Source of the DNA: Salinisphaera orenii subsp. orenii MK-B5
GTDB taxonomy: Bacteria; Pseudomonadota; Gammaproteobacteria; Nevskiales; Salinisphaeraceae
Direction: 5' to 3'
DNA length: 64,000 nt
Assembly (NCBI RefSeq): GCF_003788635.1
Contig: NZ_AYKH01000044.1
Location: 1 to 64,000, forward strand
Shown: piece after piece, positions 1 through 64,000 of the stretch
Position numbering within the stretch: position 1 is the stretch's first letter
How the letters are laid out: each line of letters opens with the position of its first letter
Translations under genes and position numbers: made by a program
Notes under the pieces: generated by a model
What the model was told of the DNA's origin: nothing
What the model saw: only the letters and a program-made list of their open reading frames with translations
Database searches by the model: none

Positions 1-478
1 TGGTCGCCATGAGCACAGCCGCGCCCGAACGCGCGAGCACCGGCGCGGCGACCAGCGCCAGTGCATCCCCGGTCCCGACGAGGACCGTCAGCGCCGTGGC
101 CTTGGTCAGCAGCAGCAGGACCAGTGCGACCACCGCCATCGGCCCGGCCGCCGGATCGCGCATGACCGCCAGACAGCGCTCGGGATCGCGGTGGCCGGCG
201 AACCAGGCATCCGTGCAGTCGGCCAGACCGTCGAGATGCAGGGCACCGCTCAGCGCCGCCCAGACCGCGAGCGTGAGCACCGCCGCGAGCCCCGCGTGCG
301 CGCCCGCCAGCAGCCCCGCTGCGAGCGCGACCAGCAAGCCGATCAACAGCCCCACCAGCGGGTAGCAGACCACGGAACGCCCGGAATCGCGCGAGGCGAC
401 CGGCGTGTGCACCAGCGGCCCGACAGGCAGCGTGGTCAGCAGCGCGCAGGCGAGCCAGAAGGGTTGCAGGCGTTTCAT
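1..478 (-). CDS. cobS: Adenosylcobinamide-GDP ribazoletransferase (cobalamin synthase), C-terminus cut by window edge
   Basis: This enzyme joins adenosylcobinamide-GDP to alpha-ribazole (phosphate) to complete the nucleotide loop of B12 and sits in the inner membrane. The frame is open from an ATG at 478 to the window edge, giving about 159 residues of an expected 240-260. Residues 81-87 read HLDGLAD, the family's acidic metal-binding signature, followed by CTDAWFAGHRDPE. Long hydrophobic stretches fall at about 41-60, 65-80 and 115-135. The start codon overlaps the cobC stop by four bases (ATGA), as expected for the last visible gene of this coupled operon. The identity is well supported; the 3' end is not visible. 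Confidence 0.93.
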   Translation of the reverse strand, partial: MKRLQPFWLACALLTTLPVGPLVHTPVASRDSGRSVVCYPLVGLLIGLLVALAAGLLAGAHAGLAAVLTLAVWAALSGALHLDGLADCTDAWFAGHRDPERCLAVMRDPAAGPMAVVALVLLLLTKATALTVLVGTGDALALVAAPVLARSGAAVLMAT

Positions 479-1098
479 GCGACGTCGTCCCCGCCGATGT
501 TGTGTCCGACCAGCCGCAGCATGTCGCCTTGCGCCGCGTGCGTCACGCGGAGGCGGCTGAGACAGGCGTAGGGCGTGGCCAGCCGCTGGATGGCGGTGCC
601 CGGCATGGCGAGCAGATCGCCGAGCAGGGCGCGCATCAGCCCGCCGTGGGTCACGATCACGCCGTGGCTGCCGCGGGCCGCGTCGATGCGATCGTCGAAG
701 CCTTCGCGGGCGCGCGCCCGCACCGCCGCCAGCGCCTCGCCGCCGGGCGGCGGGTGGGCCTCGGGATCGGCCAGCCAGGCGGATGCCGCAGTCTCGTCCT
801 CGGCCCAGACGTCGGCCACCGGCCGGCCTTCCCAGGCGCCGAAGGACATCTCGCGGAACCGGGCGTCCACGCTGCAGGCGAGGCCGCGCTCGGCGGCCAG
901 GGCCTCGGCGAAGGCCCGGCAGCGGATCAGCGGCGAGCTGGTCACCCACTGCCAGTCCGGCACGCCCGCGGCCACGCGCCGCAGCCGCGCCCAGCCCGCC
1001 GCGGCCAGGGCCACGTCCCGCGAGCCGCGGAAGATGGCGCCGCCCTCGCACTCGGCGTGGCGCAGCAGGTCGATGGTCGTGGTCGCGATCCCGGTCAT
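475..1098 (-). CDS. cobC: Histidine phosphatase family protein, probable alpha-ribazole phosphatase
   Basis: This 207-residue protein of the phosphoglycerate-mutase-like histidine phosphatase superfamily probably removes the phosphate from alpha-ribazole 5'-phosphate or from adenosylcobalamin 5'-phosphate. The catalytic signature is RHAE at residues 13-16, with His14 as the expected phospho-acceptor. Glu83 follows in a FREMSFGAWEG stretch, and the second histidine lies in VTHGGLMRA (His151). The superfamily is broad, so the specific CobC call rests on position: it overlaps cobT upstream and cobS downstream by four bases each. It could dephosphorylate another small substrate, but the cob context makes that unlikely. 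Confidence 0.88.
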   Translation of the reverse strand: MTGIATTTIDLLRHAECEGGAIFRGSRDVALAAAGWARLRRVAAGVPDWQWVTSSPLIRCRAFAEALAAERGLACSVDARFREMSFGAWEGRPVADVWAEDETAASAWLADPEAHPPPGGEALAAVRARAREGFDDRIDAARGSHGVIVTHGGLMRALLGDLLAMPGTAIQRLATPYACLSRLRVTHAAQGDMLRLVGHNIGGDDVA

Positions 1099-2159
1099 TC
1101 GCCGCCCCCGCCGTCGGCCACGCCGGCATCGGCGAAGGTCGCCATGTCGGCATGCACGACCAGCGCCGAGCGCAGCAGGGACAGCGCGACGACCGCGCCG
1201 CTGCCCTCGCCGAGGCGCATGCCCAGATCCAGCAGCGGCTCTGCCTCGAGGGCGGCGAGGGCGCGGCCGTGACCGGCCTCGGCCGAGCGGTGGGCGAACA
1301 GCAGCCAGTCGCGCGTGCCGGGGTTGATCGCACAGGCGGCCAGGGCGGCGACGGTGGTGATGAAGCCGTCCACCAGCACCGGCACGCCGGCCTGGGCCGC
1401 GGCCACGAAAGCGCCCGCCAGGGCCGCGATCTCGAGCCCGCCGACCCGCTGCAGCACCGCGAGGGCGCGCTCGGGGCCGGCCAGTGCCCGCCAGTCGCCG
1501 CCGTGGCGGGCCAGACCGGCGGCGATGGCCTCGCGCTTGCGCGCCAGGCCGGCGTCGTCCACGCCGGTGCCGCGACCGATCGCCGCCTCCGGCGCGACGT
1601 CGAGCAGCCCGGCCAGCACCGCAGCCGCGCTGGTGGTGTTACCGATGCCCATCTCGCCGCCGATGAACAGCGACGCGGCCGCGTCGACACGTGCGCGGCC
1701 GGCGGCGAGCGCGGCCTCCAGCAGCGGCGGCGTCAGCGCCGGCGTCAAGGTGAAATCCGCGCTGCCGGGTGCCAGCTGCAGGTCGAGCACGCCGGCGGCG
1801 GCCGGCAGCGGCTCGACCGTGCCCAGATTGACCACGGTCAGACGCGCGTCGCCGGCGCGCGCGAGCACGGCCACCGCGGCGCCGCCGGTGGCGAAGTTGG
1901 CGATCATCTGCCCCGTGACCGCCTGCGGAAAGGCCGAGACCCCGCGCGCCGCCACGCCGTGATCGGCGGCGAACACGCAGACATCGACGCGCTCCAGCCG
2001 GGGCACGGCGCGCCCCTGCCAGCCGGCGAAGTCCTCGGCCAGAATCTCCAGGCGGCCGAGGGCCCCGGGCGGCTTGGTCAGCTGTCGTTGACGGGCGCGC
2101 GCCGCCGCCCGGGCCGTGGGGTCGATGGCGGCGGTGGGCCGCAGCAGCCAGTCGTTCAT
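1095..2159 (-). CDS. cobT: Nicotinate-nucleotide:dimethylbenzimidazole phosphoribosyltransferase
   Basis: CobT makes alpha-ribazole phosphate from nicotinate mononucleotide and 5,6-dimethylbenzimidazole, supplying the lower ligand of B12. The protein has 354 residues, which is normal for the family. It opens with the typical KPPGALGRLE segment, followed by DHGVAARGVSAFP and the GGEMGIGNTTSAAA motif. The C-terminal GEGSGA places the catalytic Glu at 318, next to Glu317 of the Salmonella enzyme. The reading frame is open further upstream across cobU, but the ATG at 2159 is chosen because it overlaps the cobU stop by four bases and matches the family N-terminus. Confidence 0.96.
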   Translation of the reverse strand: MNDWLLRPTAAIDPTARAAARARQRQLTKPPGALGRLEILAEDFAGWQGRAVPRLERVDVCVFAADHGVAARGVSAFPQAVTGQMIANFATGGAAVAVLARAGDARLTVVNLGTVEPLPAAAGVLDLQLAPGSADFTLTPALTPPLLEAALAAGRARVDAAASLFIGGEMGIGNTTSAAAVLAGLLDVAPEAAIGRGTGVDDAGLARKREAIAAGLARHGGDWRALAGPERALAVLQRVGGLEIAALAGAFVAAAQAGVPVLVDGFITTVAALAACAINPGTRDWLLFAHRSAEAGHGRALAALEAEPLLDLGMRLGEGSGAVVALSLLRSALVVHADMATFADAGVADGGGGE

Positions 2160-2689
2160 GGGCAGTCGTCCTTCAGGGTCGTCGGCAGGCCGGCCACCAC
2201 CAGGGTGACGCGGGCGCAGGTCGCGGCCAGACGCTGGTGCAGGCGCCCGGCCTCGTCCACGAACGTGCGCGAGAGCGCGCCCATCGGCACCACCCCGGAG
2301 CCGACCTCGTTGCTGACCAGCAGCAGCCGGGCGCGGCTGGCCGCGACCGCCGTCAGCAGCGCCTCGCGTTCGGCGGGCCAGCAGTCTTCGGTGAGTGCGT
2401 TGGTCAGCCACAGGGTGAGGCAGTCGACCAGCACGCAGGTGCCGGGCGCGTCGTGGCGGGCCAGCGCGGCGGCCAGATCCAGCGGCGCCTCGACCGTCTC
2501 CCAGCGCGGGTCGCGCCGGGCCCGGTGGCGGTCGATGCGGTCCTGCATCTCCGAATCCTGCGCCCGGGCGGTGGCCACATAGACCCAGCGGCCGACATCC
2601 CCGGCCGCCAGCGCCTGCGCTTCCGCGAAGGCGGACTTGCCGCTGCGGGCCCCGCCGAGCACCAGATGTGCGCACCTACCCTCAGCCAT
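2156..2689 (-). CDS. cobU: Adenosylcobinamide kinase / adenosylcobinamide-phosphate guanylyltransferase
   Basis: This bifunctional enzyme phosphorylates adenosylcobinamide and then attaches GMP, activating it for CobS. The 177-residue protein starts with a P-loop at residues 12-19 (GGARSGKS). His55, in an RIDRHRARR stretch, is the likely guanylylated histidine. DCLTLWLTN (about 96-104), SNEVGSG and the closing VAGLPTTLK are all family hallmarks. Its start overlaps the end of the ABC ATPase gene by eight bases and its stop overlaps cobT by four. It lacks nothing expected for a functional enzyme. Confidence 0.95.
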   Translation of the reverse strand: MAEGRCAHLVLGGARSGKSAFAEAQALAAGDVGRWVYVATARAQDSEMQDRIDRHRARRDPRWETVEAPLDLAAALARHDAPGTCVLVDCLTLWLTNALTEDCWPAEREALLTAVAASRARLLLVSNEVGSGVVPMGALSRTFVDEAGRLHQRLAATCARVTLVVAGLPTTLKDDCP

Positions 2690-3458
2690 GCAGCACCACC
2701 GGTGTATGGGTGCGCGGATGCGTCATCACACAGGCATCGGCATCGAAAAGGCGGCGCATGGTATCGACCGTGACGACATCCGCCGGCACGCCCTGAGCCA
2801 CGGCCGCGCCGTCGCGCAGTGCGAGCATGCGATCGGCGTGGCGCGCGGCCAGGCTGATGTCGTGCAGCACCACGACCACGGCCGCACCGCCGGCGGCGAA
2901 GGCGGCGATGCGATCCATGACCAGCGCCTGATGGCCGATGTCCAGCGCGGCCACCGGCTCGTCGAGCAGCAGCAGGCGCTCACCGGCGTCCTCCGGGCGC
3001 CAGATCTGGGCGAGCACGCGGGCCAGCTGGACCCGCTGCTTCTCGCCGCCCGACAGCCGCGGGTACAGCCGGCGGCGCAGATGATCGATGTCGGTGGCCG
3101 CACAGACCGCCTCGATCACGGCCCGGTCGGCGACCGCGCCTGAGGCGTGCGGGGTGCGCCCGAGGGCCACCACCTCGTCCACCGTGAACGGGAAATCGAG
3201 CGTGCTCGCCTGCGGCAACAGCGCCAGTCGACAGGCCCGCTCGCGATCGCCGAGCGCGGTCAGCGGCCGGCCGCCGACACGGATGTCGCCGCGCGCGGGG
3301 GCGTGATCGCCGATCAGCGTGTGCAGCAGGCTGGACTTGCCGGCGCCGTTGGGCCCGATCACGGCCAGCCGCTCGCCGGCGGCCAGATGGAACGACAGCC
3401 CGCGGAGCAGGGTCCGGCCGCCGCGGGCGACATCGACGTCGGCCACCTCGAGCATCAC
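2682..3458 (-). CDS. ABC transporter ATP-binding protein, corrinoid (BtuD) type by context, HmuV-like by sequence
   Basis: This is the cytoplasmic ATPase of a FecCD-type importer. In 258 residues it shows Walker A GPNGAGKSS (35-43), a Q-loop LLPQAS, signature LSGGEKQRVQ (135-144), Walker B LLLLDEP (162-168) and an H-loop VLHDIS. The stretch around the signature (QLARVLAQIW) resembles heme importers of the HmuV group more than E. coli BtuD. Its place between the permease gene (four-base overlap) and cobU (eight-base overlap), behind a B12 riboswitch, argues for a corrinoid substrate. No periplasmic binding protein gene is present in the window, so the substrate stays an inference. Confidence 0.85.
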   Translation of the reverse strand: MMLEVADVDVARGGRTLLRGLSFHLAAGERLAVIGPNGAGKSSLLHTLIGDHAPARGDIRVGGRPLTALGDRERACRLALLPQASTLDFPFTVDEVVALGRTPHASGAVADRAVIEAVCAATDIDHLRRRLYPRLSGGEKQRVQLARVLAQIWRPEDAGERLLLLDEPVAALDIGHQALVMDRIAAFAAGGAAVVVVLHDISLAARHADRMLALRDGAAVAQGVPADVVTVDTMRRLFDADACVMTHPRTHTPVVLHG

Positions 3459-4462
3459 GGCATCCCGTATTCGCGCCGCCGCCGCAGCAGCGAGATGAAG
3501 AACGGCGCCCCCAGCAGCGCGGTGAGCAGCCCCACCGGCAGCTCGCTCGGGGCGATCACGAGGCGCGCCAGGGTGTCCGCGGCCAGCAGCAGCACCGCGC
3601 CGGCGAGCGCCGAGGCCGGCAGCAGCCCGCGGTGGTCCGGCCCGATCAGCATGCGCACCACATGCGGCACCACCAGCCCGACGAAGGCGATGGCTCCGGC
3701 CACCGCCACCGAGACCCCGACCCCGGCCGCGGCCAGAAGCACCAGCCGGCGCTTGACCGCATCCACGGCCACACCCAGATGGCGCGCCTCGGATTCGCCC
3801 AGCAGCAGGGCGTTGAGTGCGTTCGCCTGGGCTGGCAGAACGCCGAGGATGACCACGGCCACGGCGGCCACGATGGCCACCCGCGGCCAGTTCGCGCCGT
3901 CCAGACCGCCCATGCGCCAGAGGCTGATCCGGCGCAGCATGTCGTTGCTGGCATAGAACTCAAGCAGCGAGGACAGGCTGCCGGCGATCGCGCCGATGGC
4001 GATGCCGGCCAGCAGCATGGTCGCCACCGACGTGCCGGCGGCGTCGGTGGCCAGCCGGTAGACGACGATCACGGCCAGAGTGCCGCCGGCGAAGGCGCCC
4101 AGCGAGACCAGCGACAGCCCCGCCAGCCCGGACAGGGCGCCGCCGAAGACGATGGCCAGGCTGGCGCCGGCCGAGGCCCCGGCGGTCACCCCGATCAGCG
4201 AGGGATCGGCCAGCGGATTGCGGAACAGCCCCTGCATGGCCGCGCCGCAGACCGCCAGCAGCGCGCCCACCAGGGCGGTGAGCACGGCGCGCGGCGCGCG
4301 GATGTGCTGCACGATCAGCCCGAGCCGGGCGTCGTCGCCCTGACCGACCAGCGCCGCGAACACGCCGGCGGGCGGCAGCGCCACCGCGCCCAGCAGGATC
4401 GCCACCAGCAGCGCCGCCGGCAGCGCCAGTGTCAGCACGACGAGCAGCGTGCGCGGCTTCAC
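3455..4462 (-). CDS. FecCD-family ABC permease, probable vitamin B12/corrinoid permease (BtuC-like)
   Basis: This is the inner-membrane channel subunit of the importer, 335 residues with roughly nine or ten hydrophobic segments. Family marks are the first transmembrane helix near the N-terminus, [13 protein letters not shown] and [15 protein letters not shown] (about 54-88), [10 protein letters not shown] (about 265-275) and [16 protein letters not shown] near the end. It overlaps cbiP upstream and the ATPase downstream by four bases each, so all three are made from one message. Siderophore or heme transport is possible on sequence alone; B12 is favoured by the operon and the riboswitch. Confidence 0.88.
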
Positions 4463-5895
4463 GGCAGCCGGTCCAGATCGATGGCGGCCTCGACGGCGTC
4501 GGCCAGCCGCTCCAGTTCCGCCTCGCGGATCGCCTGCTGGTCGACCGCCTGACCGTCGGCCAACCCCGCCCAGGCCAGCAGGGCGTCGCAGCCGGCGGCG
4601 GTGTCGAACAGGCCGTGCAGATAGGTGCCGGCGATCTGTCCGTCCGCCGAGATCGCGCCGTCGGGGCCGTCGGCCAGGGCCACGAACGGCCGCGCCAGCG
4701 CGGCCCCGGTGGTGTGGCCGCAGTGGATGCGATAGCCGCGCACCGCACCGCCCGCGACCAGCGTGCCGGCCACGTTCTGCAGGTGTTTCTCGGTGTCGAT
4801 CGTGGTCTCCAGATCGAGCAGGCCCAGCCCCGCGGTGGTGCCGGGCGCGTCCTCCACGCCTTCCGGATCGGCCACGCTGCGCCCCAGCATCTGGTAGCCG
4901 CCGCAGATGCCGAGCAGCTTGCCGCCGTAGCGCAGGTGCCGTCGGATATGGTCGTCCCAGCCGCGCTCGCGCAGGAAGGCAAGGTCCGCACGCACGTTCT
5001 TGGAGCCGGGCAGCACAATCAGATCCGCACCGCCCGGGCGATCGCCGGGCCCGACCCAGCGCAGATCCACCTGCGGGTGCAATCGCAGGGCGTCGAGGTC
5101 GGTGTGGTTGGAGATGCGCGGCAGGGCCGGCACCTCGACCACCATCCGGGGCTCGCCGTCCAGGCGCTGGTCGCGCGCGATCGCGTCCTCGGCCTCCAGA
5201 TGCAGACCGGTCAGCCAGGGCAGCACGCCGAACACCGGCTTGCCGGTATGGGCCTCGAGCCAGTCGAGACCGGACTGCAGCAGGGCGATATCGCCGCGGA
5301 AGCGATTGATCACGAACCCGGCCACCCGGTCGCGTTCGGAGTCCGACAGCAGCGCCAGCGTCCCCACGATCTGGGCGAACACGCCGCCCTTGTCGATATC
5401 GGCGACCAGGATCACCGGACAGTCCACGGCCTCGGCGAAGCCCATGTTGGCGATATCGCCGTCGCGCAGATTGATCTCGGCGGGGCTGCCCGCGCCCTCG
5501 ACCAGCACCCGCTCATGGGCCGCCGCCAGACGGGCGTGGGAGGCGCGCACGGCGGCCATCGCGACGCGCTTGTAGTCGTGATAGGCGCCGGCCCCCATCG
5601 CCCCCACGGCGCGGCCGTGGACGATGACCTGGGCGCCGGTGTCGCTGGAGGGCTTGATCAGCACCGGGCTCATGTCGATCGTCGGCGCCAGCCCGCAGGC
5701 CTGGGCCTGGACGGCCTGGGCGCGGGCGATCTCGCCGCCGTCGACCGACACCGCGCTGTTGAGCGACATGTTCTGCGGCTTGAACGGGGCCACCGCCACG
5801 CCGCGCCGATGCCAGGCCCGGGCCAGCCCGGCGACCAGGGTCGACTTGCCGGCGTCGGTGGCCGTGCCCTGGATCATGAGCGTCCTAGCGGGCAT
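4459..5895 (-). CDS. cbiP: Cobyric acid synthase
   Basis: Cobyric acid synthase amidates side chains b, d, e and g of the corrin ring using glutamine and ATP. In 478 residues it carries an N-terminal dethiobiotin-synthetase-like P-loop ([10 protein letters not shown], 10-19), the [10 protein letters not shown] segment and [12 protein letters not shown]-terminal class I glutaminase half follows, with [10 protein letters not shown] holding the nucleophilic Cys and GTYLHGLFD holding the active-site His. Its start overlaps the end of cbiZ by eleven bases. This is notable because CbiZ regenerates cobyric acid for salvage, while no corrin-ring synthesis gene is visible here. Confidence 0.95.
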
Positions 5896-6691
5896 GGGCC
5901 ACTCCCCGCATCCCCGCCAGCGCGTCGCCGAGCGCGGCGATCATCAGCCGCGCCGCGAGCTCGCCGAAACGGGTGTGCTTGCCGGTGTAGGCCAGCGGCG
6001 CGCCGTCGAGGCCGGCGAAGACCGCGGTGGCGTCGGTCCCGGTGCCGGTGGCCGGCGCGCCCGTGACGGGGCTGGTCACGCCGTGATCGGCGAGCGTCGC
6101 CGTCTTGGCCTCGGTGAGCGTGGCCAGCGTCTCGGCACAGGCCGCCGGCGTCAGCGCCAGACTGGTGCCGAAGGCGCAGTTGATGGTGCCGACCGGCTCA
6201 TCACCAAGCGGCCCATCGCCGGCCGGCACCAGCTCGGCGCCGTCGGCGGGGTCCCCGGCGCGGCGGGCGTTGGCCAGACCCGCGGTGAGCAGCAGACACA
6301 GCGTGTGGCCGGCCTCGCGGACGCTGGCCAGCCGCAGCCGGTGCATCCAGGCGCCGGTCATCATGCCCACGCTGTCGGCGGGCAGGCCTCGCGCCGCCGC
6401 GGTCTCGGCGACCAGCGCTGCGGGCCCGCCGGCGTGCCGGGGCGCAGCGGCATCAACGGTCATGTTGCAGAAACCGCCGGCCTGCCCCCAGCCGCCATTG
6501 ACCAGCGCCGAACTGAGCACCGGGCGCGGGCGATCGAAGAGCACGCCGACGGCCCCGCGATCGACGCGGCCGTGCCAGCCGGGCGGCAGGGCACCGGCGG
6601 GCAGAGCGAGCGGCGTCGCGTCGCCCGCCAGCGCTGCGGCCGACCAGCATGCCGGCGCGCCGTGCGCGTTGTCGTCCGCGGCGGCGATCAG
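5885..6691 (-). CDS. cbiZ: Adenosylcobinamide amidohydrolase; start probably a CTG overlapping the cobO stop
   Basis: CbiZ cleaves the aminopropanol arm from scavenged cobinamides to give adenosylcobyric acid. Family motifs are clear: [48 protein letters not shown] and ATGTGTDA. The first ATG/GTG/TTG codon of the frame is a GTG at 6544, only about ten residues before the ALVNGG motif. Codons upstream of it stay open and keep a protein-like composition ([21 protein letters not shown]) up to the end of cobO. A CTG at 6691-6689 overlaps the cobO TGA in the same four-base way as the other junctions of this operon, so I give 268 residues. The shorter 219-residue form from 6544 is the conservative alternative. 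Confidence 0.85.
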
Positions 6692-7308
6692 TAGTCCACG
6701 CCCCGCCGCGCCTTGATGCCGGCCTTGAAGGCGTGCTTGACGTTGTCGACCTCGGAGACCGTGTCGGCGAGCTCACGCAGGGCCGAACCGCCGCCGCGAC
6801 CGGTGACGATCACCGACTGCTCCTGCGGCCGGTTCGCGATCGCATCCAGCACGCGCTGCTCGTCCAGATACTTGTAGCCAAGCATGTAGGTCAGCTCGTC
6901 GATGACGACCAGATCGTAGGAGGCATCGCGCAGCATCGGTTCGACATAGCCCCAGGTCCGCTCGGCGGCTTCGATGTCGCCCGAGCGATCCTGGGTGTTC
7001 CACGTGAATCCAGTACCCATCTGGTGGAAATCCACCTGCGGGCAGTGATCGCGCAGATAGAGCTCCTCACCGGAGAGCTGCACGCCCTTGATGAACTGCA
7101 CCACGCCGATCTTCTGGCCGTAGCCCAGCGCGCGCATGACCATGCCGAAGGCCGAGGAGGACTTGCCCTTGCCCTTGCCGGTGATGAACACGAACACGCC
7201 GCGTTCGGTGTCCGCGGCCTCGATCGCGGCGTCCACGCGATCCTTTTGCTTCGCCATCGCGGCCTTGTGGCGTCGATCCTTGTCGGTGTCGGTCGTCTCG
7301 TCGCTCAT
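6688..7308 (-). CDS. cobO: Cob(I)alamin / cob(I)yrinic acid a,c-diamide adenosyltransferase
   Basis: This enzyme adds the 5'-deoxyadenosyl group to reduced corrinoids, making the substrate form used by CbiZ, CbiP and CobU. The 206-residue protein has the P-loop TGKGKGKSS (43-51), followed by GMVMRALGYG, VQFIKG, DLVVIDELTYM and VTGRGG, all typical of the CobA/CobO family and not of PduO. It starts 53 bases after btuB and ends in a four-base overlap with the proposed cbiZ CTG start. The N-terminus is basic, as is common in the family. Confidence 0.95.
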   Translation of the reverse strand: MSDETTDTDKDRRHKAAMAKQKDRVDAAIEAADTERGVFVFITGKGKGKSSSAFGMVMRALGYGQKIGVVQFIKGVQLSGEELYLRDHCPQVDFHQMGTGFTWNTQDRSGDIEAAERTWGYVEPMLRDASYDLVVIDELTYMLGYKYLDEQRVLDAIANRPQEQSVIVTGRGGGSALRELADTVSEVDNVKHAFKAGIKARRGVDY

Positions 7309-7361
7309 GGTGGCTCCGGTCGGGGCCGCAGCGGGCGCGTCGGCCCCGCTGCGGCATCGGT

Positions 7362-9278
7362 TTACTGCGGCTGGTAGCGCAGCGTGAAGAAGACATTGCG
7401 GTCGGCCTGATTGTAGAACCGTGCGGTCTCGTAGTCCTCGTCGAAGACATTGTTGAGCTGGGCCTGCAGCCGCCAGTCGCGTGCGACATCCATCGCGACG
7501 CGTAGATCCACGAGCTGATAGCTGTCCAGCTCGTTCTGATTGGCCAGGTCGTCATAGCTCGAATCGGCCAGCGTCAGGCTCGCGCCCGCACTGTAGCGCC
7601 CGAACGCACGATCCACATCGAACTGCGCGGAATATCCGGGCCGACGCGGCAGGTCGTTGCCCCGATCGGCGCCGTCCGTGCGATTCTCGGCCTCCAGCCA
7701 GGTGAACTGCGTGTTGAGCTGCCACTCGGCGATGGTCGTGCCGAGGCTGGCCTCGGCGCCGCGGATCCGCGTCTCCTGGATGTTCGCGGGGCCGAAAGTG
7801 GCCGCGTCGTACGCGATCAGATCGTCGATTTCAGTCTGGTAGGCGTGCAGCGACCACCGGCCCCAGTCGTGATCGGCGTCGAGGCCGATCTCCACGCTCT
7901 CCGACTCCTCGGGGTCGAGATCGGGGTTGCCGTAGTTCGGAAAATACAGCTCGTTGAACGTGGGCGCCTTGAACGCCGTGCCGTAGGAGGCGCTGAGCCG
8001 ATAGGTCTCGGTCAGATCGAAGCCGTAGGTGGCCGAGCCGGTGGCGTGCTCGCCGAACTGCTCGTTGTCGTCGCCGCGGCCGGCGAGCTGGACGTGATGC
8101 CGGCCCCAGTCGCCGAGGTACTGCACGAACACGGCGCTGTTGTCGCGGCTGTCCTCGAGCGCATCGCCGGTGAAATCGTTGCGGCGATCGCCGTCGTTGT
8201 CGCCGTCGACGCTCTCGTGCTCGTAGTCCAGGCCCAGCGTCAGCAGATCGTCGTTCGGCAACGTCCAGTCGTTCTGCCAAGTGACTTGATGACGCTGCGT
8301 CTCGAAGGCGGTGACGTAGACGCCGTCCAGGAAGTTGTCGGCGTCGTCCTGGCTGTTGCCGTAGGACAGCCGGGTGCGCCAGGCCTCGACCGGCCGCCAG
8401 GTCAGGGATGTGCCGATAATCTGCTGGATGCTGTCGCTCGCGTTCTGGGCCGTGCCGTCGAACTCGACGTCGGCCTGCGAGCGCAGGAAATTGAGATCCC
8501 ATTCGACGCCGTTGTCGAAGATGTGGCCGTAATCGAAGGCCAGCGAGACGCGATCGTAACCGTCGTCGTCCGGTTCGTCGGCGAAACAGCCGCCGGCGCC
8601 GGCCGCCTCCGAGCGACAGGAGTCGAAACCGTCGGTCCGGCGCCCGGTCACGCTCAGGTTGTAGTGCGAATTCTCGTCGCTGCCCGAGACGCCGACCTGA
8701 CCCTCATAGGTGCCGTCGCTGCCGGCCCCGAGCTGGAAGTAGGGCCGCGTGCCGCTGGTGCCCCGGCCGTCGCGGGTGAAGATCTGGATCACGCCGCCGA
8801 TCGCATCCGCACCGTACAGCGACGAACGCGGGCCGCGCACGATCTCGATGCGTTCGATCTGTTCGATCGGCAGATCCTCGATGGCGGCCTGGCCGACGGT
8901 CGCCGAGCGGTATTCGACGCCGTCGACTAGCACCAGCGTGTGATCGGATTCGGTACCGCGCAGAAAGACCGAAGTGGACTTGCCCGGGCCGCCGTTGTTG
9001 GCGATGGATACGCCCGGCGTGCGCCGCAGCACGTCGCGCACCGAACGCGCCTGCAGGCGCTCGATGTCGGCGCGCGTGACCACGGTGGTCGGCGCCAGCG
9101 TCTGCGACTCGCGCTGCGGCGTGCGCGTGGCCGTGACCTGGATGCTGTCGAGGCGATCGGCCTCGGCGGACCGCGCGTTGGCGGACGGCGCCGCGAACGT
9201 CACGGGGGCGGCCGTCGTGAACGCGCCGGCGATCGCCAGCGCTACGGCGCGACGGCCGCCGCGGAATGGATGATTCAT
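7362..9278 (-). CDS. btuB: TonB-dependent vitamin B12 receptor
   Basis: This outer-membrane receptor imports corrinoids using TonB energy. The 638-residue precursor has a basic, hydrophobic signal peptide ending near residue 36 (FAAPSANA). A TonB-box-like DSIQVTATRTPQ follows, then the plug domain (RDVLRRTPGVSI, SVFLRGTESDHTLVLVDG, IERIEIVRGPRSSLYGADAIGG). A long barrel with many acidic loops closes with an aromatic C-terminal strand. It is the first gene after the cobalamin riboswitch, which strongly supports B12 as the substrate. A 53-base gap separates it from cobO. Confidence 0.94.
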   Translation of the reverse strand: MNHPFRGGRRAVALAIAGAFTTAAPVTFAAPSANARSAEADRLDSIQVTATRTPQRESQTLAPTTVVTRADIERLQARSVRDVLRRTPGVSIANNGGPGKSTSVFLRGTESDHTLVLVDGVEYRSATVGQAAIEDLPIEQIERIEIVRGPRSSLYGADAIGGVIQIFTRDGRGTSGTRPYFQLGAGSDGTYEGQVGVSGSDENSHYNLSVTGRRTDGFDSCRSEAAGAGGCFADEPDDDGYDRVSLAFDYGHIFDNGVEWDLNFLRSQADVEFDGTAQNASDSIQQIIGTSLTWRPVEAWRTRLSYGNSQDDADNFLDGVYVTAFETQRHQVTWQNDWTLPNDDLLTLGLDYEHESVDGDNDGDRRNDFTGDALEDSRDNSAVFVQYLGDWGRHHVQLAGRGDDNEQFGEHATGSATYGFDLTETYRLSASYGTAFKAPTFNELYFPNYGNPDLDPEESESVEIGLDADHDWGRWSLHAYQTEIDDLIAYDAATFGPANIQETRIRGAEASLGTTIAEWQLNTQFTWLEAENRTDGADRGNDLPRRPGYSAQFDVDRAFGRYSAGASLTLADSSYDDLANQNELDSYQLVDLRVAMDVARDWRLQAQLNNVFDEDYETARFYNQADRNVFFTLRYQPQ

Positions 9279-9417
9279 CGGTTCCCCCTGGACTGGGACG
9301 CGCGCACCCGCGCGCCGGAAAACGGCGCGGCCGCGATCGGAGAAAACCGGAAAACGGGCGCGTGTCCGCAGGCTCGCGGGCGCCCATCAGCCGGCCATCG
9401 CCCGCCGCGATGCCGTC

Positions 9418-9622
9418 ACCCCAAGCGACAGGCCGGTCTCCGGGCTTGCGAGCGGCTTTCGCCCGTCTGCCGCGCCTTCCCGGGCGGATGCCCAGTGGCC
9501 CATGCGGTGACGCTGACTCGCTTACCGTTGCGGGGGCAGCGCCGGCCTTGTCTGCACGCTGAGCGCGCGACGCACCGGCTTCCCGTTTCGATCCGCGGCG
9601 GCTCGGCCGCGGATACCTGTAG
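9418..9622 (-). promoter_or_regulatory. Cobalamin (B12) riboswitch upstream of btuB
   Basis: On the minus strand the leader shows the core elements in the right order: AACGGGAAGCCGGTG near 9574-9588, CCCCGCAACGGTA at about 9526-9538, and the B12 box GCCCGGAGACCGGCCTG at about 9429-9445. The box lies about 150 bases before the btuB start. Together these fit a class I cobalamin riboswitch that would lower btuB and cob operon expression when adenosylcobalamin is plentiful. Confidence 0.95.
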
Positions 9623-9630
9623 CGTGGAAG

Positions 9631-9659
9631 AGCCTAGATAGCGCGCTTGACGGCGTCAA
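9631..9659 (-). promoter_or_regulatory. Likely sigma-70 promoter of the btuB/cob operon
   Basis: TTGACG (9659-9654), a 17-base spacer and TAGGCT (9636-9631) would start transcription a few bases before the first paired element of the riboswitch. The -35 lies inside a 15-base perfect palindrome, CTTGACGGCGTCAAG (9646-9660). The -10 is weak (three of six bases), so this is tentative. Confidence 0.45.
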
Positions 9660-9703
9660 GCCGGCGCCGACACGGGTCGGCGATTCCGGTCGGATTTTCC
9701 GCC

Positions 9704-9725
9704 TATCCGGATAAGCGGATATACT
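9704..9725 (+). promoter_or_regulatory. metH promoter -10 with overlapping inverted-repeat operator
   Basis: TATACT at 9720-9725 is a good -10 with no strong -35. The inverted repeat TATCCG-N6-CGGATA (9704-9721) fills the spacer and touches the -10, the classic place for a repressor site. The metH start follows about 30 bases later. The regulator is unknown; a methionine- or SAH-responsive repressor would make sense. Confidence 0.45.
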
Positions 9726-9754
9726 GTGTGGCCTCACTTCGCGACATCTGTTAC

Positions 9755-10810
9755 ATGAGCGACCAGCGAAACGAGCTGCTGCACGCCGCACTCGCAGACC
9801 GAATTCTCGTATTGGACGGCGCCATGGGCACCATGATCCAGAACCATGGTCCCGACGAGTCCGAGTATCGCGGCGAGCGCTTCGCCGATTGGGACAGCGA
9901 TCTCAAGGGCAACAACGATCTGCTGACCCTGACCTATCCGGACTTGATCCGCGACATCAGCTCGGCGTATGCCGAGGCCGGGTCGGACATCATCACGACC
10001 AACACCTTCTCCTCGACGACCATCGCCCAGGCCGACTATCACATGGAGGACCTGGCGGCGGAACTCAATCGCGAGGGGGCCCGGATCGCGCGCGAGGTCG
10101 CCGACGAATACAGCACCGAGGAGCGGCCGCGCTTCGTCGCCGGGGTGATCGGCCCGACCAACCGCACCGCCTCGATCTCGCCGGACGTCAACGACCCCGG
10201 CAAGCGCAACACCGACTTCAACGAGCTGGCCCAGGCCTACGGCGAGGCCGCCGAGGCCCTGCTCGAGGGCGGCGTCGACATCATCCTGATGGAGACGATC
10301 TTCGACACGCTCAACGCCAAGGCCGCGATCTACGCCTATCGCCGGCTCCTGCGCGAGCGCGACATCGACGTGCCGCTGATGATCTCGGGCACGATCACCG
10401 ACGCCTCGGGCCGCACGCTCTCGGGCCAGACCACCGAGGCCTTCTACAACTCGGTCGCCCACGCCCGGCCGCTGACCATGGGCCTGAACTGCGCGCTGGG
10501 CCCGGACGCGCTGCGCCAGTACGTCGAGGAGATCTCGCGCATCACAACCTGTTACACGCACGCTTATCCCAACGCCGGCCTGCCCAACGAGTTCGGCGAG
10601 TACGACCTGCAGCCGGACGAGATGGCCGAGCACATCGGCGAATGGGCGGAATCGGGTCTGCTCAACATGGCCGGGGGCTGCTGCGGCTCCACACCCGAGC
10701 ATATCGGCGCGATCGCCGATGCGGTCGCGGGCAAGACGCCACGCCAGCGTCCCGAGATCAAGCGCGCGATGCGCCTGTCGGGTCTCGAGCCGTTCACCGC
10801 ATCGGCCTGA
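9755..10810 (+). CDS. metH: Methionine synthase, homocysteine S-methyltransferase half (split MetH, part 1)
   Basis: This 351-residue protein corresponds to the N-terminal homocysteine-binding domain of cobalamin-dependent methionine synthase. It begins [15 protein letters not shown] and contains the zinc ligands expected of the family: a Cys in GLNCALGP and the adjacent pair in [11 protein letters not shown]. Full MetH of E. coli has about 1,227 residues in one chain; here translation stops after this domain and the rest is a separate gene 121 bases downstream. The frame is open upstream of 9755, but the ATG at 9755 matches the family start. It diverges from the B12 operon that supplies its cofactor. 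Confidence 0.94.
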
Positions 10811-10817
10811 GAACCAT

Positions 10818-10837
10818 CGCGCGGCAGCAGCCGCGCG
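10818..10837 (+). other. Hairpin between the two metH genes
   Basis: CGCGCGGC-AGCA-GCCGCGCG forms a perfect 8-bp stem just after the stop codon of the first metH gene. No T-run follows, so it is more likely an mRNA-stability or pausing hairpin than a rho-independent terminator. Confidence 0.5.
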
Positions 10838-10931
10838 TCATTTCAAGCCGCCCGGCCGCCGCGCCTCGCGCGCGCCGGGCGTGACGTTTCACGGCGGTGC
10901 CGTTAGCGCAGCCGCCCCGACGAGGGTCTTC

Positions 10932-13652
<2,721 letters not shown>

Positions 13653-13662
13653 GCGTGCGCCG

Positions 13663-13686
13663 CCGCGGCCGGACCGCCGGCCGCGG
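13663..13686. terminator. Strong hairpin between convergent metH and the DUF2235 remnant
   Basis: CCGCGGCCGG-ACCG-CCGGCCGCGG is a perfect 10-bp GC-rich stem with a 4-base loop, placed between two convergent genes. It lacks a T-run on either side, so termination would need help or is incomplete. Confidence 0.5.
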
Positions 13687-13689
13687 TGC

Positions 13690-14667
13690 TCACGGCGCGG
13701 GCGGTCGCGCGCGCTCCGGCAGGTTGGCGGGGCGGTAGTCGGGCCGGCGTGCCAGACGCCGGGCGACCGAGACATGGATACAGGCATCCGCTGCGATACG
13801 GCGCACATGCGTGCCGAGCAATCGCCAGAACCCGCGATACGAATCGTGCAGCCGTCCCGCCGGATTCCCCTGCAGACGCGCACGGGCGTCCGGGGATACC
13901 CGCAGGCCTGCGGACTCGGCCTCGGCCAGTATCCAGCGCAGCGTGATGTCGGCCAGATCGCGGTCGACATAGCCGCCACCGATGTCGCTGTGCACGCCGG
14001 CGAACCAGCACTGGCGCACCCGCTACCCCGACGCCAGCCGGCGCTCGTCCCAGAGCGTGGGCGCGAAACTGCGGCGTCTCTCATCGATGGCCAGCGCTTG
14101 CACCGCATGCGTCACGCCCGGACTCAGGCGGTTGTCGTGAAAACGCCGCAGCCGGAGCAGCAGGCCAAGCGCACCCACCGTCTCCCACACGCCGACGAAG
14201 TGCGGGGCACAGCCCGCGACCGGGCCCGTGCGCCGACGCGCGTCCGCGATATCGTCGCCGTCGAGGTAGGCGGCCACCACCGCGCCCGCGCGATCGCGAC
14301 CGGCGCGATCGAGCACCCCGCACTGATCCACCAGCGACGCCAGCGAGCGCGCGGTGAAGGCACCACGGCTGAAGCCGAACACGAACAATCGGTCGCCCGG
14401 CTCGTAGGTGTCCACGAGATAGCGATACACCCGCGTCAGGTTCTGCTTGATGCCGTAGCCGAACGCCGCGCCCAGCGCCTTGCCGAGCGTGCGCCCGACG
14501 TTCAGCGAAAAGAAGTCGGCGCCGAAGGTGCCCACCCCGGGCTCGTAGCAGGCGCACTGCTTCGGCCCGTCGGGCGCCAGCGAATCGAACAGATGGGCGA
14601 CGTTGGTGTTCACGCCGCCGAACTGACTGTTCGTGCCGTCGCAGCAGATGACGATGTTCTTGGGCAA
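13690..14667 (-). pseudogene. DUF2235 alpha/beta-hydrolase-like gene interrupted by an in-frame amber codon
   Basis: The N-terminal part (14667 to 14023, 214 codons) starts MPKNIVICCDGT and holds the GFSRGAFTAR nucleophile elbow of the DUF2235 family, which includes Tle1-like phospholipases. A TAG at 14025-14023 then stops the frame. The same frame continues at once with RVRQCWFAGVHSDIGGGY, the family's conserved C-terminal motif, for about 110 more codons to 13690. The two pieces are therefore one gene of about 325 codons broken by a single nonsense codon. Either it is a recent pseudogene or the TAG is read through. The N-terminal fragment alone would lack the His-Asp segment. Confidence 0.82.
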
Positions 14668-14804
14668 GCGGCCCCCGTGGCGGCGCGTGTCATGGCCGGT
14701 GGGTAGCCGGACGGAGCGTTACCGTCGCAGGCGTTCGGTCCGCCAACAATCCGGATTTTCCGCAACCCGCCCGGTGACGCGGCCGCCACGAGCAACGGCC
14801 ACAC

Positions 14805-15341
14805 TCAGGTCATGCGCGCGAGCACCCCGTCGTGCCGGATCACGCGGTGATACAGCACCCCGGCCACATGCAGGCCCACGAGCGCCAGGACTGCCCAGGC
14901 GAGCCAGTAGTGGATCGCCGACAGCGTCTCGGCCAGCGCCGGCGACTCGCCCACCGGGCTCGGCACCGTGCCCAACCCGAACCAGTCCAGCGGAAAACCG
15001 TGTGCGTTGGTGGCCAGAAAACCCACCACCGGCTGCGCGATCAGCACGAGATAGAGCGCCCACTGGTTGGCGTGGGCCAGCCCCGCCAGGGCGCCCGGCA
15101 GGCCTGCCGGCGGGCCCGGCGTGGTGGTGAGAAAGCGCACGCACAGACGCGCCAGCATCAGCCAGAGCACGACGAAGCCCAGCGATTCGTGCCAGAAATA
15201 GAAGCCGGTCCGAACGTCCTCGCCCACCACCGAGATCAGCGCGCCCAGCGGCCAGACCGCGAAGACGAGCACGGCGACGAGCCAGTGAAAGCAACGGGCG
15301 AGCGGGTGGTAGCCCGCCTCCTGCGGCATCGACATGACCAA
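14805..15341 (-). CDS. Cytochrome b561 family membrane protein
   Basis: This 178-residue protein has four hydrophobic segments and the histidines expected to bind two b-type hemes: CFHWLVA early (His19), FWHESLGF around residue 51, and HYWLAWAVLALVGLH near the end. It probably moves electrons between quinol and an acceptor in the inner membrane and may act against superoxide, as shown for E. coli CybB. The start is uncertain by a few codons (MVMSMPQ). It stands alone, with no partner such as a catalase-like or YceI gene nearby. Confidence 0.88.
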   Translation of the reverse strand: MVMSMPQEAGYHPLARCFHWLVAVLVFAVWPLGALISVVGEDVRTGFYFWHESLGFVVLWLMLARLCVRFLTTTPGPPAGLPGALAGLAHANQWALYLVLIAQPVVGFLATNAHGFPLDWFGLGTVPSPVGESPALAETLSAIHYWLAWAVLALVGLHVAGVLYHRVIRHDGVLARMT

Positions 15342-15438
15342 TCTCCGGCTTGGGGCCTGTATCAGTCTACGCCGCGGCGCGTCCCGTCGTTGCAGCGCGA
15401 CGATCGCCCGAGGGCCACCGCCGCGGGCGACAACGGCC

Positions 15439-15795
15439 TCAGGCCGTGGCCGCGAGTTCGTAGGCGGCGAAGCGTCGCGGCGGACAGCACAGCACCAGCA
15501 GCAGTTCGCGGCCGGCCAGCCAGCGCGCGACCTCGCGGCCGTCGTCGTGATAATGCACCACGCGGCTCACCCAGCCGCGCCCGTCGGCCAGCAGCGTGCC
15601 GGTCGTCGTGACGCGGGGCAGACCGAGTATCGCCAGTGCCTGCGGCACCGCTGCCGGTACGAGACCGCGAATGGCGACCGCTTCGGCCAGCGCGCGCGTG
15701 TACGAGGTCATGCCGCAGAGGCGGCGCAGATCCTCGGCGTGACGCGCGATCGTGGCGTTGTTGCGATTTTGCATCGAGTGCTGACAATGGCTCAT
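15439..15795 (-). CDS. Hypothetical protein, 118 residues
   Basis: I do not recognise this protein. The frame is open further upstream, but the ATG at 15795 is preferred because the residues before it look like a random GC-rich frame. From this start it reads MSHCQHSMQNRNN, followed by a helical stretch (ARHAEDLRRLCG) and a mixed alpha/beta part with VVHYHDDGREVARWLAGRELLLVL. It has no signal peptide or membrane segment. It lies alone between the b561 gene and hslO and is probably a small cytoplasmic protein. Confidence 0.5.
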   Translation of the reverse strand: MSHCQHSMQNRNNATIARHAEDLRRLCGMTSYTRALAEAVAIRGLVPAAVPQALAILGLPRVTTTGTLLADGRGWVSRVVHYHDDGREVARWLAGRELLLVLCCPPRRFAAYELAATA

Positions 15796-16191
15796 GAGCG
15801 TGGCCTCCCGGACCTGCTGCCGCGACCTTCGGGGCACCATTCGCGCACTCCTGGCGCCACTGCCGTGCCCGATTTCATCATGCGTAACCGGTGCCATACG
15901 GCACGGCGCGCGTCCGGGCTCCGCGGGGCCGGGACCGACCGCAAGCCAGGCCGACAAAGAGGCCGCCGTTGTCGCGTTCGCCGCGAGCGAGCGAGACCGG
16001 GCGATGCGCGTCCTTGCATTCGCAGCCGTACGCCACGGCCAGGCGGACAAACGACGCTACACTGACATCGCGGCCACGATCCGGGCCGAAACCGGCCACA
16101 CGAGCAGCGCGGTCGACACCACACCGCGTCCCGAGTTGAAACCGACGTCCCGAGCGCACATTTCCCGTTCACATCCGAGACGAGTGCCGCC
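15796..16191. other. Non-coding stretch between divergent hypothetical gene and hslO
   Basis: About 400 bases without a convincing gene. It should hold the promoters for hslO and for the divergent small gene, but I see no clear -35/-10 pair, repeat or RNA element. Confidence 0.4.
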
Positions 16192-17085
16192 ATGCCCGCC
16201 GATCATCTGCAACGCTTCCTGTTCGACGACACGCCGGTGCGCGGCGAGATCACGCAGCTGGAGGCGACCTATCAGGACGCCATCGCGCGCCACGACTATC
16301 CGGCGCCGATCGAACGCCAGCTCGGCGAGCTGCTGGCCGCCTGCGCGCTGCTGACCGCGACGGTCAAACTCGACGGCACGCTGAGCATCGAGATCCGCGG
16401 CAACGGAGCGCTGTCGCTGCTCATGGCCGAATCCAACCCGGGCAGCACCGAGAGCGCCCAGCGGCTGCGCGGCATCGCCCGGTTCGACGACGCGGCGGTG
16501 GCCGCGCTCGACGAGCCGTCCCTGGCCGCACTGGTCGGCGACGGCCGGGTGGTGATCACGCTCGATCCGGAGGGCGGCCAGCGCTACCAGGGCATCGTCG
16601 ACCTGGCCGCGGGCACCATCGCCGGCTGTCTCGAGAACTATTTCGCCCAGTCCGAGCAGCTGCCGACCCGGCTCTGGCTGGCCACGGACGCGCATCGGGC
16701 CGCCGGCCTGCTGATCCAGAAGCTGCCGGCGGCCGAGACCACCGCCGACCCGGAGGCCTGGGAGCGCATCAACCATCTCGCCGCCACCATCACCGCCTCG
16801 GAACTGACCGCGCTGGAGCCCCGGCAGGTGCTCTACCGGCTGTTCCACGAGGAGGTGCCGCGGCTGTTCGAGCCGGCGCCGGTGATCTTTCGCTGTACCT
16901 GTTCGCGCGCGCGTTTCGGCCGCGCCCTGCACCAGCTCGGTGCCGAGGAGTTGCGCAGCGTGATCGCCGAACAGGGCGAGCTCGAAACCCAGTGCCACTT
17001 CTGCAACACGGTCTACACCTTCAGCCCGACCGATGTGGAGGCGCTGATCGAGGACCCCGACGCGCCCTCGCCCACGCTGCAGTAG
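16192..17085 (+). CDS. hslO: Hsp33 family redox-regulated molecular chaperone
   Basis: Hsp33 is a cytoplasmic holdase activated by oxidation that protects unfolding proteins under combined heat and oxidative stress. The 297-residue protein has the normal length. It carries the redox zinc switch at the C-terminus as C235-x-C237 (FRCTCSR) and C268-x2-C271 (QCHFCNT), all four cysteines being present. The N-terminal part includes DDTPVRGEI and LLMAESNP. The C-terminal tail is short and acidic. It is transcribed alone. Confidence 0.95.
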
Positions 17086-17151
17086 GCGTCCACCGCGGCA
17101 CGCGCGCCGCGCTGGCATACTCCGGGCCATGATGCCCACCGCCCGCCGTGC

Positions 17152-18036
17152 ATGAAGACACGACTGATCGCCGCCGCGGCGCTGCTCGCCGGCCTGCTGG
17201 TCCCGCTAGCCCCGGCCGGCGCCGCGGACTACGAGATCGAGCGCATGCAGGGGGACGTCTACCGTTTCACGGCGGGCAACTACCGCTCGGTGTTCATGGT
17301 GACCGACGCCGGCATCGTGGCCACGGACCCGATCGACGCCGAGGCCGCCGCCTGGCTCGGGCGTGAACTCGAGACGCGCTTCGACGCGCCCCTGCGCTAC
17401 GTGATCTACAGTCACAATCACATCGACCACACCTACGGCGGTCGCGCGCTCGACGGCGAGGGCGTTCGCTTCGTCGCCCACCGGCTGGCGCGCGCCGATC
17501 TGGTGCACACCCGCGCCGACACGCGCATCCCCGAGCTGACGTTCAACGACGAGATGACGCTCCATCTCGGCGCCGCCCGGGTGCATCTGCGCTACCACGG
17601 CGTGAACAACGGCCGCGGCTCGATCAGCATGCACTTCCAGCCGGCCGACGTGATGCACGTGGTCGACTGGATCGTGCTCGGCCGCATGCCCTACCGGGAT
17701 CTCAAGGGCTACGACATCCAGGGCATGATCGACAGCACCGACGAGATTCTGGCCATCGACTTCGATCTGTTCGTCGGCGGCCACGCCGAGGCCGGCAGCC
17801 GGGCCGACGTCGCCCGCTACCGCGACTATCTCGAACAGCTCTACACCCGGGTCCGCGACGGCATGCTCGCGGGCAAGTCGCTCGCCACCCTGCAGGATGA
17901 GATCCGCCTGCCGGCCTTCGACGATCTGCGCATGTACGACGAATGGCTGGCGCCGAACATCGCGGGCGTCTACCGCACGCTCAACGACCGCTCCTATATG
18001 GACATGCGTCCGGACGTGCCCGACACGCCCGAGTGA
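17152..18036 (+). CDS. Exported metallo-beta-lactamase-fold hydrolase
   Basis: A 294-residue precursor with a clear Sec signal peptide (residues 1-24, ending APAGA). The metal-binding signature of the metallo-beta-lactamase fold, SHNHIDH, is at residues 87-93, and later metal ligands are likely in YHGVNNGRG, VVDWIVLG and VGGHAE. This subgroup of periplasmic hydrolases is not well defined; activity on a lactone, phosphoester or thioester cannot be chosen from sequence. The short spacing to hslO (about 65 bases) and the same strand leave co-transcription possible. Confidence 0.85.
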   Translation: MKTRLIAAAALLAGLLVPLAPAGAADYEIERMQGDVYRFTAGNYRSVFMVTDAGIVATDPIDAEAAAWLGRELETRFDAPLRYVIYSHNHIDHTYGGRALDGEGVRFVAHRLARADLVHTRADTRIPELTFNDEMTLHLGAARVHLRYHGVNNGRGSISMHFQPADVMHVVDWIVLGRMPYRDLKGYDIQGMIDSTDEILAIDFDLFVGGHAEAGSRADVARYRDYLEQLYTRVRDGMLAGKSLATLQDEIRLPAFDDLRMYDEWLAPNIAGVYRTLNDRSYMDMRPDVPDTPE

Positions 18037-18057
18037 TCGCCGCACTCGCGTCGGCGC

Positions 18058-18750
18058 TCAGTATTCGCGGGCGTTGTCCAGGCCGCCTTCGTAGACCGGC
18101 GTGCCCCCGGTGGCCTCGATCAGCGCCTCGGCGATCGGGCGCACGGATTCGTCGTTGGTGGTCCAGGGAATCTCGAAGTCGGCCGCCTCGACCGCGTCCG
18201 GCGACGGAAAACTGGCGGCACCCTTGAGATTGAAGGCGCGGATGAAGCGGGTGCCCTCGAACAGGCGCGCCGAATAGACCGCCTCCCCGACCGCCTCGGC
18301 CTTGGCGGCGATCTCGCCGTCGCGATGGGCGAAGGCGTTGTCCACATTCACCAGCACCTTGCCGACCATCGCCTCGCCGTGCGCCTCGGCGATCGACGGC
18401 TCGGCGGCGTAGGGTACCGCCAGCGTGACGATATCGGCGCGCTCCACCGCGGCGCCCACCGCCATGGCCTCGGCGCCGTGACCGGCCGCGGCCACCACGT
18501 CGTCCAGCTCGTCCGGATGCCGGGTGGCGAATATCACGTGATAGCCGGCGGCTGCCCAGAGATTGCCCAGCGCCTGGCCCATGTTGCCGGCGCCGATCAT
18601 GGCGATGATCCGCGACGGCTCGGACGCGGCGTTCGCGCCCGCACCGGCCGCCGTGCCCGCCAGCATCAACAGGATCAGCGCCGAGGCCGTCAGGCCGGGA
18701 CGGCGGCGGCGAGTGCGCCGCGACGTGCGAAGCCGGTCGAATCGAAACAT
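18058..18750 (-). CDS. Exported NAD(P)-binding oxidoreductase, F420-dependent NADP reductase-like
   Basis: From the ATG at 18750 this is a 230-residue protein. Residues 1-42 form an arginine-rich N-region (SRRTRRRRPG), a hydrophobic core and an alanine-rich cleavage site. This is followed by a Rossmann nucleotide-binding segment, MIGAGNMGQALGNLWAAAGY, as in the ProC/FNO-like superfamily. Further motifs are FATRHPDEL, DIVTLAVPYAA and RAFNLKGA. An exported Rossmann enzyme suggests folding with its cofactor before transport, so the Tat route is plausible. A start at 18843 is possible but has an unlikely composition. Substrate unknown. Confidence 0.78.
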   Translation of the reverse strand: MFRFDRLRTSRRTRRRRPGLTASALILLMLAGTAAGAGANAASEPSRIIAMIGAGNMGQALGNLWAAAGYHVIFATRHPDELDDVVAAAGHGAEAMAVGAAVERADIVTLAVPYAAEPSIAEAHGEAMVGKVLVNVDNAFAHRDGEIAAKAEAVGEAVYSARLFEGTRFIRAFNLKGAASFPSPDAVEAADFEIPWTTNDESVRPIAEALIEATGGTPVYEGGLDNAREY

Positions 18751-18904
18751 GGCCGTTCCTGCGGTCGGATGATCGTTCCGTATTCCTATCACGCCGGTGC
18801 GATCGGCGCGACGGCCCGGCATCAAAAGCGAGCGCGCGACCAACCGGCCGACCGCGATCGAGCACCGCCGACACGCCCGGTCGGTGCAGGGCGATCAAAA
18901 TGCC

Positions 18905-19780
18905 CTAGACGGGAAACCAGCGATCCGGGTCCAGCGCGTGCCGCTCGACGTAGGCGATCTGCTCGGCGGTGAACACCTCGTGCGCCTTGGAAGACGCCGG
19001 CCGGATCGCACGGCTGTTGCGCTTCCAGACCTCGTGGTCCTTGACGATATCGGTCGTGTCGTACACCGGGTGCAAGGAATCGGCGGGCAGGCCCAGAAAC
19101 GCCTCCAGCCGCCTCAGATGGCGGTCCACATCCGCGGCCAGCGCCTCGTAGCGCAGGATCAGATGCCCGTCGGCGCCGCGGCGGGCCACCGAGCAGGACA
19201 GCGCCCGATTGTAGTACCGGACGGCCTTGACGAGACCGTTGGCGCCGCCGAAACGCTCACCGAAGGTCGAATACTTGCGCGCGGCGTCCACGAGCGAGGC
19301 GATGTTGTCCAGCGGCGACCGCACGATGTGCACGAACTGCGGCTGCGCGAAATGACGCTCGATAAGGTCCAGCACGAAGATGTTCTGCGGGCTTTTCTCG
19401 ACCCAGCGCCGGTCGCCGGCCACGGCGTCGAGCATCTCGCCGAACTGGGTATAGATCCGCGCGATCGAGCGCTCCCGCCCCAGCGCTCGGCGCCGCACTT
19501 CGTCGCCCAGCGCCTGCGGCAGCTTGTCCACATTCTTGGACCAGTCGAACTTCCGGGTCAGACCGGCGCGGTTGTACAGTCCCCGAAGACGATCCCGCAG
19601 CACCCGACGGACGCCGCCCACGTGCCCGAAGCGACGACGATCCAGGTCGTCGGCGACGGCATAGAGCCGGTTGGTTTCCGGCAACGCCAGCAGGCGATCG
19701 CTCGTGGCCAGAAGCGACTGCACCAGCGTCGTGCCCGAGCGCGAGCAGCCGACGACGAACAACGGGCGGTTGGCGTGCAT
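18905..19780 (-). CDS. Sulfotransferase family protein
   Basis: This 291-residue protein has the 5'-phosphosulfate-binding loop VGCSRSGTTLVQ at residues 10-21. The 3'-phosphate-binding region follows as HIVRSPLDNIASLVDA, around residue 150. It would transfer sulfate from PAPS to a hydroxyl or amine acceptor, for instance a lipid, polysaccharide or small molecule. The acceptor cannot be told, and no PAPS-synthesis or glycan genes lie next to it. It is monocistronic, and the ATG at 19780 begins the first beta strand directly. Confidence 0.86.
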   Translation of the reverse strand: MHANRPLFVVGCSRSGTTLVQSLLATSDRLLALPETNRLYAVADDLDRRRFGHVGGVRRVLRDRLRGLYNRAGLTRKFDWSKNVDKLPQALGDEVRRRALGRERSIARIYTQFGEMLDAVAGDRRWVEKSPQNIFVLDLIERHFAQPQFVHIVRSPLDNIASLVDAARKYSTFGERFGGANGLVKAVRYYNRALSCSVARRGADGHLILRYEALAADVDRHLRRLEAFLGLPADSLHPVYDTTDIVKDHEVWKRNSRAIRPASSKAHEVFTAEQIAYVERHALDPDRWFPV

Positions 19781-20307
19781 GAAAACTCGCTGGACTGAGC
19801 GAGAGCCGACCGGCCCTGCGTAAACCTCGACCCGGCCGGAGTCGCCAGCCGGTCGCCCCGGTTACCATCACAGCGCGAGCCCGTGCCGGGTGGTGGCACG
19901 CACAAAGCCAGCGAGCCGGGCGCCGTGGAACGTCAGGCGAGAGCCTCGCATCGCCGGTGTATCCGGTCAATGCGTGTCATGGCCTCGCATTGCATCGCCG
20001 CTGAACGCTCCCCTTGCCGTTCCCGACGTCCGGCCGCCGTTTAGCGGGTGCCGCGATCCGCCGGACAGCGCTGCGCCGCCACTTTCGGATGCGTCACGGG
20101 AAACAGTGCGGGTCACGCACATGAATCCGCCGCGGCGTCCGTCGTGCCAATCCCGGACATGTCCGGCGCAGAACGTCCTTCGGTTCGACCACGCGACCGG
20201 CCGATACCCCCGGCAGCGGCCGACATTCGTCGTGGCGCTACGACGCGCTCTCGTGTTCGAGCATCGCCGGATGCCCGCGAGACGCCTTTCCGAAACGGGG
20301 GAATCCA
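19781..20307. other. 527-base stretch without a recognisable gene
   Basis: Several short open frames exist on both strands, but none has a ribosome site, family match or protein-like composition. It separates the divergent sulfotransferase and PEGA-lipoprotein genes and should contain both promoters. No repeat or RNA element was recognised. Confidence 0.4.
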
Positions 20308-20922
20308 ATGAAGCAAATCATGCTGACCTGCCTGGTCATATCAGGCAGCCTGCTCTGTGCGGCCTGCGCCACCATCGTCGGGGGAACCAGCCAGAGCGTG
20401 TCTTTCGAATCCGAGCCGAGCGGCGCCACGGTACGCGTGGACGGCAAGGCGATAGGCGAAACGCCCGTCAGTACGCGCCTGGATAAAAAGGACGATCAGA
20501 CGCTTACCTTCGAACTGGCGGGGTACAAGACCGTCACGAAGGAGCTGGCAACCAAGACCGAGCCGTGGTTCTTCGGCAATCTGATCACCGGCGGGCTGTT
20601 CGGCTCCACGACGGACTTCGCCTCGGGCGCGGTCTACGAATACAGCCCCGACCAGTATTTCGTGACGCTACCGCCCGAGGACAGCGCGGGCATGCTCAAC
20701 GATCGACAGCAGATCGAGCGCTACGTCGTGGTCATCTATGACGAACTGCGCCGTGCGGCGGCCCGGGGCCACGCCGAGACGAACGACACGTTCGCGAATC
20801 TGATGGATGCGCTCGGCATCGATCCGGACGAGACGACCCGAATCGACACGCTGTCCCGGCTGATCATGGATCACCCGGATGCGGTCGCCGGCGCGAACGC
20901 GATTGCGGATCGGTACTACTGA
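20308..20922 (+). CDS. PEGA-domain lipoprotein
   Basis: This 204-residue protein begins with a lipoprotein signal peptide; the likely lipidated residue is Cys20 (CAAC), and the mature start CATIVGGTSQ is typical of a widespread family of such lipoproteins. Residues about 30-70 form a PEGA domain (SEPSGATVRVDGKAIGETP), a small beta-sandwich often found in envelope proteins. The C-terminal part is helical and acidic. The gene has a strong GGGGGA ribosome site and is followed by a bidirectional terminator. Its role is unknown, perhaps cell-wall attachment. Confidence 0.82.
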   Translation: MKQIMLTCLVISGSLLCAACATIVGGTSQSVSFESEPSGATVRVDGKAIGETPVSTRLDKKDDQTLTFELAGYKTVTKELATKTEPWFFGNLITGGLFGSTTDFASGAVYEYSPDQYFVTLPPEDSAGMLNDRQQIERYVVVIYDELRRAAARGHAETNDTFANLMDALGIDPDETTRIDTLSRLIMDHPDAVAGANAIADRYY

Positions 20923-21006
20923 AAACCCGGTTCAACCGGGCGCCGACACGAAACCGGGCGGGACCGCGCGGCCGTCAGGACGACGCATCTCGGCGCTCGT
21001 TTCGGA

Positions 21007-21047
21007 CAAAAAAAAGGGGGCCGGATCGCTCCAGCCCCCTTTTTTGC
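21007..21047. terminator. Bidirectional rho-independent terminator
   Basis: A run of A, then GGGGGC (21016-21021), a 12-base loop, GCCCCC (21034-21039) and a run of T. It would end the PEGA lipoprotein message on the plus strand and the cspA message on the minus strand, which face each other here. Confidence 0.9.
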
Positions 21048-21056
21048 GTTCGTAAC

Positions 21057-21260
21057 TTAAAGCGGAACGACGCTATTGGCGCAGGGCCCTTTCTTGCCCT
21101 CGCCTACTTCAAACTCGACAGCCTGCCCGTCTTCGAGACTGGCAAAGCCGCTCATCTTGATCTCCGAATGGTGAACGAAGAGATCCTTGCTGCCGTCTTC
21201 AGGAGCGATAAAGCCGAAGCCTTTCTCCGAGCTGAACCACTTCACTGTGCCTTTGGCCAT
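21057..21260 (-). CDS. cspA: Cold-shock domain protein
   Basis: This 67-residue protein is one complete cold-shock domain with RNP1 (KGFGFIAP) and RNP2 (DLFVHHS). It binds single-stranded RNA or DNA and melts mRNA structure at low temperature or during adaptation. The sequence starts MAKGTVKWF as in the CspA/CspE/CspC group; which paralog it is cannot be told. It is monocistronic and ends just before the shared terminator. Confidence 0.95.
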
Positions 21261-21580
21261 ACTTTACTCTTGGTGTTAACCGTTTTGATTGATGCAGTTT
21301 CCTGCGCGATCAGTATAGGCGTCACGGCCGCAATGCACGAATAACGCGCCCGGATTTCATCCGGAAAATCAGTCGGCTCCGCGCCCGGAATGCGGCTTTT
21401 GCGGTCTGGCCACACATTGCTTGAAGCAATAAAAGTGATCGTGAACACGATGTTGGCGCCGCCGACCGGCGATCGGCGCGTGCGCCTGCGGCGCCGGCAG
21501 CCGTCCGTATGGCGACGACACCATCGTTGTGAGAAACGGCGCGTCGGTGCGCGATTTGCGCCCGACTCGGCGCCGGCCCG
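21261..21580 (-). promoter_or_regulatory. cspA leader and upstream non-coding region
   Basis: On the minus strand a good -10, TATACT, lies at 21317-21312 with only a weak -35. This would give a leader of about 45 bases, A-rich just before the start codon (AACACCAAGAGTAAAGT). The rest of the interval back to yaiI holds no gene that I can support; a longer leader from a farther promoter is possible. Confidence 0.4.
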
Positions 21581-22030
21581 CTAGCGGGTCGCCCGCGCCA
21601 GCCACCGATCCAGCGCATTGGCGAACGCCTGACGCTCGCGTTCGCCGAGCGCGGACGGGCCGCCGCCGTGGATACCGCTGGCGCGCAGCGTGTCCATGAA
21701 GTCGCGCACGGTCAGGCGGGCGGCGATATCGTCGGCCGAGTACATCTCGCCGCGCGGATTGAGCGCATGGGCGCCCTTGTCCATGACCTCGGCGGCCAGC
21801 GGAATGTCGGCGGTGACGACCAGATCGCCCGCGGCCACCCGGCGCACGATCTCGTTGTCCGCGACATCGAAGCCGCCCGGCACCTGAATGGCCTGCACCT
21901 GGGGCAGCCGCGGCACCTGCAGCGGCTGGTTGGCCACCAGCGTCACGGCCATGCCGGTGCGCCGGGACGCCTTGAACAGGATCTGCTTGACCGTGACCGG
22001 ACAGGCGTCCGCGTCCACCCATATCTGCAC
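21581..22030 (-). CDS. YaiI/YqxD family protein (DUF188, PIN-like)
   Basis: This 149-residue protein matches the YaiI/YqxD family from its first residues ([10 protein letters not shown]), with [33 protein letters not shown] and DIAARL further on. The family is PIN-like, with conserved acidic residues, and is thought to be nuclease-related, but its function is unknown. The GTG at 22030 is chosen because it gives the standard N-terminus and has GGAG six bases upstream; the frame extends further without similarity. It diverges from ppa. Confidence 0.9.
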
Positions 22031-22181
22031 GCCATGCTCCGGCTGCGCCCCGCGGGGTCGAGGCCGCGAGCATAACGCGTCGAACCGGACCTCGGGCGGG
22101 GCGGACGCTCGGAGCGATCGCACGCGCCCACGGTAATCACGTATTCTCACGGCGGGCGCCCACCGTTGACACAGGAGATCC

Positions 22182-22730
22182 ATGCTTTTTCAGGACGCGA
22201 TCGGCCAGCTGAAACCCCAGGACGAGGACGGCGTAACCGTGGTGATCGAGACGCCCATGGGCAGTCGTCAGAAATACGACGTCGACCACGACACCGGGCT
22301 GTTCAAATGGGCGCTCGAACTGCCCGAGGGCGTGACCTTTCCGTTCTCGTTCGGCTTCGTGCCCAACACGCTGGCCGAGGACGGCGACCCGCTCGACATC
22401 ATGCTGCTGATCGACGGCGAGATCCCGCAGGGCACCGTGGTCAAGGCCCGGGTGGTGGGGGTGCTGCAGGCGGAGCAGGACGAAGGCCACGACGGCGAGG
22501 CCGAGATGGTCCGCAACGACCGGATCGTGGCGGTGGCGAACCTGTCCCGCGTCTACACCGGCGTAGACGCCCTGGACGATCTGCGCCCCGGCCTGATGTG
22601 GGAATTCGAGCAGTTCTTCGTCACCTATAACAAGATGATCAAGCGCGACTTTCGCGTGCTCGACCGCGGCAGCGCCGAGCAGGCCCAGCAGATGCTGGTC
22701 GAGGCCGTCGAACGCGCGAACAAGGGCTGA
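22182..22730 (+). CDS. ppa: Inorganic pyrophosphatase (family I)
   Basis: This cytoplasmic enzyme hydrolyses pyrophosphate released by biosynthesis. In 182 residues it has the family I signature DGDPLDIML at 67-75, with the metal-binding Asp residues 67, 69 and 72, and an earlier KYDVDHDTG segment. The later acidic helix around [10 protein letters not shown] also fits. It has an AGGAGA ribosome site. It is close in length to short bacterial soluble pyrophosphatases and is monocistronic. Confidence 0.92.
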
Positions 22731-23071
22731 CAGACAGGCGCATCCGGCCCGGCACCGCACCGCTCGCCGGCGACGCGGGCGGGCAACACACACGGACGAG
22801 GCCGCCGATGTCGACGCCTGGACCGGTCCGGAGGGGACTGCCCGAGCGTCGGCTGTGCGAGCCGCCGTCCGCGCCCATTCGCTCACACGGCCCGACGTCG
22901 TCGGGCCGAGGTCGGCGCGAGGCGCGACTCGTTGATACACGAGTTCGCACCCGCCGGCACGCCTCGCGACCCGCCGTGCCGATACAGCCGGGCACCCGGC
23001 CGGCGTGGCCGCCACGGGCACGGATGGCGATCGACCGGGCGCGGGCCGGCCCGGCCGCGAGGCGGCCGCGG
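22731..23071. other. 341-base stretch without a recognisable gene
   Basis: GC-rich sequence between ppa and the convergent dioxygenase gene. Open frames on both strands look like chance frames. No terminator with a T-run and no repeat was found. Confidence 0.4.
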
Positions 23072-24004
23072 CTAGAGCGGCGGCAACGCGGCCTCGATCT
23101 CGGCCCGCCGGGCCTCGTACTGCTCGGGCAGCTTGAGATGCGTGCCCAGGGCCTCGGCCGTCTCGTCCACCGTGAACCCCGGCCCGTCGGTGGCGATCTC
23201 GAACAGCGACCCGCCCGGCTCGCGAAAATAGACCGAGTGGAAGTACTGGCGATCGATCTGCGGCGTGGCGTTGAGGCCGTGAGTCGTCAGCACGTCGCGC
23301 AGCGCCATCTCGTGGTCGTCGTCGGCGGCCCGGAAGGCGATGTGATGGATCGAGCCCACCCCCTGCCGCTCCGGCGCCAGCGCCGGGTCCACACGGACAT
23401 CGACGAACGCCCCGGGCGCCCGGCCGTCACCGGCCTGAAAGCGCACGCGATCGTCGGCGGTGGCGACCCGCCGGAAACCGAGTCCCTCCTCGAGCACCAT
23501 CGCGGTACCGTCGAGCGCGTGCGTCCACACGCCGACGCCGTGAAACCCGCGCACGGCGTGTTCGGCCGGTATCGCGGCCGCCGCCCGGCCTTCGATGTCG
23601 GCGGCCGACGCCGTGCCGACGAGCTGCAGGGCGATGCCGTGCGGATCGTGGAACGTCAGCATCTGCTCATCGAAACGGGTCGCACGCTCGAACGCCACGT
23701 CGTGTTCGGCCAGGCGCTCGGCCCAGAAGGCGAGCGCGTCCGGGGGCACTGCCAGGCCGATCTCCACCGGGGCACCGGCGCCGTGGCGCCCGGCCGGGGC
23801 CCCCGCGAAGGGAAAGAACGTCAGCGCCGTCCCGGGCGAGCCGATGGCGTCGCCGTAGTACAGATGATAAGTGCCCGGATCGTCGAAATTGACGGTCTTC
23901 TTGATGAAGCGCATGCCGAGCACACGCGTGTAGAAGGCCACGTTCTCGGCCGGATCGCCGCAGATCGCGGTGATATGGTGCAAGCCAGCGCTGGGTTCGG
24001 CCAT
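23072..24004 (-). CDS. Glyoxalase-fold ring-cleaving dioxygenase (MhqO/YkcA-like)
   Basis: This 310-residue protein has two vicinal-oxygen-chelate modules. The first begins LHHITAICGDPAENVAFY, with metal ligand His9 or His10. The second contains GSIHHIAFRA and the ligand segment GSLFEIATDGPGF. The pattern of repeated beta-alpha-beta modules, with HYYGD-like and FFPF stretches, resembles hydroquinone-type dioxygenases that cleave aromatic rings and protect against quinones. The ATG at 24004 gives the family start; a much longer open frame upstream is not protein-like. Confidence 0.86.
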   Translation of the reverse strand: MAEPSAGLHHITAICGDPAENVAFYTRVLGMRFIKKTVNFDDPGTYHLYYGDAIGSPGTALTFFPFAGAPAGRHGAGAPVEIGLAVPPDALAFWAERLAEHDVAFERATRFDEQMLTFHDPHGIALQLVGTASAADIEGRAAAAIPAEHAVRGFHGVGVWTHALDGTAMVLEEGLGFRRVATADDRVRFQAGDGRAPGAFVDVRVDPALAPERQGVGSIHHIAFRAADDDHEMALRDVLTTHGLNATPQIDRQYFHSVYFREPGGSLFEIATDGPGFTVDETAEALGTHLKLPEQYEARRAEIEAALPPL

Positions 24005-24242
24005 GCCTCGTCTCCGCAGGGGCCGCGCCGGCCCGGCGATGGCGCCCGGCGGCACGGCGTTGATGACCGCGCCTACGCTACCGGCGGGGGCCCGGGCTCG
24101 AAAAGCGAGCGCTTTCGGCAATCTCGTTCGAATCGTCTGAACGACACACCGCCGGGCGGCCCCGGCATCACCGACAAAAAAGCAGGCACAGCCCTTGCTT
24201 GGCAGGACAGGTGTCCGTCCAGCGCCCGACGCCGGAGCCTTC

Positions 24243-24413
24243 ATGCCAGACGACGACCGCCATTCGACCGGCCGAATACCCCGGCGCCGCCTGATCGCGA
24301 CCGCAGTCGTCGCGGGCGGCCTGACGCTGCTGGGCCTGCTCGCGCTGCAGTGGCTGCCCGGCCCGGTGCACACGCCGGCGGTGCAGTCCGCGGCCGAGCC
24401 GCCGCCGGAGTGA
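24243..24413 (+). CDS. Small predicted single-span membrane protein, 56 residues
   Basis: An ATG at 24243 preceded by GGAG at a good distance opens a 56-codon frame. It has a basic stretch (GRIPRRR), one hydrophobic helix of about 20 residues (IATAVVAGGLTLLGLLALQW) and a proline- and alanine-rich periplasmic tail ending PPPE. It could be a real small membrane protein or a chance frame. I recognise no family, and the neighbours give no hint. Confidence 0.45.
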   Translation: MPDDDRHSTGRIPRRRLIATAVVAGGLTLLGLLALQWLPGPVHTPAVQSAAEPPPE

Positions 24414-24486
24414 TCGGGCGCCGGCGGGCCGCACGGCCACAGGGCCGTAGCGGCGGCCGCTTTGTCTGCGCGCGATCGCGGCGGGC

Positions 24487-24969
24487 TCAGTCCCCGCCGC
24501 CGAGCGCGTCTTCCGAGATCGTCTTCGTCGCCAGCTTATCGAGCATGGCGCCGACCTTGGGTACCGCCTTGCAGTCGCCGATGTCGTGGCGTTCGGCCAG
24601 ATACTCGATGTCGTTGTAGGCCAGCCGGGTTTCACCGTCGTCGTCCCAGATCAGGGCCTTGGCGGGCAGATCGATACCCATGGTCCGGCCGCACTGCATC
24701 AACGGCGTGCCGGCCTTCGGGTTGCCGAAGATCACCAGCGTGGTCGGCGCCAGATCCATGCCGGCCTGGGTCGCGCCCGCGGCGTGATCGACGGTATCGA
24801 AGACCGTCAATCCGTTGGCCCGGGCCACGCGCTGGAAGCGCTCGACCGTAGTGGCCACGTCGTGGGGGCTGGACTCGACGATCAGCCCGTCGACGTCGGA
24901 CGCATCGCCCGCGTGGGCGCCGGCGCCGGCGAACAGCAGCACGAACAGAAACGCAATGCGACAAACCAT
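24487..24969 (-). CDS. Exported DUF302 domain protein
   Basis: A 160-residue precursor with a Sec signal peptide (residues 1-20, ending GAHAG). It is followed by a single DUF302 domain, recognised by VFDTVDHAAGA, LAPTTLVIFGNPKAGTPLMQ and the GIDLPAKALIWDDD segment. DUF302 proteins are small alpha/beta proteins, often periplasmic, of unknown function and sometimes found with sulfur or metal stress genes. No such partner is adjacent here. Confidence 0.9.
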   Translation of the reverse strand: MVCRIAFLFVLLFAGAGAHAGDASDVDGLIVESSPHDVATTVERFQRVARANGLTVFDTVDHAAGATQAGMDLAPTTLVIFGNPKAGTPLMQCGRTMGIDLPAKALIWDDDGETRLAYNDIEYLAERHDIGDCKAVPKVGAMLDKLATKTISEDALGGGD

Positions 24970-25128
24970 GGTTCACTCGGTGTGGGAGGCCGTGCGGCCA
25001 GCCTACGTGCTCGCATCACGGCTGACGAGTCCGGGCGGCGCGGACGGCCGCCGGCGCGACGACGCCCGCTTACCCCGCCGCTCGGAGGACAAGATCGTGC
25101 CTCGGTCCCGGTTCGGCTGTCGGCGCTC

Positions 25129-25560
25129 TCAGGCCGCTGCCGGGGCCGCGGGCAGCGGCGGCGGGTCGTCGTCGTTTGAACCGGCGTGCACGGTCATCGC
25201 CGTGGCGGGCAGCACCGGCCGCGTCCAGTCGGCGGGGGTGAGCGCGAGCATTCCGTGGGCGAGGCGGGCCCGGTCGCACTGTGGGCTGACGGCGCCGAAC
25301 TCCCACGATGGCGCCACCTCGCGGCAGACGCCGGGGCGATCCGCATGGATGGTGCAGCGGGCGTGACGACCGATGTCGGCCTCCAGAGCCACGCAGCGCG
25401 CGGGCCGATGCTTGGTGCCTTTCATCACCAGCCGATGGCCGTCGAGCGGCTCGGTCAGCGCGGCCGGCACGCGGCCGCCGTATTCCGGCGCCGCCTCCAG
25501 CCAGTGGAAGGCGACGCGGTACAGGGCGCAGCAGGCGCCGCAGCTCAGGCAGGGATGCAT
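25129..25560 (-). CDS. YkgJ-family cysteine cluster protein
   Basis: From the ATG at 25560 the protein has 143 residues. It starts with the cluster CLSCGACC at residues 4-11, followed by a Cys in ARCVAL and by CTIHADRPGVC, matching the CxxCxxCC ... C ... C...RPxxC arrangement of the YkgJ (UPF0153) family. These cysteines are thought to bind zinc or an iron-sulfur cluster; the function is unknown. The frame is open upstream but without similarity. The proline- and alanine-rich C-terminus is not conserved in the family. Confidence 0.85.
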   Translation of the reverse strand: MHPCLSCGACCALYRVAFHWLEAAPEYGGRVPAALTEPLDGHRLVMKGTKHRPARCVALEADIGRHARCTIHADRPGVCREVAPSWEFGAVSPQCDRARLAHGMLALTPADWTRPVLPATAMTVHAGSNDDDPPPLPAAPAAA

Positions 25561-25841
25561 CGCGGGGACCACGCTCCAAGGCAGGTGAAGGCCAGGCCAG
25601 ATAACCAGGCCAGATAATACGCCGGAACGCACCGCACCGGCGGATATTGGGCGCCAAACGGCAGCGCCGGGCGGATGCTCGAGACCCGATCGGTTGGCCG
25701 GCGGCAACCGGCACGGCCGTCTGCGCTCCCGCTTGCCTGAGCCTGGCGTGCCGGAACCGCCGCCGGACGAAGCCGTGGCCCGGCGCGCCGCGATTCGCCT
25801 TCGCACCCGGCGACTCGCGGCCAGACGACCTCGGCCGCGCC

Positions 25842-26624
25842 TCAGCCGCTCACCGGCGGCGGGTCGCGGTGCAGGGCGAGATAGTCCGGGCGCACGCGGC
25901 TGGGCACCGCCGGGGCGAGGCGTGCCACGGTCACCCCTTCGGCCTGCCCGCCGGCCTCGGCGCTGAGCTCGCCGTCGACCGACACCGCCATCGAGCCGCC
26001 GGTGAAGGTGAAACGCTCGCCCTCGCCCACCTGGTTGACATAGACATGCGGCAGGCCGTTCTCCACCGCGCGAGCGGTCGCGAACAGGTGATGATCGAAG
26101 CCGAACGGCGTCATGTTCGCCGAGATCGTGACCAGCGCATCGGCGCCGGCACGCGCCAGCGCCCGGGCGACCTCCGGAAACTCGACGTCGAAACAGATCA
26201 TCACGCCCAGCCGGTGGCCGTCGACGGACACCAGCCGCAGTGCGTCGCCGGGCACGAAGCCCGTGCTCTCGTCGCCGAACAGCTGGGCCTTGCGATAGAC
26301 CTCGCCCGGGCGGCCGTCGCGATCGATGAAAAACGCGGCGTTCGCGAAACCGCCGTCCACCGCCTCGGCCGCGCCGAACAGCACGGCGGTGCGATGATGC
26401 GCCGCGCGCTCGGCCAGCGCGGCGAACAGCTCGCCGTGCACGTCGCAGACCAGCGCCTCGAGGTCGGTCGTGGTGTAGCCGCCCCAGAACAGCTCCGGAA
26501 AGACCACCAGATCGGCCGCCGGATGCGCGGCGATGACGGCCTGCATCCGGGCGACGTTGGCCTGCGGATCGCGCAGCGCGGGCTTGAGCTGGGCCAGCGC
26601 TACCGTGAGTTCCTGTTGCGCCAT
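25842..26624 (-). CDS. Nitrilase-superfamily carbon-nitrogen hydrolase
   Basis: This 260-residue cytoplasmic amidase has the complete Glu-Lys-Cys triad of the superfamily: Glu44 in FPELFWGGY, Lys112 in YRKAQLFG and Cys144 in MICFDVEFPE. It is closest in layout to the small single-domain omega-amidase, R-amidase or aliphatic-amide branch. The substrate is unknown. It sits 72 bases downstream of an amino-acid permease on the same strand, which suggests that both act on an imported nitrogen compound. The start at 26624 fits the family better than the longer frame. Confidence 0.88.
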   Translation of the reverse strand: MAQQELTVALAQLKPALRDPQANVARMQAVIAAHPAADLVVFPELFWGGYTTTDLEALVCDVHGELFAALAERAAHHRTAVLFGAAEAVDGGFANAAFFIDRDGRPGEVYRKAQLFGDESTGFVPGDALRLVSVDGHRLGVMICFDVEFPEVARALARAGADALVTISANMTPFGFDHHLFATARAVENGLPHVYVNQVGEGERFTFTGGSMAVSVDGELSAEAGGQAEGVTVARLAPAVPSRVRPDYLALHRDPPPVSG

Positions 26625-26696
26625 GATCGATGCTCTCCGGTGTGGCACGGGAGACGAGGGCTCGGGCGCGGCGGCCCGAGCGCTTCGTCGGTCGGA

Positions 26697-28046
26697 TCAG
26701 TCCGGTTTTTCGCTGTCCAGCGCCAGCTTGGGCGGCGGCTGGCGAAAGCCGCGCGTCAGCACGGCCAGCCAGAGCACGCCCAGCGCCAGCCAGATGCTGC
26801 CGATGATGCGCGCATCCGCGCCCAGGCTCAGCAGCAGATAGCCGTCGATCAGCACGCCCGCCAGCGGGACCACGATCCAGCCGAGGATCGCGCCGATGCC
26901 CTGGCCCGGCCGGTGCCGCCAGTAATGCACGATCGCACTCAGATTGACCAGCGTGAAGGCACTGAACGCGCCGAAGTTGATGAACGAGGCCGACGTGGTG
27001 ACATCCACGAACAGGCCCACCAGACCGGTCAGGCCGATCAATACGATGCTCACCACCGGCGTACGGTACGTCGGCGAGACATAGGCCAGCCGGCTCGGCA
27101 GCGTGCCGTCGCGGCCCATGGTGAACAGCAGCCGCGAGGCGCCGGCCTGAATCGCCAGGCCACAGGCGAACTGGCCGACGATGAGCCCGGCCAGTACGAC
27201 CGCATTGAACAGATTACCGCCGACCATGCGCGCCAGCTCCAGCGCGGCGGAATCCACGCTGGCGAACTCGACGCCGGGATGGATCAGCTGCGCGGTCCAC
27301 GAAACGCCCACGAACAGCACGCCGAAGAACACCACCACGATCAGCATCGCGCGCGGGATCGTGCGTTTGGGGTCGATCGTTTCTTCCGTGAGCAGCGTCA
27401 GCCCGTCGAAGCCGATGAACGAGTAGGCCGCCACCGCCGCGGCCGTGGCGAGTGCGGCGATCGTGGTCGTATCGTTGGCGAACGGCGAGAGCAGCGTGCT
27501 GCCGGTGTCGTTGCTTGCGAAATAGCCCAGGCTCAGGGCCACGAAGATCGCGATCACCAGCAGCTGGAAGGCCACCAGCAGATAGTTCGCGCGGGCCGTG
27601 ACCTGAATGCCGATGATGTTGAGCAGCGTCGTCGGCACGATGAAGGCGACGATCCAGGCGCCCATCGGGATGATCGGAAACTGGGCCGACAGATAGGCCG
27701 CGCCGATCAGCCAGACCACCAGCGGGATGAAGAAATAGTCCAGCAGGATCAGCCAGCCGGTGAGAAACCCCAGCCGCGGGCCCATCTCCTCGCCGACATA
27801 GGTATAGGCCGAACCCGCACTCTGATAGTGCACCGACGCCATGCGGCCATAGCTCCAGGCCGTGCAGACCATCGCCAGCAGCGTGATCAGATAGGCCGTC
27901 GGCGCGGTGCCGTTGGACAGCTGGATGATGATGCCGATGGTCGCCAGCGCGATCAGCGGTGTGACCCAGGCCACGCCCAGAATCACCACCGAAGATAGCG
28001 TCAGCGTGCGTTTGAGGCCGGGGTTGGCGGCGGATTCAGTGGTCAT
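26697..28046 (-). CDS. APC-family amino acid permease
   Basis: This inner-membrane transporter of 449 residues has about twelve hydrophobic segments. It starts with LKRTLTLSSVVILGVAWVTPL, and the central FIGFDGLTLLTEETIDPKR stretch is typical of the amino acid-polyamine-organocation superfamily. A substrate cannot be chosen; putrescine or aromatic amino acids are options by family. The start at 28046 has GGGAG five bases before it. A short open frame with a strong ribosome site overlaps this start, and the nitrilase-family gene follows. Confidence 0.9.
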   Translation of the reverse strand: MTTESAANPGLKRTLTLSSVVILGVAWVTPLIALATIGIIIQLSNGTAPTAYLITLLAMVCTAWSYGRMASVHYQSAGSAYTYVGEEMGPRLGFLTGWLILLDYFFIPLVVWLIGAAYLSAQFPIIPMGAWIVAFIVPTTLLNIIGIQVTARANYLLVAFQLLVIAIFVALSLGYFASNDTGSTLLSPFANDTTTIAALATAAAVAAYSFIGFDGLTLLTEETIDPKRTIPRAMLIVVVFFGVLFVGVSWTAQLIHPGVEFASVDSAALELARMVGGNLFNAVVLAGLIVGQFACGLAIQAGASRLLFTMGRDGTLPSRLAYVSPTYRTPVVSIVLIGLTGLVGLFVDVTTSASFINFGAFSAFTLVNLSAIVHYWRHRPGQGIGAILGWIVVPLAGVLIDGYLLLSLGADARIIGSIWLALGVLWLAVLTRGFRQPPPKLALDSEKPD

Positions 28047-28164
28047 TGCGGCTCCCGGGGGCGGTGATGTCGAGACGTGACGGCGACAGGGCGAGGCCCG
28101 CGGCCCGAGCCACCGGCATGCGATGTGCAGGCCGCCCTGTCGCTGAAGCGCGGTGCGTTGGCAT
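28036..28164 (-). CDS. Possible 42-codon upstream leader ORF of the permease
   Basis: A strong GGGAGGAC ribosome site precedes an ATG at 28164, which opens a 42-codon frame ending in a TGA that overlaps the permease start by eleven bases. The peptide is basic and has no family. It may couple or tune translation of the permease, or simply be a chance frame in a leader of about 160 bases. Confidence 0.4.
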   Translation of the reverse strand: MPTHRASATGRPAHRMPVARAAGLALSPSRLDITAPGSRNDH

Positions 28165-28213
28165 GGTGCGTGTCCTCCCTCGCGGATCACCGGTACACGC
28201 CGGACGAATGGTA

Positions 28214-28259
28214 GTTATACTTTCCATGCAAGATATTGACCAACCGCGACGGCTGTCAA
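28214..28259 (-). promoter_or_regulatory. Tandem promoters of the permease gene
   Basis: First pair: TTGACA (28259-28254), 18 bases, TATCTT (28235-28230). Second pair: TTGGTC (28243-28238), 18 bases, TATAAC (28219-28214). The first has a consensus -35. Both point at the permease and would give a leader of about 160-180 bases. Confidence 0.6.
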
Positions 28260-29031
28260 CGGGCCTCGCCGGTCGGTCAGCGCATCGACCCGCGCGAGGC
28301 GAGGATCGCCGCCCCCGGCCGCGGCGCGTGACGGCTGACACCCGCCGCGAGGTCGTGTGCCGCGGCGGTCTCGGGTGCACGCCGGACCCGACGCCAATCC
28401 CGGTCCGCCCCGAACACATCGGCAGCATCCACAGCGCCCGCGGCTGACACCCGCAAGCGCATCGCTACGGCCGGCGGCGGCGGCCGCTGCGCATGCACGG
28501 CATGGTCGCAGAGAGAGCAAGTCGCCGGCGTTCGAGCGCGGGATGTGGTTGAAACTCGACGCAACCGGCCGAGCCCGACGGACGAACCGGACCGGCGACC
28601 GGTGACGTCAGCGCGGCTGGCCTGCAACGGCGCGTCGACCGTCGTGGCCCGGCTCGGCGGATCCGCATCGACGCGGTTGAGGCGGGGTATCGACCGCGGC
28701 GGAACGTGCGCGGGCGATACCGCCGCGTGGCGATGCGGGCCCGGGCGGGGCTCGAAGCAAGGCGCGAGTCGCGCCGTACGGGCTCACCTCTTGGCGAAAT
28801 CGACCGGCCGGATCGGCGCAGCGCGCGCCGTGCCGCCGGCGATGGCGCCCCACCAGGGCCTGCCGTGTTTAAGGCCGTACATCGTGTGCGGCAAGACGCG
28901 AGCCGCCGATCGCGGCGCGCCCCGATCCAGACGGGCAACGCCACAATGCGCCCCGGGTCGATCGTTCATGGGCAGCCCAACCCCACGGACCAGGCGCTGT
29001 GGTGCGGGCTCGCGTGAAGCGTCAGCAGGCG
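28260..29031. other. About 770 bases without a recognisable gene
   Basis: Very GC-rich sequence upstream of the permease promoters and downstream of def. Long open frames occur on both strands, but their arginine- and alanine-rich products look like chance frames. A 61-codon minus frame at 28969-28784 ending in PIRPVDFAKR has no ribosome site. A decayed gene cannot be excluded. Confidence 0.4.
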
Positions 29032-29568
29032 CTAGTCGTGATCGGGCGGATGGCGGCGCAGTTCCTCGGTGAAGCCCAGGCGGGTCATGTCGGTCATGCG
29101 CTCGGGGTAGAGAATGCCCTGCAGATGGTCGTATTCGTGCTGTACGACGCGGGCGTGAAAATCCGTGGCCTCGCGTTCGATCGGCGCGCCGGTCTCGTCC
29201 AGCCCGCGGTAGCGGATGCGCCGGGCGCGCGGCACGTAGCCCTGCAGGCCCGGGATCGACAGGCAGCCTTCCCAATCGCCAACGACTTCGTCGTCGAGCA
29301 CCTCGATCTCCGGGTTGATCAGCACCGTGAGCGGCACGCCGTCGTCGGCCTCGCCGCTCGCGGTGCGCGCGGGCGGTACGAAGAACATCATCACCGCCCG
29401 GGCGACATACACCTGCGGCGCGGCCAGGCCTACGCCCTCGGCGTCGGCGAGCGTGTCCTTCATGTCGGCGATCAGGCGCTGGATCTCCGGCTCGGCGGGG
29501 TCGACGACCGGCTCGGCGACCTGGCGCAGCACCGGGTGGCCCATGCGGGCGATCTTGCGTATCGCCAT
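29032..29568 (-). CDS. def: Peptide deformylase
   Basis: This metalloenzyme removes the N-terminal formyl group from new proteins. In 178 residues all three motifs are intact: GVGLAAPQ (45-52), EGCLSIPG with metal ligand Cys102, and QHEYDHLQG with His144, Glu145 and His148. It is not next to fmt or dprA, the usual neighbours, so this may be a second, stand-alone deformylase. The C-terminus (ELRRHPPDHD) is typical of type I enzymes. Confidence 0.96.
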   Translation of the reverse strand: MAIRKIARMGHPVLRQVAEPVVDPAEPEIQRLIADMKDTLADAEGVGLAAPQVYVARAVMMFFVPPARTASGEADDGVPLTVLINPEIEVLDDEVVGDWEGCLSIPGLQGYVPRARRIRYRGLDETGAPIEREATDFHARVVQHEYDHLQGILYPERMTDMTRLGFTEELRRHPPDHD

Positions 29569-29640
29569 GACGATGCGACTCCTTGCAGGCGAAAACCCGC
29601 AGGATAACCGGCCGCGCCCGGCCCCGGCAGACGCTCGCGG

Positions 29641-29856
29641 TCAGCGCGGGCCACGCAGCGGGTCGAGCAGCGGCTTGAGCCCGTTGTGGTCGATGTGGTG
29701 CATGAGCGCGAGCAGGCGCCCGAGCTCGCCGTCGGGAAAGCCTTCGCGGGCGAACCAGTGCAGATACGGCCCCGGCAGATCGGCCAGCAGCCGGCCCGCG
29801 TACTTGCCGAACGGCATCGTGCGCGTGACCAGCTTGTCCAGATCCTGCGGGTTCAC
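29641..29856 (-). CDS. DUF3820 family small protein
   Basis: This 71-residue cytoplasmic protein matches the DUF3820 pattern along its whole length: MPFGKYAGRLLADLP, YLHWFAREGFPDGELG and HNGLKPLLDPLRG. Such small proteins are common in gammaproteobacteria and have no established function; the fold resembles a part of exonuclease-associated quorum-sensing-like proteins by annotation only. It is 72 bases upstream of def on the same strand and may be co-transcribed. Confidence 0.9.
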   Translation of the reverse strand: MNPQDLDKLVTRTMPFGKYAGRLLADLPGPYLHWFAREGFPDGELGRLLALMHHIDHNGLKPLLDPLRGPR

Positions 29857-30102
29857 GGCGCGCGACCGCCAAGCGCGGCCCGGGTGCCTGTCACGGCGGC
29901 GGCAGGCGTGGCCGGCAGAGGCGGCGTGGCGACGTGCGGCGTGCCGCCGACCTGTGGACCGGTGCCGGCTCGACGACGGCGCATCGATCCCTGCGCCGCC
30001 GCGGGGCCGAGTGCCGCCGCCACGACGATCCGCGGCGAGCGGCCCGGATCCGTTGCGAGCCGATCCACCGGACGCTCTGTCGGCGAGCGAACGGGATTCG
30101 CC

Positions 30103-30996
30103 TCAGGGCCGCCCGGCGTGCGGCACATCGACCCGTATCGCCGCCAGGGTGGCCTCGCGGGCGGCGCTGCGGGCGTGCTCGTCGAAGTCCGGCGCCAGAC
30201 AGGCGAACAGGGTCCGGCCGTCCGCGCCGCCGAGCATGCAAGCAAACACGCCGGTGCCGGTCGGGATCTCCTCGAGGATCTCGCCGCCCTCGCGGACCCG
30301 GATCAGCCGCTCGCCCAGGGCGTCGGCGATCCACAGCGCGCCCTCGGCGTCCAGGCCGCAGCCGTCCGGGGCGAGCGCGAGTTCGCCGAGCGCCGTGGCC
30401 AGGTCACGCGCGGCGGGCGGATCGCCGAAGGCGGCCCAGTCGCGCCGGTTCGACAGCGAGCCATCGGCCGCGACGTCGAATGCGGACACGCGGTTCCCGA
30501 ACGTCTCGTTGACCAGCAGGGCGCCGTCGTCGGTCAGCACGCTGCCGTTGGGGAACCACAGGTCGTCAGCGACCCGGGTCACACCGCCGTCCGGATCCAC
30601 GCGCAGCAGGGCGGCGGGCGCGATCGGGGCGCCGGCCATCAGGTCGAAGCCGAAATTGCCGACATAAGCGCGGCCCTGGGCATCGACCACCATGTCGTTC
30701 GGGTGCCCGCCGACGTACGGGCCCAGATCGGCGTGCGTGACCAGCCGGCCGTCGGCCTCGCGGCGCAGCAGGCGGGCGTCGCGCATGGAGACCACCAACA
30801 ACCGACCGTCCGGCAACCAGCCGAGCCCGGAGGGCTGCTGCGGCACGTCGGCCTCGATGCGCAGGTCGCCGCCATCCTCGGCCGAGGAGAACACCCGATG
30901 GGTGTAGAAATCCACGAACCAGATCCGTCCCCCGTGCCAGCGGGGGCATTCGAGGAAGGACAGGTCGGACACCAGGGTGCTGATCTCTCGGCGCAT
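30103..30996 (-). CDS. SMP-30/gluconolactonase/LRE family protein
   Basis: A 297-residue six-bladed beta-propeller protein. Motifs include LSFLECPRWHGGRIWFVD at the start with the first metal-binding Glu, PSGLGWLPDGRLLVVSM, GGHPNDMVVDAQGRAYVGNFGF with the conserved Asn and Asp, and LDAEGALWIAD near the end. Proteins of this type hydrolyse sugar lactones or other esters using a divalent metal. No sugar operon is nearby, so the substrate is not defined. It stands alone. Confidence 0.9.
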   Translation of the reverse strand: MRREISTLVSDLSFLECPRWHGGRIWFVDFYTHRVFSSAEDGGDLRIEADVPQQPSGLGWLPDGRLLVVSMRDARLLRREADGRLVTHADLGPYVGGHPNDMVVDAQGRAYVGNFGFDLMAGAPIAPAALLRVDPDGGVTRVADDLWFPNGSVLTDDGALLVNETFGNRVSAFDVAADGSLSNRRDWAAFGDPPAARDLATALGELALAPDGCGLDAEGALWIADALGERLIRVREGGEILEEIPTGTGVFACMLGGADGRTLFACLAPDFDEHARSAAREATLAAIRVDVPHAGRP

Positions 30997-31282
30997 GGGT
31001 CGGGCTCCAGCGGGTCGCGAGCCGCGCGACCGGGGTCATGTACTGAAAATAACGTTCCCGACGTCCGGTGGATGTGTCAAGACGACCCGGCGACCGGATG
31101 GCCGCGCGGGCGCCAGCCCATGTCGCCGCGTGCCGCATCCGCGCCTGGCTGCATGAAGCCGTACCGCGCGCCGCCTGCCCGCACGGCCCCGCCGTCGGCG
31201 CCACGCGCCGCCCGGACCGGATACCGCCGGCAGAGATGAACGACCGGGGCACCCCGGCACCCGCGAACCCGCTCCCCCCAGG

Positions 31283-31717
31283 CTAGTACAGCTGTTCGAG
31301 ATACCCCCACAGTTCCTCGGCACGCTCGTAGACCAGGGCGTTCCGAGCACCGGTCAGGGCGAGGGCGTAGGAGCTGCCGTAGACCTCCCGCGTGAACGTC
31401 TGGTCCAGAAAGGCGTACTCGGCGTCGCGGTAGTGCAGCCATTGGCGCTGCGAGGCGCGCAATGCCGCCTGCTGCGGCTCCGACAGCCGGGCCATCACCC
31501 GACGATAGGCCTCGTTCAATTCATCGTCGAGCGCCTCGGCCATGCTCCCCGAGGCCCGGTCCATCGACAACGTCGTCCGCCCGTCCAGAATCCGCTGCTG
31601 ATACGCGGCCATGCGTTCGTGAAACGCGCCGACGTGGTTCGGGACATCCGGATTCACGATCCCGGCGGTCGCGAAACCCACGAACCCCAGCAGCAACAGC
31701 GCCACCCATCCCTTCAT
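31283..31717 (-). CDS. Exported DUF1311 protein (LprI-like lysozyme-inhibitor family)
   Basis: The 144-residue precursor starts with a short signal peptide (MKGWVALLLLGFVGFATA). The helical DUF1311 segment follows at about residues 60-105, recognised by LDDELNEAYRRVMARL and LRASQRQWLHYRDAEYAF. In Mycobacterium LprI this domain inhibits lysozyme; in most bacteria the role is unknown. The usual disulfide cysteines are absent here, which is unusual for the family. The start at 31717 is preferred over a longer open frame. Confidence 0.82.
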   Translation of the reverse strand: MKGWVALLLLGFVGFATAGIVNPDVPNHVGAFHERMAAYQQRILDGRTTLSMDRASGSMAEALDDELNEAYRRVMARLSEPQQAALRASQRQWLHYRDAEYAFLDQTFTREVYGSSYALALTGARNALVYERAEELWGYLEQLY

Positions 31718-32020
31718 GACAGCCCCTCGTTTCGCGGCATGAGGCCGTGCGTCCAGCAAGGTCCGCGCCAGACCGCGCAAGTCCCGGATCGGCAGCGGAA
31801 TAATGGCCGGGCCGGTACGCGCCCACGGCCGCGCTGTAAGGTCCGCCGACGCGGAACGCGGCCTCTCATCGGCGCCCGTGCCCGCCGATCGGCGCACATC
31901 GGCCGTCCGCGGCCGAGCGCCCAGGGCCCGCCCGAAACCGATAGCATCCATGCCGAGCACTGCCCGAGACCCGCCGGCGACCGAGCCGACGGGTGGCCGG
32001 GCCCGCCGGACGGATACCCG
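31718..32020. other. 303-base divergent intergenic region
   Basis: It lies between the divergent DUF1311 gene and yigZ and must contain their promoters. I see no convincing hexamer pair, repeat or further gene. Confidence 0.4.
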
Positions 32021-32644
32021 ATGCGCCATGCCATGCCCGCCGCGAGCGTCGACGCGCCGCACACCGCCACGCTCGACGTGCAGAAAAGCCGCTTCATCGG
32101 CTGGTGCGCGGCCGTCGACGGCATCGACGACGCCCAGCGGCTGGTCGCGCTCGCGCGCCGGCACCACCCGGAGGCCTCACACCACTGTTCGGCCTACATC
32201 GCCGGCGCGCCGGACGACGACCAGGCCATCGGCTTTGCCGACGACGGCGAGCCCGGCGGCACCGCCGGCCGGCCGATGTATCAGGTGCTGGCGGGCAGCG
32301 GCCTCGGCCGCGTCGTCTGCGTGGTCATCCGTTATTTCGGCGGCACCAAGCTCGGCACCGGCGGCCTGGCACGCGCCTACGGCCAGACCGTGACCGCGCT
32401 GCTCGCGGACCTGCCGACACGCGAATACATCCCGCGCCGCCGCCTCTCGCTCGGCCTGAACTTCGCCGACGAACAGCCCGCCCGCGGCTGGCTGGCCGAA
32501 CACGAAGGCGAGATCGTGGAGGCGCGCTACCACGCCGAAGGCGTCACGCTGGCGGTGGACTGGCCGCAGGACGCCGACGCGGACCTGGCCGAGCTCGATG
32601 CGCGGCTCCACGGGCGGTTGGGCCTGGATCCCGACGAGGCGTAG
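32021..32644 (+). CDS. yigZ: YigZ family protein (IMPACT domain)
   Basis: This 207-residue protein has the N-terminal IMPACT domain with KSRFIGWCA, HHCSAYIAG, FADDGEPGGTAGRPM and VVIRYFGGTKLGTGGLARAY, and a smaller ferredoxin-like C-terminal domain. Bacterial YigZ may act on translation or RNA; no activity is settled. The ATG at 32021 is chosen as the first one in a protein-like frame. It is monocistronic. Confidence 0.93.
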   Translation: MRHAMPAASVDAPHTATLDVQKSRFIGWCAAVDGIDDAQRLVALARRHHPEASHHCSAYIAGAPDDDQAIGFADDGEPGGTAGRPMYQVLAGSGLGRVVCVVIRYFGGTKLGTGGLARAYGQTVTALLADLPTREYIPRRRLSLGLNFADEQPARGWLAEHEGEIVEARYHAEGVTLAVDWPQDADADLAELDARLHGRLGLDPDEA

Positions 32645-33293
32645 CCGGCGCGCTCGTTACATTGGTGCGTGTAGCGCTGCCGAGCGCGATAGCCAGCTGA
32701 TTCCGACAAGGCAACCAGGGTTTCGCGCTGATGCGCGAGTTACTTATATTTGCTTGCCCACATGCGTGCCTTGTTATTCAAAAGGCACCCTGGCTTGCGC
32801 CGATGCTACGCATCGGTGCCCTGCGCGGCTGCGGCCGCAAGCGGGACAGCCGGAAACTCGCTACGCTCAAACATCCGGCTGTCTTGATCCGCTTGCGGCC
32901 TTCGCTGCTCGGCGCCGCGCCCAAGGGATTGAATGCAGGTCCTCTTAGAAAAGTGCGGTTTGGCTGTTGCCTGGTCGTCTGTATTCGGGCCCCGTTTGTA
33001 GCGGCGAGAAGCGCAGCATCGAAGGGCCGCTTCATGCGGCAGCCTGTCTGAGGGCCGCGCAGCGGCCCGAGTTCTGCCGCATCCCTTCGATGCGAGCATC
33101 GCAGTGGACCGGCGCTTCGCGCCGGCGCGCAACCCGGGTGTCTTTTCCTTTGCTTCCTTTCGTTTGGACAAGCAAACGAAAGGGAGTCGCGTATCAGCGC
33201 GAAACCCCAAGCCACGTCAAAGCACGACGCTCAATGCGACCCGCGCTCATCGAGCGATCGGACGAGCCGCGGCACTCGCGGCCCAACCCGGCG
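32645..33293. repeat. Structured intergenic region with nested inverted repeats
   Basis: No supported gene. The region holds GCATCGAAGGG (33016-33026) matched by CCCTTCGATGC (33083-33093). Inside that pair is the hairpin GGGCCGC-GCA-GCGGCCC (33052-33068). After it comes a perfect 11-bp stem, CCTTTCGTTTG-GACAAG-CAAACGAAAGG (33156-33183). Chance frames here give peptides that I have seen as spurious proteins in other proteobacteria, so this is probably a dispersed intergenic repeat or a structured RNA. Confidence 0.6.
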
Positions 33294-33572
33294 CTACCCG
33301 CGCCCGGTCACCTCCAGCAAGTGATACCCGAACTGTGTCTTCACCGGCCCCTGCACCTCGTTCAGCGGCGCGCTGAACACCACCTCGTCGAACGCCGGCA
33401 CCATCTGACCGGGCCCGAACGTGCCGAGATCGCCGCCCTGGCGGCCGGACGGGCAAGTCGAATGCGCACGCGCGATCTCCGCGAAATCGTCCCCGTTCTC
33501 GATCCGTTCCTTGAGTTCGATGCACTGGGCCTCGTCTTCGACGAGGATGTGGCGGGCGCTGGCTTCGGCCAT
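33294..33572 (-). CDS. ppiC: Parvulin-type peptidyl-prolyl cis-trans isomerase (PpiC)
   Basis: This 92-residue single parvulin domain is close to E. coli PpiC in length. It starts ASARHILVEDEAQC and contains HSTCPSGRQGGDLGTFGPGQMV and VKTQFGYHLLEVTG, with the active-site His and Cys of the parvulin fold present. It has no signal peptide, so it is cytoplasmic. The ATG at 33572 has AGGACC upstream. It marks the end of the high-GC core region before the AT-richer island. Confidence 0.93.
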   Translation of the reverse strand: MAEASARHILVEDEAQCIELKERIENGDDFAEIARAHSTCPSGRQGGDLGTFGPGQMVPAFDEVVFSAPLNEVQGPVKTQFGYHLLEVTGRG

Positions 33573-33794
33573 AGTCGGTCCTGCTTTAATGAAATCTGGG
33601 CGCCATACTACGGCAATTCGCGCATGAAAGATCATGACTTATCGCTGCGAATGCAAAATGAAAGACTGGACCCTACATGTCCGCTACATGCTCGCGCCTC
33701 ATTCCGGGCTTAAATACCGATGGCCAGGCTTGAAATTCAAGACGGTATCTGACCCTCAAGTCCGAATACTGCATTTGTCTTCCGCGAAAATGTT

Positions 33795-34994
33795 CTAATA
33801 AAACTTCCACCACAACAAAAGCGTTCCCCCTATCGGCGGCAACCATGCAGCTATTCTGATTGACCACAAAACCAGCTTCAAATATTTCTGTTGATCGCTG
33901 ATCCTCTGTCTGGCCTTTGAAAGCCTTTCCTCCACTTGGGATCCTGAAGAACGGGGGCCCTCAAGCTCCAACCTGTCAAAAACTGACTCAAAAGCGTCCT
34001 CGAAAGTCTTAAGCTGAAAAAGCTGACTTCTGGCCATCCCACCAACTAACACTGCGGCCAATAACGCACCGACTACAATAATATAAGCGGCCCAAATATC
34101 CGGCGTTTTATAAATACCTATTAGCGCGCCGAAAACTAGCGGAATAGTCAGCGCTTTCGTCGTGCTTTCAGATAGCGCATCACTAAGTTCTCTCGAAAAC
34201 TTCACCTGCGCGTCCGCTAGTTCACTCCTTAGTTTCTCGAACGAAAAATTGTTTATATAGCAATCCAAATCTAAATCATATTTTTTTAATACATCTCCCC
34301 AGCTTTTAACCAGTTCGCCAAATAACCCATCTTGAATATTGGATCTACCAGCCAAGAATTCCGAGATGGCTAAGCGTAATATTTTCTGACGCTCCGGAAC
34401 ATGCAGCGAACCAGCCGAGTGCTGCGTCAAGTTCTCGATAATGTCGAGCTCAACGGAGCCCGCAGAGATATAGCTCGGGTCAATCTGTGTTACTAATTCG
34501 ATTGTTTTTGGGCCTGAAGATGCATTCGCCGGTACCGTAAAAAACAAAGATTTAGCAAAAATATTATTTGACACCGATGAAGCTACAGCTAACCTCTCCA
34601 ATAACGTAATAAAGCGAGAATAATTTAACGCTACCGCTAAATTTTCTGGCTTAGGTTCTTCACCCTCAAGATGATCTTCCTGAATCAGGTAATAGTTTTT
34701 CGGAGCTTCACCACGCGATAACGATTGCGATTTCTTTATCAGATCAGCGGTACCACTGTAGAAACGAGCTTCTTCATTGCTTCCAATAGCCACTTCCAGG
34801 GCAACTTCCTCTCCCCGTTCCTCAGGTCCATCCACGAAGTAAGCTATGTGCCCCGGGAGATACTCGCATGCCTCCAGTGCTTTCGCTATTTCGTGCGTTT
34901 TATCACCGGAATAATGGAAACTACCACTTTTAACAGGCGGCTGCCCTACAGCCCGGTATAGTTCAACTAGAGCTCGAAAGTCTGCACTAGCCAT
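33795..34994 (-). CDS. Unrecognised protein with three C-terminal membrane segments, partner of the NdpA-like gene
   Basis: I do not recognise this 399-residue protein. Residues 1-275 are soluble, with a beta-rich start (SGSFHYSGDKTHEIAK, GHIAYFVDG, ALEVAIG) and a helical middle (QKILRLAISEFLAG, KFSRELSDALSES). Hydrophobic segments follow at about 281-295, 300-320 and 373-397, with a charged helical stretch (330-372) between the second and third. Its start overlaps the NdpA-like gene by eight bases, so the two are translationally coupled. Codon use is markedly less GC-rich than in the flanking core genes. The layout, a soluble sensor or binding part fused to a membrane part, resembles many defence effectors, but that is inference. 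Confidence 0.75.
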   Translation of the reverse strand: MASADFRALVELYRAVGQPPVKSGSFHYSGDKTHEIAKALEACEYLPGHIAYFVDGPEERGEEVALEVAIGSNEEARFYSGTADLIKKSQSLSRGEAPKNYYLIQEDHLEGEEPKPENLAVALNYSRFITLLERLAVASSVSNNIFAKSLFFTVPANASSGPKTIELVTQIDPSYISAGSVELDIIENLTQHSAGSLHVPERQKILRLAISEFLAGRSNIQDGLFGELVKSWGDVLKKYDLDLDCYINNFSFEKLRSELADAQVKFSRELSDALSESTTKALTIPLVFGALIGIYKTPDIWAAYIIVVGALLAAVLVGGMARSQLFQLKTFEDAFESVFDRLELEGPRSSGSQVEERLSKARQRISDQQKYLKLVLWSIRIAAWLPPIGGTLLLWWKFY

Positions 34995-36141
34995 CTGTCG
35001 GTCCGCGGCGGTTGCTTGTGCTGTTTCGGGAATCGAGGCTCTTCTTTATAGCCCGCACAGTTTCATGCGGAACATTCGTGAGGCTTACGGTTTCAGTTTC
35101 TCGGTTAAATACGATCTCGGCGTCACTATAGCCCAAGGCCGAATCGTCAAAGCTAAGCTGCCACCGGTCAGTCTTAGCTTTGATTCTAGTCATCGAATCA
35201 AGCGCCTTTTTACTTACCCTAAATTCCGCCGGCACCTTGTTCGCATCACTGTTTAGATACTCCCCAAGCTCATCGGCTTCGGGCATCTCATCCGCCGAAA
35301 GCGAGCTACGAACACTATGTACGACCATATCGATAGTGACCGTTTCATTATCAGGAAGCTCGCGAAAGTACTCGATCAAAGTCCTACGAATGTAGCTTGC
35401 TTTTCTCTTTAGCTGCGGCCGAGATAAAGCGTATTGACGAACCGCTTTGATAGCTGCTTTGGTACCGCGATTTGCTGATATACCTTTTTCGCAACCAAAT
35501 GCCTCTATAAAATAACCGGCGACCTCTGAGTCTGCTGATTTGCGGTCAATGAAACATAAATAGGTTCGATCAATGGCGCCGTCGGTCGCTGACTCTTCCA
35601 GTCGATCTTCTTCGCCCTCTTCATTACCTCCAGTAAGCGCTTCTCGATATCGATCTAAGTTGACCCGCGCAGCTTGATGTAATTTCGAAAAATCAATTTC
35701 GGTAATTTGAGTCGGCTTTAGATCAGAGTTGACAGTTATCGCACCTTTTTCTTTAACCATTACAATGAGCAGGAAAGACTCACCACTGGCTCTATACACA
35801 AAAAAGCAGACATAGCCCCCGGTAGCTAGCGACTCCTTAGCAATCTGCTCACGAAGTTCGTCTAAGGCAACGCTTGTTAGACGCTTAAACTCCTCGAACG
35901 AATGTTCCTGAGTTAACTTTTGAACGGCGCCGGGAAAGCGTCCCTCTCTGCGGTTTTCGGAGAACTGCCCCCAAAGCACGGTGCTTTGACGTTGTCCTAT
36001 CAAACCAACCAACTGACTAGCCAAATCTTTAACGGTACTATCTGTAGTGTCTAACGGTTCTTTCCCGTATCGCACAGATACGGCTGAACTGTGAGCGGCT
36101 TTATCAAGCTCATGAATTATTGAGAAGTTCAGTTCTTCCAT
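34987..36141 (-). CDS. NdpA/YejK-like nucleoid-associated protein
   Basis: This 384-residue protein resembles the 37-kDa nucleoid-associated family (YejK/NdpA). GGYVCFFVYRASGESFLLIVMV (split over 109-129) is followed by DFSKLHQAARVNLDRYRE (150-167). Then come TYLCFIDRKSADSEVAGYF (193-211) and EAFGCEKGISANRGTKAAI, with the conserved GC and later basic residues. E. coli YejK binds DNA and affects topoisomerases. This copy sits in an AT-richer island and is coupled to a membrane protein, so it is not the housekeeping yejK. Similarity is at motif level only; a profile search would settle it. Confidence 0.72.
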   Translation of the reverse strand: MEELNFSIIHELDKAAHSSAVSVRYGKEPLDTTDSTVKDLASQLVGLIGQRQSTVLWGQFSENRREGRFPGAVQKLTQEHSFEEFKRLTSVALDELREQIAKESLATGGYVCFFVYRASGESFLLIVMVKEKGAITVNSDLKPTQITEIDFSKLHQAARVNLDRYREALTGGNEEGEEDRLEESATDGAIDRTYLCFIDRKSADSEVAGYFIEAFGCEKGISANRGTKAAIKAVRQYALSRPQLKRKASYIRRTLIEYFRELPDNETVTIDMVVHSVRSSLSADEMPEADELGEYLNSDANKVPAEFRVSKKALDSMTRIKAKTDRWQLSFDDSALGYSDAEIVFNRETETVSLTNVPHETVRAIKKSLDSRNSTSNRRGPTDG

Positions 36142-36174
36142 TTTGCCCTCGGGAGTGATTTCGCCCTAAATGGG

Positions 36175-36279
36175 TCATTGGGTCAGGGCGCCATTAGGTC
36201 GACTCTTGCATTGTGCATTTTCGGCGTCGTAGTCCGCCTGCAATCCCAACCAGAACTGAAGGTTGAGAGAGGTTAAGCG
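36175..36279 (-). pseudogene. Remnant of a HigA-type antitoxin, C-terminal fragment
   Basis: A frame without a start reads RLTSLNLQFWLGLQADYDAE to a TGA at 36177-36175. The segment FWLGLQADYD is the characteristic C-terminal motif of HigA/VapI antitoxins. A stop codon lies immediately upstream (36282-36280) and the helix-turn-helix part is missing. The fragment ends 34 bases before the NdpA-like gene, so it probably marks a disrupted toxin-antitoxin locus at the island junction. Confidence 0.65.
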
Positions 36280-36294
36280 TCAGATATCCTCTGA

Positions 36295-36350
36295 GGGATT
36301 TAGGAGGGATTTAGGGTCAGATCTTGGCATGGATTTAGGGTCAGATCTTG
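36295..36350. repeat. Short tandem repeat, 20-base unit
   Basis: GGATTTAGGGTCAGATCTTG occurs at 36307-36326 and, identically, at 36331-36350, with a partial copy (GGGATTTAGG) at 36295-36304. A related TCTGACCC sequence lies on the other side of the two-gene unit near 33749-33756, beside the palindrome CTTGAAATTCAAG (33730-33742). They look like REP-type sequences flanking the island. Confidence 0.7.
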
Positions 36351-36359
36351 CAAAGTGCA

Positions 36360-37448
36360 TTACGCGGCCTCTAGATACTGCTTGACGGCACGTCCGACCT
36401 CGTCCGCATGCCGGTAGATATCGGTGATCTTCTCCAACTCGACCCGCTGTTCGCCGTCCGGCACGAAAATAGTAACGATGCTTTTCTGAACGCCAAAGTG
36501 CAGTCGGCAGATCGGCCGTCGATTATTATCGTCGAACAGTATGGCGCAGTAGCTTTTCGCATCGCGCATGGCAATGCGATCCGGATCGGTGATCTGCGCG
36601 GCAATGGCCTGAATGATTCGGTAGGCCTGCCATTCCTCCGGTGTGGTGACGATGCCGTCTTTCTTCGATTCGCTAGGCTCGGCGTTTACGGAAACACTTT
36701 CCTTGGCATCGGCAGCCGCGCTATCCGATCCATCTGTCTCGAAGGCGGTCTTGAGCCTATCGTTCACGCGGTCGCGGATATATTCCCGACAGGCTTCCTG
36801 GGTGAGGCCCGTGAATTCTTCTTTGACGCTCGACGTGAGCCGGCCTGAATAGACGCGGCTGGCAAACAACTTTACGAAATCTTCGCCGGGGTTCTTCAAC
36901 TCCGCTGCGATCTCAGCCTTCAGCGCACGGCGATATTTGAGATTGCTCGCAGTGCTGAGAATATTGTCGAGATCAAAATGCGCCTTGGCGAATTGCTCCA
37001 GTTCATCGACCCGCGTCTCATTGAAGTCCAGTAGATCGAATTCGAAGAACGACCGCTCGTCCATCCGATTGGCCCGTTCGAGATCGCTGTAAAAAAGGTA
37101 ACGTGCACCATCCGTCAGGATCGCGAAGCGAGCGTCGGTAACACCAAAGTAGCGAAAAAGCTGGCCAGCATATTTGGCATCGAGGTCGGCGCCGAGAGGT
37201 TTACACTCGACCAAGACCATGATTTGACCGTCGAGCTTAATCGCGTAATCGACCTTTTCACCCTTTTTTACACCGTGATCGGCTGTAAATTCGGGCACGA
37301 CCTCGCCGGGATTGAATACGTCATATCCTAGAGCCTGAAGAAACGGCAGTACGAACGCGGTTTTTGCAGCTTCTTCCGTGCCAACGCTATCGCGCTGACG
37401 CATTACCCTGCTCGATAAGTTACTCAAGCGGTCGACAAGCTCCATCAC
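36360..37448 (-). CDS. Stand-alone HsdR N-terminal-type nuclease-domain protein
   Basis: This 362-residue protein has the N-terminal nuclease domain of type I restriction R subunits (HSDR_N-type), with the PD-(D/E)xK residues Asp67 (KVDYAI), Glu81 and Lys83 (VECK). It lacks the helicase motor and has no hsdM or hsdS neighbours. An acidic, low-complexity linker (about 235-265) leads to a C-terminal alpha/beta domain (EWQAYRIIQAIAAQI, AILFDDNNRRPICRLHF). Such proteins are widespread, often in prophages and islands. They may be nucleases or DNA-end processing factors, but no activity is settled. A palindrome just upstream suggests autoregulation. Confidence 0.85.
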   Translation of the reverse strand: MMELVDRLSNLSSRVMRQRDSVGTEEAAKTAFVLPFLQALGYDVFNPGEVVPEFTADHGVKKGEKVDYAIKLDGQIMVLVECKPLGADLDAKYAGQLFRYFGVTDARFAILTDGARYLFYSDLERANRMDERSFFEFDLLDFNETRVDELEQFAKAHFDLDNILSTASNLKYRRALKAEIAAELKNPGEDFVKLFASRVYSGRLTSSVKEEFTGLTQEACREYIRDRVNDRLKTAFETDGSDSAAADAKESVSVNAEPSESKKDGIVTTPEEWQAYRIIQAIAAQITDPDRIAMRDAKSYCAILFDDNNRRPICRLHFGVQKSIVTIFVPDGEQRVELEKITDIYRHADEVGRAVKQYLEAA

Positions 37449-37457
37449 AAATCCCCC

Positions 37458-37491
37458 AATATCCCCGTCGTTCGACCATACAGGGGATATT
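37458..37491 (-). promoter_or_regulatory. Palindromic operator-like site upstream of the HsdR-N gene
   Basis: AATATCCCC (37458-37466) and GGGGATATT (37483-37491) are perfect 9-base inverted arms separated by 16 bases. The site ends ten bases before the start codon at 37448. It may be a repressor site or a hairpin covering the ribosome-binding region. Confidence 0.55.
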
Positions 37492-37562
37492 CATCACCGG
37501 AAAAGAGATGGACAGCGCGTAGGCCTCGTCAATAAGTGGCATACGCGCATGTCAGGGCCCGC

Positions 37563-38333
37563 TCACAGCCGCGCCAGCAACTCCTGCTTCTTGGACGCGA
37601 ACTCGCCGTCGGTCAGCAGCCCTCTGCGGTGAAGTTCGCCCAGCCGCTCGATCGCATCCAGAATCCCGGCACTGTCGCTGGGCGCGGACGCGGCCTGCGA
37701 CGGAGGTTCGGCAGCGGCGGGCGCTTCCGCCGGTGCCCCATCTGAAACGCCGTCGACGCGAGTCAGCCGCTCCAGCGGCACTTCGCCGAGCTGGCTGGTG
37801 AACACGAGCCGGCTCGCCGCGCCCTGCTGCGACTGCGCCACGCCGCTGATGCGGTGCTCGCCGGTGTCGTAGACCGCGAGCTGTCCGTTTTCGCGGATGG
37901 CGAGCCGCCGCGCGGCGTCGAAGTAGGCGTAGGCGAGGTCGTTCTGCGTACCGGTGGCCGACGGCTGGCCCAGTTCGGCCGGCCAGCCGTGGTCTCGCAC
38001 GCGCGGGCCGGTATCCCAGGCGCGGGCGTCGGGGTCGATGCGGCGGTGGCGGTTGGCCGAGGCCACGTTGTCCCGGCGCAGCTGTTCGGACAGGGCGTTG
38101 CAGAGGGCGTCGACGCGGCTCTTGAGGCCGTGGTTGTTGGCGTCGGTGAGCATGATGAGCCCGCCGCGCATCCACTGGCCGGGGCCGGCGAACTCGGGGT
38201 GGTCGAACATGGCCATGTCGCCGCCGCCCTGTTCGACGGCGTGGCGCAGATGGCGGACGGCATCGGCGGAGAAGCCGAAACGGTCGGCGAGGGTGGCGGT
38301 CGAGGTGTCGGAATCGGTCTGCGGGTCGGTCAT
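37563..38333 (-). CDS. SHOCT-domain protein of unknown function
   Basis: From the ATG at 38333 this is a 256-residue soluble protein. The C-terminal 33 residues form a SHOCT domain (LGELHRRGLLTDGEF, KKQELLARL), a short helical module found at the ends of many unrelated proteins. The N-terminal part is not recognised; it contains GGGDMAMFDHPEFAGPGQWM and NGQLAVYDTGEHRISGVAQ, with a proline/alanine-rich linker between the two. GC content is back to the core level. It is transcribed towards the HsdR-N gene's upstream region and stands alone. Confidence 0.75.
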   Translation of the reverse strand: MTDPQTDSDTSTATLADRFGFSADAVRHLRHAVEQGGGDMAMFDHPEFAGPGQWMRGGLIMLTDANNHGLKSRVDALCNALSEQLRRDNVASANRHRRIDPDARAWDTGPRVRDHGWPAELGQPSATGTQNDLAYAYFDAARRLAIRENGQLAVYDTGEHRISGVAQSQQGAASRLVFTSQLGEVPLERLTRVDGVSDGAPAEAPAAAEPPSQAASAPSDSAGILDAIERLGELHRRGLLTDGEFASKKQELLARL

Positions 38334-38634
38334 ATCGGTGTGACCTGAGTGATGGACGAGCGGATGCCGCTCAGTGTGCGCGCGGAATCGGCCGGCCGGA
38401 AGCCCCCGCGCGCCGGTTGCTGCGCCTGCGGGCCGAGGGCACGACAAGGCCGGGGCGCGGCCGGCTTTGATTCGACAGGCCGGGGGGAAGGGTCGTGCGC
38501 TCCTTCTTATTCGGCCTATCCAGGGCCGTGAATGCAGGGATTCAGGACCTGCATCTTGCACCCTCCGTACGAAGCCGAGGACAGCGCATCGTTTCCTACG
38601 GTCGAATCTGCCATCGCCAAGCGCGCTCTTCTCG
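38334..38634. other. 301-base stretch without a supported gene
   Basis: Only chance frames. It contains an inverted repeat ATGCAGG-N9-CCTGCAT (38532-38554), which could end the toxin-antitoxin message or be a decayed repeat. Confidence 0.4.
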
Positions 38635-38924
38635 TCACACGCGCGGCTTCCAATAACCGGGACGCTGGTGCAAATGGGGTACAGCGACCACCGTGATCGT
38701 GTTGCCATCGTGCCGATAGATAACGCCGTACGGGAAGCGATTGACCAGACAACGGCGCGTGCGGTCACTCATCGGCGAATGCGCCTCTGGAAATTGCTGG
38801 ATACGATTCAGGGCTTCAGCCACCGCTTGGCGAAACCGTCGGCCCAGGCCCGTAATTGCTGGTCGTAATAATCGACGGCATCACCGAACTCGGCGGCGGC
38901 CGCCTCGTAGAAGTAGACGTTCAA
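38635..38924 (-). pseudogene. RelE/ParE-family toxin gene with a -1 frameshift
   Basis: The gene starts at a TTG (38924-38922) that overlaps the antitoxin stop by four bases and reads NVYFYEAAAAEFGDAVDYYD, a typical ParE start. Near 38835-38840 the frame shifts. In the new frame the sequence continues FRQAVAEALNRIQQFPEA, RRCLVNRFPYGVIYR and AVPHLHQRPGYW, the rest of the toxin. Total length is 290 bases, one short of a multiple of three, which fits one lost base in the GACGGTTTC stretch. The toxin is therefore probably inactive unless translation slips. Confidence 0.85.
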
Positions 38925-39142
38925 CGCTGATCGTCTTGGCCCAACACCTGCGATGCGGGAATCGAGCGCATCTCGCCACGATCGGCCATATCGATCCGTG
39001 ACTCGGCTTCCTGCGCCCAAAGCTTGTCAATTTCGGGATCGGGCCGATCGAGACTCGAGAGCAGTTCCTCGACTAACGCGGCACGCTGTGCTGGCGGCAG
39101 GCTCAGGGCGTCGTTCAGTATCTTGTCGACCGTAGCGCTCAT
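38921..39142 (-). CDS. Addiction-module antitoxin (Unstab_antitox family)
   Basis: This 73-residue acidic protein starts with a helical region carrying LSLPPAQRAALVEELLSSL, the hallmark of the putative addiction module component family. The tail EAESRIDMADRGEMRSIPA wraps the toxin in such pairs. It precedes a ParE-like toxin with a four-base overlap. Because that toxin is frameshifted, the antitoxin may be kept only by chance or to block related toxins. Confidence 0.9.
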   Translation of the reverse strand: MSATVDKILNDALSLPPAQRAALVEELLSSLDRPDPEIDKLWAQEAESRIDMADRGEMRSIPASQVLGQDDQR

Positions 39143-39242
39143 GTTCCATGCCTACTCGTTCTTCAATGATTGAAGACTAGAGCGTGCACGGCCTCAAGTA
39201 AACGCATGTCGGCTGCTCAGTCGCCGGCTCGCGAGGCCAATA

Positions 39243-39270
39243 AAAAGGCCGGTGAACTTGCCGGCCTTCT
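39243..39270 (-). terminator. Rho-independent terminator of the pyruvate dehydrogenase operon
   Basis: On the minus strand AAGGCCGG, an 8-base loop and CCGGCCTT are followed by a T-run (TTTTTA). It lies 23 bases after the lpdA stop codon. Confidence 0.88.
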
Positions 39271-39292
39271 ACACCTCGAAAAAGTAGCGGCG

Positions 39293-41125
39293 CTACTTTT
39301 TCTGCTTCGGCATATACAGGTCCGTGAGCGTGCCGGCCTGGGCCTCGGCGGCCATGCCGACCGTTTCCGACAGGGTCGGATGCGGGTGGACGGTCAGGCC
39401 GATGTCGTGGGCGTCCGCGCCCATCTCGATGGCCAGGCCCAGCTCGGCGATGAGCTCGCCCGCGCCGGGGCCGACCGCGCCCGCGCCGATGGCCCGCCCG
39501 GTCTCCTTGTCGAACAGGATCTTGGTGGTGCCTTCGGAATAACCCATGCCGAGCGCGCGGCCGCTGGCCGCCCAGGGGAAGGCGCCCTTGTCGTATTCGG
39601 TGCCGTCTTCCTTGGCCTGGGTCTCGGTGACGCCGGTCCAGGCGACTTCCGGATCGGTATAGACCACGGAGGGGATGCACTTGGCATCAAACGCAGATTT
39701 CTCGCCGGCGCAGCATTCGGCGGCGACCTTGCCCTGGTGCGTGGCCCGGTGGGCGAGCTGCGGTTCGCCGGAGACGTCGCCGATGGCAAAGATATGGTCG
39801 ACGTTGGTGCGGCACTGCTTGTCGACGGCGATGAAGCCCTTGTCGCCGACCTGTACGCCGGCGTTGTCGGCGCCGATCTTCGGCCCGTTGGGCTTGCGGC
39901 CGACGGCGACCAGCACGCGGTCGTAGTCCTTGCTCGCGGGCGCGTCCTTGCCCTCGAAGCTGGCCTTGAGCGCCTTCTTGTTGGCCTTTAGGCCCGTGAC
40001 CTTGGTGTTCGTCCAGAGGTTGTCGCAGCGCGCCTTCATCCGTTTTTCCAGCGGCTTGACCAGGTCGCGGTCGGCGCCGGGCAGCAGGTTGGGCGTCATC
40101 TCGACGACGTCGACCTTGGTGCCGTGGGAGGCGTAGACGTTGGCCAGCTCCATGCCGATGATGCCGCCGCCGACCACCAGCAGGGATTTGGGCAGCTCGT
40201 CCGGCGAGAGGGCGGCCTCGGAGTCCCAGATGCGCTCGTCCTCGGGCCAGTCGGGGAGCATGACCGGCTCGGAGCCGACGGCGATGATGCAGTTGGCGAA
40301 GCTGATCTCGCGGGTGTCGTCGCCGCCTTCGACGGTGAGCGTGTGGTCGTCCTTGAAGGTGCCGTTGCCGTTGACGACCTGGACCTCGCGCTTGGCGGCC
40401 ATGGATTTGAGCCCGCCGGTGAGCTTGTCGATGACCGACTGCTTGAACTCGAGCAGCTTGGGCAGCTCGATCTTCGGCTCGCCGAAGCTCACGCCGTGCT
40501 CGGCCATGGCGGCGGCGTCGTCGATGACCTTGGCCGAGTGCAGCAGCGCCTTGGAGGGAATGCAGCCGACGTTGAGGCAGACGCCGCCGAGCACGCTGTG
40601 GCGCTCGACCAGCGCCACGTTAAGGCCCAGATCGGCGGCGCGGAAGGCCGCGGAATAGCCGCCCGGGCCGGAACCGAGCACCAGCACGTCGCAATCGTAG
40701 TCATGCGCGCCCGGGCGCGGCTGGCCGCTGCCGCCGGACTTCGGCTTGTCGCTTTCCTTCGATTCCTTCTGCGGTTTTTTCGACGACGATTGCGATTTTT
40801 CCTCGCTTTTCTTCTTGCCCGTATCCTTTTTCCGGCCCGAGCTTTCGGCCTTGTCGTCCGCAGCATCCTCGGCTTCGTCGTCGCCGCTGTCGGCGGCTTC
40901 GATGAGCGCGATGACCGAGCCTTCCGAGACCGTGTCGCCTTCGGTGACCTTGAGCTCGGTGATCCGGCCGGCGACGGTGGAGGGCACTTCCAGCGTGGCC
41001 TTGTCCGACTCCAGCGTGATCAGGGCCTGTTCCTTGTCGACCTCGTCGCCCTCGGCGACCAGCACTTCGATGACCTCGACCGCGTCGAAGTCGCCAATGT
41101 CCGGAACCTTGATTTCCTGCGCCAT
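39293..41125 (-). CDS. lpdA: Dihydrolipoyl dehydrogenase (E3) with an N-terminal lipoyl domain
   Basis: E3 re-oxidises the lipoyl groups of the pyruvate dehydrogenase complex, passing electrons to NAD. The 610-residue protein is longer than the usual 470 because residues 1-80 are a lipoyl domain (lipoylated Lys42 in ESDKATLEV). A lysine- and serine-rich linker (about 90-135) joins it to the FAD enzyme: GSGPGGYSAA, redox cysteines 183 and 188 in GGVCLNVGCIPSK, and the C-terminal VHPHPTLSE with the active-site His. It is the last gene of the aceE-aceF-lpdA operon, 185 bases after aceF. Lipoyl-E3 fusions are known in some proteobacteria. Confidence 0.95.
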   Translation of the reverse strand: MAQEIKVPDIGDFDAVEVIEVLVAEGDEVDKEQALITLESDKATLEVPSTVAGRITELKVTEGDTVSEGSVIALIEAADSGDDEAEDAADDKAESSGRKKDTGKKKSEEKSQSSSKKPQKESKESDKPKSGGSGQPRPGAHDYDCDVLVLGSGPGGYSAAFRAADLGLNVALVERHSVLGGVCLNVGCIPSKALLHSAKVIDDAAAMAEHGVSFGEPKIELPKLLEFKQSVIDKLTGGLKSMAAKREVQVVNGNGTFKDDHTLTVEGGDDTREISFANCIIAVGSEPVMLPDWPEDERIWDSEAALSPDELPKSLLVVGGGIIGMELANVYASHGTKVDVVEMTPNLLPGADRDLVKPLEKRMKARCDNLWTNTKVTGLKANKKALKASFEGKDAPASKDYDRVLVAVGRKPNGPKIGADNAGVQVGDKGFIAVDKQCRTNVDHIFAIGDVSGEPQLAHRATHQGKVAAECCAGEKSAFDAKCIPSVVYTDPEVAWTGVTETQAKEDGTEYDKGAFPWAASGRALGMGYSEGTTKILFDKETGRAIGAGAVGPGAGELIAELGLAIEMGADAHDIGLTVHPHPTLSETVGMAAEAQAGTLTDLYMPKQKK

Positions 41126-41223
41126 GGTTTAGTTACCTTGACCGGCCGGCGGGCCGGATTATGCGTTCAAGAAGCGAGCGATCGAAGCGAAAGGCTCCAG
41201 ATCGCCCGGCGCGAGTCATGGAG

Positions 41224-41292
41224 CTGCAAGACAAGGCGCCGTGAGCGCGGTGTAGCAACGCTACACAAGCGAGCGGCAACGCCGTATTGCAG
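41224..41292. repeat. Imperfect long inverted repeat between aceF and lpdA
   Basis: The ends CTGCAA and TTGCAG pair, the centre GTGTAGC-AAC-GCTACAC is a perfect hairpin, and the arms between are mostly complementary. It lies inside the operon's only sizeable gap. It may be a dispersed repeat or an mRNA-processing hairpin that sets lpdA levels relative to aceEF. Confidence 0.7.
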
Positions 41293-41310
41293 TGCCATGG
41301 CCGCGGCCTC

Positions 41311-43107
<1,797 letters not shown>

Positions 43108-43206
43108 AGAGCGTTTCCTTGATCCGGTGACACGGCCCGCTGCCGGGCCGTGGTTTCAAAGCGTGGTGCGTTGAAGCGTCGCGATCGTTACGCGATCAGT
43201 GGGTCC

Positions 43207-45897
43207 TCAATGGGTGATCGGCTCCGGCTTGTCCGGGTCGATGCCGTACTTGCGGATGGCCTCGCCCACCTTCTTGCGCTCGATGTCGCCCTGATCGGCG
43301 AGCGCCTTGAGCGCGGCCACGGTGATCCAGCGGCGATCGACCTCGAAGAAGTCGCGCAGCGCCTCGCGGGTGTCGGAGCGGCCGTAGCCGTCGGTGCCGA
43401 GCGTGTGATACGGGATCGGCATGAATGGCCGGATCATCTCCGGCAGGCCGCGGACGTAGTCGGTGGCCGCGATCGCCGGGCCCTTGGCGTCGGCGAACTG
43501 CCGGGCCACGAAGCTCTGGCGGGGATCGGCCTCCGGATGGAGCATGTTCCAGCGTTCGGTGGTCAGCCCGTCGCGCTTGAGCTGGGTGAAGCTGGGCACA
43601 CTCCAGACGGTGGCGCCGACGTTGTATTCCTTTTCCAGCATCTCGGCGGCGGCGATGGACTCGCGCAGGATGGTGCCGGAACCCATCAGGTTCACCTGCT
43701 TCTTGTAGCGCTTGTTGCCTTCCGAGAACCTGTACATGCCGGCGATGATGTCGTCCTCGACGCCTTCCGGCATGGCCGGATGCGTGTAGTTCTCGTTCAT
43801 CATCGTGAGGTAGTAGTAGACGTCGCGCTGCTCCTCGTACATCTCGACCAGGCCGCGGTGGATGATCACCGCCATCTCGTAGGAGAACGTCGGGTCGTAG
43901 ACGCGGCAGTTGGGCACGCAGTCGAACATGATCGGGTTGTGCCCGTCCTGGTGCTGCAGGCCCTCGCCGTTGATGGTCGTGCGCCCGGCGGTGCCGCCGA
44001 GCATGAAACCGCGGGAACGCATGTCGCCCGCCGCCCAGCACAGATCGCCCACGCGCTGATAGCCGAACATGGCGTAGAAGGCGTAGAACGGGATCATCGT
44101 CCGGCCGTGGTTCGAATACGACGTCGCCGCGGCGATGAACGACGAGATCGCGCCGGCCTCGGTAATGCCCTCCTCGAGAATCTGGCCGTCCTTGGCCTCC
44201 TTGTAGAAGGCGAGCTGGTCGGAGTCCTCGGGCACGAACAGCTGGCCGACGGGCGAATAGATGCCCAGGCTGCGGAACATGCCCTCCATGCCGAAGGTGC
44301 GCGCCTCGTCGGGGACGATCGGGACCACGCGCTTGCCGATGTTCTTGTCGCGGGCGAGGATCTGCAGCAGGCGCACGAACACCATGGTGGTGGCCATCTC
44401 GCGATCGCCCGAGCCCTGGAGCAGCTTGTCGAAGGCCGACAGCGGCGGGATCTCGAGCTTGTCGCCCTCGGTGCGCCGCTGCGGCAGATAGCCGCCGAGC
44501 TCCTCGCGCCGGGCCTTGAGGTACTGGATCTCCTCGGAGTCCTCGGCCGGCTTGTAGAACGGCGCCTCGGCGATCTTGTCGTCGGAGACCGGGATCTCGA
44601 AACGGTCGCGGAATTCCTTGAGCGCGTCCTCGCCCATCTTCTTCTGCTGATGGGTGATGTTCTGGCCTTCGCCGGCCTCGCCCATGCCGTAGCCCTTGAC
44701 CGTCTTGGCCAGGATCACGGTCGGACGCCCGTTCTTGTTGTTCACCGCGCGGTGATAGGCGGCATAGACCTTGTGCGGATCGTGGCCGCCGCGGTTCAGG
44801 CGGCGGATGTCCTCGTCGGACATCGACGCGACCATCTCCTCGAGCTCGGGATACTTGCCGAAGAATTCCCGGCGCGTGTAATCGCCGCCGTTGGCCTTGT
44901 AGGCCTGGTATTCGCCGTCGACCGTCTCGTTCATCAGTTCCACGAGCTTGCCGTCGTGGTCCTGGGCGAGCAGGCCGTCCCAGAGCGCGCCCCAGATCAC
45001 CTTGATGACGTTCCAGCCGGCGCCGCGGAAGGCGCCTTCGAGCTCGTTGATGACCTTGGCGTCGCCGCGCACCGGGCCGTCCAGGCGCTGCAGGTTGCAG
45101 TTGACCACGAAGATCAGGTTGTCGAGGCCCTCGCGCGAGGCGATATCGATCGCGCCCATGGATTCGGGCTCGTCCATTTCGCCGTCGCCGCAGAAGCACC
45201 AGACGTGGCGGCCCTCGTTGTCCTGGACGCCGCGATGCTCCATGTAGCGCATGAAGCGCGCCTGATAGATCGCGTTGATCGGGCCGATGCCCATGGACAC
45301 GGTGGCGAACTGCCAGTAGTCCGGCATCAGCCAGGCGTGCGGATAGCTCGACAGCCCCTTGCCGGTGGATTCGGCGCGGAAGTTGTAGAGCTGGTCCTCG
45401 TCGAGCCGGCCTTCCAGATACGAACGCGCGTAGATGCCCGGCGCGGAATGGCCCTGGATATAGACCAGGTCACCGCCGTGCTTCTCGCTCGGCGCGTGCC
45501 AGAAGTGGTTGAAACCCACCTCGTAGAGCGTGGCCGCCGAGGCGAAGCTGGCGATGTGCCCGCCCACGCCTTCGTGATGGCGATTGGCCTGGATCACCAT
45601 GGCCATGGCGTTCCAGCGGATGATCGAGCGGATGCGCCACTCGATGGCCGGATCGCCCGGCGAGCGCTCCTCCATGTGCGGCGGAATGGTGTTCACATAC
45701 GCCGTGTAGGGCGAGAACGGGATGTGAGCACCCGAGCGGCGGGACCGCTCGATGAGCATTTCCAGAAGAAAATGGGCCCGTTCCGGGCCCTCGCGTTCGA
45801 TGACAGCATCCAGCGCATCACGCCATTCGGCGGATTCCTGCGCATCGACATCCTCGACGTCGTCGATGTGCTCGGGGTGGGCACGGGCCTGGGCCAT
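43207..45897 (-). CDS. aceE: Pyruvate dehydrogenase E1 component, homodimeric type
   Basis: E1 decarboxylates pyruvate with thiamine diphosphate and passes the acetyl group to E2. The 896-residue protein is full-length for the gammaproteobacterial alpha2 type. It shows SSYPHAWLMPDYWQFATVSMG, the thiamine-diphosphate motif CGDGEMDEPES with NCNLQRLDG, and QHQDGHN and YAMFGYQRVGD near the active site. It is the first gene of the operon, 99 bases before aceF, and has its own promoter. No pdhR regulator gene is adjacent, unlike in E. coli. Confidence 0.97.
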   Translation of the reverse strand: MAQARAHPEHIDDVEDVDAQESAEWRDALDAVIEREGPERAHFLLEMLIERSRRSGAHIPFSPYTAYVNTIPPHMEERSPGDPAIEWRIRSIIRWNAMAMVIQANRHHEGVGGHIASFASAATLYEVGFNHFWHAPSEKHGGDLVYIQGHSAPGIYARSYLEGRLDEDQLYNFRAESTGKGLSSYPHAWLMPDYWQFATVSMGIGPINAIYQARFMRYMEHRGVQDNEGRHVWCFCGDGEMDEPESMGAIDIASREGLDNLIFVVNCNLQRLDGPVRGDAKVINELEGAFRGAGWNVIKVIWGALWDGLLAQDHDGKLVELMNETVDGEYQAYKANGGDYTRREFFGKYPELEEMVASMSDEDIRRLNRGGHDPHKVYAAYHRAVNNKNGRPTVILAKTVKGYGMGEAGEGQNITHQQKKMGEDALKEFRDRFEIPVSDDKIAEAPFYKPAEDSEEIQYLKARREELGGYLPQRRTEGDKLEIPPLSAFDKLLQGSGDREMATTMVFVRLLQILARDKNIGKRVVPIVPDEARTFGMEGMFRSLGIYSPVGQLFVPEDSDQLAFYKEAKDGQILEEGITEAGAISSFIAAATSYSNHGRTMIPFYAFYAMFGYQRVGDLCWAAGDMRSRGFMLGGTAGRTTINGEGLQHQDGHNPIMFDCVPNCRVYDPTFSYEMAVIIHRGLVEMYEEQRDVYYYLTMMNENYTHPAMPEGVEDDIIAGMYRFSEGNKRYKKQVNLMGSGTILRESIAAAEMLEKEYNVGATVWSVPSFTQLKRDGLTTERWNMLHPEADPRQSFVARQFADAKGPAIAATDYVRGLPEMIRPFMPIPYHTLGTDGYGRSDTREALRDFFEVDRRWITVAALKALADQGDIERKKVGEAIRKYGIDPDKPEPITH

Positions 45898-45938
45898 ACG
45901 GCGCTCCTTGAAACCGGATCAGAACTGCGTTTATGCGG

Positions 45939-45968
45939 ATACTACGCCCGCGTTTCGAGCGTCGACAA
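45939..45968 (-). promoter_or_regulatory. Promoter of the aceE operon
   Basis: TTGTCG (45968-45963), an 18-base spacer and TAGTAT (45944-45939) lie about 40 bases upstream of the aceE start, with an AAGGAG ribosome site in between. Both hexamers match four of six consensus positions. Confidence 0.55.
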
Positions 45969-46034
45969 CTGGCCGCGCGGGTCAGCGAATGGCATGCTTG
46001 ATGCCCGCTTGCAAATGTTGCAGTGCACGATCGC

Positions 46035-47036
46035 ATGACCGCGGACCATCCCGTATCCGAGAATCCACCGCTGCGCCGGCCCTCCCGCCTCCATACGGCG
46101 GCGCAGGGGGTGCGTCGCGTGGGGGTGGAACTTGAATTCAGCGGCCTGACGATCGAGCGCATCAGCGAGACCGTGAGATCCACGCTGGGCGGCGAAATCC
46201 GGCCCGCCAGCGCGTACGAACACGCGGTCGTCGACACGCCTTGGGGCGATTTCGCGATCGAGCTCGACTACGCCTATCTCAAGGAACGCGGCCGCCGCGA
46301 GAACGACGACGGCCTCTGGGGCGACGTCGAGCGGGTCTCCGAGGATCTGCTCGGCGCGCTGGCCAAGCGGGTGGTGCCGTTCGAGATCGTCTGCCCGCCG
46401 ATCGCCATCGATCGCCTGCACGAACTCCACCCCATGATCGCGGCCCTGCGCGAGGCGGGCGCACGCGGCACCGGCGCCTCGGCGGTCTACGCCTTCGGCC
46501 TGCATCTGAACCCGGAGCTCCCGGATCTGGAAACCACGACGCTGCTGGGCTACATCCGGGCCTTCACGGTGGCCTACGACTGGCTGGTGCGCGCCAGCGC
46601 CATCGACATCAGCCGGCGCGTGTTCCCCTACATCCAGCCGTATCCGCGCGAGTACGCGCGCCTGATCTGCGACCCGGACTACCGCCCCGATCGCGACCGG
46701 CTCATCGACGACTACCTGGCCCACAACGCCAGCCGCAACCGCGCGCTGGACATGCTGCCGGTCTTCGCCCATCTGGATGCCGAGCGCGTGCGCAAAGCGG
46801 TCGACGACCATCTGGTCTCTGCGCGGCCCGCGCTCCATCATCGCCTGCCCAACTGCGAGATCGAGCGGCCCGGCTGGGATCTGGCGCCCGACTGGAACCG
46901 CTGGCTGGTGGTCGAGGAGCTGGCCGCCGACGCGCCGCGCCTGGACCGTCTCTGCCGGGCCTACCGGGACGTCCTGGAGCAACCGATGGGCGACTGGTTC
47001 GGCGGCTGGGCGGACACCTTCGAGCGCGACGCGTGA
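46035..47036 (+). CDS. Amidoligase family protein (predicted COOH-NH2 ligase)
   Basis: This 333-residue protein matches the amidoligase_2 group. The first strand of the glutamine-synthetase-like fold is VGVELEFSGL, followed by FAIELDYAYL with the acidic metal or ATP ligands and GLHLNPELP with the conserved His. The central PYIQPYPREYARL and a helical C-terminus complete it. Such enzymes are predicted to form amide or peptide bonds with ATP. Its stop overlaps the start of a glutaminase-fold gene by four bases (GTGA), and this pairing is recurrent for the family. Product unknown. An upstream GTG at 46023 is an alternative start. Confidence 0.86.
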   Translation: MTADHPVSENPPLRRPSRLHTAAQGVRRVGVELEFSGLTIERISETVRSTLGGEIRPASAYEHAVVDTPWGDFAIELDYAYLKERGRRENDDGLWGDVERVSEDLLGALAKRVVPFEIVCPPIAIDRLHELHPMIAALREAGARGTGASAVYAFGLHLNPELPDLETTTLLGYIRAFTVAYDWLVRASAIDISRRVFPYIQPYPREYARLICDPDYRPDRDRLIDDYLAHNASRNRALDMLPVFAHLDAERVRKAVDDHLVSARPALHHRLPNCEIERPGWDLAPDWNRWLVVEELAADAPRLDRLCRAYRDVLEQPMGDWFGGWADTFERDA

Positions 47037-47734
47037 GCCGCGCGGTGCCACGACCGCGCATCGCCGTGACCGGCAAGGCCAGCCGCTGGGCGCCGGGCTG
47101 GTGGTGCGCCCGGGCGGCGATCGCGCTGGCCGGCGGCCGGGCGCTGCGGGCCACCCCGCGCCGCGGCCTGCCCGCGGCCCTCGACGGCCTGGTGATCGGC
47201 GGCGGCGACGACATCGCCACCGATCTGTATCTGAGCGATGCCGCACCCGACGCCCGGGCCGATCGCGAGCGAGACGCCTTCGAGCTCGCCGCGATCCGCA
47301 CGGCCCGGGCGTCCGGCACGCCGGTGCTCGGCATCTGCCGCGGCGCCCAGCTGCTCAACGTGGCCGCGGGCGGCACGCTGTACGCCGACCTGGGCCGGCG
47401 CCGGCGGCGCACGAGCGACCGCGCCAACCCGCTGCCCTGCAAGCGGATCGTGCTGAAACGCGGCTCGAGGCTGGCCGCCATCGCCGGCCGGCGCCGGATG
47501 GCGGTCAACGGCCTGCACCATCAGGCGGTGCGCGGCCTGGGCGCCGGATTCACGGTCAGCGCCCGCGACGCCGACGGGCTGGTCCAGGCGATCGAGACCG
47601 TGGACCGGACGTTCACGATCGGCGTCCAGTGGCATCCGGAATATCTGTGCTACCAACGCCCGCAGCGGCGGCTGTTCGCGGCTCTCGTGGCGGCCGCGCG
47701 GCGCCGGCCGGGCCCGTCGACCGCTCAGGGATGA
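47033..47734 (+). CDS. Class I glutamine amidotransferase-fold hydrolase (gamma-Glu-GABA hydrolase-like)
   Basis: This 233-residue protein has the nucleophile elbow GICRGAQLLN with the active-site Cys and the C-terminal GVQWHPEYL with catalytic His and Glu, as in PuuD-type gamma-glutamyl hydrolases. The GTG start at 47033 overlaps the amidoligase stop. The likely role is to cleave the amide that its partner makes, or to supply ammonia or release a gamma-glutamyl group. It has neither the usual puu neighbours nor an N-terminal signal. Confidence 0.85.
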   Translation: MSRAVPRPRIAVTGKASRWAPGWWCARAAIALAGGRALRATPRRGLPAALDGLVIGGGDDIATDLYLSDAAPDARADRERDAFELAAIRTARASGTPVLGICRGAQLLNVAAGGTLYADLGRRRRRTSDRANPLPCKRIVLKRGSRLAAIAGRRRMAVNGLHHQAVRGLGAGFTVSARDADGLVQAIETVDRTFTIGVQWHPEYLCYQRPQRRLFAALVAAARRRPGPSTAQG

Positions 47735-47748
47735 GCTGAGGCACGACA

Positions 47749-47775
47749 GGGCCGTCCGACAACGCCGGACGGCCC
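47749..47775. terminator. Hairpin between convergent amidotransferase and csbD genes
   Basis: GGGCCGTCCG (47749-47758) pairs perfectly with CGGACGGCCC (47766-47775) over a 7-base loop. No T-run follows, so it is a probable but not classic terminator, usable from both sides. Confidence 0.6.
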
Positions 47776-47797
47776 GTGACGCCGCGGTCGGGCGCGT

Positions 47798-48004
47798 CTA
47801 GAGGTACTTGCGCTCGAACTCCTTGAGCATCTCCTCGGCCTTCTCCCGGGTCTCGCCGTACTTTTCCTGGATCTTGCCGAGCATGTTCTGGCGCCGGCCG
47901 GCAGTCTCCTCGACCTCGTCGTCGGTCAGACGCCCGAAATGCTCGCGCGCCTTGCCCTTGAGCCGATCCCAGCGGCCTTCCCACTTGTCGCTCGATTCCG
48001 TCAT
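47798..48004 (-). CDS. CsbD family stress protein
   Basis: This 68-residue, highly charged helical protein has the CsbD pattern WEGRWDRLKGKAREHFG and DEVEETAGRR. CsbD-like proteins are abundant under stress (sigma-B controlled in Bacillus, YjbJ in E. coli), but their role is unknown. It is monocistronic, convergent with the amidotransferase gene, and is followed upstream on the same strand by the transporter at 48081. Confidence 0.9.
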   Translation of the reverse strand: MTESSDKWEGRWDRLKGKAREHFGRLTDDEVEETAGRRQNMLGKIQEKYGETREKAEEMLKEFERKYL

Positions 48005-48080
48005 GACGTCGCTCCGTGGTGAATGACGCTTCGACTATACCGCAGTGCAGCAAGAATGACAGCCCCGACTGTCATCGTCG

Positions 48081-48938
48081 TCATTCGCGGTCCGGATCGG
48101 TGTTGTCGCGGTCGGAATCGCTGTAGGCGACCTGAGCATAGTTGACCACCGCGACGAGCATGACGCCGCCGAGTATGTTGCCGAGCAGCGTCGGCAGGAA
48201 GAACACGCCGAGGAACTCGCCGATGCCGTTGACGCCGCTGAACACGCCGTAGAGCGCGGCCACCGAGCCGGCGATGATGTGCGGGAAATGCGCCAGGCCG
48301 ATGAGATAGCTCACCAGAATGATCACGCCCACGCGCGCGGTCTCGGCGAACGGCATGAGCCAGAGCATGAGCGCGACCAGCCAGCCGGCGAAGATCGCGC
48401 GCACGAACATGGTGGCGAAATCGTATTTGTACTCGGAGGCCGCGATGCTGGCCAGGGCCTCGTTGATCTTGGGATCGAGCACCTTGAAGTACGACAGGGT
48501 CGCGGCGAATATCGCCGTGCCCAGCATGTTCGCGAGCAGCACCACCACCCAGAGATTGAACGTGCGCGTGAGCACGCCCACCGAGCGCACGCGCAGGACT
48601 TCCAGCACCGGGGTGAGCGTGTTCTCCGTGAACAGCTGCTGGCGGCCGAGAATCACGAACAGAAAGCCCATGGCGTAGCCGAAACTGGCGATGATCGGGC
48701 GCCAGTCGGCGTCCGGGGTGTAGTTGTAGAGCACCGCCTGGGCGACCAGCGAGAAGCCCATCGACAGGCCCGCGCCGAGCGCGGAGAACGCCAGACCGGG
48801 CAGGGGGCGGGTGAGTTCGGATTCGGCCTCGCGGCGAATCGCCTCGTAGACCACCGCGGCGCTCGGCGCTTCGCGCCGGCGCGCATCGCGCTTCTGCTGA
48901 TAATCGAGATCGTGTTCTCGGTGTTCGACTTCGGCCAT
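48081..48938 (-). CDS. Formate/nitrite transporter family membrane protein
   Basis: This 285-residue protein has a long basic, charged N-terminal tail (residues 1-40) and about six hydrophobic segments. LGRQQLFTENTLTPVLEVL and the LANMLGTAIFA segment, together with AHFPHIIAGS, place it in the FNT family, nearest the YfdC-like branch. It probably conducts a small monovalent anion across the inner membrane; the exact ion is not known. The start at 48938 is preferred over a longer open frame. Confidence 0.88.
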   Translation of the reverse strand: MAEVEHREHDLDYQQKRDARRREAPSAAVVYEAIRREAESELTRPLPGLAFSALGAGLSMGFSLVAQAVLYNYTPDADWRPIIASFGYAMGFLFVILGRQQLFTENTLTPVLEVLRVRSVGVLTRTFNLWVVVLLANMLGTAIFAATLSYFKVLDPKINEALASIAASEYKYDFATMFVRAIFAGWLVALMLWLMPFAETARVGVIILVSYLIGLAHFPHIIAGSVAALYGVFSGVNGIGEFLGVFFLPTLLGNILGGVMLVAVVNYAQVAYSDSDRDNTDPDRE

Positions 48939-49030
48939 GGATGTTCTGCCTCGATAGGGATGATGCATTCTAGGACTTAACGTGGGCGCGGTATGCACGC
49001 GGATTGGCGCGCCTTCGCTATCATCGCGGT

Positions 49031-49840
49031 ATGCGCTCGTTTTCCCGACGACACGCCGGCCCGTGGCTGCTGCTACTGCTGCTGATCTGCGCCGGTGCCG
49101 CCGCGGCCGCGCCGTCCGAGCGCGCACGCATCCTCGCCAGCCACCACCACGACCCGGATGCGTTCACCCAGGGCCTGCTCGTGGCCGACGGCCTGCTCTA
49201 CGAGAGCACCGGCGGCTACGGCGACTCGAGCCTGCGCCGCGTGGCGCCGGCCAGCGGCGAGGTGCTGCAGACGCGCTCGCTGTCGCGCGATCACTTCGGC
49301 GAGGGCCTGGCGCGCGTCGGCGCGCGGCTCTACCAGCTCACCTGGAAGGCCGGCATGGCCTTCGTCTACGACCGCGACAGCCTGGCGCGCATCGATCGGC
49401 TGACCTACGAAGGCCAGGGCTGGGGCCTGACCTACGACGGCGCCCACCTGATCATGAGCGACGGCAGCGCCACGCTGCAGCTGCGCGATCCGGACGACTT
49501 CCGCCGCGTCGGCGCGCTCGAGGTCACCGAGAACGGCCAACCGGTCGACGAGCTCAACGAACTCGAGTACATCGACGGCGAGATCTGGGCCAACGTCTGG
49601 TATCGCGACCGGATCCTGCGCATCGACCCGCGCACCGGCGACGTCATCGCCAGCCTCGACGCCGCGCCGCTGCGCGCGGCGCTGCCGGCGGATGCCGAGG
49701 CCGGGGTGCTCAACGGCATCGCCTACGACGCCTCCGCCGGCCGCATCTATGCCACCGGCAAGAACTGGCCGCGGCTGTTCGAGATCGCCCGGCCGACCGC
49801 CGGCCGGGCTGATCCCGGCGCGAGCCTCAGCGCTGAATGA
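49031..49840 (+). CDS. Exported glutaminyl-peptide cyclotransferase (plant/bacterial type)
   Basis: A 269-residue precursor with a signal peptide (residues 1-27, ending GAAAAA). It is followed by the five-bladed propeller of glutamine cyclotransferases: HDPDAFTQGLL, LYESTGGYG, HFGEGLARVG, LYQLTWK, WGLTYDG and LNELEYIDGEIWANVWY. It would turn N-terminal glutamine into pyroglutamate in the periplasm. Its 3' end overlaps the convergent ectC gene by 14 bases. Confidence 0.92.
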   Translation: MRSFSRRHAGPWLLLLLLICAGAAAAAPSERARILASHHHDPDAFTQGLLVADGLLYESTGGYGDSSLRRVAPASGEVLQTRSLSRDHFGEGLARVGARLYQLTWKAGMAFVYDRDSLARIDRLTYEGQGWGLTYDGAHLIMSDGSATLQLRDPDDFRRVGALEVTENGQPVDELNELEYIDGEIWANVWYRDRILRIDPRTGDVIASLDAAPLRAALPADAEAGVLNGIAYDASAGRIYATGKNWPRLFEIARPTAGRADPGASLSAE

Positions 49841-50228
49841 CCGAGCCGTCGTCGTCGAGCAGCGGGTAGCTGCCCTGCTCGTCGTGGTCCTCGGGGCCGA
49901 CCAGCGACGGCGAGAAGCAGCAGAGCACGGTCATGCCCTTCTCGCTGGAGAGAATATGCTGCTGGTGCTTGTCCAGCGCATAGAGCACGCCGGGCTTGAG
50001 GTCCCAGGTGCCGCCCTCGGTGAGATCCTCGATCCGGCCTTCGCCCTCGATGCAGATCACCGTCTCCTTGTGGTTCTTGTACCACATGTGCAGCGCGCAG
50101 CCGGGCTTGACGTAGGTCTCGTGGAACGAGTGGCCCATGCCGTCGGCCCGCAGCGTGTAGCGGCGGCTGACGAACTTCTCTTCGTCGACGGCGGTTTTTT
50201 CGGCGTCCTGATGGGTGCGTACGAGCAT
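49827..50228 (-). CDS. ectC: Ectoine synthase, orphan copy
   Basis: EctC closes the ring of N-gamma-acetyl-diaminobutyrate to give the compatible solute ectoine. The 133-residue cupin has the family start MLVRTHQDAEKT and SRRYTLRADGMGHSFHET. The iron-binding region holds the expected Glu, Tyr and His (YKNHKETVICIEGEG, YALDKHQQH). It fits the family throughout, but ectA and ectB are not adjacent. It may take substrate from an ect operon elsewhere, or from uptake. A lone ectC is known in some bacteria. Confidence 0.93.
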   Translation of the reverse strand: MLVRTHQDAEKTAVDEEKFVSRRYTLRADGMGHSFHETYVKPGCALHMWYKNHKETVICIEGEGRIEDLTEGGTWDLKPGVLYALDKHQQHILSSEKGMTVLCCFSPSLVGPEDHDEQGSYPLLDDDGSVIQR

Positions 50229-50274
50229 GAATCCTCCTCGTGGCTCGTTGTGATGAAAATCGGTGTGGCCGCGG

Positions 50275-52053
50275 CTAGCGCCGCCATTTCGCGAACATCT
50301 CCTTCATGGAGTCGCGGATCACGTCTCCGGCTTCGGGATCGCCGCCCAGCATCGAGGTCATGAAGCCCTTGGCCTGCTCGAAGCCGATATGCGGCGGCAG
50401 CGGCGCGATCCCGGGATCGGTGTAGGCGTTGATGACCACCGGCCGGTCGGCGGCGAGCGCTTCGCGCCAGACCGCGTCGATGGCCTCGGGTGATTCGATG
50501 CGCAGGCCGGTCAGTCCCAGCAGGCGGGCGTATTCGTCGTAGGCGAAGTCGGGCAGATCCTGCGAGGTCTCGAACTTGGGATCGCCCTCCATCACCCGCT
50601 GCTCCCAGGTGACCTGGTTGAGATCGCGATTGTTGAGCACGAGCACCACGGCGCGCGGATCCCTCCATTCACGCCAGTAGCGGGCGACATCCATCAGGGC
50701 CTGGTTGCCCAGCATCTGCATCGCCCCGTCGCCGACCATGGCGATGGCCGGGCGCCCCGGCTGGGCGAACTTGGCCGCGAGCAGATAGGGCAGTGCGTTG
50801 CCCATCGAGGCAAGCCCGCCGGAGACCGAACCCGCCATGCCGCGCCGGACGCGCAGATAGCGGGCATACCAGTTGGTGCCCGAGCCGACGTCGCAGGCCA
50901 GCATCGCGTCCGCCGGCAGATGCCGCGACAGGCCGGCGAACACCGCCTGCGGGTTGACCGGGTCGGCCGCGATTTCGGCGCGCTCGTCCATCAGGCGCCA
51001 CCAGTCGCGGGTCTTGTCGATGAGGGTGTTCTGCCACGCGCGATCGGTCTTGCGGGTGACGCGCTCGGCCAGCGCCGCGAGCGTGGTGGCGGCGTCGCCC
51101 GCGAGATTGACCTCGATCGGATAGCGCAGGCCGAGCGCCTCGGCGTCGATGTCGATCTGGACCGCGCGCGCCTGGCCCTCCTCGGGCAGGAACTCCGCGT
51201 AGGGGAAGCGGGTGCCGACCAGCAGCAGGGTGTCGCAGTCGGCCATCATGTCGGCGCTGGGCTCGGTGCCGAGCAGGCCGACCGTGCCGGTGACGTAGTC
51301 GACGTCGTCCGGAATCATGGTCTTGGCCAGGATCGCCTTGGCGATGCCGGCGCCGAGGATGTCGGCCAGGGCCAGGAGCTCGTCGACCGCGTGCTTGCAG
51401 CCCGCTCCGGCCAGGATCGCGACCTTTTCGCCGGCGTTCAGCACCGCGGCCGCGGCGTCCAGATCCGCGGGCTCGGGCACGGTGCGCGGCGGGCGATAGC
51501 CGATGCCGGAGAACACCGCCCCGTGGCTGCGCGGGGGATCGACCATGGGCAGATCCTGGACATCGTTGGGCACGACGATGGCCGTGACCGTGCGCCGGGC
51601 GGTGGCGATGCGCAGGGCCTGATCGACGAGATGGCGCGCCTGCGGCGCATCGGCGACCAGATGCACGTAGTCGCCGGCCACGTCCTTGTAGAGTGCGGTG
51701 AGGTCGATCTCCTGCTGATAGTCGGTGCCGAGGCTCATGCGCGCCTGCTGGCCGACGAGGGCGACCGCGGGTACGTGATCCTTCTTCGCATCGTAGAGAC
51801 CGTTGAGCAGGTGCACCGCCCCCGGCCCCGAGGTGGCCACGCACACGCCCGGCGTGTCGGTGAACTTGGCGTGGGCCGCCGCGGTGAAGGCCGCGATCTC
51901 CTCGTGGCGCGTCGGAATCAGGCGCGGCCCGGCCTCGGCGCGGCGCAGCGCCCCCATGACGCCGTTGATACCGTCGCCGGAATAGCCGTAGACGCGCTCG
52001 ACGCCCCATTCGGCGAGCCGCGAAACGATGAAGTCACCGACTGTCTGACCCAT
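50275..52053 (-). CDS. Thiamine-diphosphate-dependent enzyme, pyruvate oxidase-like
   Basis: A 592-residue enzyme with the three-domain layout of the acetolactate-synthase family. The N-terminal pyrimidine-binding domain has RHEEIAAF with the catalytic Glu and SGPGAVHLLNGLYDAK. A central domain and the C-terminal diphosphate-binding domain follow, with VGDGAMQMLG and NNRDLNQVTWEQR completing the metal motif. Its length and TSQDLPDFAYDEYARLLG fit PoxB-type pyruvate oxidases or acetaldehyde-forming relatives. It would convert pyruvate to acetate and CO2 with quinone; the electron acceptor is not certain. It lies just upstream of ectC on the same strand with a 46-base gap. Confidence 0.85.
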   Translation of the reverse strand: MGQTVGDFIVSRLAEWGVERVYGYSGDGINGVMGALRRAEAGPRLIPTRHEEIAAFTAAAHAKFTDTPGVCVATSGPGAVHLLNGLYDAKKDHVPAVALVGQQARMSLGTDYQQEIDLTALYKDVAGDYVHLVADAPQARHLVDQALRIATARRTVTAIVVPNDVQDLPMVDPPRSHGAVFSGIGYRPPRTVPEPADLDAAAAVLNAGEKVAILAGAGCKHAVDELLALADILGAGIAKAILAKTMIPDDVDYVTGTVGLLGTEPSADMMADCDTLLLVGTRFPYAEFLPEEGQARAVQIDIDAEALGLRYPIEVNLAGDAATTLAALAERVTRKTDRAWQNTLIDKTRDWWRLMDERAEIAADPVNPQAVFAGLSRHLPADAMLACDVGSGTNWYARYLRVRRGMAGSVSGGLASMGNALPYLLAAKFAQPGRPAIAMVGDGAMQMLGNQALMDVARYWREWRDPRAVVLVLNNRDLNQVTWEQRVMEGDPKFETSQDLPDFAYDEYARLLGLTGLRIESPEAIDAVWREALAADRPVVINAYTDPGIAPLPPHIGFEQAKGFMTSMLGGDPEAGDVIRDSMKEMFAKWRR

Positions 52054-52122
52054 GGCCTGCCCTCGACTGGACTGCGGGCCCCGAGCCTACTTCGCGACTG
52101 CATCATGCAGCCATCCGTCCGT

Positions 52123-53739
52123 CTACTGACGGGCCGCCGACGCCGTGGCGGCCGGCGCGAACGAATCGGCCCGCGCCCGGGCCCAGTCGGCGCGATAGGC
52201 CTCGGGGATGCGATCGGCCAGAAAATCGCCGGTGGCGACCGGCGGCTCGATCTCGGCGAAGGTCTCGGCGTGGCCGTGCTCCGGGCGATGCTTGATGTGC
52301 GCGTAGGTCAGATCGTCCGGATCGTCCAGGCCCATCGTGCCGACGATGTCGAGAAACGACTTCACGGTGGCGTCGTGGTAGTTGCGCACCTGCAGCGATT
52401 TCTTCAGCACGTCCAGGGCGGCCGCGCGGCGCGGATCCTGGGTGGCCACGCCGGTGGGGCAGGTATCGGTGTGACAGCGCCGCGCCTGGATGCAGCCGAC
52501 CGAGAACATGAACGCCCGCGCGGCGTTGCACATATCCGCACCGAGAGCGATCTTCTCGACCATGTCGAAACCCATCACGACCTTGCCGCTGGCGATCACC
52601 CGAACCTGATCGCGCACGCCGATGCCCACGAGGCAGGCGTGCACGAACGGCAGGGCGTCGTCGATGTAGGTGCCGATGAAGTCCTCGAACTCGGCCGGCG
52701 CCGCGCCGGTGCCGCCCTCGGCGCCGTCGACGGTGATGAAATCCGGCACGATCCCGGTCTCCACGATCGCCTTGCAGATGCCCATGAACTCGTGCCGATA
52801 GCCCAGACAGAGCTTGAAGCCCACCGGCTTGCCGTCGGCCAGCGCCCGCAGCCGGTCGACGAAGCGCAGCAGCCTGAGCGGGGTGTCGAACTCGGGGTGG
52901 GACGCCGGCGAGGCGCAGTCCCGGCCGGGCTCGATCTCGCGCACCCGGGCGATCTCGTCGGTGACCTTCGCGCCCGGCAGCAGGCCGCCGTGGCCGGGCT
53001 TCGCGCCCTGCGAGATCTTGATCTCGATCATCCGGACCTGATCGGTGCGGGCCTTGCTCGCGAACTCGTCGGGGTCGAAGCGGCCCTCGTCCGTGCGGCA
53101 GCCGAAGTAGGCCGAAGCGATCTCCCAGATCAGATCGCCGCCGTCGGCCCGGTGGTGATCGCTGATCGCCCCCTCGCCGGTGTCCTGGGCGAAGCCGCCG
53201 AGCGCGGCGCCGCGGTTCATCGCCGCCACCGCGTTGCCGGACAGGGAGCCGAAGCTCATCGCCGAGACGTTGAGCCGAGAGGCGTCATAGGGTCGGCGAC
53301 ACTGATGATTGCCGATGACGAGCCGGCCGTGGCGGGCGTCGACCGACTTCGGCGCCATCGAGTGCAGGGCGAAGTTGTAGCCGGGGGCCTCGAAATCGCG
53401 AATGGTGCCGAACGGGGCGGTATCCGGCGCCGCGGCCCCGCGCGCATAGACCATCTCGCGCTGCTCGCGTGAGAACGGCCGGCCGCTGGTCTCGGATTCG
53501 AAGAAATACTGGCGCAGCTCCGGGCGGATGAATTCGAGCATGTAGCGCAGATGACCCACGATCGGGAAGTTGCGCAGCACGTTCCGGTCGGAAGCGAGAT
53601 CGAACGCGCCGACCCCGACCAGCGCGGCGGGTATCAGCCACAGCACCAGCCACGCCGGCGCCAGCCAGACGAGCAGCCCGCCGGCGAGCAGCGTCAGCGC
53701 GACGAAACCGGCGTAGATCAGGCGTGGATAACCGAACAT
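52123..53739 (-). CDS. FMN-binding glutamate synthase family protein, membrane-anchored
   Basis: This 538-residue protein has two hydrophobic segments at the N-terminus (about 10-45). The FMN barrel of the central glutamate synthase domain follows: FGTIRDFEAPGYNF, MSFGSLSGNAVAAMNRGA, EIKISQGAKPGHGGLLPG, DFITVDGAEGGTGAAP and the cysteine cluster CIQARRCHTDTCPTG for a 3Fe-4S centre. Unlike GltB it has no amidotransferase or C-terminal domain. Physiological function is unsettled for these stand-alone forms. It is 69 bases upstream of the pyruvate-oxidase-like gene and may be co-expressed. Confidence 0.9.
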   Translation of the reverse strand: MFGYPRLIYAGFVALTLLAGGLLVWLAPAWLVLWLIPAALVGVGAFDLASDRNVLRNFPIVGHLRYMLEFIRPELRQYFFESETSGRPFSREQREMVYARGAAAPDTAPFGTIRDFEAPGYNFALHSMAPKSVDARHGRLVIGNHQCRRPYDASRLNVSAMSFGSLSGNAVAAMNRGAALGGFAQDTGEGAISDHHRADGGDLIWEIASAYFGCRTDEGRFDPDEFASKARTDQVRMIEIKISQGAKPGHGGLLPGAKVTDEIARVREIEPGRDCASPASHPEFDTPLRLLRFVDRLRALADGKPVGFKLCLGYRHEFMGICKAIVETGIVPDFITVDGAEGGTGAAPAEFEDFIGTYIDDALPFVHACLVGIGVRDQVRVIASGKVVMGFDMVEKIALGADMCNAARAFMFSVGCIQARRCHTDTCPTGVATQDPRRAAALDVLKKSLQVRNYHDATVKSFLDIVGTMGLDDPDDLTYAHIKHRPEHGHAETFAEIEPPVATGDFLADRIPEAYRADWARARADSFAPAATASAARQ

Positions 53740-53813
53740 GCGACCCCTCGCATCCTATGTCGATGCATACAGCATGTGCCGGCCGATCGCGGCAGGACAA
53801 TCGGGGCACCTAC

Positions 53814-55169
53814 CTACTTACCGATACAGAAGCTCGAGAAGATCGCGCCGAGCAGATCCTCGCTGGTGAAGGCGCCGGTGATCTCGCCGAGGGCGGCCTG
53901 GGCCACGCGCAGCTCCTCGGCCAGCAGTTCACCCGCGGCATCCACGACGAGCCGGTCGTGGCCGCGGTCGAGCGCGGCGTCGGCGCGGGCCAGCGCCTCG
54001 AGATGCCGCCGGCGCGCGACGAAATCGGGTTCGCTGTCGCCGGCCAGACCCGCGGCGCGACGCAGATGTGCCGCCAGCGCGTCGAGGCCGGCACCGGTCG
54101 TTGCTGAAAGCCGAACCGCCTCGCGGCCCGCGAGCCTCGTCTCTCCGGCCGCCGCGCCGCTGAGATCGATCTTGTTGGCGATCACGCTGACCGGGCAGCG
54201 GTCGCCGATCTCCTCGAGCAGGCAATGGTCGTCCGGACCGGGGCCGCGGCTGTCGTCCACGACCAGCAGCACCCGATCGGCCTGGGCGAGCTCGGCGCGG
54301 GCGCGGCGCACGCCTTCGGCCTCGATCGGGTCGTCGGTCTCGCGCAGGCCCGCGGTGTCCACGAGCGTCAGCGGCAGGCCGTCGATCGCCAGCTGCTCGT
54401 GCAGGACATCGCGCGTGGTCCCGGCGATTTCGGTGACGATGGCGGTGTCGCGCCGGGCCAGCCGGTTGAGCAGACTGGATTTGCCGACGTTCGGCGCGCC
54501 CAGGATCACTAGCCGCAGGCCCTCGCGCAGCCGCGCGCCCTCGCGCGCCCGATCGATGAGCGCGGCCAGCCGCCGGCGGATGTCGGCCAGGCGTCCGGCG
54601 ATCTCGCCGTCGCCGAGGAAATCGACATCGTCCTCGTCTGGGAAGTCGATCGCGGCCTCGGTATAGACCCGCAGCTCGATCAGCGCGCTGCGCAGCGCCT
54701 CGATCTCGCGGGCGAAGACGCCCTCGAGCGAGCGCATGGCGGCTGACGCCGCGGCGCTGCTGCCGGCGTCGATGGCATCCGCGATGGCTTCGGCCTGATC
54801 GAGACTGAGCTTGTCGTTGAGAAAGGCGCGGCGCGAGAATTCGCCGGGTTCGGCCAGGCGCGCGCCCAGTTCGAGCAATCGGGCCAGCAGCCGATCCACG
54901 AGCACCGGGCTGCCGTGGCCCTGCAGCTCCAGTACGTGTTCGCCGGTGAACGACGCCGGGGCCGGAAAATACAGGGCCACGCCGCGGTCGAGCGCGCGGC
55001 CGTCGGCCCCGGCGAAGGCCGCAACGACGGCCCGGCGCGGCGACGGCAGCCGACCGAGCAGGGCACGGGCGATGGCCGGCACCGCCGGCCCGGAGACGCG
55101 AATCACGGCGACCCCGGCCCGACCGGCGCCGCTGGCGAGCGCGGCGATCGTGTCGGGGCCGTCGCTCAC
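53814..55169 (-). CDS. mnmE: tRNA uridine-5-carboxymethylaminomethyl modification GTPase
   Basis: With MnmG this GTPase modifies the wobble uridine of several tRNAs. The 451-residue protein has the N-terminal formyl-THF-binding domain (DTIAALASGAGRAGVAVIRVSG). An inserted GTPase domain carries GAPNVGKSSLLN (G1), EIAGTTRD (G2), DTAGLRE (G3) and NKID (G4), and the catalytic C-terminal CIGK is intact. It lies directly downstream of yidC (10-base gap), the conserved order in gammaproteobacteria. Confidence 0.97.
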   Translation of the reverse strand: MSDGPDTIAALASGAGRAGVAVIRVSGPAVPAIARALLGRLPSPRRAVVAAFAGADGRALDRGVALYFPAPASFTGEHVLELQGHGSPVLVDRLLARLLELGARLAEPGEFSRRAFLNDKLSLDQAEAIADAIDAGSSAAASAAMRSLEGVFAREIEALRSALIELRVYTEAAIDFPDEDDVDFLGDGEIAGRLADIRRRLAALIDRAREGARLREGLRLVILGAPNVGKSSLLNRLARRDTAIVTEIAGTTRDVLHEQLAIDGLPLTLVDTAGLRETDDPIEAEGVRRARAELAQADRVLLVVDDSRGPGPDDHCLLEEIGDRCPVSVIANKIDLSGAAAGETRLAGREAVRLSATTGAGLDALAAHLRRAAGLAGDSEPDFVARRRHLEALARADAALDRGHDRLVVDAAGELLAEELRVAQAALGEITGAFTSEDLLGAIFSSFCIGK

Positions 55170-55179
55170 GCCGGCGCGG

Positions 55180-56928
55180 TCAGCTGTTGGCGGCCTTGTG
55201 GCCGAGGCCCTCGGCGTCGAGCTTGCGGTAGATGTACCACTGCTGGCCGATCGACAGCAGGTTGTTGGTGCACCAGTAGAGCACCAGGCCCGCCGGGAAG
55301 AAGGCGAAGAACACGGCCAGACCCACCGGCATGATCTGCATGATGCGCTGCTGCATCGGGTCCATGGTCACGTTCGTGGTCAGCCGCTGCTGCAGGAACA
55401 TGGTCACGCCGAACACCACCGGCAGGATGTAGTACGGGTCCGGCGCGGACAGATCCTGGATCCAGAGCATGAACGGCGCATGGCGCAGTTCGACCGATTC
55501 CCGCAGCACCCAGTACAGCGAGATGAACACCGGCATCTGCACGAGCATCGGCCAACAGCCGGCCAGCGGGTTGAAGCCCTCCTTCTTGTAGAGCTCCATC
55601 ATCTTGGACTGCAGCTTCTGGCGGTCGTCGCCGTACTGCTCCTTGAGCTGCTGCATGCGCGGTGCGAACTTGCGCATGCGCGCCATCGCCCGGAACTGCG
55701 TCTCGGAGAGCTTGTAGAAGCAGAGCTTGATGAGGAAGGTCAGCAGGATGATCGCCACACCCCAGTTGCCGACCAGCGCGTGCAGGTGCTCCAGCACCCA
55801 GAAGATGGGCTTGGCGAGCACCGTCAGCCAGCCGTAGTCCACGGTCAACCCCAGCCCCGGCGCCACGGCGTCGAGCTGGTCCTGCAGCTTGGGACCGACG
55901 AACAGCGTGGTCTCGAACTCGGCGCTCGCATCGGCCGCGATCGATTCCTTGGTGCCGATGAACCCGCTGGCAAACCCGCCCTGCGCCCCGGAGACGTCCT
56001 TGGGCCGGGCGAAGAAGCGCGCCTTCGCGTCGGGGGGCGGAATCGCCGCACCGATGAAGTAATGTTGGATCATGGCGATCCAGCCGCCCTCCTGGGTCAG
56101 CTGGACGGGGTTCTCGGCGAGCTCGCCGTGGGATTCGTTGCGATAGCTGTAGCTCCCCTCGTCCTTGCGCTCGTACCAGCCCACGCCGAAGAACGCCTGA
56201 GCGAAGGGCACATCGCCGGTGATCTCGTGCGGAGTGCGCCAGAAGCGCACGTACTGCGACAGCGTCCAGGGTTCGCCGGAGCGGTTGCGGACCTCGTGGC
56301 TGAGCCCAATCCGGTAGCTGTCGCGGTGGAAGGTATAGACCTTCGTGACCTCGTGGCCGGTGTCATTGGTCCAGGTCAGCGGGACCCGCAGGGTATCCTC
56401 GCCGTCGGCGAGCTTGTATTCGTTCTTTTCGCTGCGATAGGTCGTGTTGTGATCGGGCGCGTCCGCCGAATCGCCCACCAGGCCGCTCTGGGCGATGAAG
56501 AAGTTGGGCAGGCTGTCGTTGATCAGCCGCAGATTGGTGTCGGGCCGATCGGAGGAGACCGGCACGCCGCGCAGCTGCACCTGACGCAGGTCGCCGCCGC
56601 GGGTATCGATCACGAGATCGAACTTGTCGGTAACGACGTGAACGCGCTGTCCCTGGGCCATGGCATCGCCGACGACCTGACCGGGCGCACTCGCGTCATC
56701 CGAGGCGGCGCCGCGATCGCCGTCACTCATGCCGGCTTCGTCGCCCGAATCCGGTGCCGAGGCCAGATCCGGCACGTCGTCATCTTGGCGGTAGTCCCCG
56801 GCCGTGGCGTCGGCGCTGTCGGCCGTGGCCTCCGCCTGGGTCGGCGCATAGTCCGTCTGCCACGCCTGATACAGAAAGAAGCAGATGACGCCGACGGCGC
56901 AGAGCAGAGCGAAACGAATGTTTTCCAT
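55180..56928 (-). CDS. yidC: Membrane protein insertase
   Basis: YidC inserts and folds inner-membrane proteins, alone or with SecYEG. The 582-residue protein has the first transmembrane segment at the N-terminus and a large periplasmic domain (about 60-355) with an acidic, low-complexity start. The conserved helices begin near residue 365 (VLEHLHALVGNWGVAIILLTFLIK, split), with QMPVFISLYWVL and MQQRIMQIMPVG. The C-terminus is short and basic (KLDAEGLGHKAA). The start is 14 bases from the rnpA stop, so the usual yidD gene between them is absent. Confidence 0.96.
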   Translation of the reverse strand: MENIRFALLCAVGVICFFLYQAWQTDYAPTQAEATADSADATAGDYRQDDDVPDLASAPDSGDEAGMSDGDRGAASDDASAPGQVVGDAMAQGQRVHVVTDKFDLVIDTRGGDLRQVQLRGVPVSSDRPDTNLRLINDSLPNFFIAQSGLVGDSADAPDHNTTYRSEKNEYKLADGEDTLRVPLTWTNDTGHEVTKVYTFHRDSYRIGLSHEVRNRSGEPWTLSQYVRFWRTPHEITGDVPFAQAFFGVGWYERKDEGSYSYRNESHGELAENPVQLTQEGGWIAMIQHYFIGAAIPPPDAKARFFARPKDVSGAQGGFASGFIGTKESIAADASAEFETTLFVGPKLQDQLDAVAPGLGLTVDYGWLTVLAKPIFWVLEHLHALVGNWGVAIILLTFLIKLCFYKLSETQFRAMARMRKFAPRMQQLKEQYGDDRQKLQSKMMELYKKEGFNPLAGCWPMLVQMPVFISLYWVLRESVELRHAPFMLWIQDLSAPDPYYILPVVFGVTMFLQQRLTTNVTMDPMQQRIMQIMPVGLAVFFAFFPAGLVLYWCTNNLLSIGQQWYIYRKLDAEGLGHKAANS

Positions 56929-56942
56929 GCGCGGCTAGATCC

Positions 56943-57341
56943 CTAACGTTGGCGGTCGCCGCCGGCCGCGGCATCGAGGGCGGCGACAGGTGCCGCGTTG
57001 CGGGCCACTCGGGGCCAGACGCCGGCAAGTTGCGCGAACAGCGCCTTGTTGTCCATGGCGGCCGTCCGGCTGCGTGCCAGCACCACGACATCCACCGAAC
57101 CGAGCTCGGGGCGTGCGTGCCGAAACGATTCGCGCAGGACGCGCTTTATCCGATTCCGGTCCACCGCCCGCGCGATTCGCCGCTTGGCCAGCGCGAGGCC
57201 CAGCCGTGCCGGCTGGCCGTCACCGGCTGCCGCAATCAGCACGAACCCCGGGCAGACCGTCTTGTCGCCCTGAGCGAACACCGCCCGGAACTCGGCTGCA
57301 TTGCGCAGGCGCGCTCGCGGCGGAAATGACGCCTGCGACAC
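56943..57341 (-). CDS. rnpA: Ribonuclease P protein component
   Basis: The small basic protein subunit of RNase P helps bind precursor tRNA. It has 132 residues with the start RARLRNAAEFRAVFAQGDKT and the family signature RNRIKRVLRESFR around 62-74. An extra alanine-rich C-terminal tail (about 110-132) goes beyond the usual length. It follows rpmH by ten bases in the standard rpmH-rnpA-yidC order. Confidence 0.95.
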   Translation of the reverse strand: MSQASFPPRARLRNAAEFRAVFAQGDKTVCPGFVLIAAAGDGQPARLGLALAKRRIARAVDRNRIKRVLRESFRHARPELGSVDVVVLARSRTAAMDNKALFAQLAGVWPRVARNAAPVAALDAAAGGDRQR

Positions 57342-57350
57342 CCGGGGCGG

Positions 57351-57485
57351 CTAGGGCGCGAGGCGCTTGCGGCCCTTGGCGCGGCGCGCGGACAGAACGC
57401 GGCGACCGTTCTTGGTCGCCATGCGCGCACGAAAGCCGTGCGTGCGCTTGCGATGCAGATTACTCGGCTGATACGTGCGTTTCAT
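57351..57485 (-). CDS. rpmH: Ribosomal protein L34
   Basis: A 44-residue, very basic protein starting [20 protein letters not shown] and ending in GRKRLAP, the whole length of bacterial L34. It is the first gene of the rpmH-rnpA-yidC-mnmE operon. The start at 57485 follows a short leader; a likely promoter lies at 57537-57566. Confidence 0.98.
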
Positions 57486-57536
57486 GAGGCTCTCGATCCG
57501 GCGCCCGGCAGGGCACTCTTCGTTAAAAGACCGCGG

Positions 57537-57589
57537 ATTCTAGTCGCCCGTACGGCCGCGTTGCAAGCCTGAATCGAGCTGTGGATAAC
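57537..57589. promoter_or_regulatory. Back-to-back promoters of rpmH and dnaA sharing one -35, with a DnaA box
   Basis: TTGCAA (57561-57566) is its own reverse complement. On the minus strand it pairs with TAGAAT (57542-57537) after 18 bases, towards rpmH. On the plus strand it pairs with GATAAC (57584-57589) after 17 bases, towards dnaA. The dnaA -10 overlaps a perfect DnaA box, TGTGGATAA (57580-57588), which would allow DnaA to repress its own gene. Confidence 0.6.
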
Positions 57590-57647
57590 CTGTCGACACT
57601 GCGCTACCGTAGTCGGCCGGGCGTCGCGGTGCACGCCCATCCCGGCG

Positions 57648-58976
57648 ATGGAGTTCACGACTTTGGCTGAAACGCTCTGGCAACGCTGTCTTACGCATAT
57701 CGAAACGCGTCTGCCCGAGAAGGACGTCAACCTCTGGCTTCGGCCGCTGGAGGCCGATTTCAACGAGGGCGGACTCGATCTGATGGCGCCCAACGAGGTG
57801 GTACGGGATCAGGTCGAGCGCGAGCTGCGCACCCCGATCGCGAACGCGCTCAGCGAGATGGGCGAGCTGCCCAAGCGCATTCGCGTACTCGTCGGCGGTG
57901 GCCAACGCACGAGCGCACCGGCCACCGCGGAACCGGCGGCGGCCCCCTCGGCCACGCGCCACAACCTGGACGGTCGCTATACCTTCGAGACCTTCGTCCA
58001 GGGCAAGTCCAACCAGATCGCCCGGGCGGCAGCCGAACAGGCCGCCGATCCCGACAACGTCGCCTACAACCCGCTGCTCATCTACGGCGGTGTGGGTCTG
58101 GGCAAGACCCACCTGATGCAGAGCGTGGGCAACCGGCTGCTCGCCAATCAGCCGCAGGCGAAGGTCGCCTACGTACGCTCGGAGCACTTCGTCAACGAAA
58201 TGGTCACCGCCATCCGGCACAATCGGATGGATCGCTTCAAGGGCCATTACCGTTCGCTCGACGCCCTGCTGATAGACGACATCCAGTTCTTCGCCGGCAA
58301 GGACCGTTCGCAGGAGGAGTTCTTCCACACCTTCAACTCGCTGCTCGAATCGAACCAGCGGATCGTGATCACCTGCGACCGATTTCCGAAGGAGGTGGAA
58401 GGCCTCGAGGACCGACTCAAGTCACGATTTTCCTGGGGCCTGTCGGTGGCCGTGGAACCGCCCGAGCTGGAAACCCGGGTCGCCATCATGCTCTCGAAGG
58501 CCGACTACCACGGGATCACACTCCCACAGGAGGTCGCTTTCTTCATCGCCAAGCGGGTGCGCTCGAACGTTCGCGATCTGGAAGGAGCGCTGCACCGGCT
58601 CAAGGCCTCCGCGCAGATCACCGGCACGCCGATCACGGTGGACTTCGCCAAGCAGGCGCTGCACGACATGCTCGCGGTCTACGACCGGCTGGTCACGCTC
58701 GAGAACATTCAGCGCACCGTCGCCGAGTACTACAAGATGCGCCTCACGGACCTCCTCGGCAAGAAACGGACGCGATCGATCGCGCGACCGAGGCAACTCG
58801 CCATGGCGCTGGCCAAGGAACTGACCAATCACAGTCTGCCGGAAATCGGCCAGGGATTCGGTGGACGCGATCACACGACCGTTCTCCACGCCTGCCGCAA
58901 GGTCAAGGAACTGCGAGAGACGGATGCACGGGTGGACGAAGACTACGCGAACCTCAGCCGGATACTCACAAGCTGA
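57648..58976 (+). CDS. dnaA: Chromosomal replication initiator protein
   Basis: DnaA binds DnaA boxes at oriC and opens the duplex. The 442-residue protein has domain I (WLRPLEADF region) and a short linker (about 85-110). The AAA+ core holds Walker A GGVGLGKTH (147-155), ALLIDDIQFFAGKD (Walker B) and arginine-rich sensor motifs. The DNA-binding domain IV ends with RPRQLAMALAKELTNHSLPEIG and GGRDHTTVLHA. Start ATG at 57648; promoter and autoregulatory DnaA box about 60-90 bases upstream. Confidence 0.98.
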   Translation: MEFTTLAETLWQRCLTHIETRLPEKDVNLWLRPLEADFNEGGLDLMAPNEVVRDQVERELRTPIANALSEMGELPKRIRVLVGGGQRTSAPATAEPAAAPSATRHNLDGRYTFETFVQGKSNQIARAAAEQAADPDNVAYNPLLIYGGVGLGKTHLMQSVGNRLLANQPQAKVAYVRSEHFVNEMVTAIRHNRMDRFKGHYRSLDALLIDDIQFFAGKDRSQEEFFHTFNSLLESNQRIVITCDRFPKEVEGLEDRLKSRFSWGLSVAVEPPELETRVAIMLSKADYHGITLPQEVAFFIAKRVRSNVRDLEGALHRLKASAQITGTPITVDFAKQALHDMLAVYDRLVTLENIQRTVAEYYKMRLTDLLGKKRTRSIARPRQLAMALAKELTNHSLPEIGQGFGGRDHTTVLHACRKVKELRETDARVDEDYANLSRILTS

Positions 58977-59091
58977 CTGTGGATAAGCTCGGGACAAACA
59001 GAAGACAACGACAAACTCCGCAAGCCAGGAGCGGTTGACCACATTCCATCCACAGCTGTGCCACAGCCTTCAAGCGATTCGGACAGCAGAG

Positions 59092-59120
59092 TTATAAACA
59101 AGACATATCGTTGTTTATAA
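59092..59120. repeat. Perfect inverted repeat in the dnaA-dnaN gap
   Basis: TTATAAACAA (59092-59101), nine bases, TTGTTTATAA (59111-59120). Each arm differs from a DnaA box at two positions, so they may be paired low-affinity DnaA sites. A regulator site or the duplex-opening edge of oriC is also possible. Confidence 0.7.
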
Positions 59121-59157
59121 ATGGAAAACAAGAGAAATCAACAGCCAAGTCAGTCGT

Positions 59158-59175
59158 CTATTATTACTACTACTA
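59158..59175 (-). other. DnaA-trio run
   Basis: Read 3' to 5' on the minus strand, the bases are GAT AAT AAT GAT GAT GAT, six in a row. This is the (G/A)AT repeat that DnaA filaments bind on single-stranded DNA when opening the origin. Confidence 0.65.
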
Positions 59176-59232
59176 TCTTTTCTTAGGGACTCTCAAGACA
59201 AAAGGGACCACGGCTAAACGGGAGCCGCAGCC

Positions 59233-60333
59233 ATGCAATTTTCGATACAGCGCAGGGATCTACTATCGGCCCTTCAGACCGTCATCGGCGTCGTTGAACG
59301 ACGCCAGACCATGCCGATTCTCTCCAACGTGCTGTTCAAGGCCGATAACGATCGACTCATACTGACGGCGACCGACCTCGAACTTGAACTAATAACCGAA
59401 TGTAGCGCTGTCGTCGGTCAACCCGGCAGCGCTGCCGTACCCGCACGAAAACTTCTCGACATCTGCCGAGGTCTTCCGGACGACGCCGAGGTACAGTTGT
59501 CACAAGAACAACAGCAAACACGTGTGCAATCGGGCCGATCACGCTTCACGCTCGCCACCCTGTCCGCCCAGGATTGGCCCCATCTTGATGAAGTCGAAGC
59601 CGGCGACCAGTTCACGATCCCGGAAAGCACACTTCGAGGACTGCTCGAGCGCACACATTTCGCGATGGCCCACCAGGATGTGCGGTATTACCTCAACGGT
59701 CTGCTACTGGCACTGCGTTCTGACCGTCTGCGATGTGTCGCTACAGACGGTCACCGCCTCGCACTCAGCGACGCCGAAGCGACCATCGACATCGAAGAAC
59801 CTACGCAGGCGATCATTCCACGCAAAGCGATCACCGAGCTCGTACGCCTTCTGGACAACAGCGATGCCGAGATCAATATCCAGTTGTCCAGCAAACACCT
59901 GCGGCTACAGCTGCCCGGCCTCGTATTCACCACGAAGCTGATCGATGGCCGTTTTCCCGATTACGAGCGGGTCATTCCGACCGATGTCGACAAGATCATG
60001 GCCGCCAACCGCGACGTCATCCGCCAGGCCTTGTCGCGCACCGCGATTCTGTCGAACGAGAAGTTCGGTGGTGTCCGACTGGCCCTGAGCGAACATACGC
60101 TTCGTCTACAGGCTCAGAACGTGGAGCGTGAGGAAGCCGAAGACGAGCTTCAGGTCAGCTACGATAATCAACCGATGGAGATCGGATTCAACGTGAATTA
60201 TCTGCTGGAAGCGCTCGGTGCGATGCGCAGCGAAGAGTTCACCCTCTCACTTTCCGGCCCGGACAGCAGCGGACTACTGCAGGCGACGGACGACCCGTCG
60301 ACGCGTTACGTCGTCATGCCCATGCGACTCTAG
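59233..60333 (+). CDS. dnaN: DNA polymerase III sliding clamp, beta subunit
   Basis: The beta clamp encircles DNA and tethers polymerase III. The 366-residue protein has the three repeated clamp folds. Start MQFSIQRRDLLSALQ; middle FAMAHQDVRYYLNGLLLAL and ATDGHRLALS; C-terminal end ATDDPSTRYVVMPMRL, the typical clamp terminus. GGGAG precedes the ATG at 59233. It lies just downstream of the origin-like gap and ten bases before recF. Confidence 0.98.
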   Translation: MQFSIQRRDLLSALQTVIGVVERRQTMPILSNVLFKADNDRLILTATDLELELITECSAVVGQPGSAAVPARKLLDICRGLPDDAEVQLSQEQQQTRVQSGRSRFTLATLSAQDWPHLDEVEAGDQFTIPESTLRGLLERTHFAMAHQDVRYYLNGLLLALRSDRLRCVATDGHRLALSDAEATIDIEEPTQAIIPRKAITELVRLLDNSDAEINIQLSSKHLRLQLPGLVFTTKLIDGRFPDYERVIPTDVDKIMAANRDVIRQALSRTAILSNEKFGGVRLALSEHTLRLQAQNVEREEAEDELQVSYDNQPMEIGFNVNYLLEALGAMRSEEFTLSLSGPDSSGLLQATDDPSTRYVVMPMRL

Positions 60334-60343
60334 CCCCGCCAAG

Positions 60344-61432
60344 ATGCAATTGACGCGGCTTCGATTGACCGATTTTCGCTGTTTCGAGGCACTCGAGATC
60401 AATCCAGGCCCGGGCGTCAACGTCATCACGGGCGATAACGCCTCCGGGAAAACCAGTCTTCTGGAGGCGCTTTACATTCTGGGCCGCGGCCAATCGTTTC
60501 GACACGCAACGGCTCGTCCCGCGGTCCGGGAGGGACAGACCGCATTCACGGTGCACGGCTTGATCAGGTCCGGCGAACAACGCAGCCGGCAGTTGGCGGT
60601 GCAGCGCGATCGTCGCGGCATGCACTATCGCTGTGATGGCAACCCAAGCACGACCCGCCTCGATCTCGTCAACGCATTCCCGCTCCAGCTCATCGACCCG
60701 AATCTGCATCGCCTTCTGGAACAGGGGCCGCGTTATCGCCGGCATTTTCTCGACTGGGGCGTGTTCCACGTGGAACAGGCGTTCTTTCCCGCATGGCATC
60801 GGTACCGACGCGCTCTGCGGCAGCGCAATCGCGCGTTGAAGGCGCGCTGGGCTAAAAAGGACGTCATTGCATGGGACGCCGAGCTCGTGCACAACGCCGA
60901 AATCGTTGACGCCTGCCGACGTGCCTATATCGAGGATATACGCCGTTATATGCCGGCCCAGGCGGAACGCCTGCTCGGTGAGGCGACGATCGCCATCGAC
61001 TATGAACCCGGCTGGCGCCACGATGAGGGGTTCGGCGCCGCCTTGGCGGCCGGTTTGGATCAGGATCAACGGATGGGTTTCACCCAGCGCGGCCCCCACC
61101 GTGCCGATCTCCGGATATCAGTCGCTGAAACGACGGCCCGGGACTGGGTATCACGGGGGCAACAGAAAGTTCTTACAGCGGCGTTACTGATTGTCCAGGC
61201 CCGTTTGCTGCACTTACGGCGCGGCGTGCAGCCGATCCTTCTTGTCGATGACCTCGCGGCCGAGCTGGGGCCGCAGTACCGCGACGGGCTCGCCGCGGAG
61301 ATCGCCGCCCTCGGCGGTCAGTGCTTCGTTACGTTTCTGGAGGCCGCACTCGTTCCGGCCGCGCTGACACCGCGACGATTGTTCCACGTGGAACAAGGGC
61401 GCGTGACGGCCCATGGCGACGACGCGTGCTAA
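60344..61432 (+). CDS. recF: DNA replication and repair protein RecF
   Basis: RecF helps load RecA at gaps and restart stalled forks. In 362 residues it shows LRLTDFRCFE, Walker A ITGDNASGKTSLLEA (about 28-42), LIDPNLHRLLEQGP and the C-terminal ABC-type signature SRGQQKVLTAALLI, with Walker B LLVDDLAAELG. The ATG at 60344 fits the family start; the frame is open upstream inside dnaN. Two parS palindromes lie in the coding sequence and encode FHVEQ each time. Confidence 0.97.
   Translation: MQLTRLRLTDFRCFEALEINPGPGVNVITGDNASGKTSLLEALYILGRGQSFRHATARPAVREGQTAFTVHGLIRSGEQRSRQLAVQRDRRGMHYRCDGNPSTTRLDLVNAFPLQLIDPNLHRLLEQGPRYRRHFLDWGVFHVEQAFFPAWHRYRRALRQRNRALKARWAKKDVIAWDAELVHNAEIVDACRRAYIEDIRRYMPAQAERLLGEATIAIDYEPGWRHDEGFGAALAAGLDQDQRMGFTQRGPHRADLRISVAETTARDWVSRGQQKVLTAALLIVQARLLHLRRGVQPILLVDDLAAELGPQYRDGLAAEIAALGGQCFVTFLEAALVPAALTPRRLFHVEQGRVTAHGDDAC
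60762..60777. other. parS site 1 (ParB-binding palindrome) inside recF
   Basis: TGTTCCACGTGGAACA is a perfect 16-base palindrome identical in type to the Pseudomonas parS. ParB would spread from it and load SMC to separate sister origins. Confidence 0.9.
61380..61395. other. parS site 2 near the 3' end of recF
   Basis: The same palindrome, TGTTCCACGTGGAACA, extended by one more pair to 18 bases (61379-61396). It lies 618 bases from site 1, in the same reading frame of recF, encoding LFHVEQ. Confidence 0.9.
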
Positions 61433-61446
61433 AATCACGCGGTTAA

Positions 61447-63897
<2,451 letters not shown>

Positions 63898-63935
63898 CCC
63901 GGCCAGCGGCGGCCAGACCGACCGCGTGCCGGCTG

Positions 63936-64000
63936 CTACTGGCGCCGGCGCCTGTTCTTGCGGGCGGCGATCAGGGCGTCGGCGGCGGCGGCGAGATCCG
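63936..64000 (-). CDS. Possible C-terminal end of an unidentified gene cut by the window edge
   Basis: On the minus strand a frame open from the window edge reads DLAAAADALIAARKNRRRRQ and ends in TAG at 63938-63936, convergent with gyrB. The basic tail is protein-like, but 21 codons are too few to name a family or exclude a chance frame. Confidence 0.35.
   Translation of the reverse strand, partial: DLAAAADALIAARKNRRRRQ

Follow-up and report, generated by a model that had tools for sequence, protein, structure and literature searches.

The described systems closest to the locus treated here are the REP and REPIN elements with their RAYT transposases (TnpA-REP, PF01797), the HigA antitoxins (TIGR02607), the DS-1 anti-phage pair (NF053868/NF053869), and the defence and toxin-antitoxin hot spots found between core genes. 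Excerpts of PMC6006769 mention atypical REP classes, and excerpts of PMC13092281 mention a YejK-domain system; we infer that the DS1 of NCBIfam is the DS-1 of the latter paper. A literature search for REP-associated tyrosine transposases together with defense islands found none. The window, a 64,000-nucleotide stretch of Salinisphaera orenii subsp. orenii MK-B5 (contig NZ_AYKH01000044.1), has something of each of these systems. Its repeat is short, dispersed and beside a Y1/HUH transposase gene, with an inverted-pair hairpin on contig C20, as for REP and REPIN elements, but the family is low-copy and without the GTAG/GTGG foot, and the units in the window fold weakly; it resembles the atypical classes in the PMC6006769 excerpts. 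A HigA C-terminus is kept as a remnant, and genes of the same kind are found near lpd in congeners, yet the window has only 65 bases of it. As in the DS-1 pair, a gene for an NA37/YejK-like protein is followed by one for a protein matching the second DS-1 model, while the scores are only about 30% of the NCBIfam cut-offs. As in the hot spots, the content of the lpd-ppiC region varies by species (higBA, HSDR_N, RAYT, DUF3800, DS-1-like), but no integrase or attachment site was noticed here.

We read the stretch as probably a recombination scar in this variable lpd-ppiC site, with exchanges at RAYT-linked repeats, that carries a divergent DS-1-like gene pair. The junction is most likely for the most part ordinary scarring at a genome site that varies, a fresh example of a known phenomenon. 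The features are collected in the table below.

Features of the variable segment and its borders (positions in the window)
Feature	Position	Strand	Evidence
REP-like relic at left border, AATGCAAAATGAAAGACTGGACCCT	33650..33674	+	0/200 shuffles as good
Segment absent from closest relative G012	33680..37531		genome comparison; G012 has 1.77 kb of other DNA
Second REP-like relic, with 5-base insertion, AAATTCAAGAC-ggtat-CTGACCCTCAAGTC	33733..33762	+	0/200 shuffles as good
Second gene of pair, 399 aa, DS1_2-like	33795..34994	-	NF053869 101 bits, E 7e-29
First gene of pair, 384 aa, NA37/YejK (NdpA)-like, DS1_1-like	34987..36141	-	PF04245 E 6e-44; NF053868 96 bits
Remnant of higA 3' end, with a REP-like end of its own	36196..36260	-	DNA alignment to G009 lpd-linked higA
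REP-like end of higA remnant, AAATGCACAATGCAAGA	36204..36220	-	0/200 shuffles as good
Degenerate third copy of 24-base unit	36263..36286	+	71% of 24 bases
20-base unit, copy 1, GGATTTAGGGTCAGATCTTG	36307..36326	+	sequence
20-base unit, copy 2, GGATTTAGGGTCAGATCTTG	36331..36350	+	sequence; forms, together with 36338-36359 (-), a REP-like singlet directly behind the HSDR_N stop codon
Stand-alone HSDR_N gene, 362 aa	36360..37448	-	PF04313 E 4e-11

A start-less frame runs on the minus strand from 36279 to a stop codon at 36177-36175, its translation ending in NLQFWLGLQADYDAENAQCKSRPNGALTQ*. The initial annotation had recognized in it FWLGLQADYD, the HigA C-terminal motif, and the DNA bears this out. 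In an ungapped alignment with the lpd-linked higA of G009, a congener, the remnant is identical at 56 of 65 bases (score 85), none of 500 dinucleotide shuffles scoring as well (maximum 26); the match to copy a of the G004 higA spans 31 bases. Alignments above all 500 shuffles were obtained for six of the 11 lpd-linked higA copies (G009, G004a, G001, G006b, G007, G010b); for the other five (G013, G004b, G006a, G008, G010a) they were not. Homology is limited to 36196-36260, and the last codons of the frame are read-through rather than higA. The frame does end just before the NdpA-like gene, as had been noted, but 33 rather than 34 bases ahead of the ATG at 36141. The NCBIfam HigA model places peptide residues 3-18 on its positions 64-79 of 81, with 14.8 bits against a cut-off of 47.7, below the cut-off as expected of a fragment. 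Because this model gives the peptide only E = 0.019, the case for a higA remnant rests on the DNA comparison, by which 36196-36260 is a true one. A Pfam search with the peptide gave no match, no further parts of higA and no higB (E up to 1e-4) were found in the window, and 36150-36400 has no duplicate in its own genome.

Adjoining the remnant are two identical 20-base units, correctly described before as 24 bases apart from start to start; they had been placed after the remnant but in coding orientation come before it. The degenerate third copy stops two bases short of where the remnant is broken off. The full unit was found twice, both times in the window, the genome being searched for its 13-base core. 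Each unit includes CAAGATCTGACCC, which is the core of a low-copy repeat (GGGTCAGATCTTG is the core of the dispersed family within the unit). Uniqueness of the repeat had been named as a point against the earlier proposal; the exact pattern GCAAGAYCTGACCC has seven copies in its own genome, including one of the two window units, so the core is not unique. The genus has 46 exact matches in 11 of 14 genomes (0-7 per genome), against one for the pattern read backwards. In single-strand folding the inverted pair on contig C20 gives a strong hairpin (z -11.2); in the window, z is -2.5 for the tandem pair and between -0.7 and -1.6 for three further stretches. Neither GTAG nor GTGG, the tetranucleotide at the foot of REP hairpins, is present in the 20-base unit or its complement, and Rfam gave no match up to E 1 on 33500-37700.

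The search for a RAYT transposase that had been proposed was productive. The strain's own genome has one Y1_Tnp/RAYT match (contig C20, 7995-8318; 50.6 bits, cut-off 23), belonging to a gene of 282 aa (48.4 bits for the full-length protein) about 1 kb from a copy of the repeat (L032). In three congeners there are four loci (L092, L102, L109 and L118; two in G004, one each in G006 and G009) where the RAYT start codon is 30-60 bp away from the repeat; the distance is 0.3 kb in G013 (L093) and about 1 kb in G008 (L115). The congener RAYT genes adjoining the repeat are of the same kind as that on C20; two G002 loci (L101, L110) have a RAYT of another, distant kind beside the repeat. The repeat is thus a RAYT-linked, atypical, low-copy REP-like family without the GTAG/GTGG foot.

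Relics of this repeat lie on both sides of the gene pair. Window stretches were scored against 45 repeat copies from outside the window, with 200 shuffles each. Besides the relics in the table, the stretch at 36338-36359 (minus strand), directly after the HSDR_N stop codon, scored above all 200 shuffles; the right border, 37449-37562, used as a control stretch, has no repeat (182 of 200 shuffles as good). The left two relics point one way and the right two the opposite way, with the pair between them. The short sequence and small palindrome reported near 33730-33756 do exist, as TCTGACCC at 33748-33755, inside the second relic, and CTTGAAATTCAAG at 33729-33741.

The pair itself is probably a divergent relative of DS-1 rather than an equivalog, judging from sequence; an anti-phage role would be predicted from the family. 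The model scores compare with cut-offs of 330 bits (NF053868) and 315 bits (NF053869). Gene order is kept in the best plasmid relatives, on the two plasmids looked at: the Xanthomonas hortorum proteins are 43% and 34% identical to those of the pair, and the Pseudomonas putida proteins 31% and 26%. Among 61 genomes, DS1A homologues were found in the strain's own and, as one weak match, in G004; among 369 genomes of the class at 1e-15 there was only its own, and six peptide patterns sought in the contig collection gave none that could be confirmed. PADLOC, run on three window proteins, returned nothing for the pair and, for the HSDR_N protein, a single weak match to type IIG.

Comparison with the closest relative, G012, sets the limits of the variable segment. 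Identity is 94-95% over 29687-33679, stopping 5 bases beyond the left-border relic, and 98% over 37532-45627. G012 is without the pair, the stub and the HSDR_N gene together, not the pair alone, and in their place has a DUF3800-like gene and, near the right border, a decayed RAYT of a different subfamily. The G+C content of the segment is 46-54% by part, against 67% for the window.

HSDR_N proteins 74-76% identical to that of the window are encoded near lpd in G013 and G001, in both cases downstream of higBA, with higB disrupted in G001. The idea that HSDR_N is peculiar to the lpd site was rejected, as the gene is widespread in bacteria, with at least 516 relatives among the 595 pattern matches listed.

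Two further items lie beyond the right border of the segment. The SHOCT-domain gene at 37563-38768 changes place within the lpd-ppiC region: in G003, G005 and G007 it is found on the far side of yigZ-ppiC, and in G002 it directly follows lpd. At 38808-39142, after lpd, is a small addiction-module-like pair, one of its two proteins with an Unstab_antitox domain; relatives of that protein follow lpd in G001, G005, G006 and G012.

We compared the surroundings of lpd in 12 congeners (G001-G010, G012 and G013; G011 gave only a distant lpd match). Eight have higA genes or pseudogenes, or higBA, within about 1.8 kb after lpd: G001, G004 (two copies), G006 (two), G007, G008, G009, G010 (two) and G013. 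None was found in G002, G003, G005 or G012, with contigs ending about 4.5 kb (G002), 5.7 kb (G003) and 3.5 kb (G005) after lpd, where higA could be missed. The nearest relative of the stub is the solo higA of G009, followed by copy a of G004, some 130-150 bp downstream of lpd; neither showed a higB next to it. At least three of the 11 lpd-linked copies are disrupted by stops or frame breaks (G006a, G007, G008).

REP-like tags were then counted at higA stop codons, from 10 bases before to 60 after, allowing at most one mismatch. Three tags were scored: the window repeat, ATACTGTCCCC and GTGGTCTGTCCC. A tag is present at 9 of the 11 lpd-linked copies and at none of 41 other HigA loci (22 of them from the genus), a contrast to be read with the second and third tags having been defined on these same higA loci and with related species not being independent. 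The count left out the window stub, matches ending before query residue 60 and duplicates, and HigA matches were fetched in part. Backward and reverse-complement tags scored at none of 52 loci. The window's tag by itself is found at 3 of 11 against 0 of 41. A longer search range or two mismatches brought up weak tags at a few others (G029, elsewhere in G008, a G002 stub). The second tag flanks a RAYT gene in G010 and adjoins RAYT genes in G007 and G003; the third, to which no RAYT was assigned, is located behind the higA and HSDR_N genes in G001 and behind one higA in G006. These three kinds of tag at the 3' ends of lpd-linked higA offer a lead on whether RAYT repeats help to assemble defence and antitoxin clusters. 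Individual sites of the third tag are at 6567 and 7809 of L059 (G001), 2140 of L083 (G006), and 3878 and 4141, on the other strand, of L049 (G013).

Genome-wide, the window repeat does not favour gene 3' ends: of 46 copies, the window's among them, 28 have a same-strand ORF (45 aa or longer) ending within the 150 bp before them, against 26 of 46 for the mirrored side. The ORFs of either side belong to a mixture of Pfam families (all 38 tag-side ORFs and 29 of 34 mirrored-side ORFs were compared, 5 being common to both sets), with a ParE toxin in two tag-side ORFs.

What broke higA can be argued from the order on the coding strand, which is HSDR_N, repeat, repeat, degenerate repeat, the broken 5' side of the stub, the stub, its repeat-like end, and the first gene of the pair. 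The initial annotation had the two-gene unit inserting into a resident higBA locus and cutting higA, an account to which the remnant adjoining the pair and the lpd-linked higA or higBA in 8 of 12 congeners lend themselves. Yet it is the native 3' end of the stub, carrying a repeat relic of its own, that is turned towards the pair, and the break, at the 5' side, is turned towards the repeats and HSDR_N. Positioned past the point where higA naturally ends, and across the stub from the break, the pair cannot have cut the gene, and the insertion account is largely refuted. The lack of any other higA part or of higB in the window, and a nearest relative that is a solo gene, tell against it as well, as does G012, which has no higA at this site, the outcome named beforehand as contrary; the G012 site is not, though, an empty one. 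We thus hold that account to be very improbable. Of the island-junction story the remnant and the RAYT-linked repeat are real, but not the pair as cause of the break. For the defence-like pair the correction is that it broke no toxin-antitoxin gene and is part of a larger variable segment.

The reading we prefer, a scar of exchanges at repeats, takes as established the stub homology, the identity and distribution of the repeat, its RAYT linkage, the absence of the segment from G012 and the side on which higA is broken. Between lpd and ppiC is a site, variable in the genus, that holds antitoxin, restriction-like, transposase and defence-like genes; here the RAYT-linked repeat (GCAAGAYCTGACCC plus flanks) is present upstream of ppiC, at the left border, and again behind HSDR_N and at the remnant end. 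At least one exchange at such repeats in this lineage, whether through RAYT activity or through recombination of one copy with another, would have joined the repeat end of HSDR_N to the final 65 bases of a solo higA of the lpd type, with loss of the remainder of that gene. The DS-1-like pair lies beyond the natural 3' end of the remnant. Repeat-mediated recombination at the site is plausible. The degenerate third unit at the break fits an exchange at a repeat, but 71% of 24 bases is weak, and the right border without a repeat counts against the proposal. We infer the repeats as the cause of the exchanges, and likewise the order of these, which is not fixed since no genome with the same neighbours in a pre-exchange state was found. 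The low G+C of the 3.85 kb segment and its entire absence from G012 would also suit the transfer of HSDR_N, stub and pair as one horizontally acquired block through recombination in the flanks, the stub and repeats being passengers from another strain or species. The HSDR_N relatives near lpd in G001 and G013 suggest instead that this gene may be old at the site, and the left border coincides with a repeat which, judged by eye, is present in G012 too; we consider a single block rather unlikely. The tags at 9 of 11 lpd-linked higA copies and after the HSDR_N genes of the window and G001, at or just after the stop codon, and the RAYT genes or remnants in the same site in G007, G010 and G012 (with a fragment in G004) could point to REP-tagged cassettes, in which a cargo gene ends in a RAYT-type half-site and an HUH transposase moves gene and tag together. 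A general cassette mechanism is not supported, because the window repeat is not enriched at gene 3' ends genome-wide; moreover, precise excision or insertion pairs were not observed, two of the tag families were selected post hoc, and some of the higA copies are themselves disrupted. Such cassettes are improbable, and it is harder still to credit an integron-like role in which RAYT-type half-sites would mark the 3' ends of small cassettes (those of antitoxins, of HSDR_N and perhaps of the DS-1-like pair) inserted and exchanged next to lpd by an HUH transposase.

Other rearranged higA genes were noted in the genus. At 1443-2368 of L082 (G004), two divergent solo higA genes have between them a second copy of the final 35 lpd codons, with the junction directly after a REP-like tag. 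G002 has two higA 3' stubs elsewhere, so such remnants recur. One belongs to a split higA on contig C58 (L174, 1834-1935 and 4825-5040) that encodes residues 1-64 and 51-84 about 2.9 kb apart, the cut 5' part running into repeat-like sequence (inverted, 2 mismatches); the other is a separate stub at 6602-6709 on contig C141 (L173).
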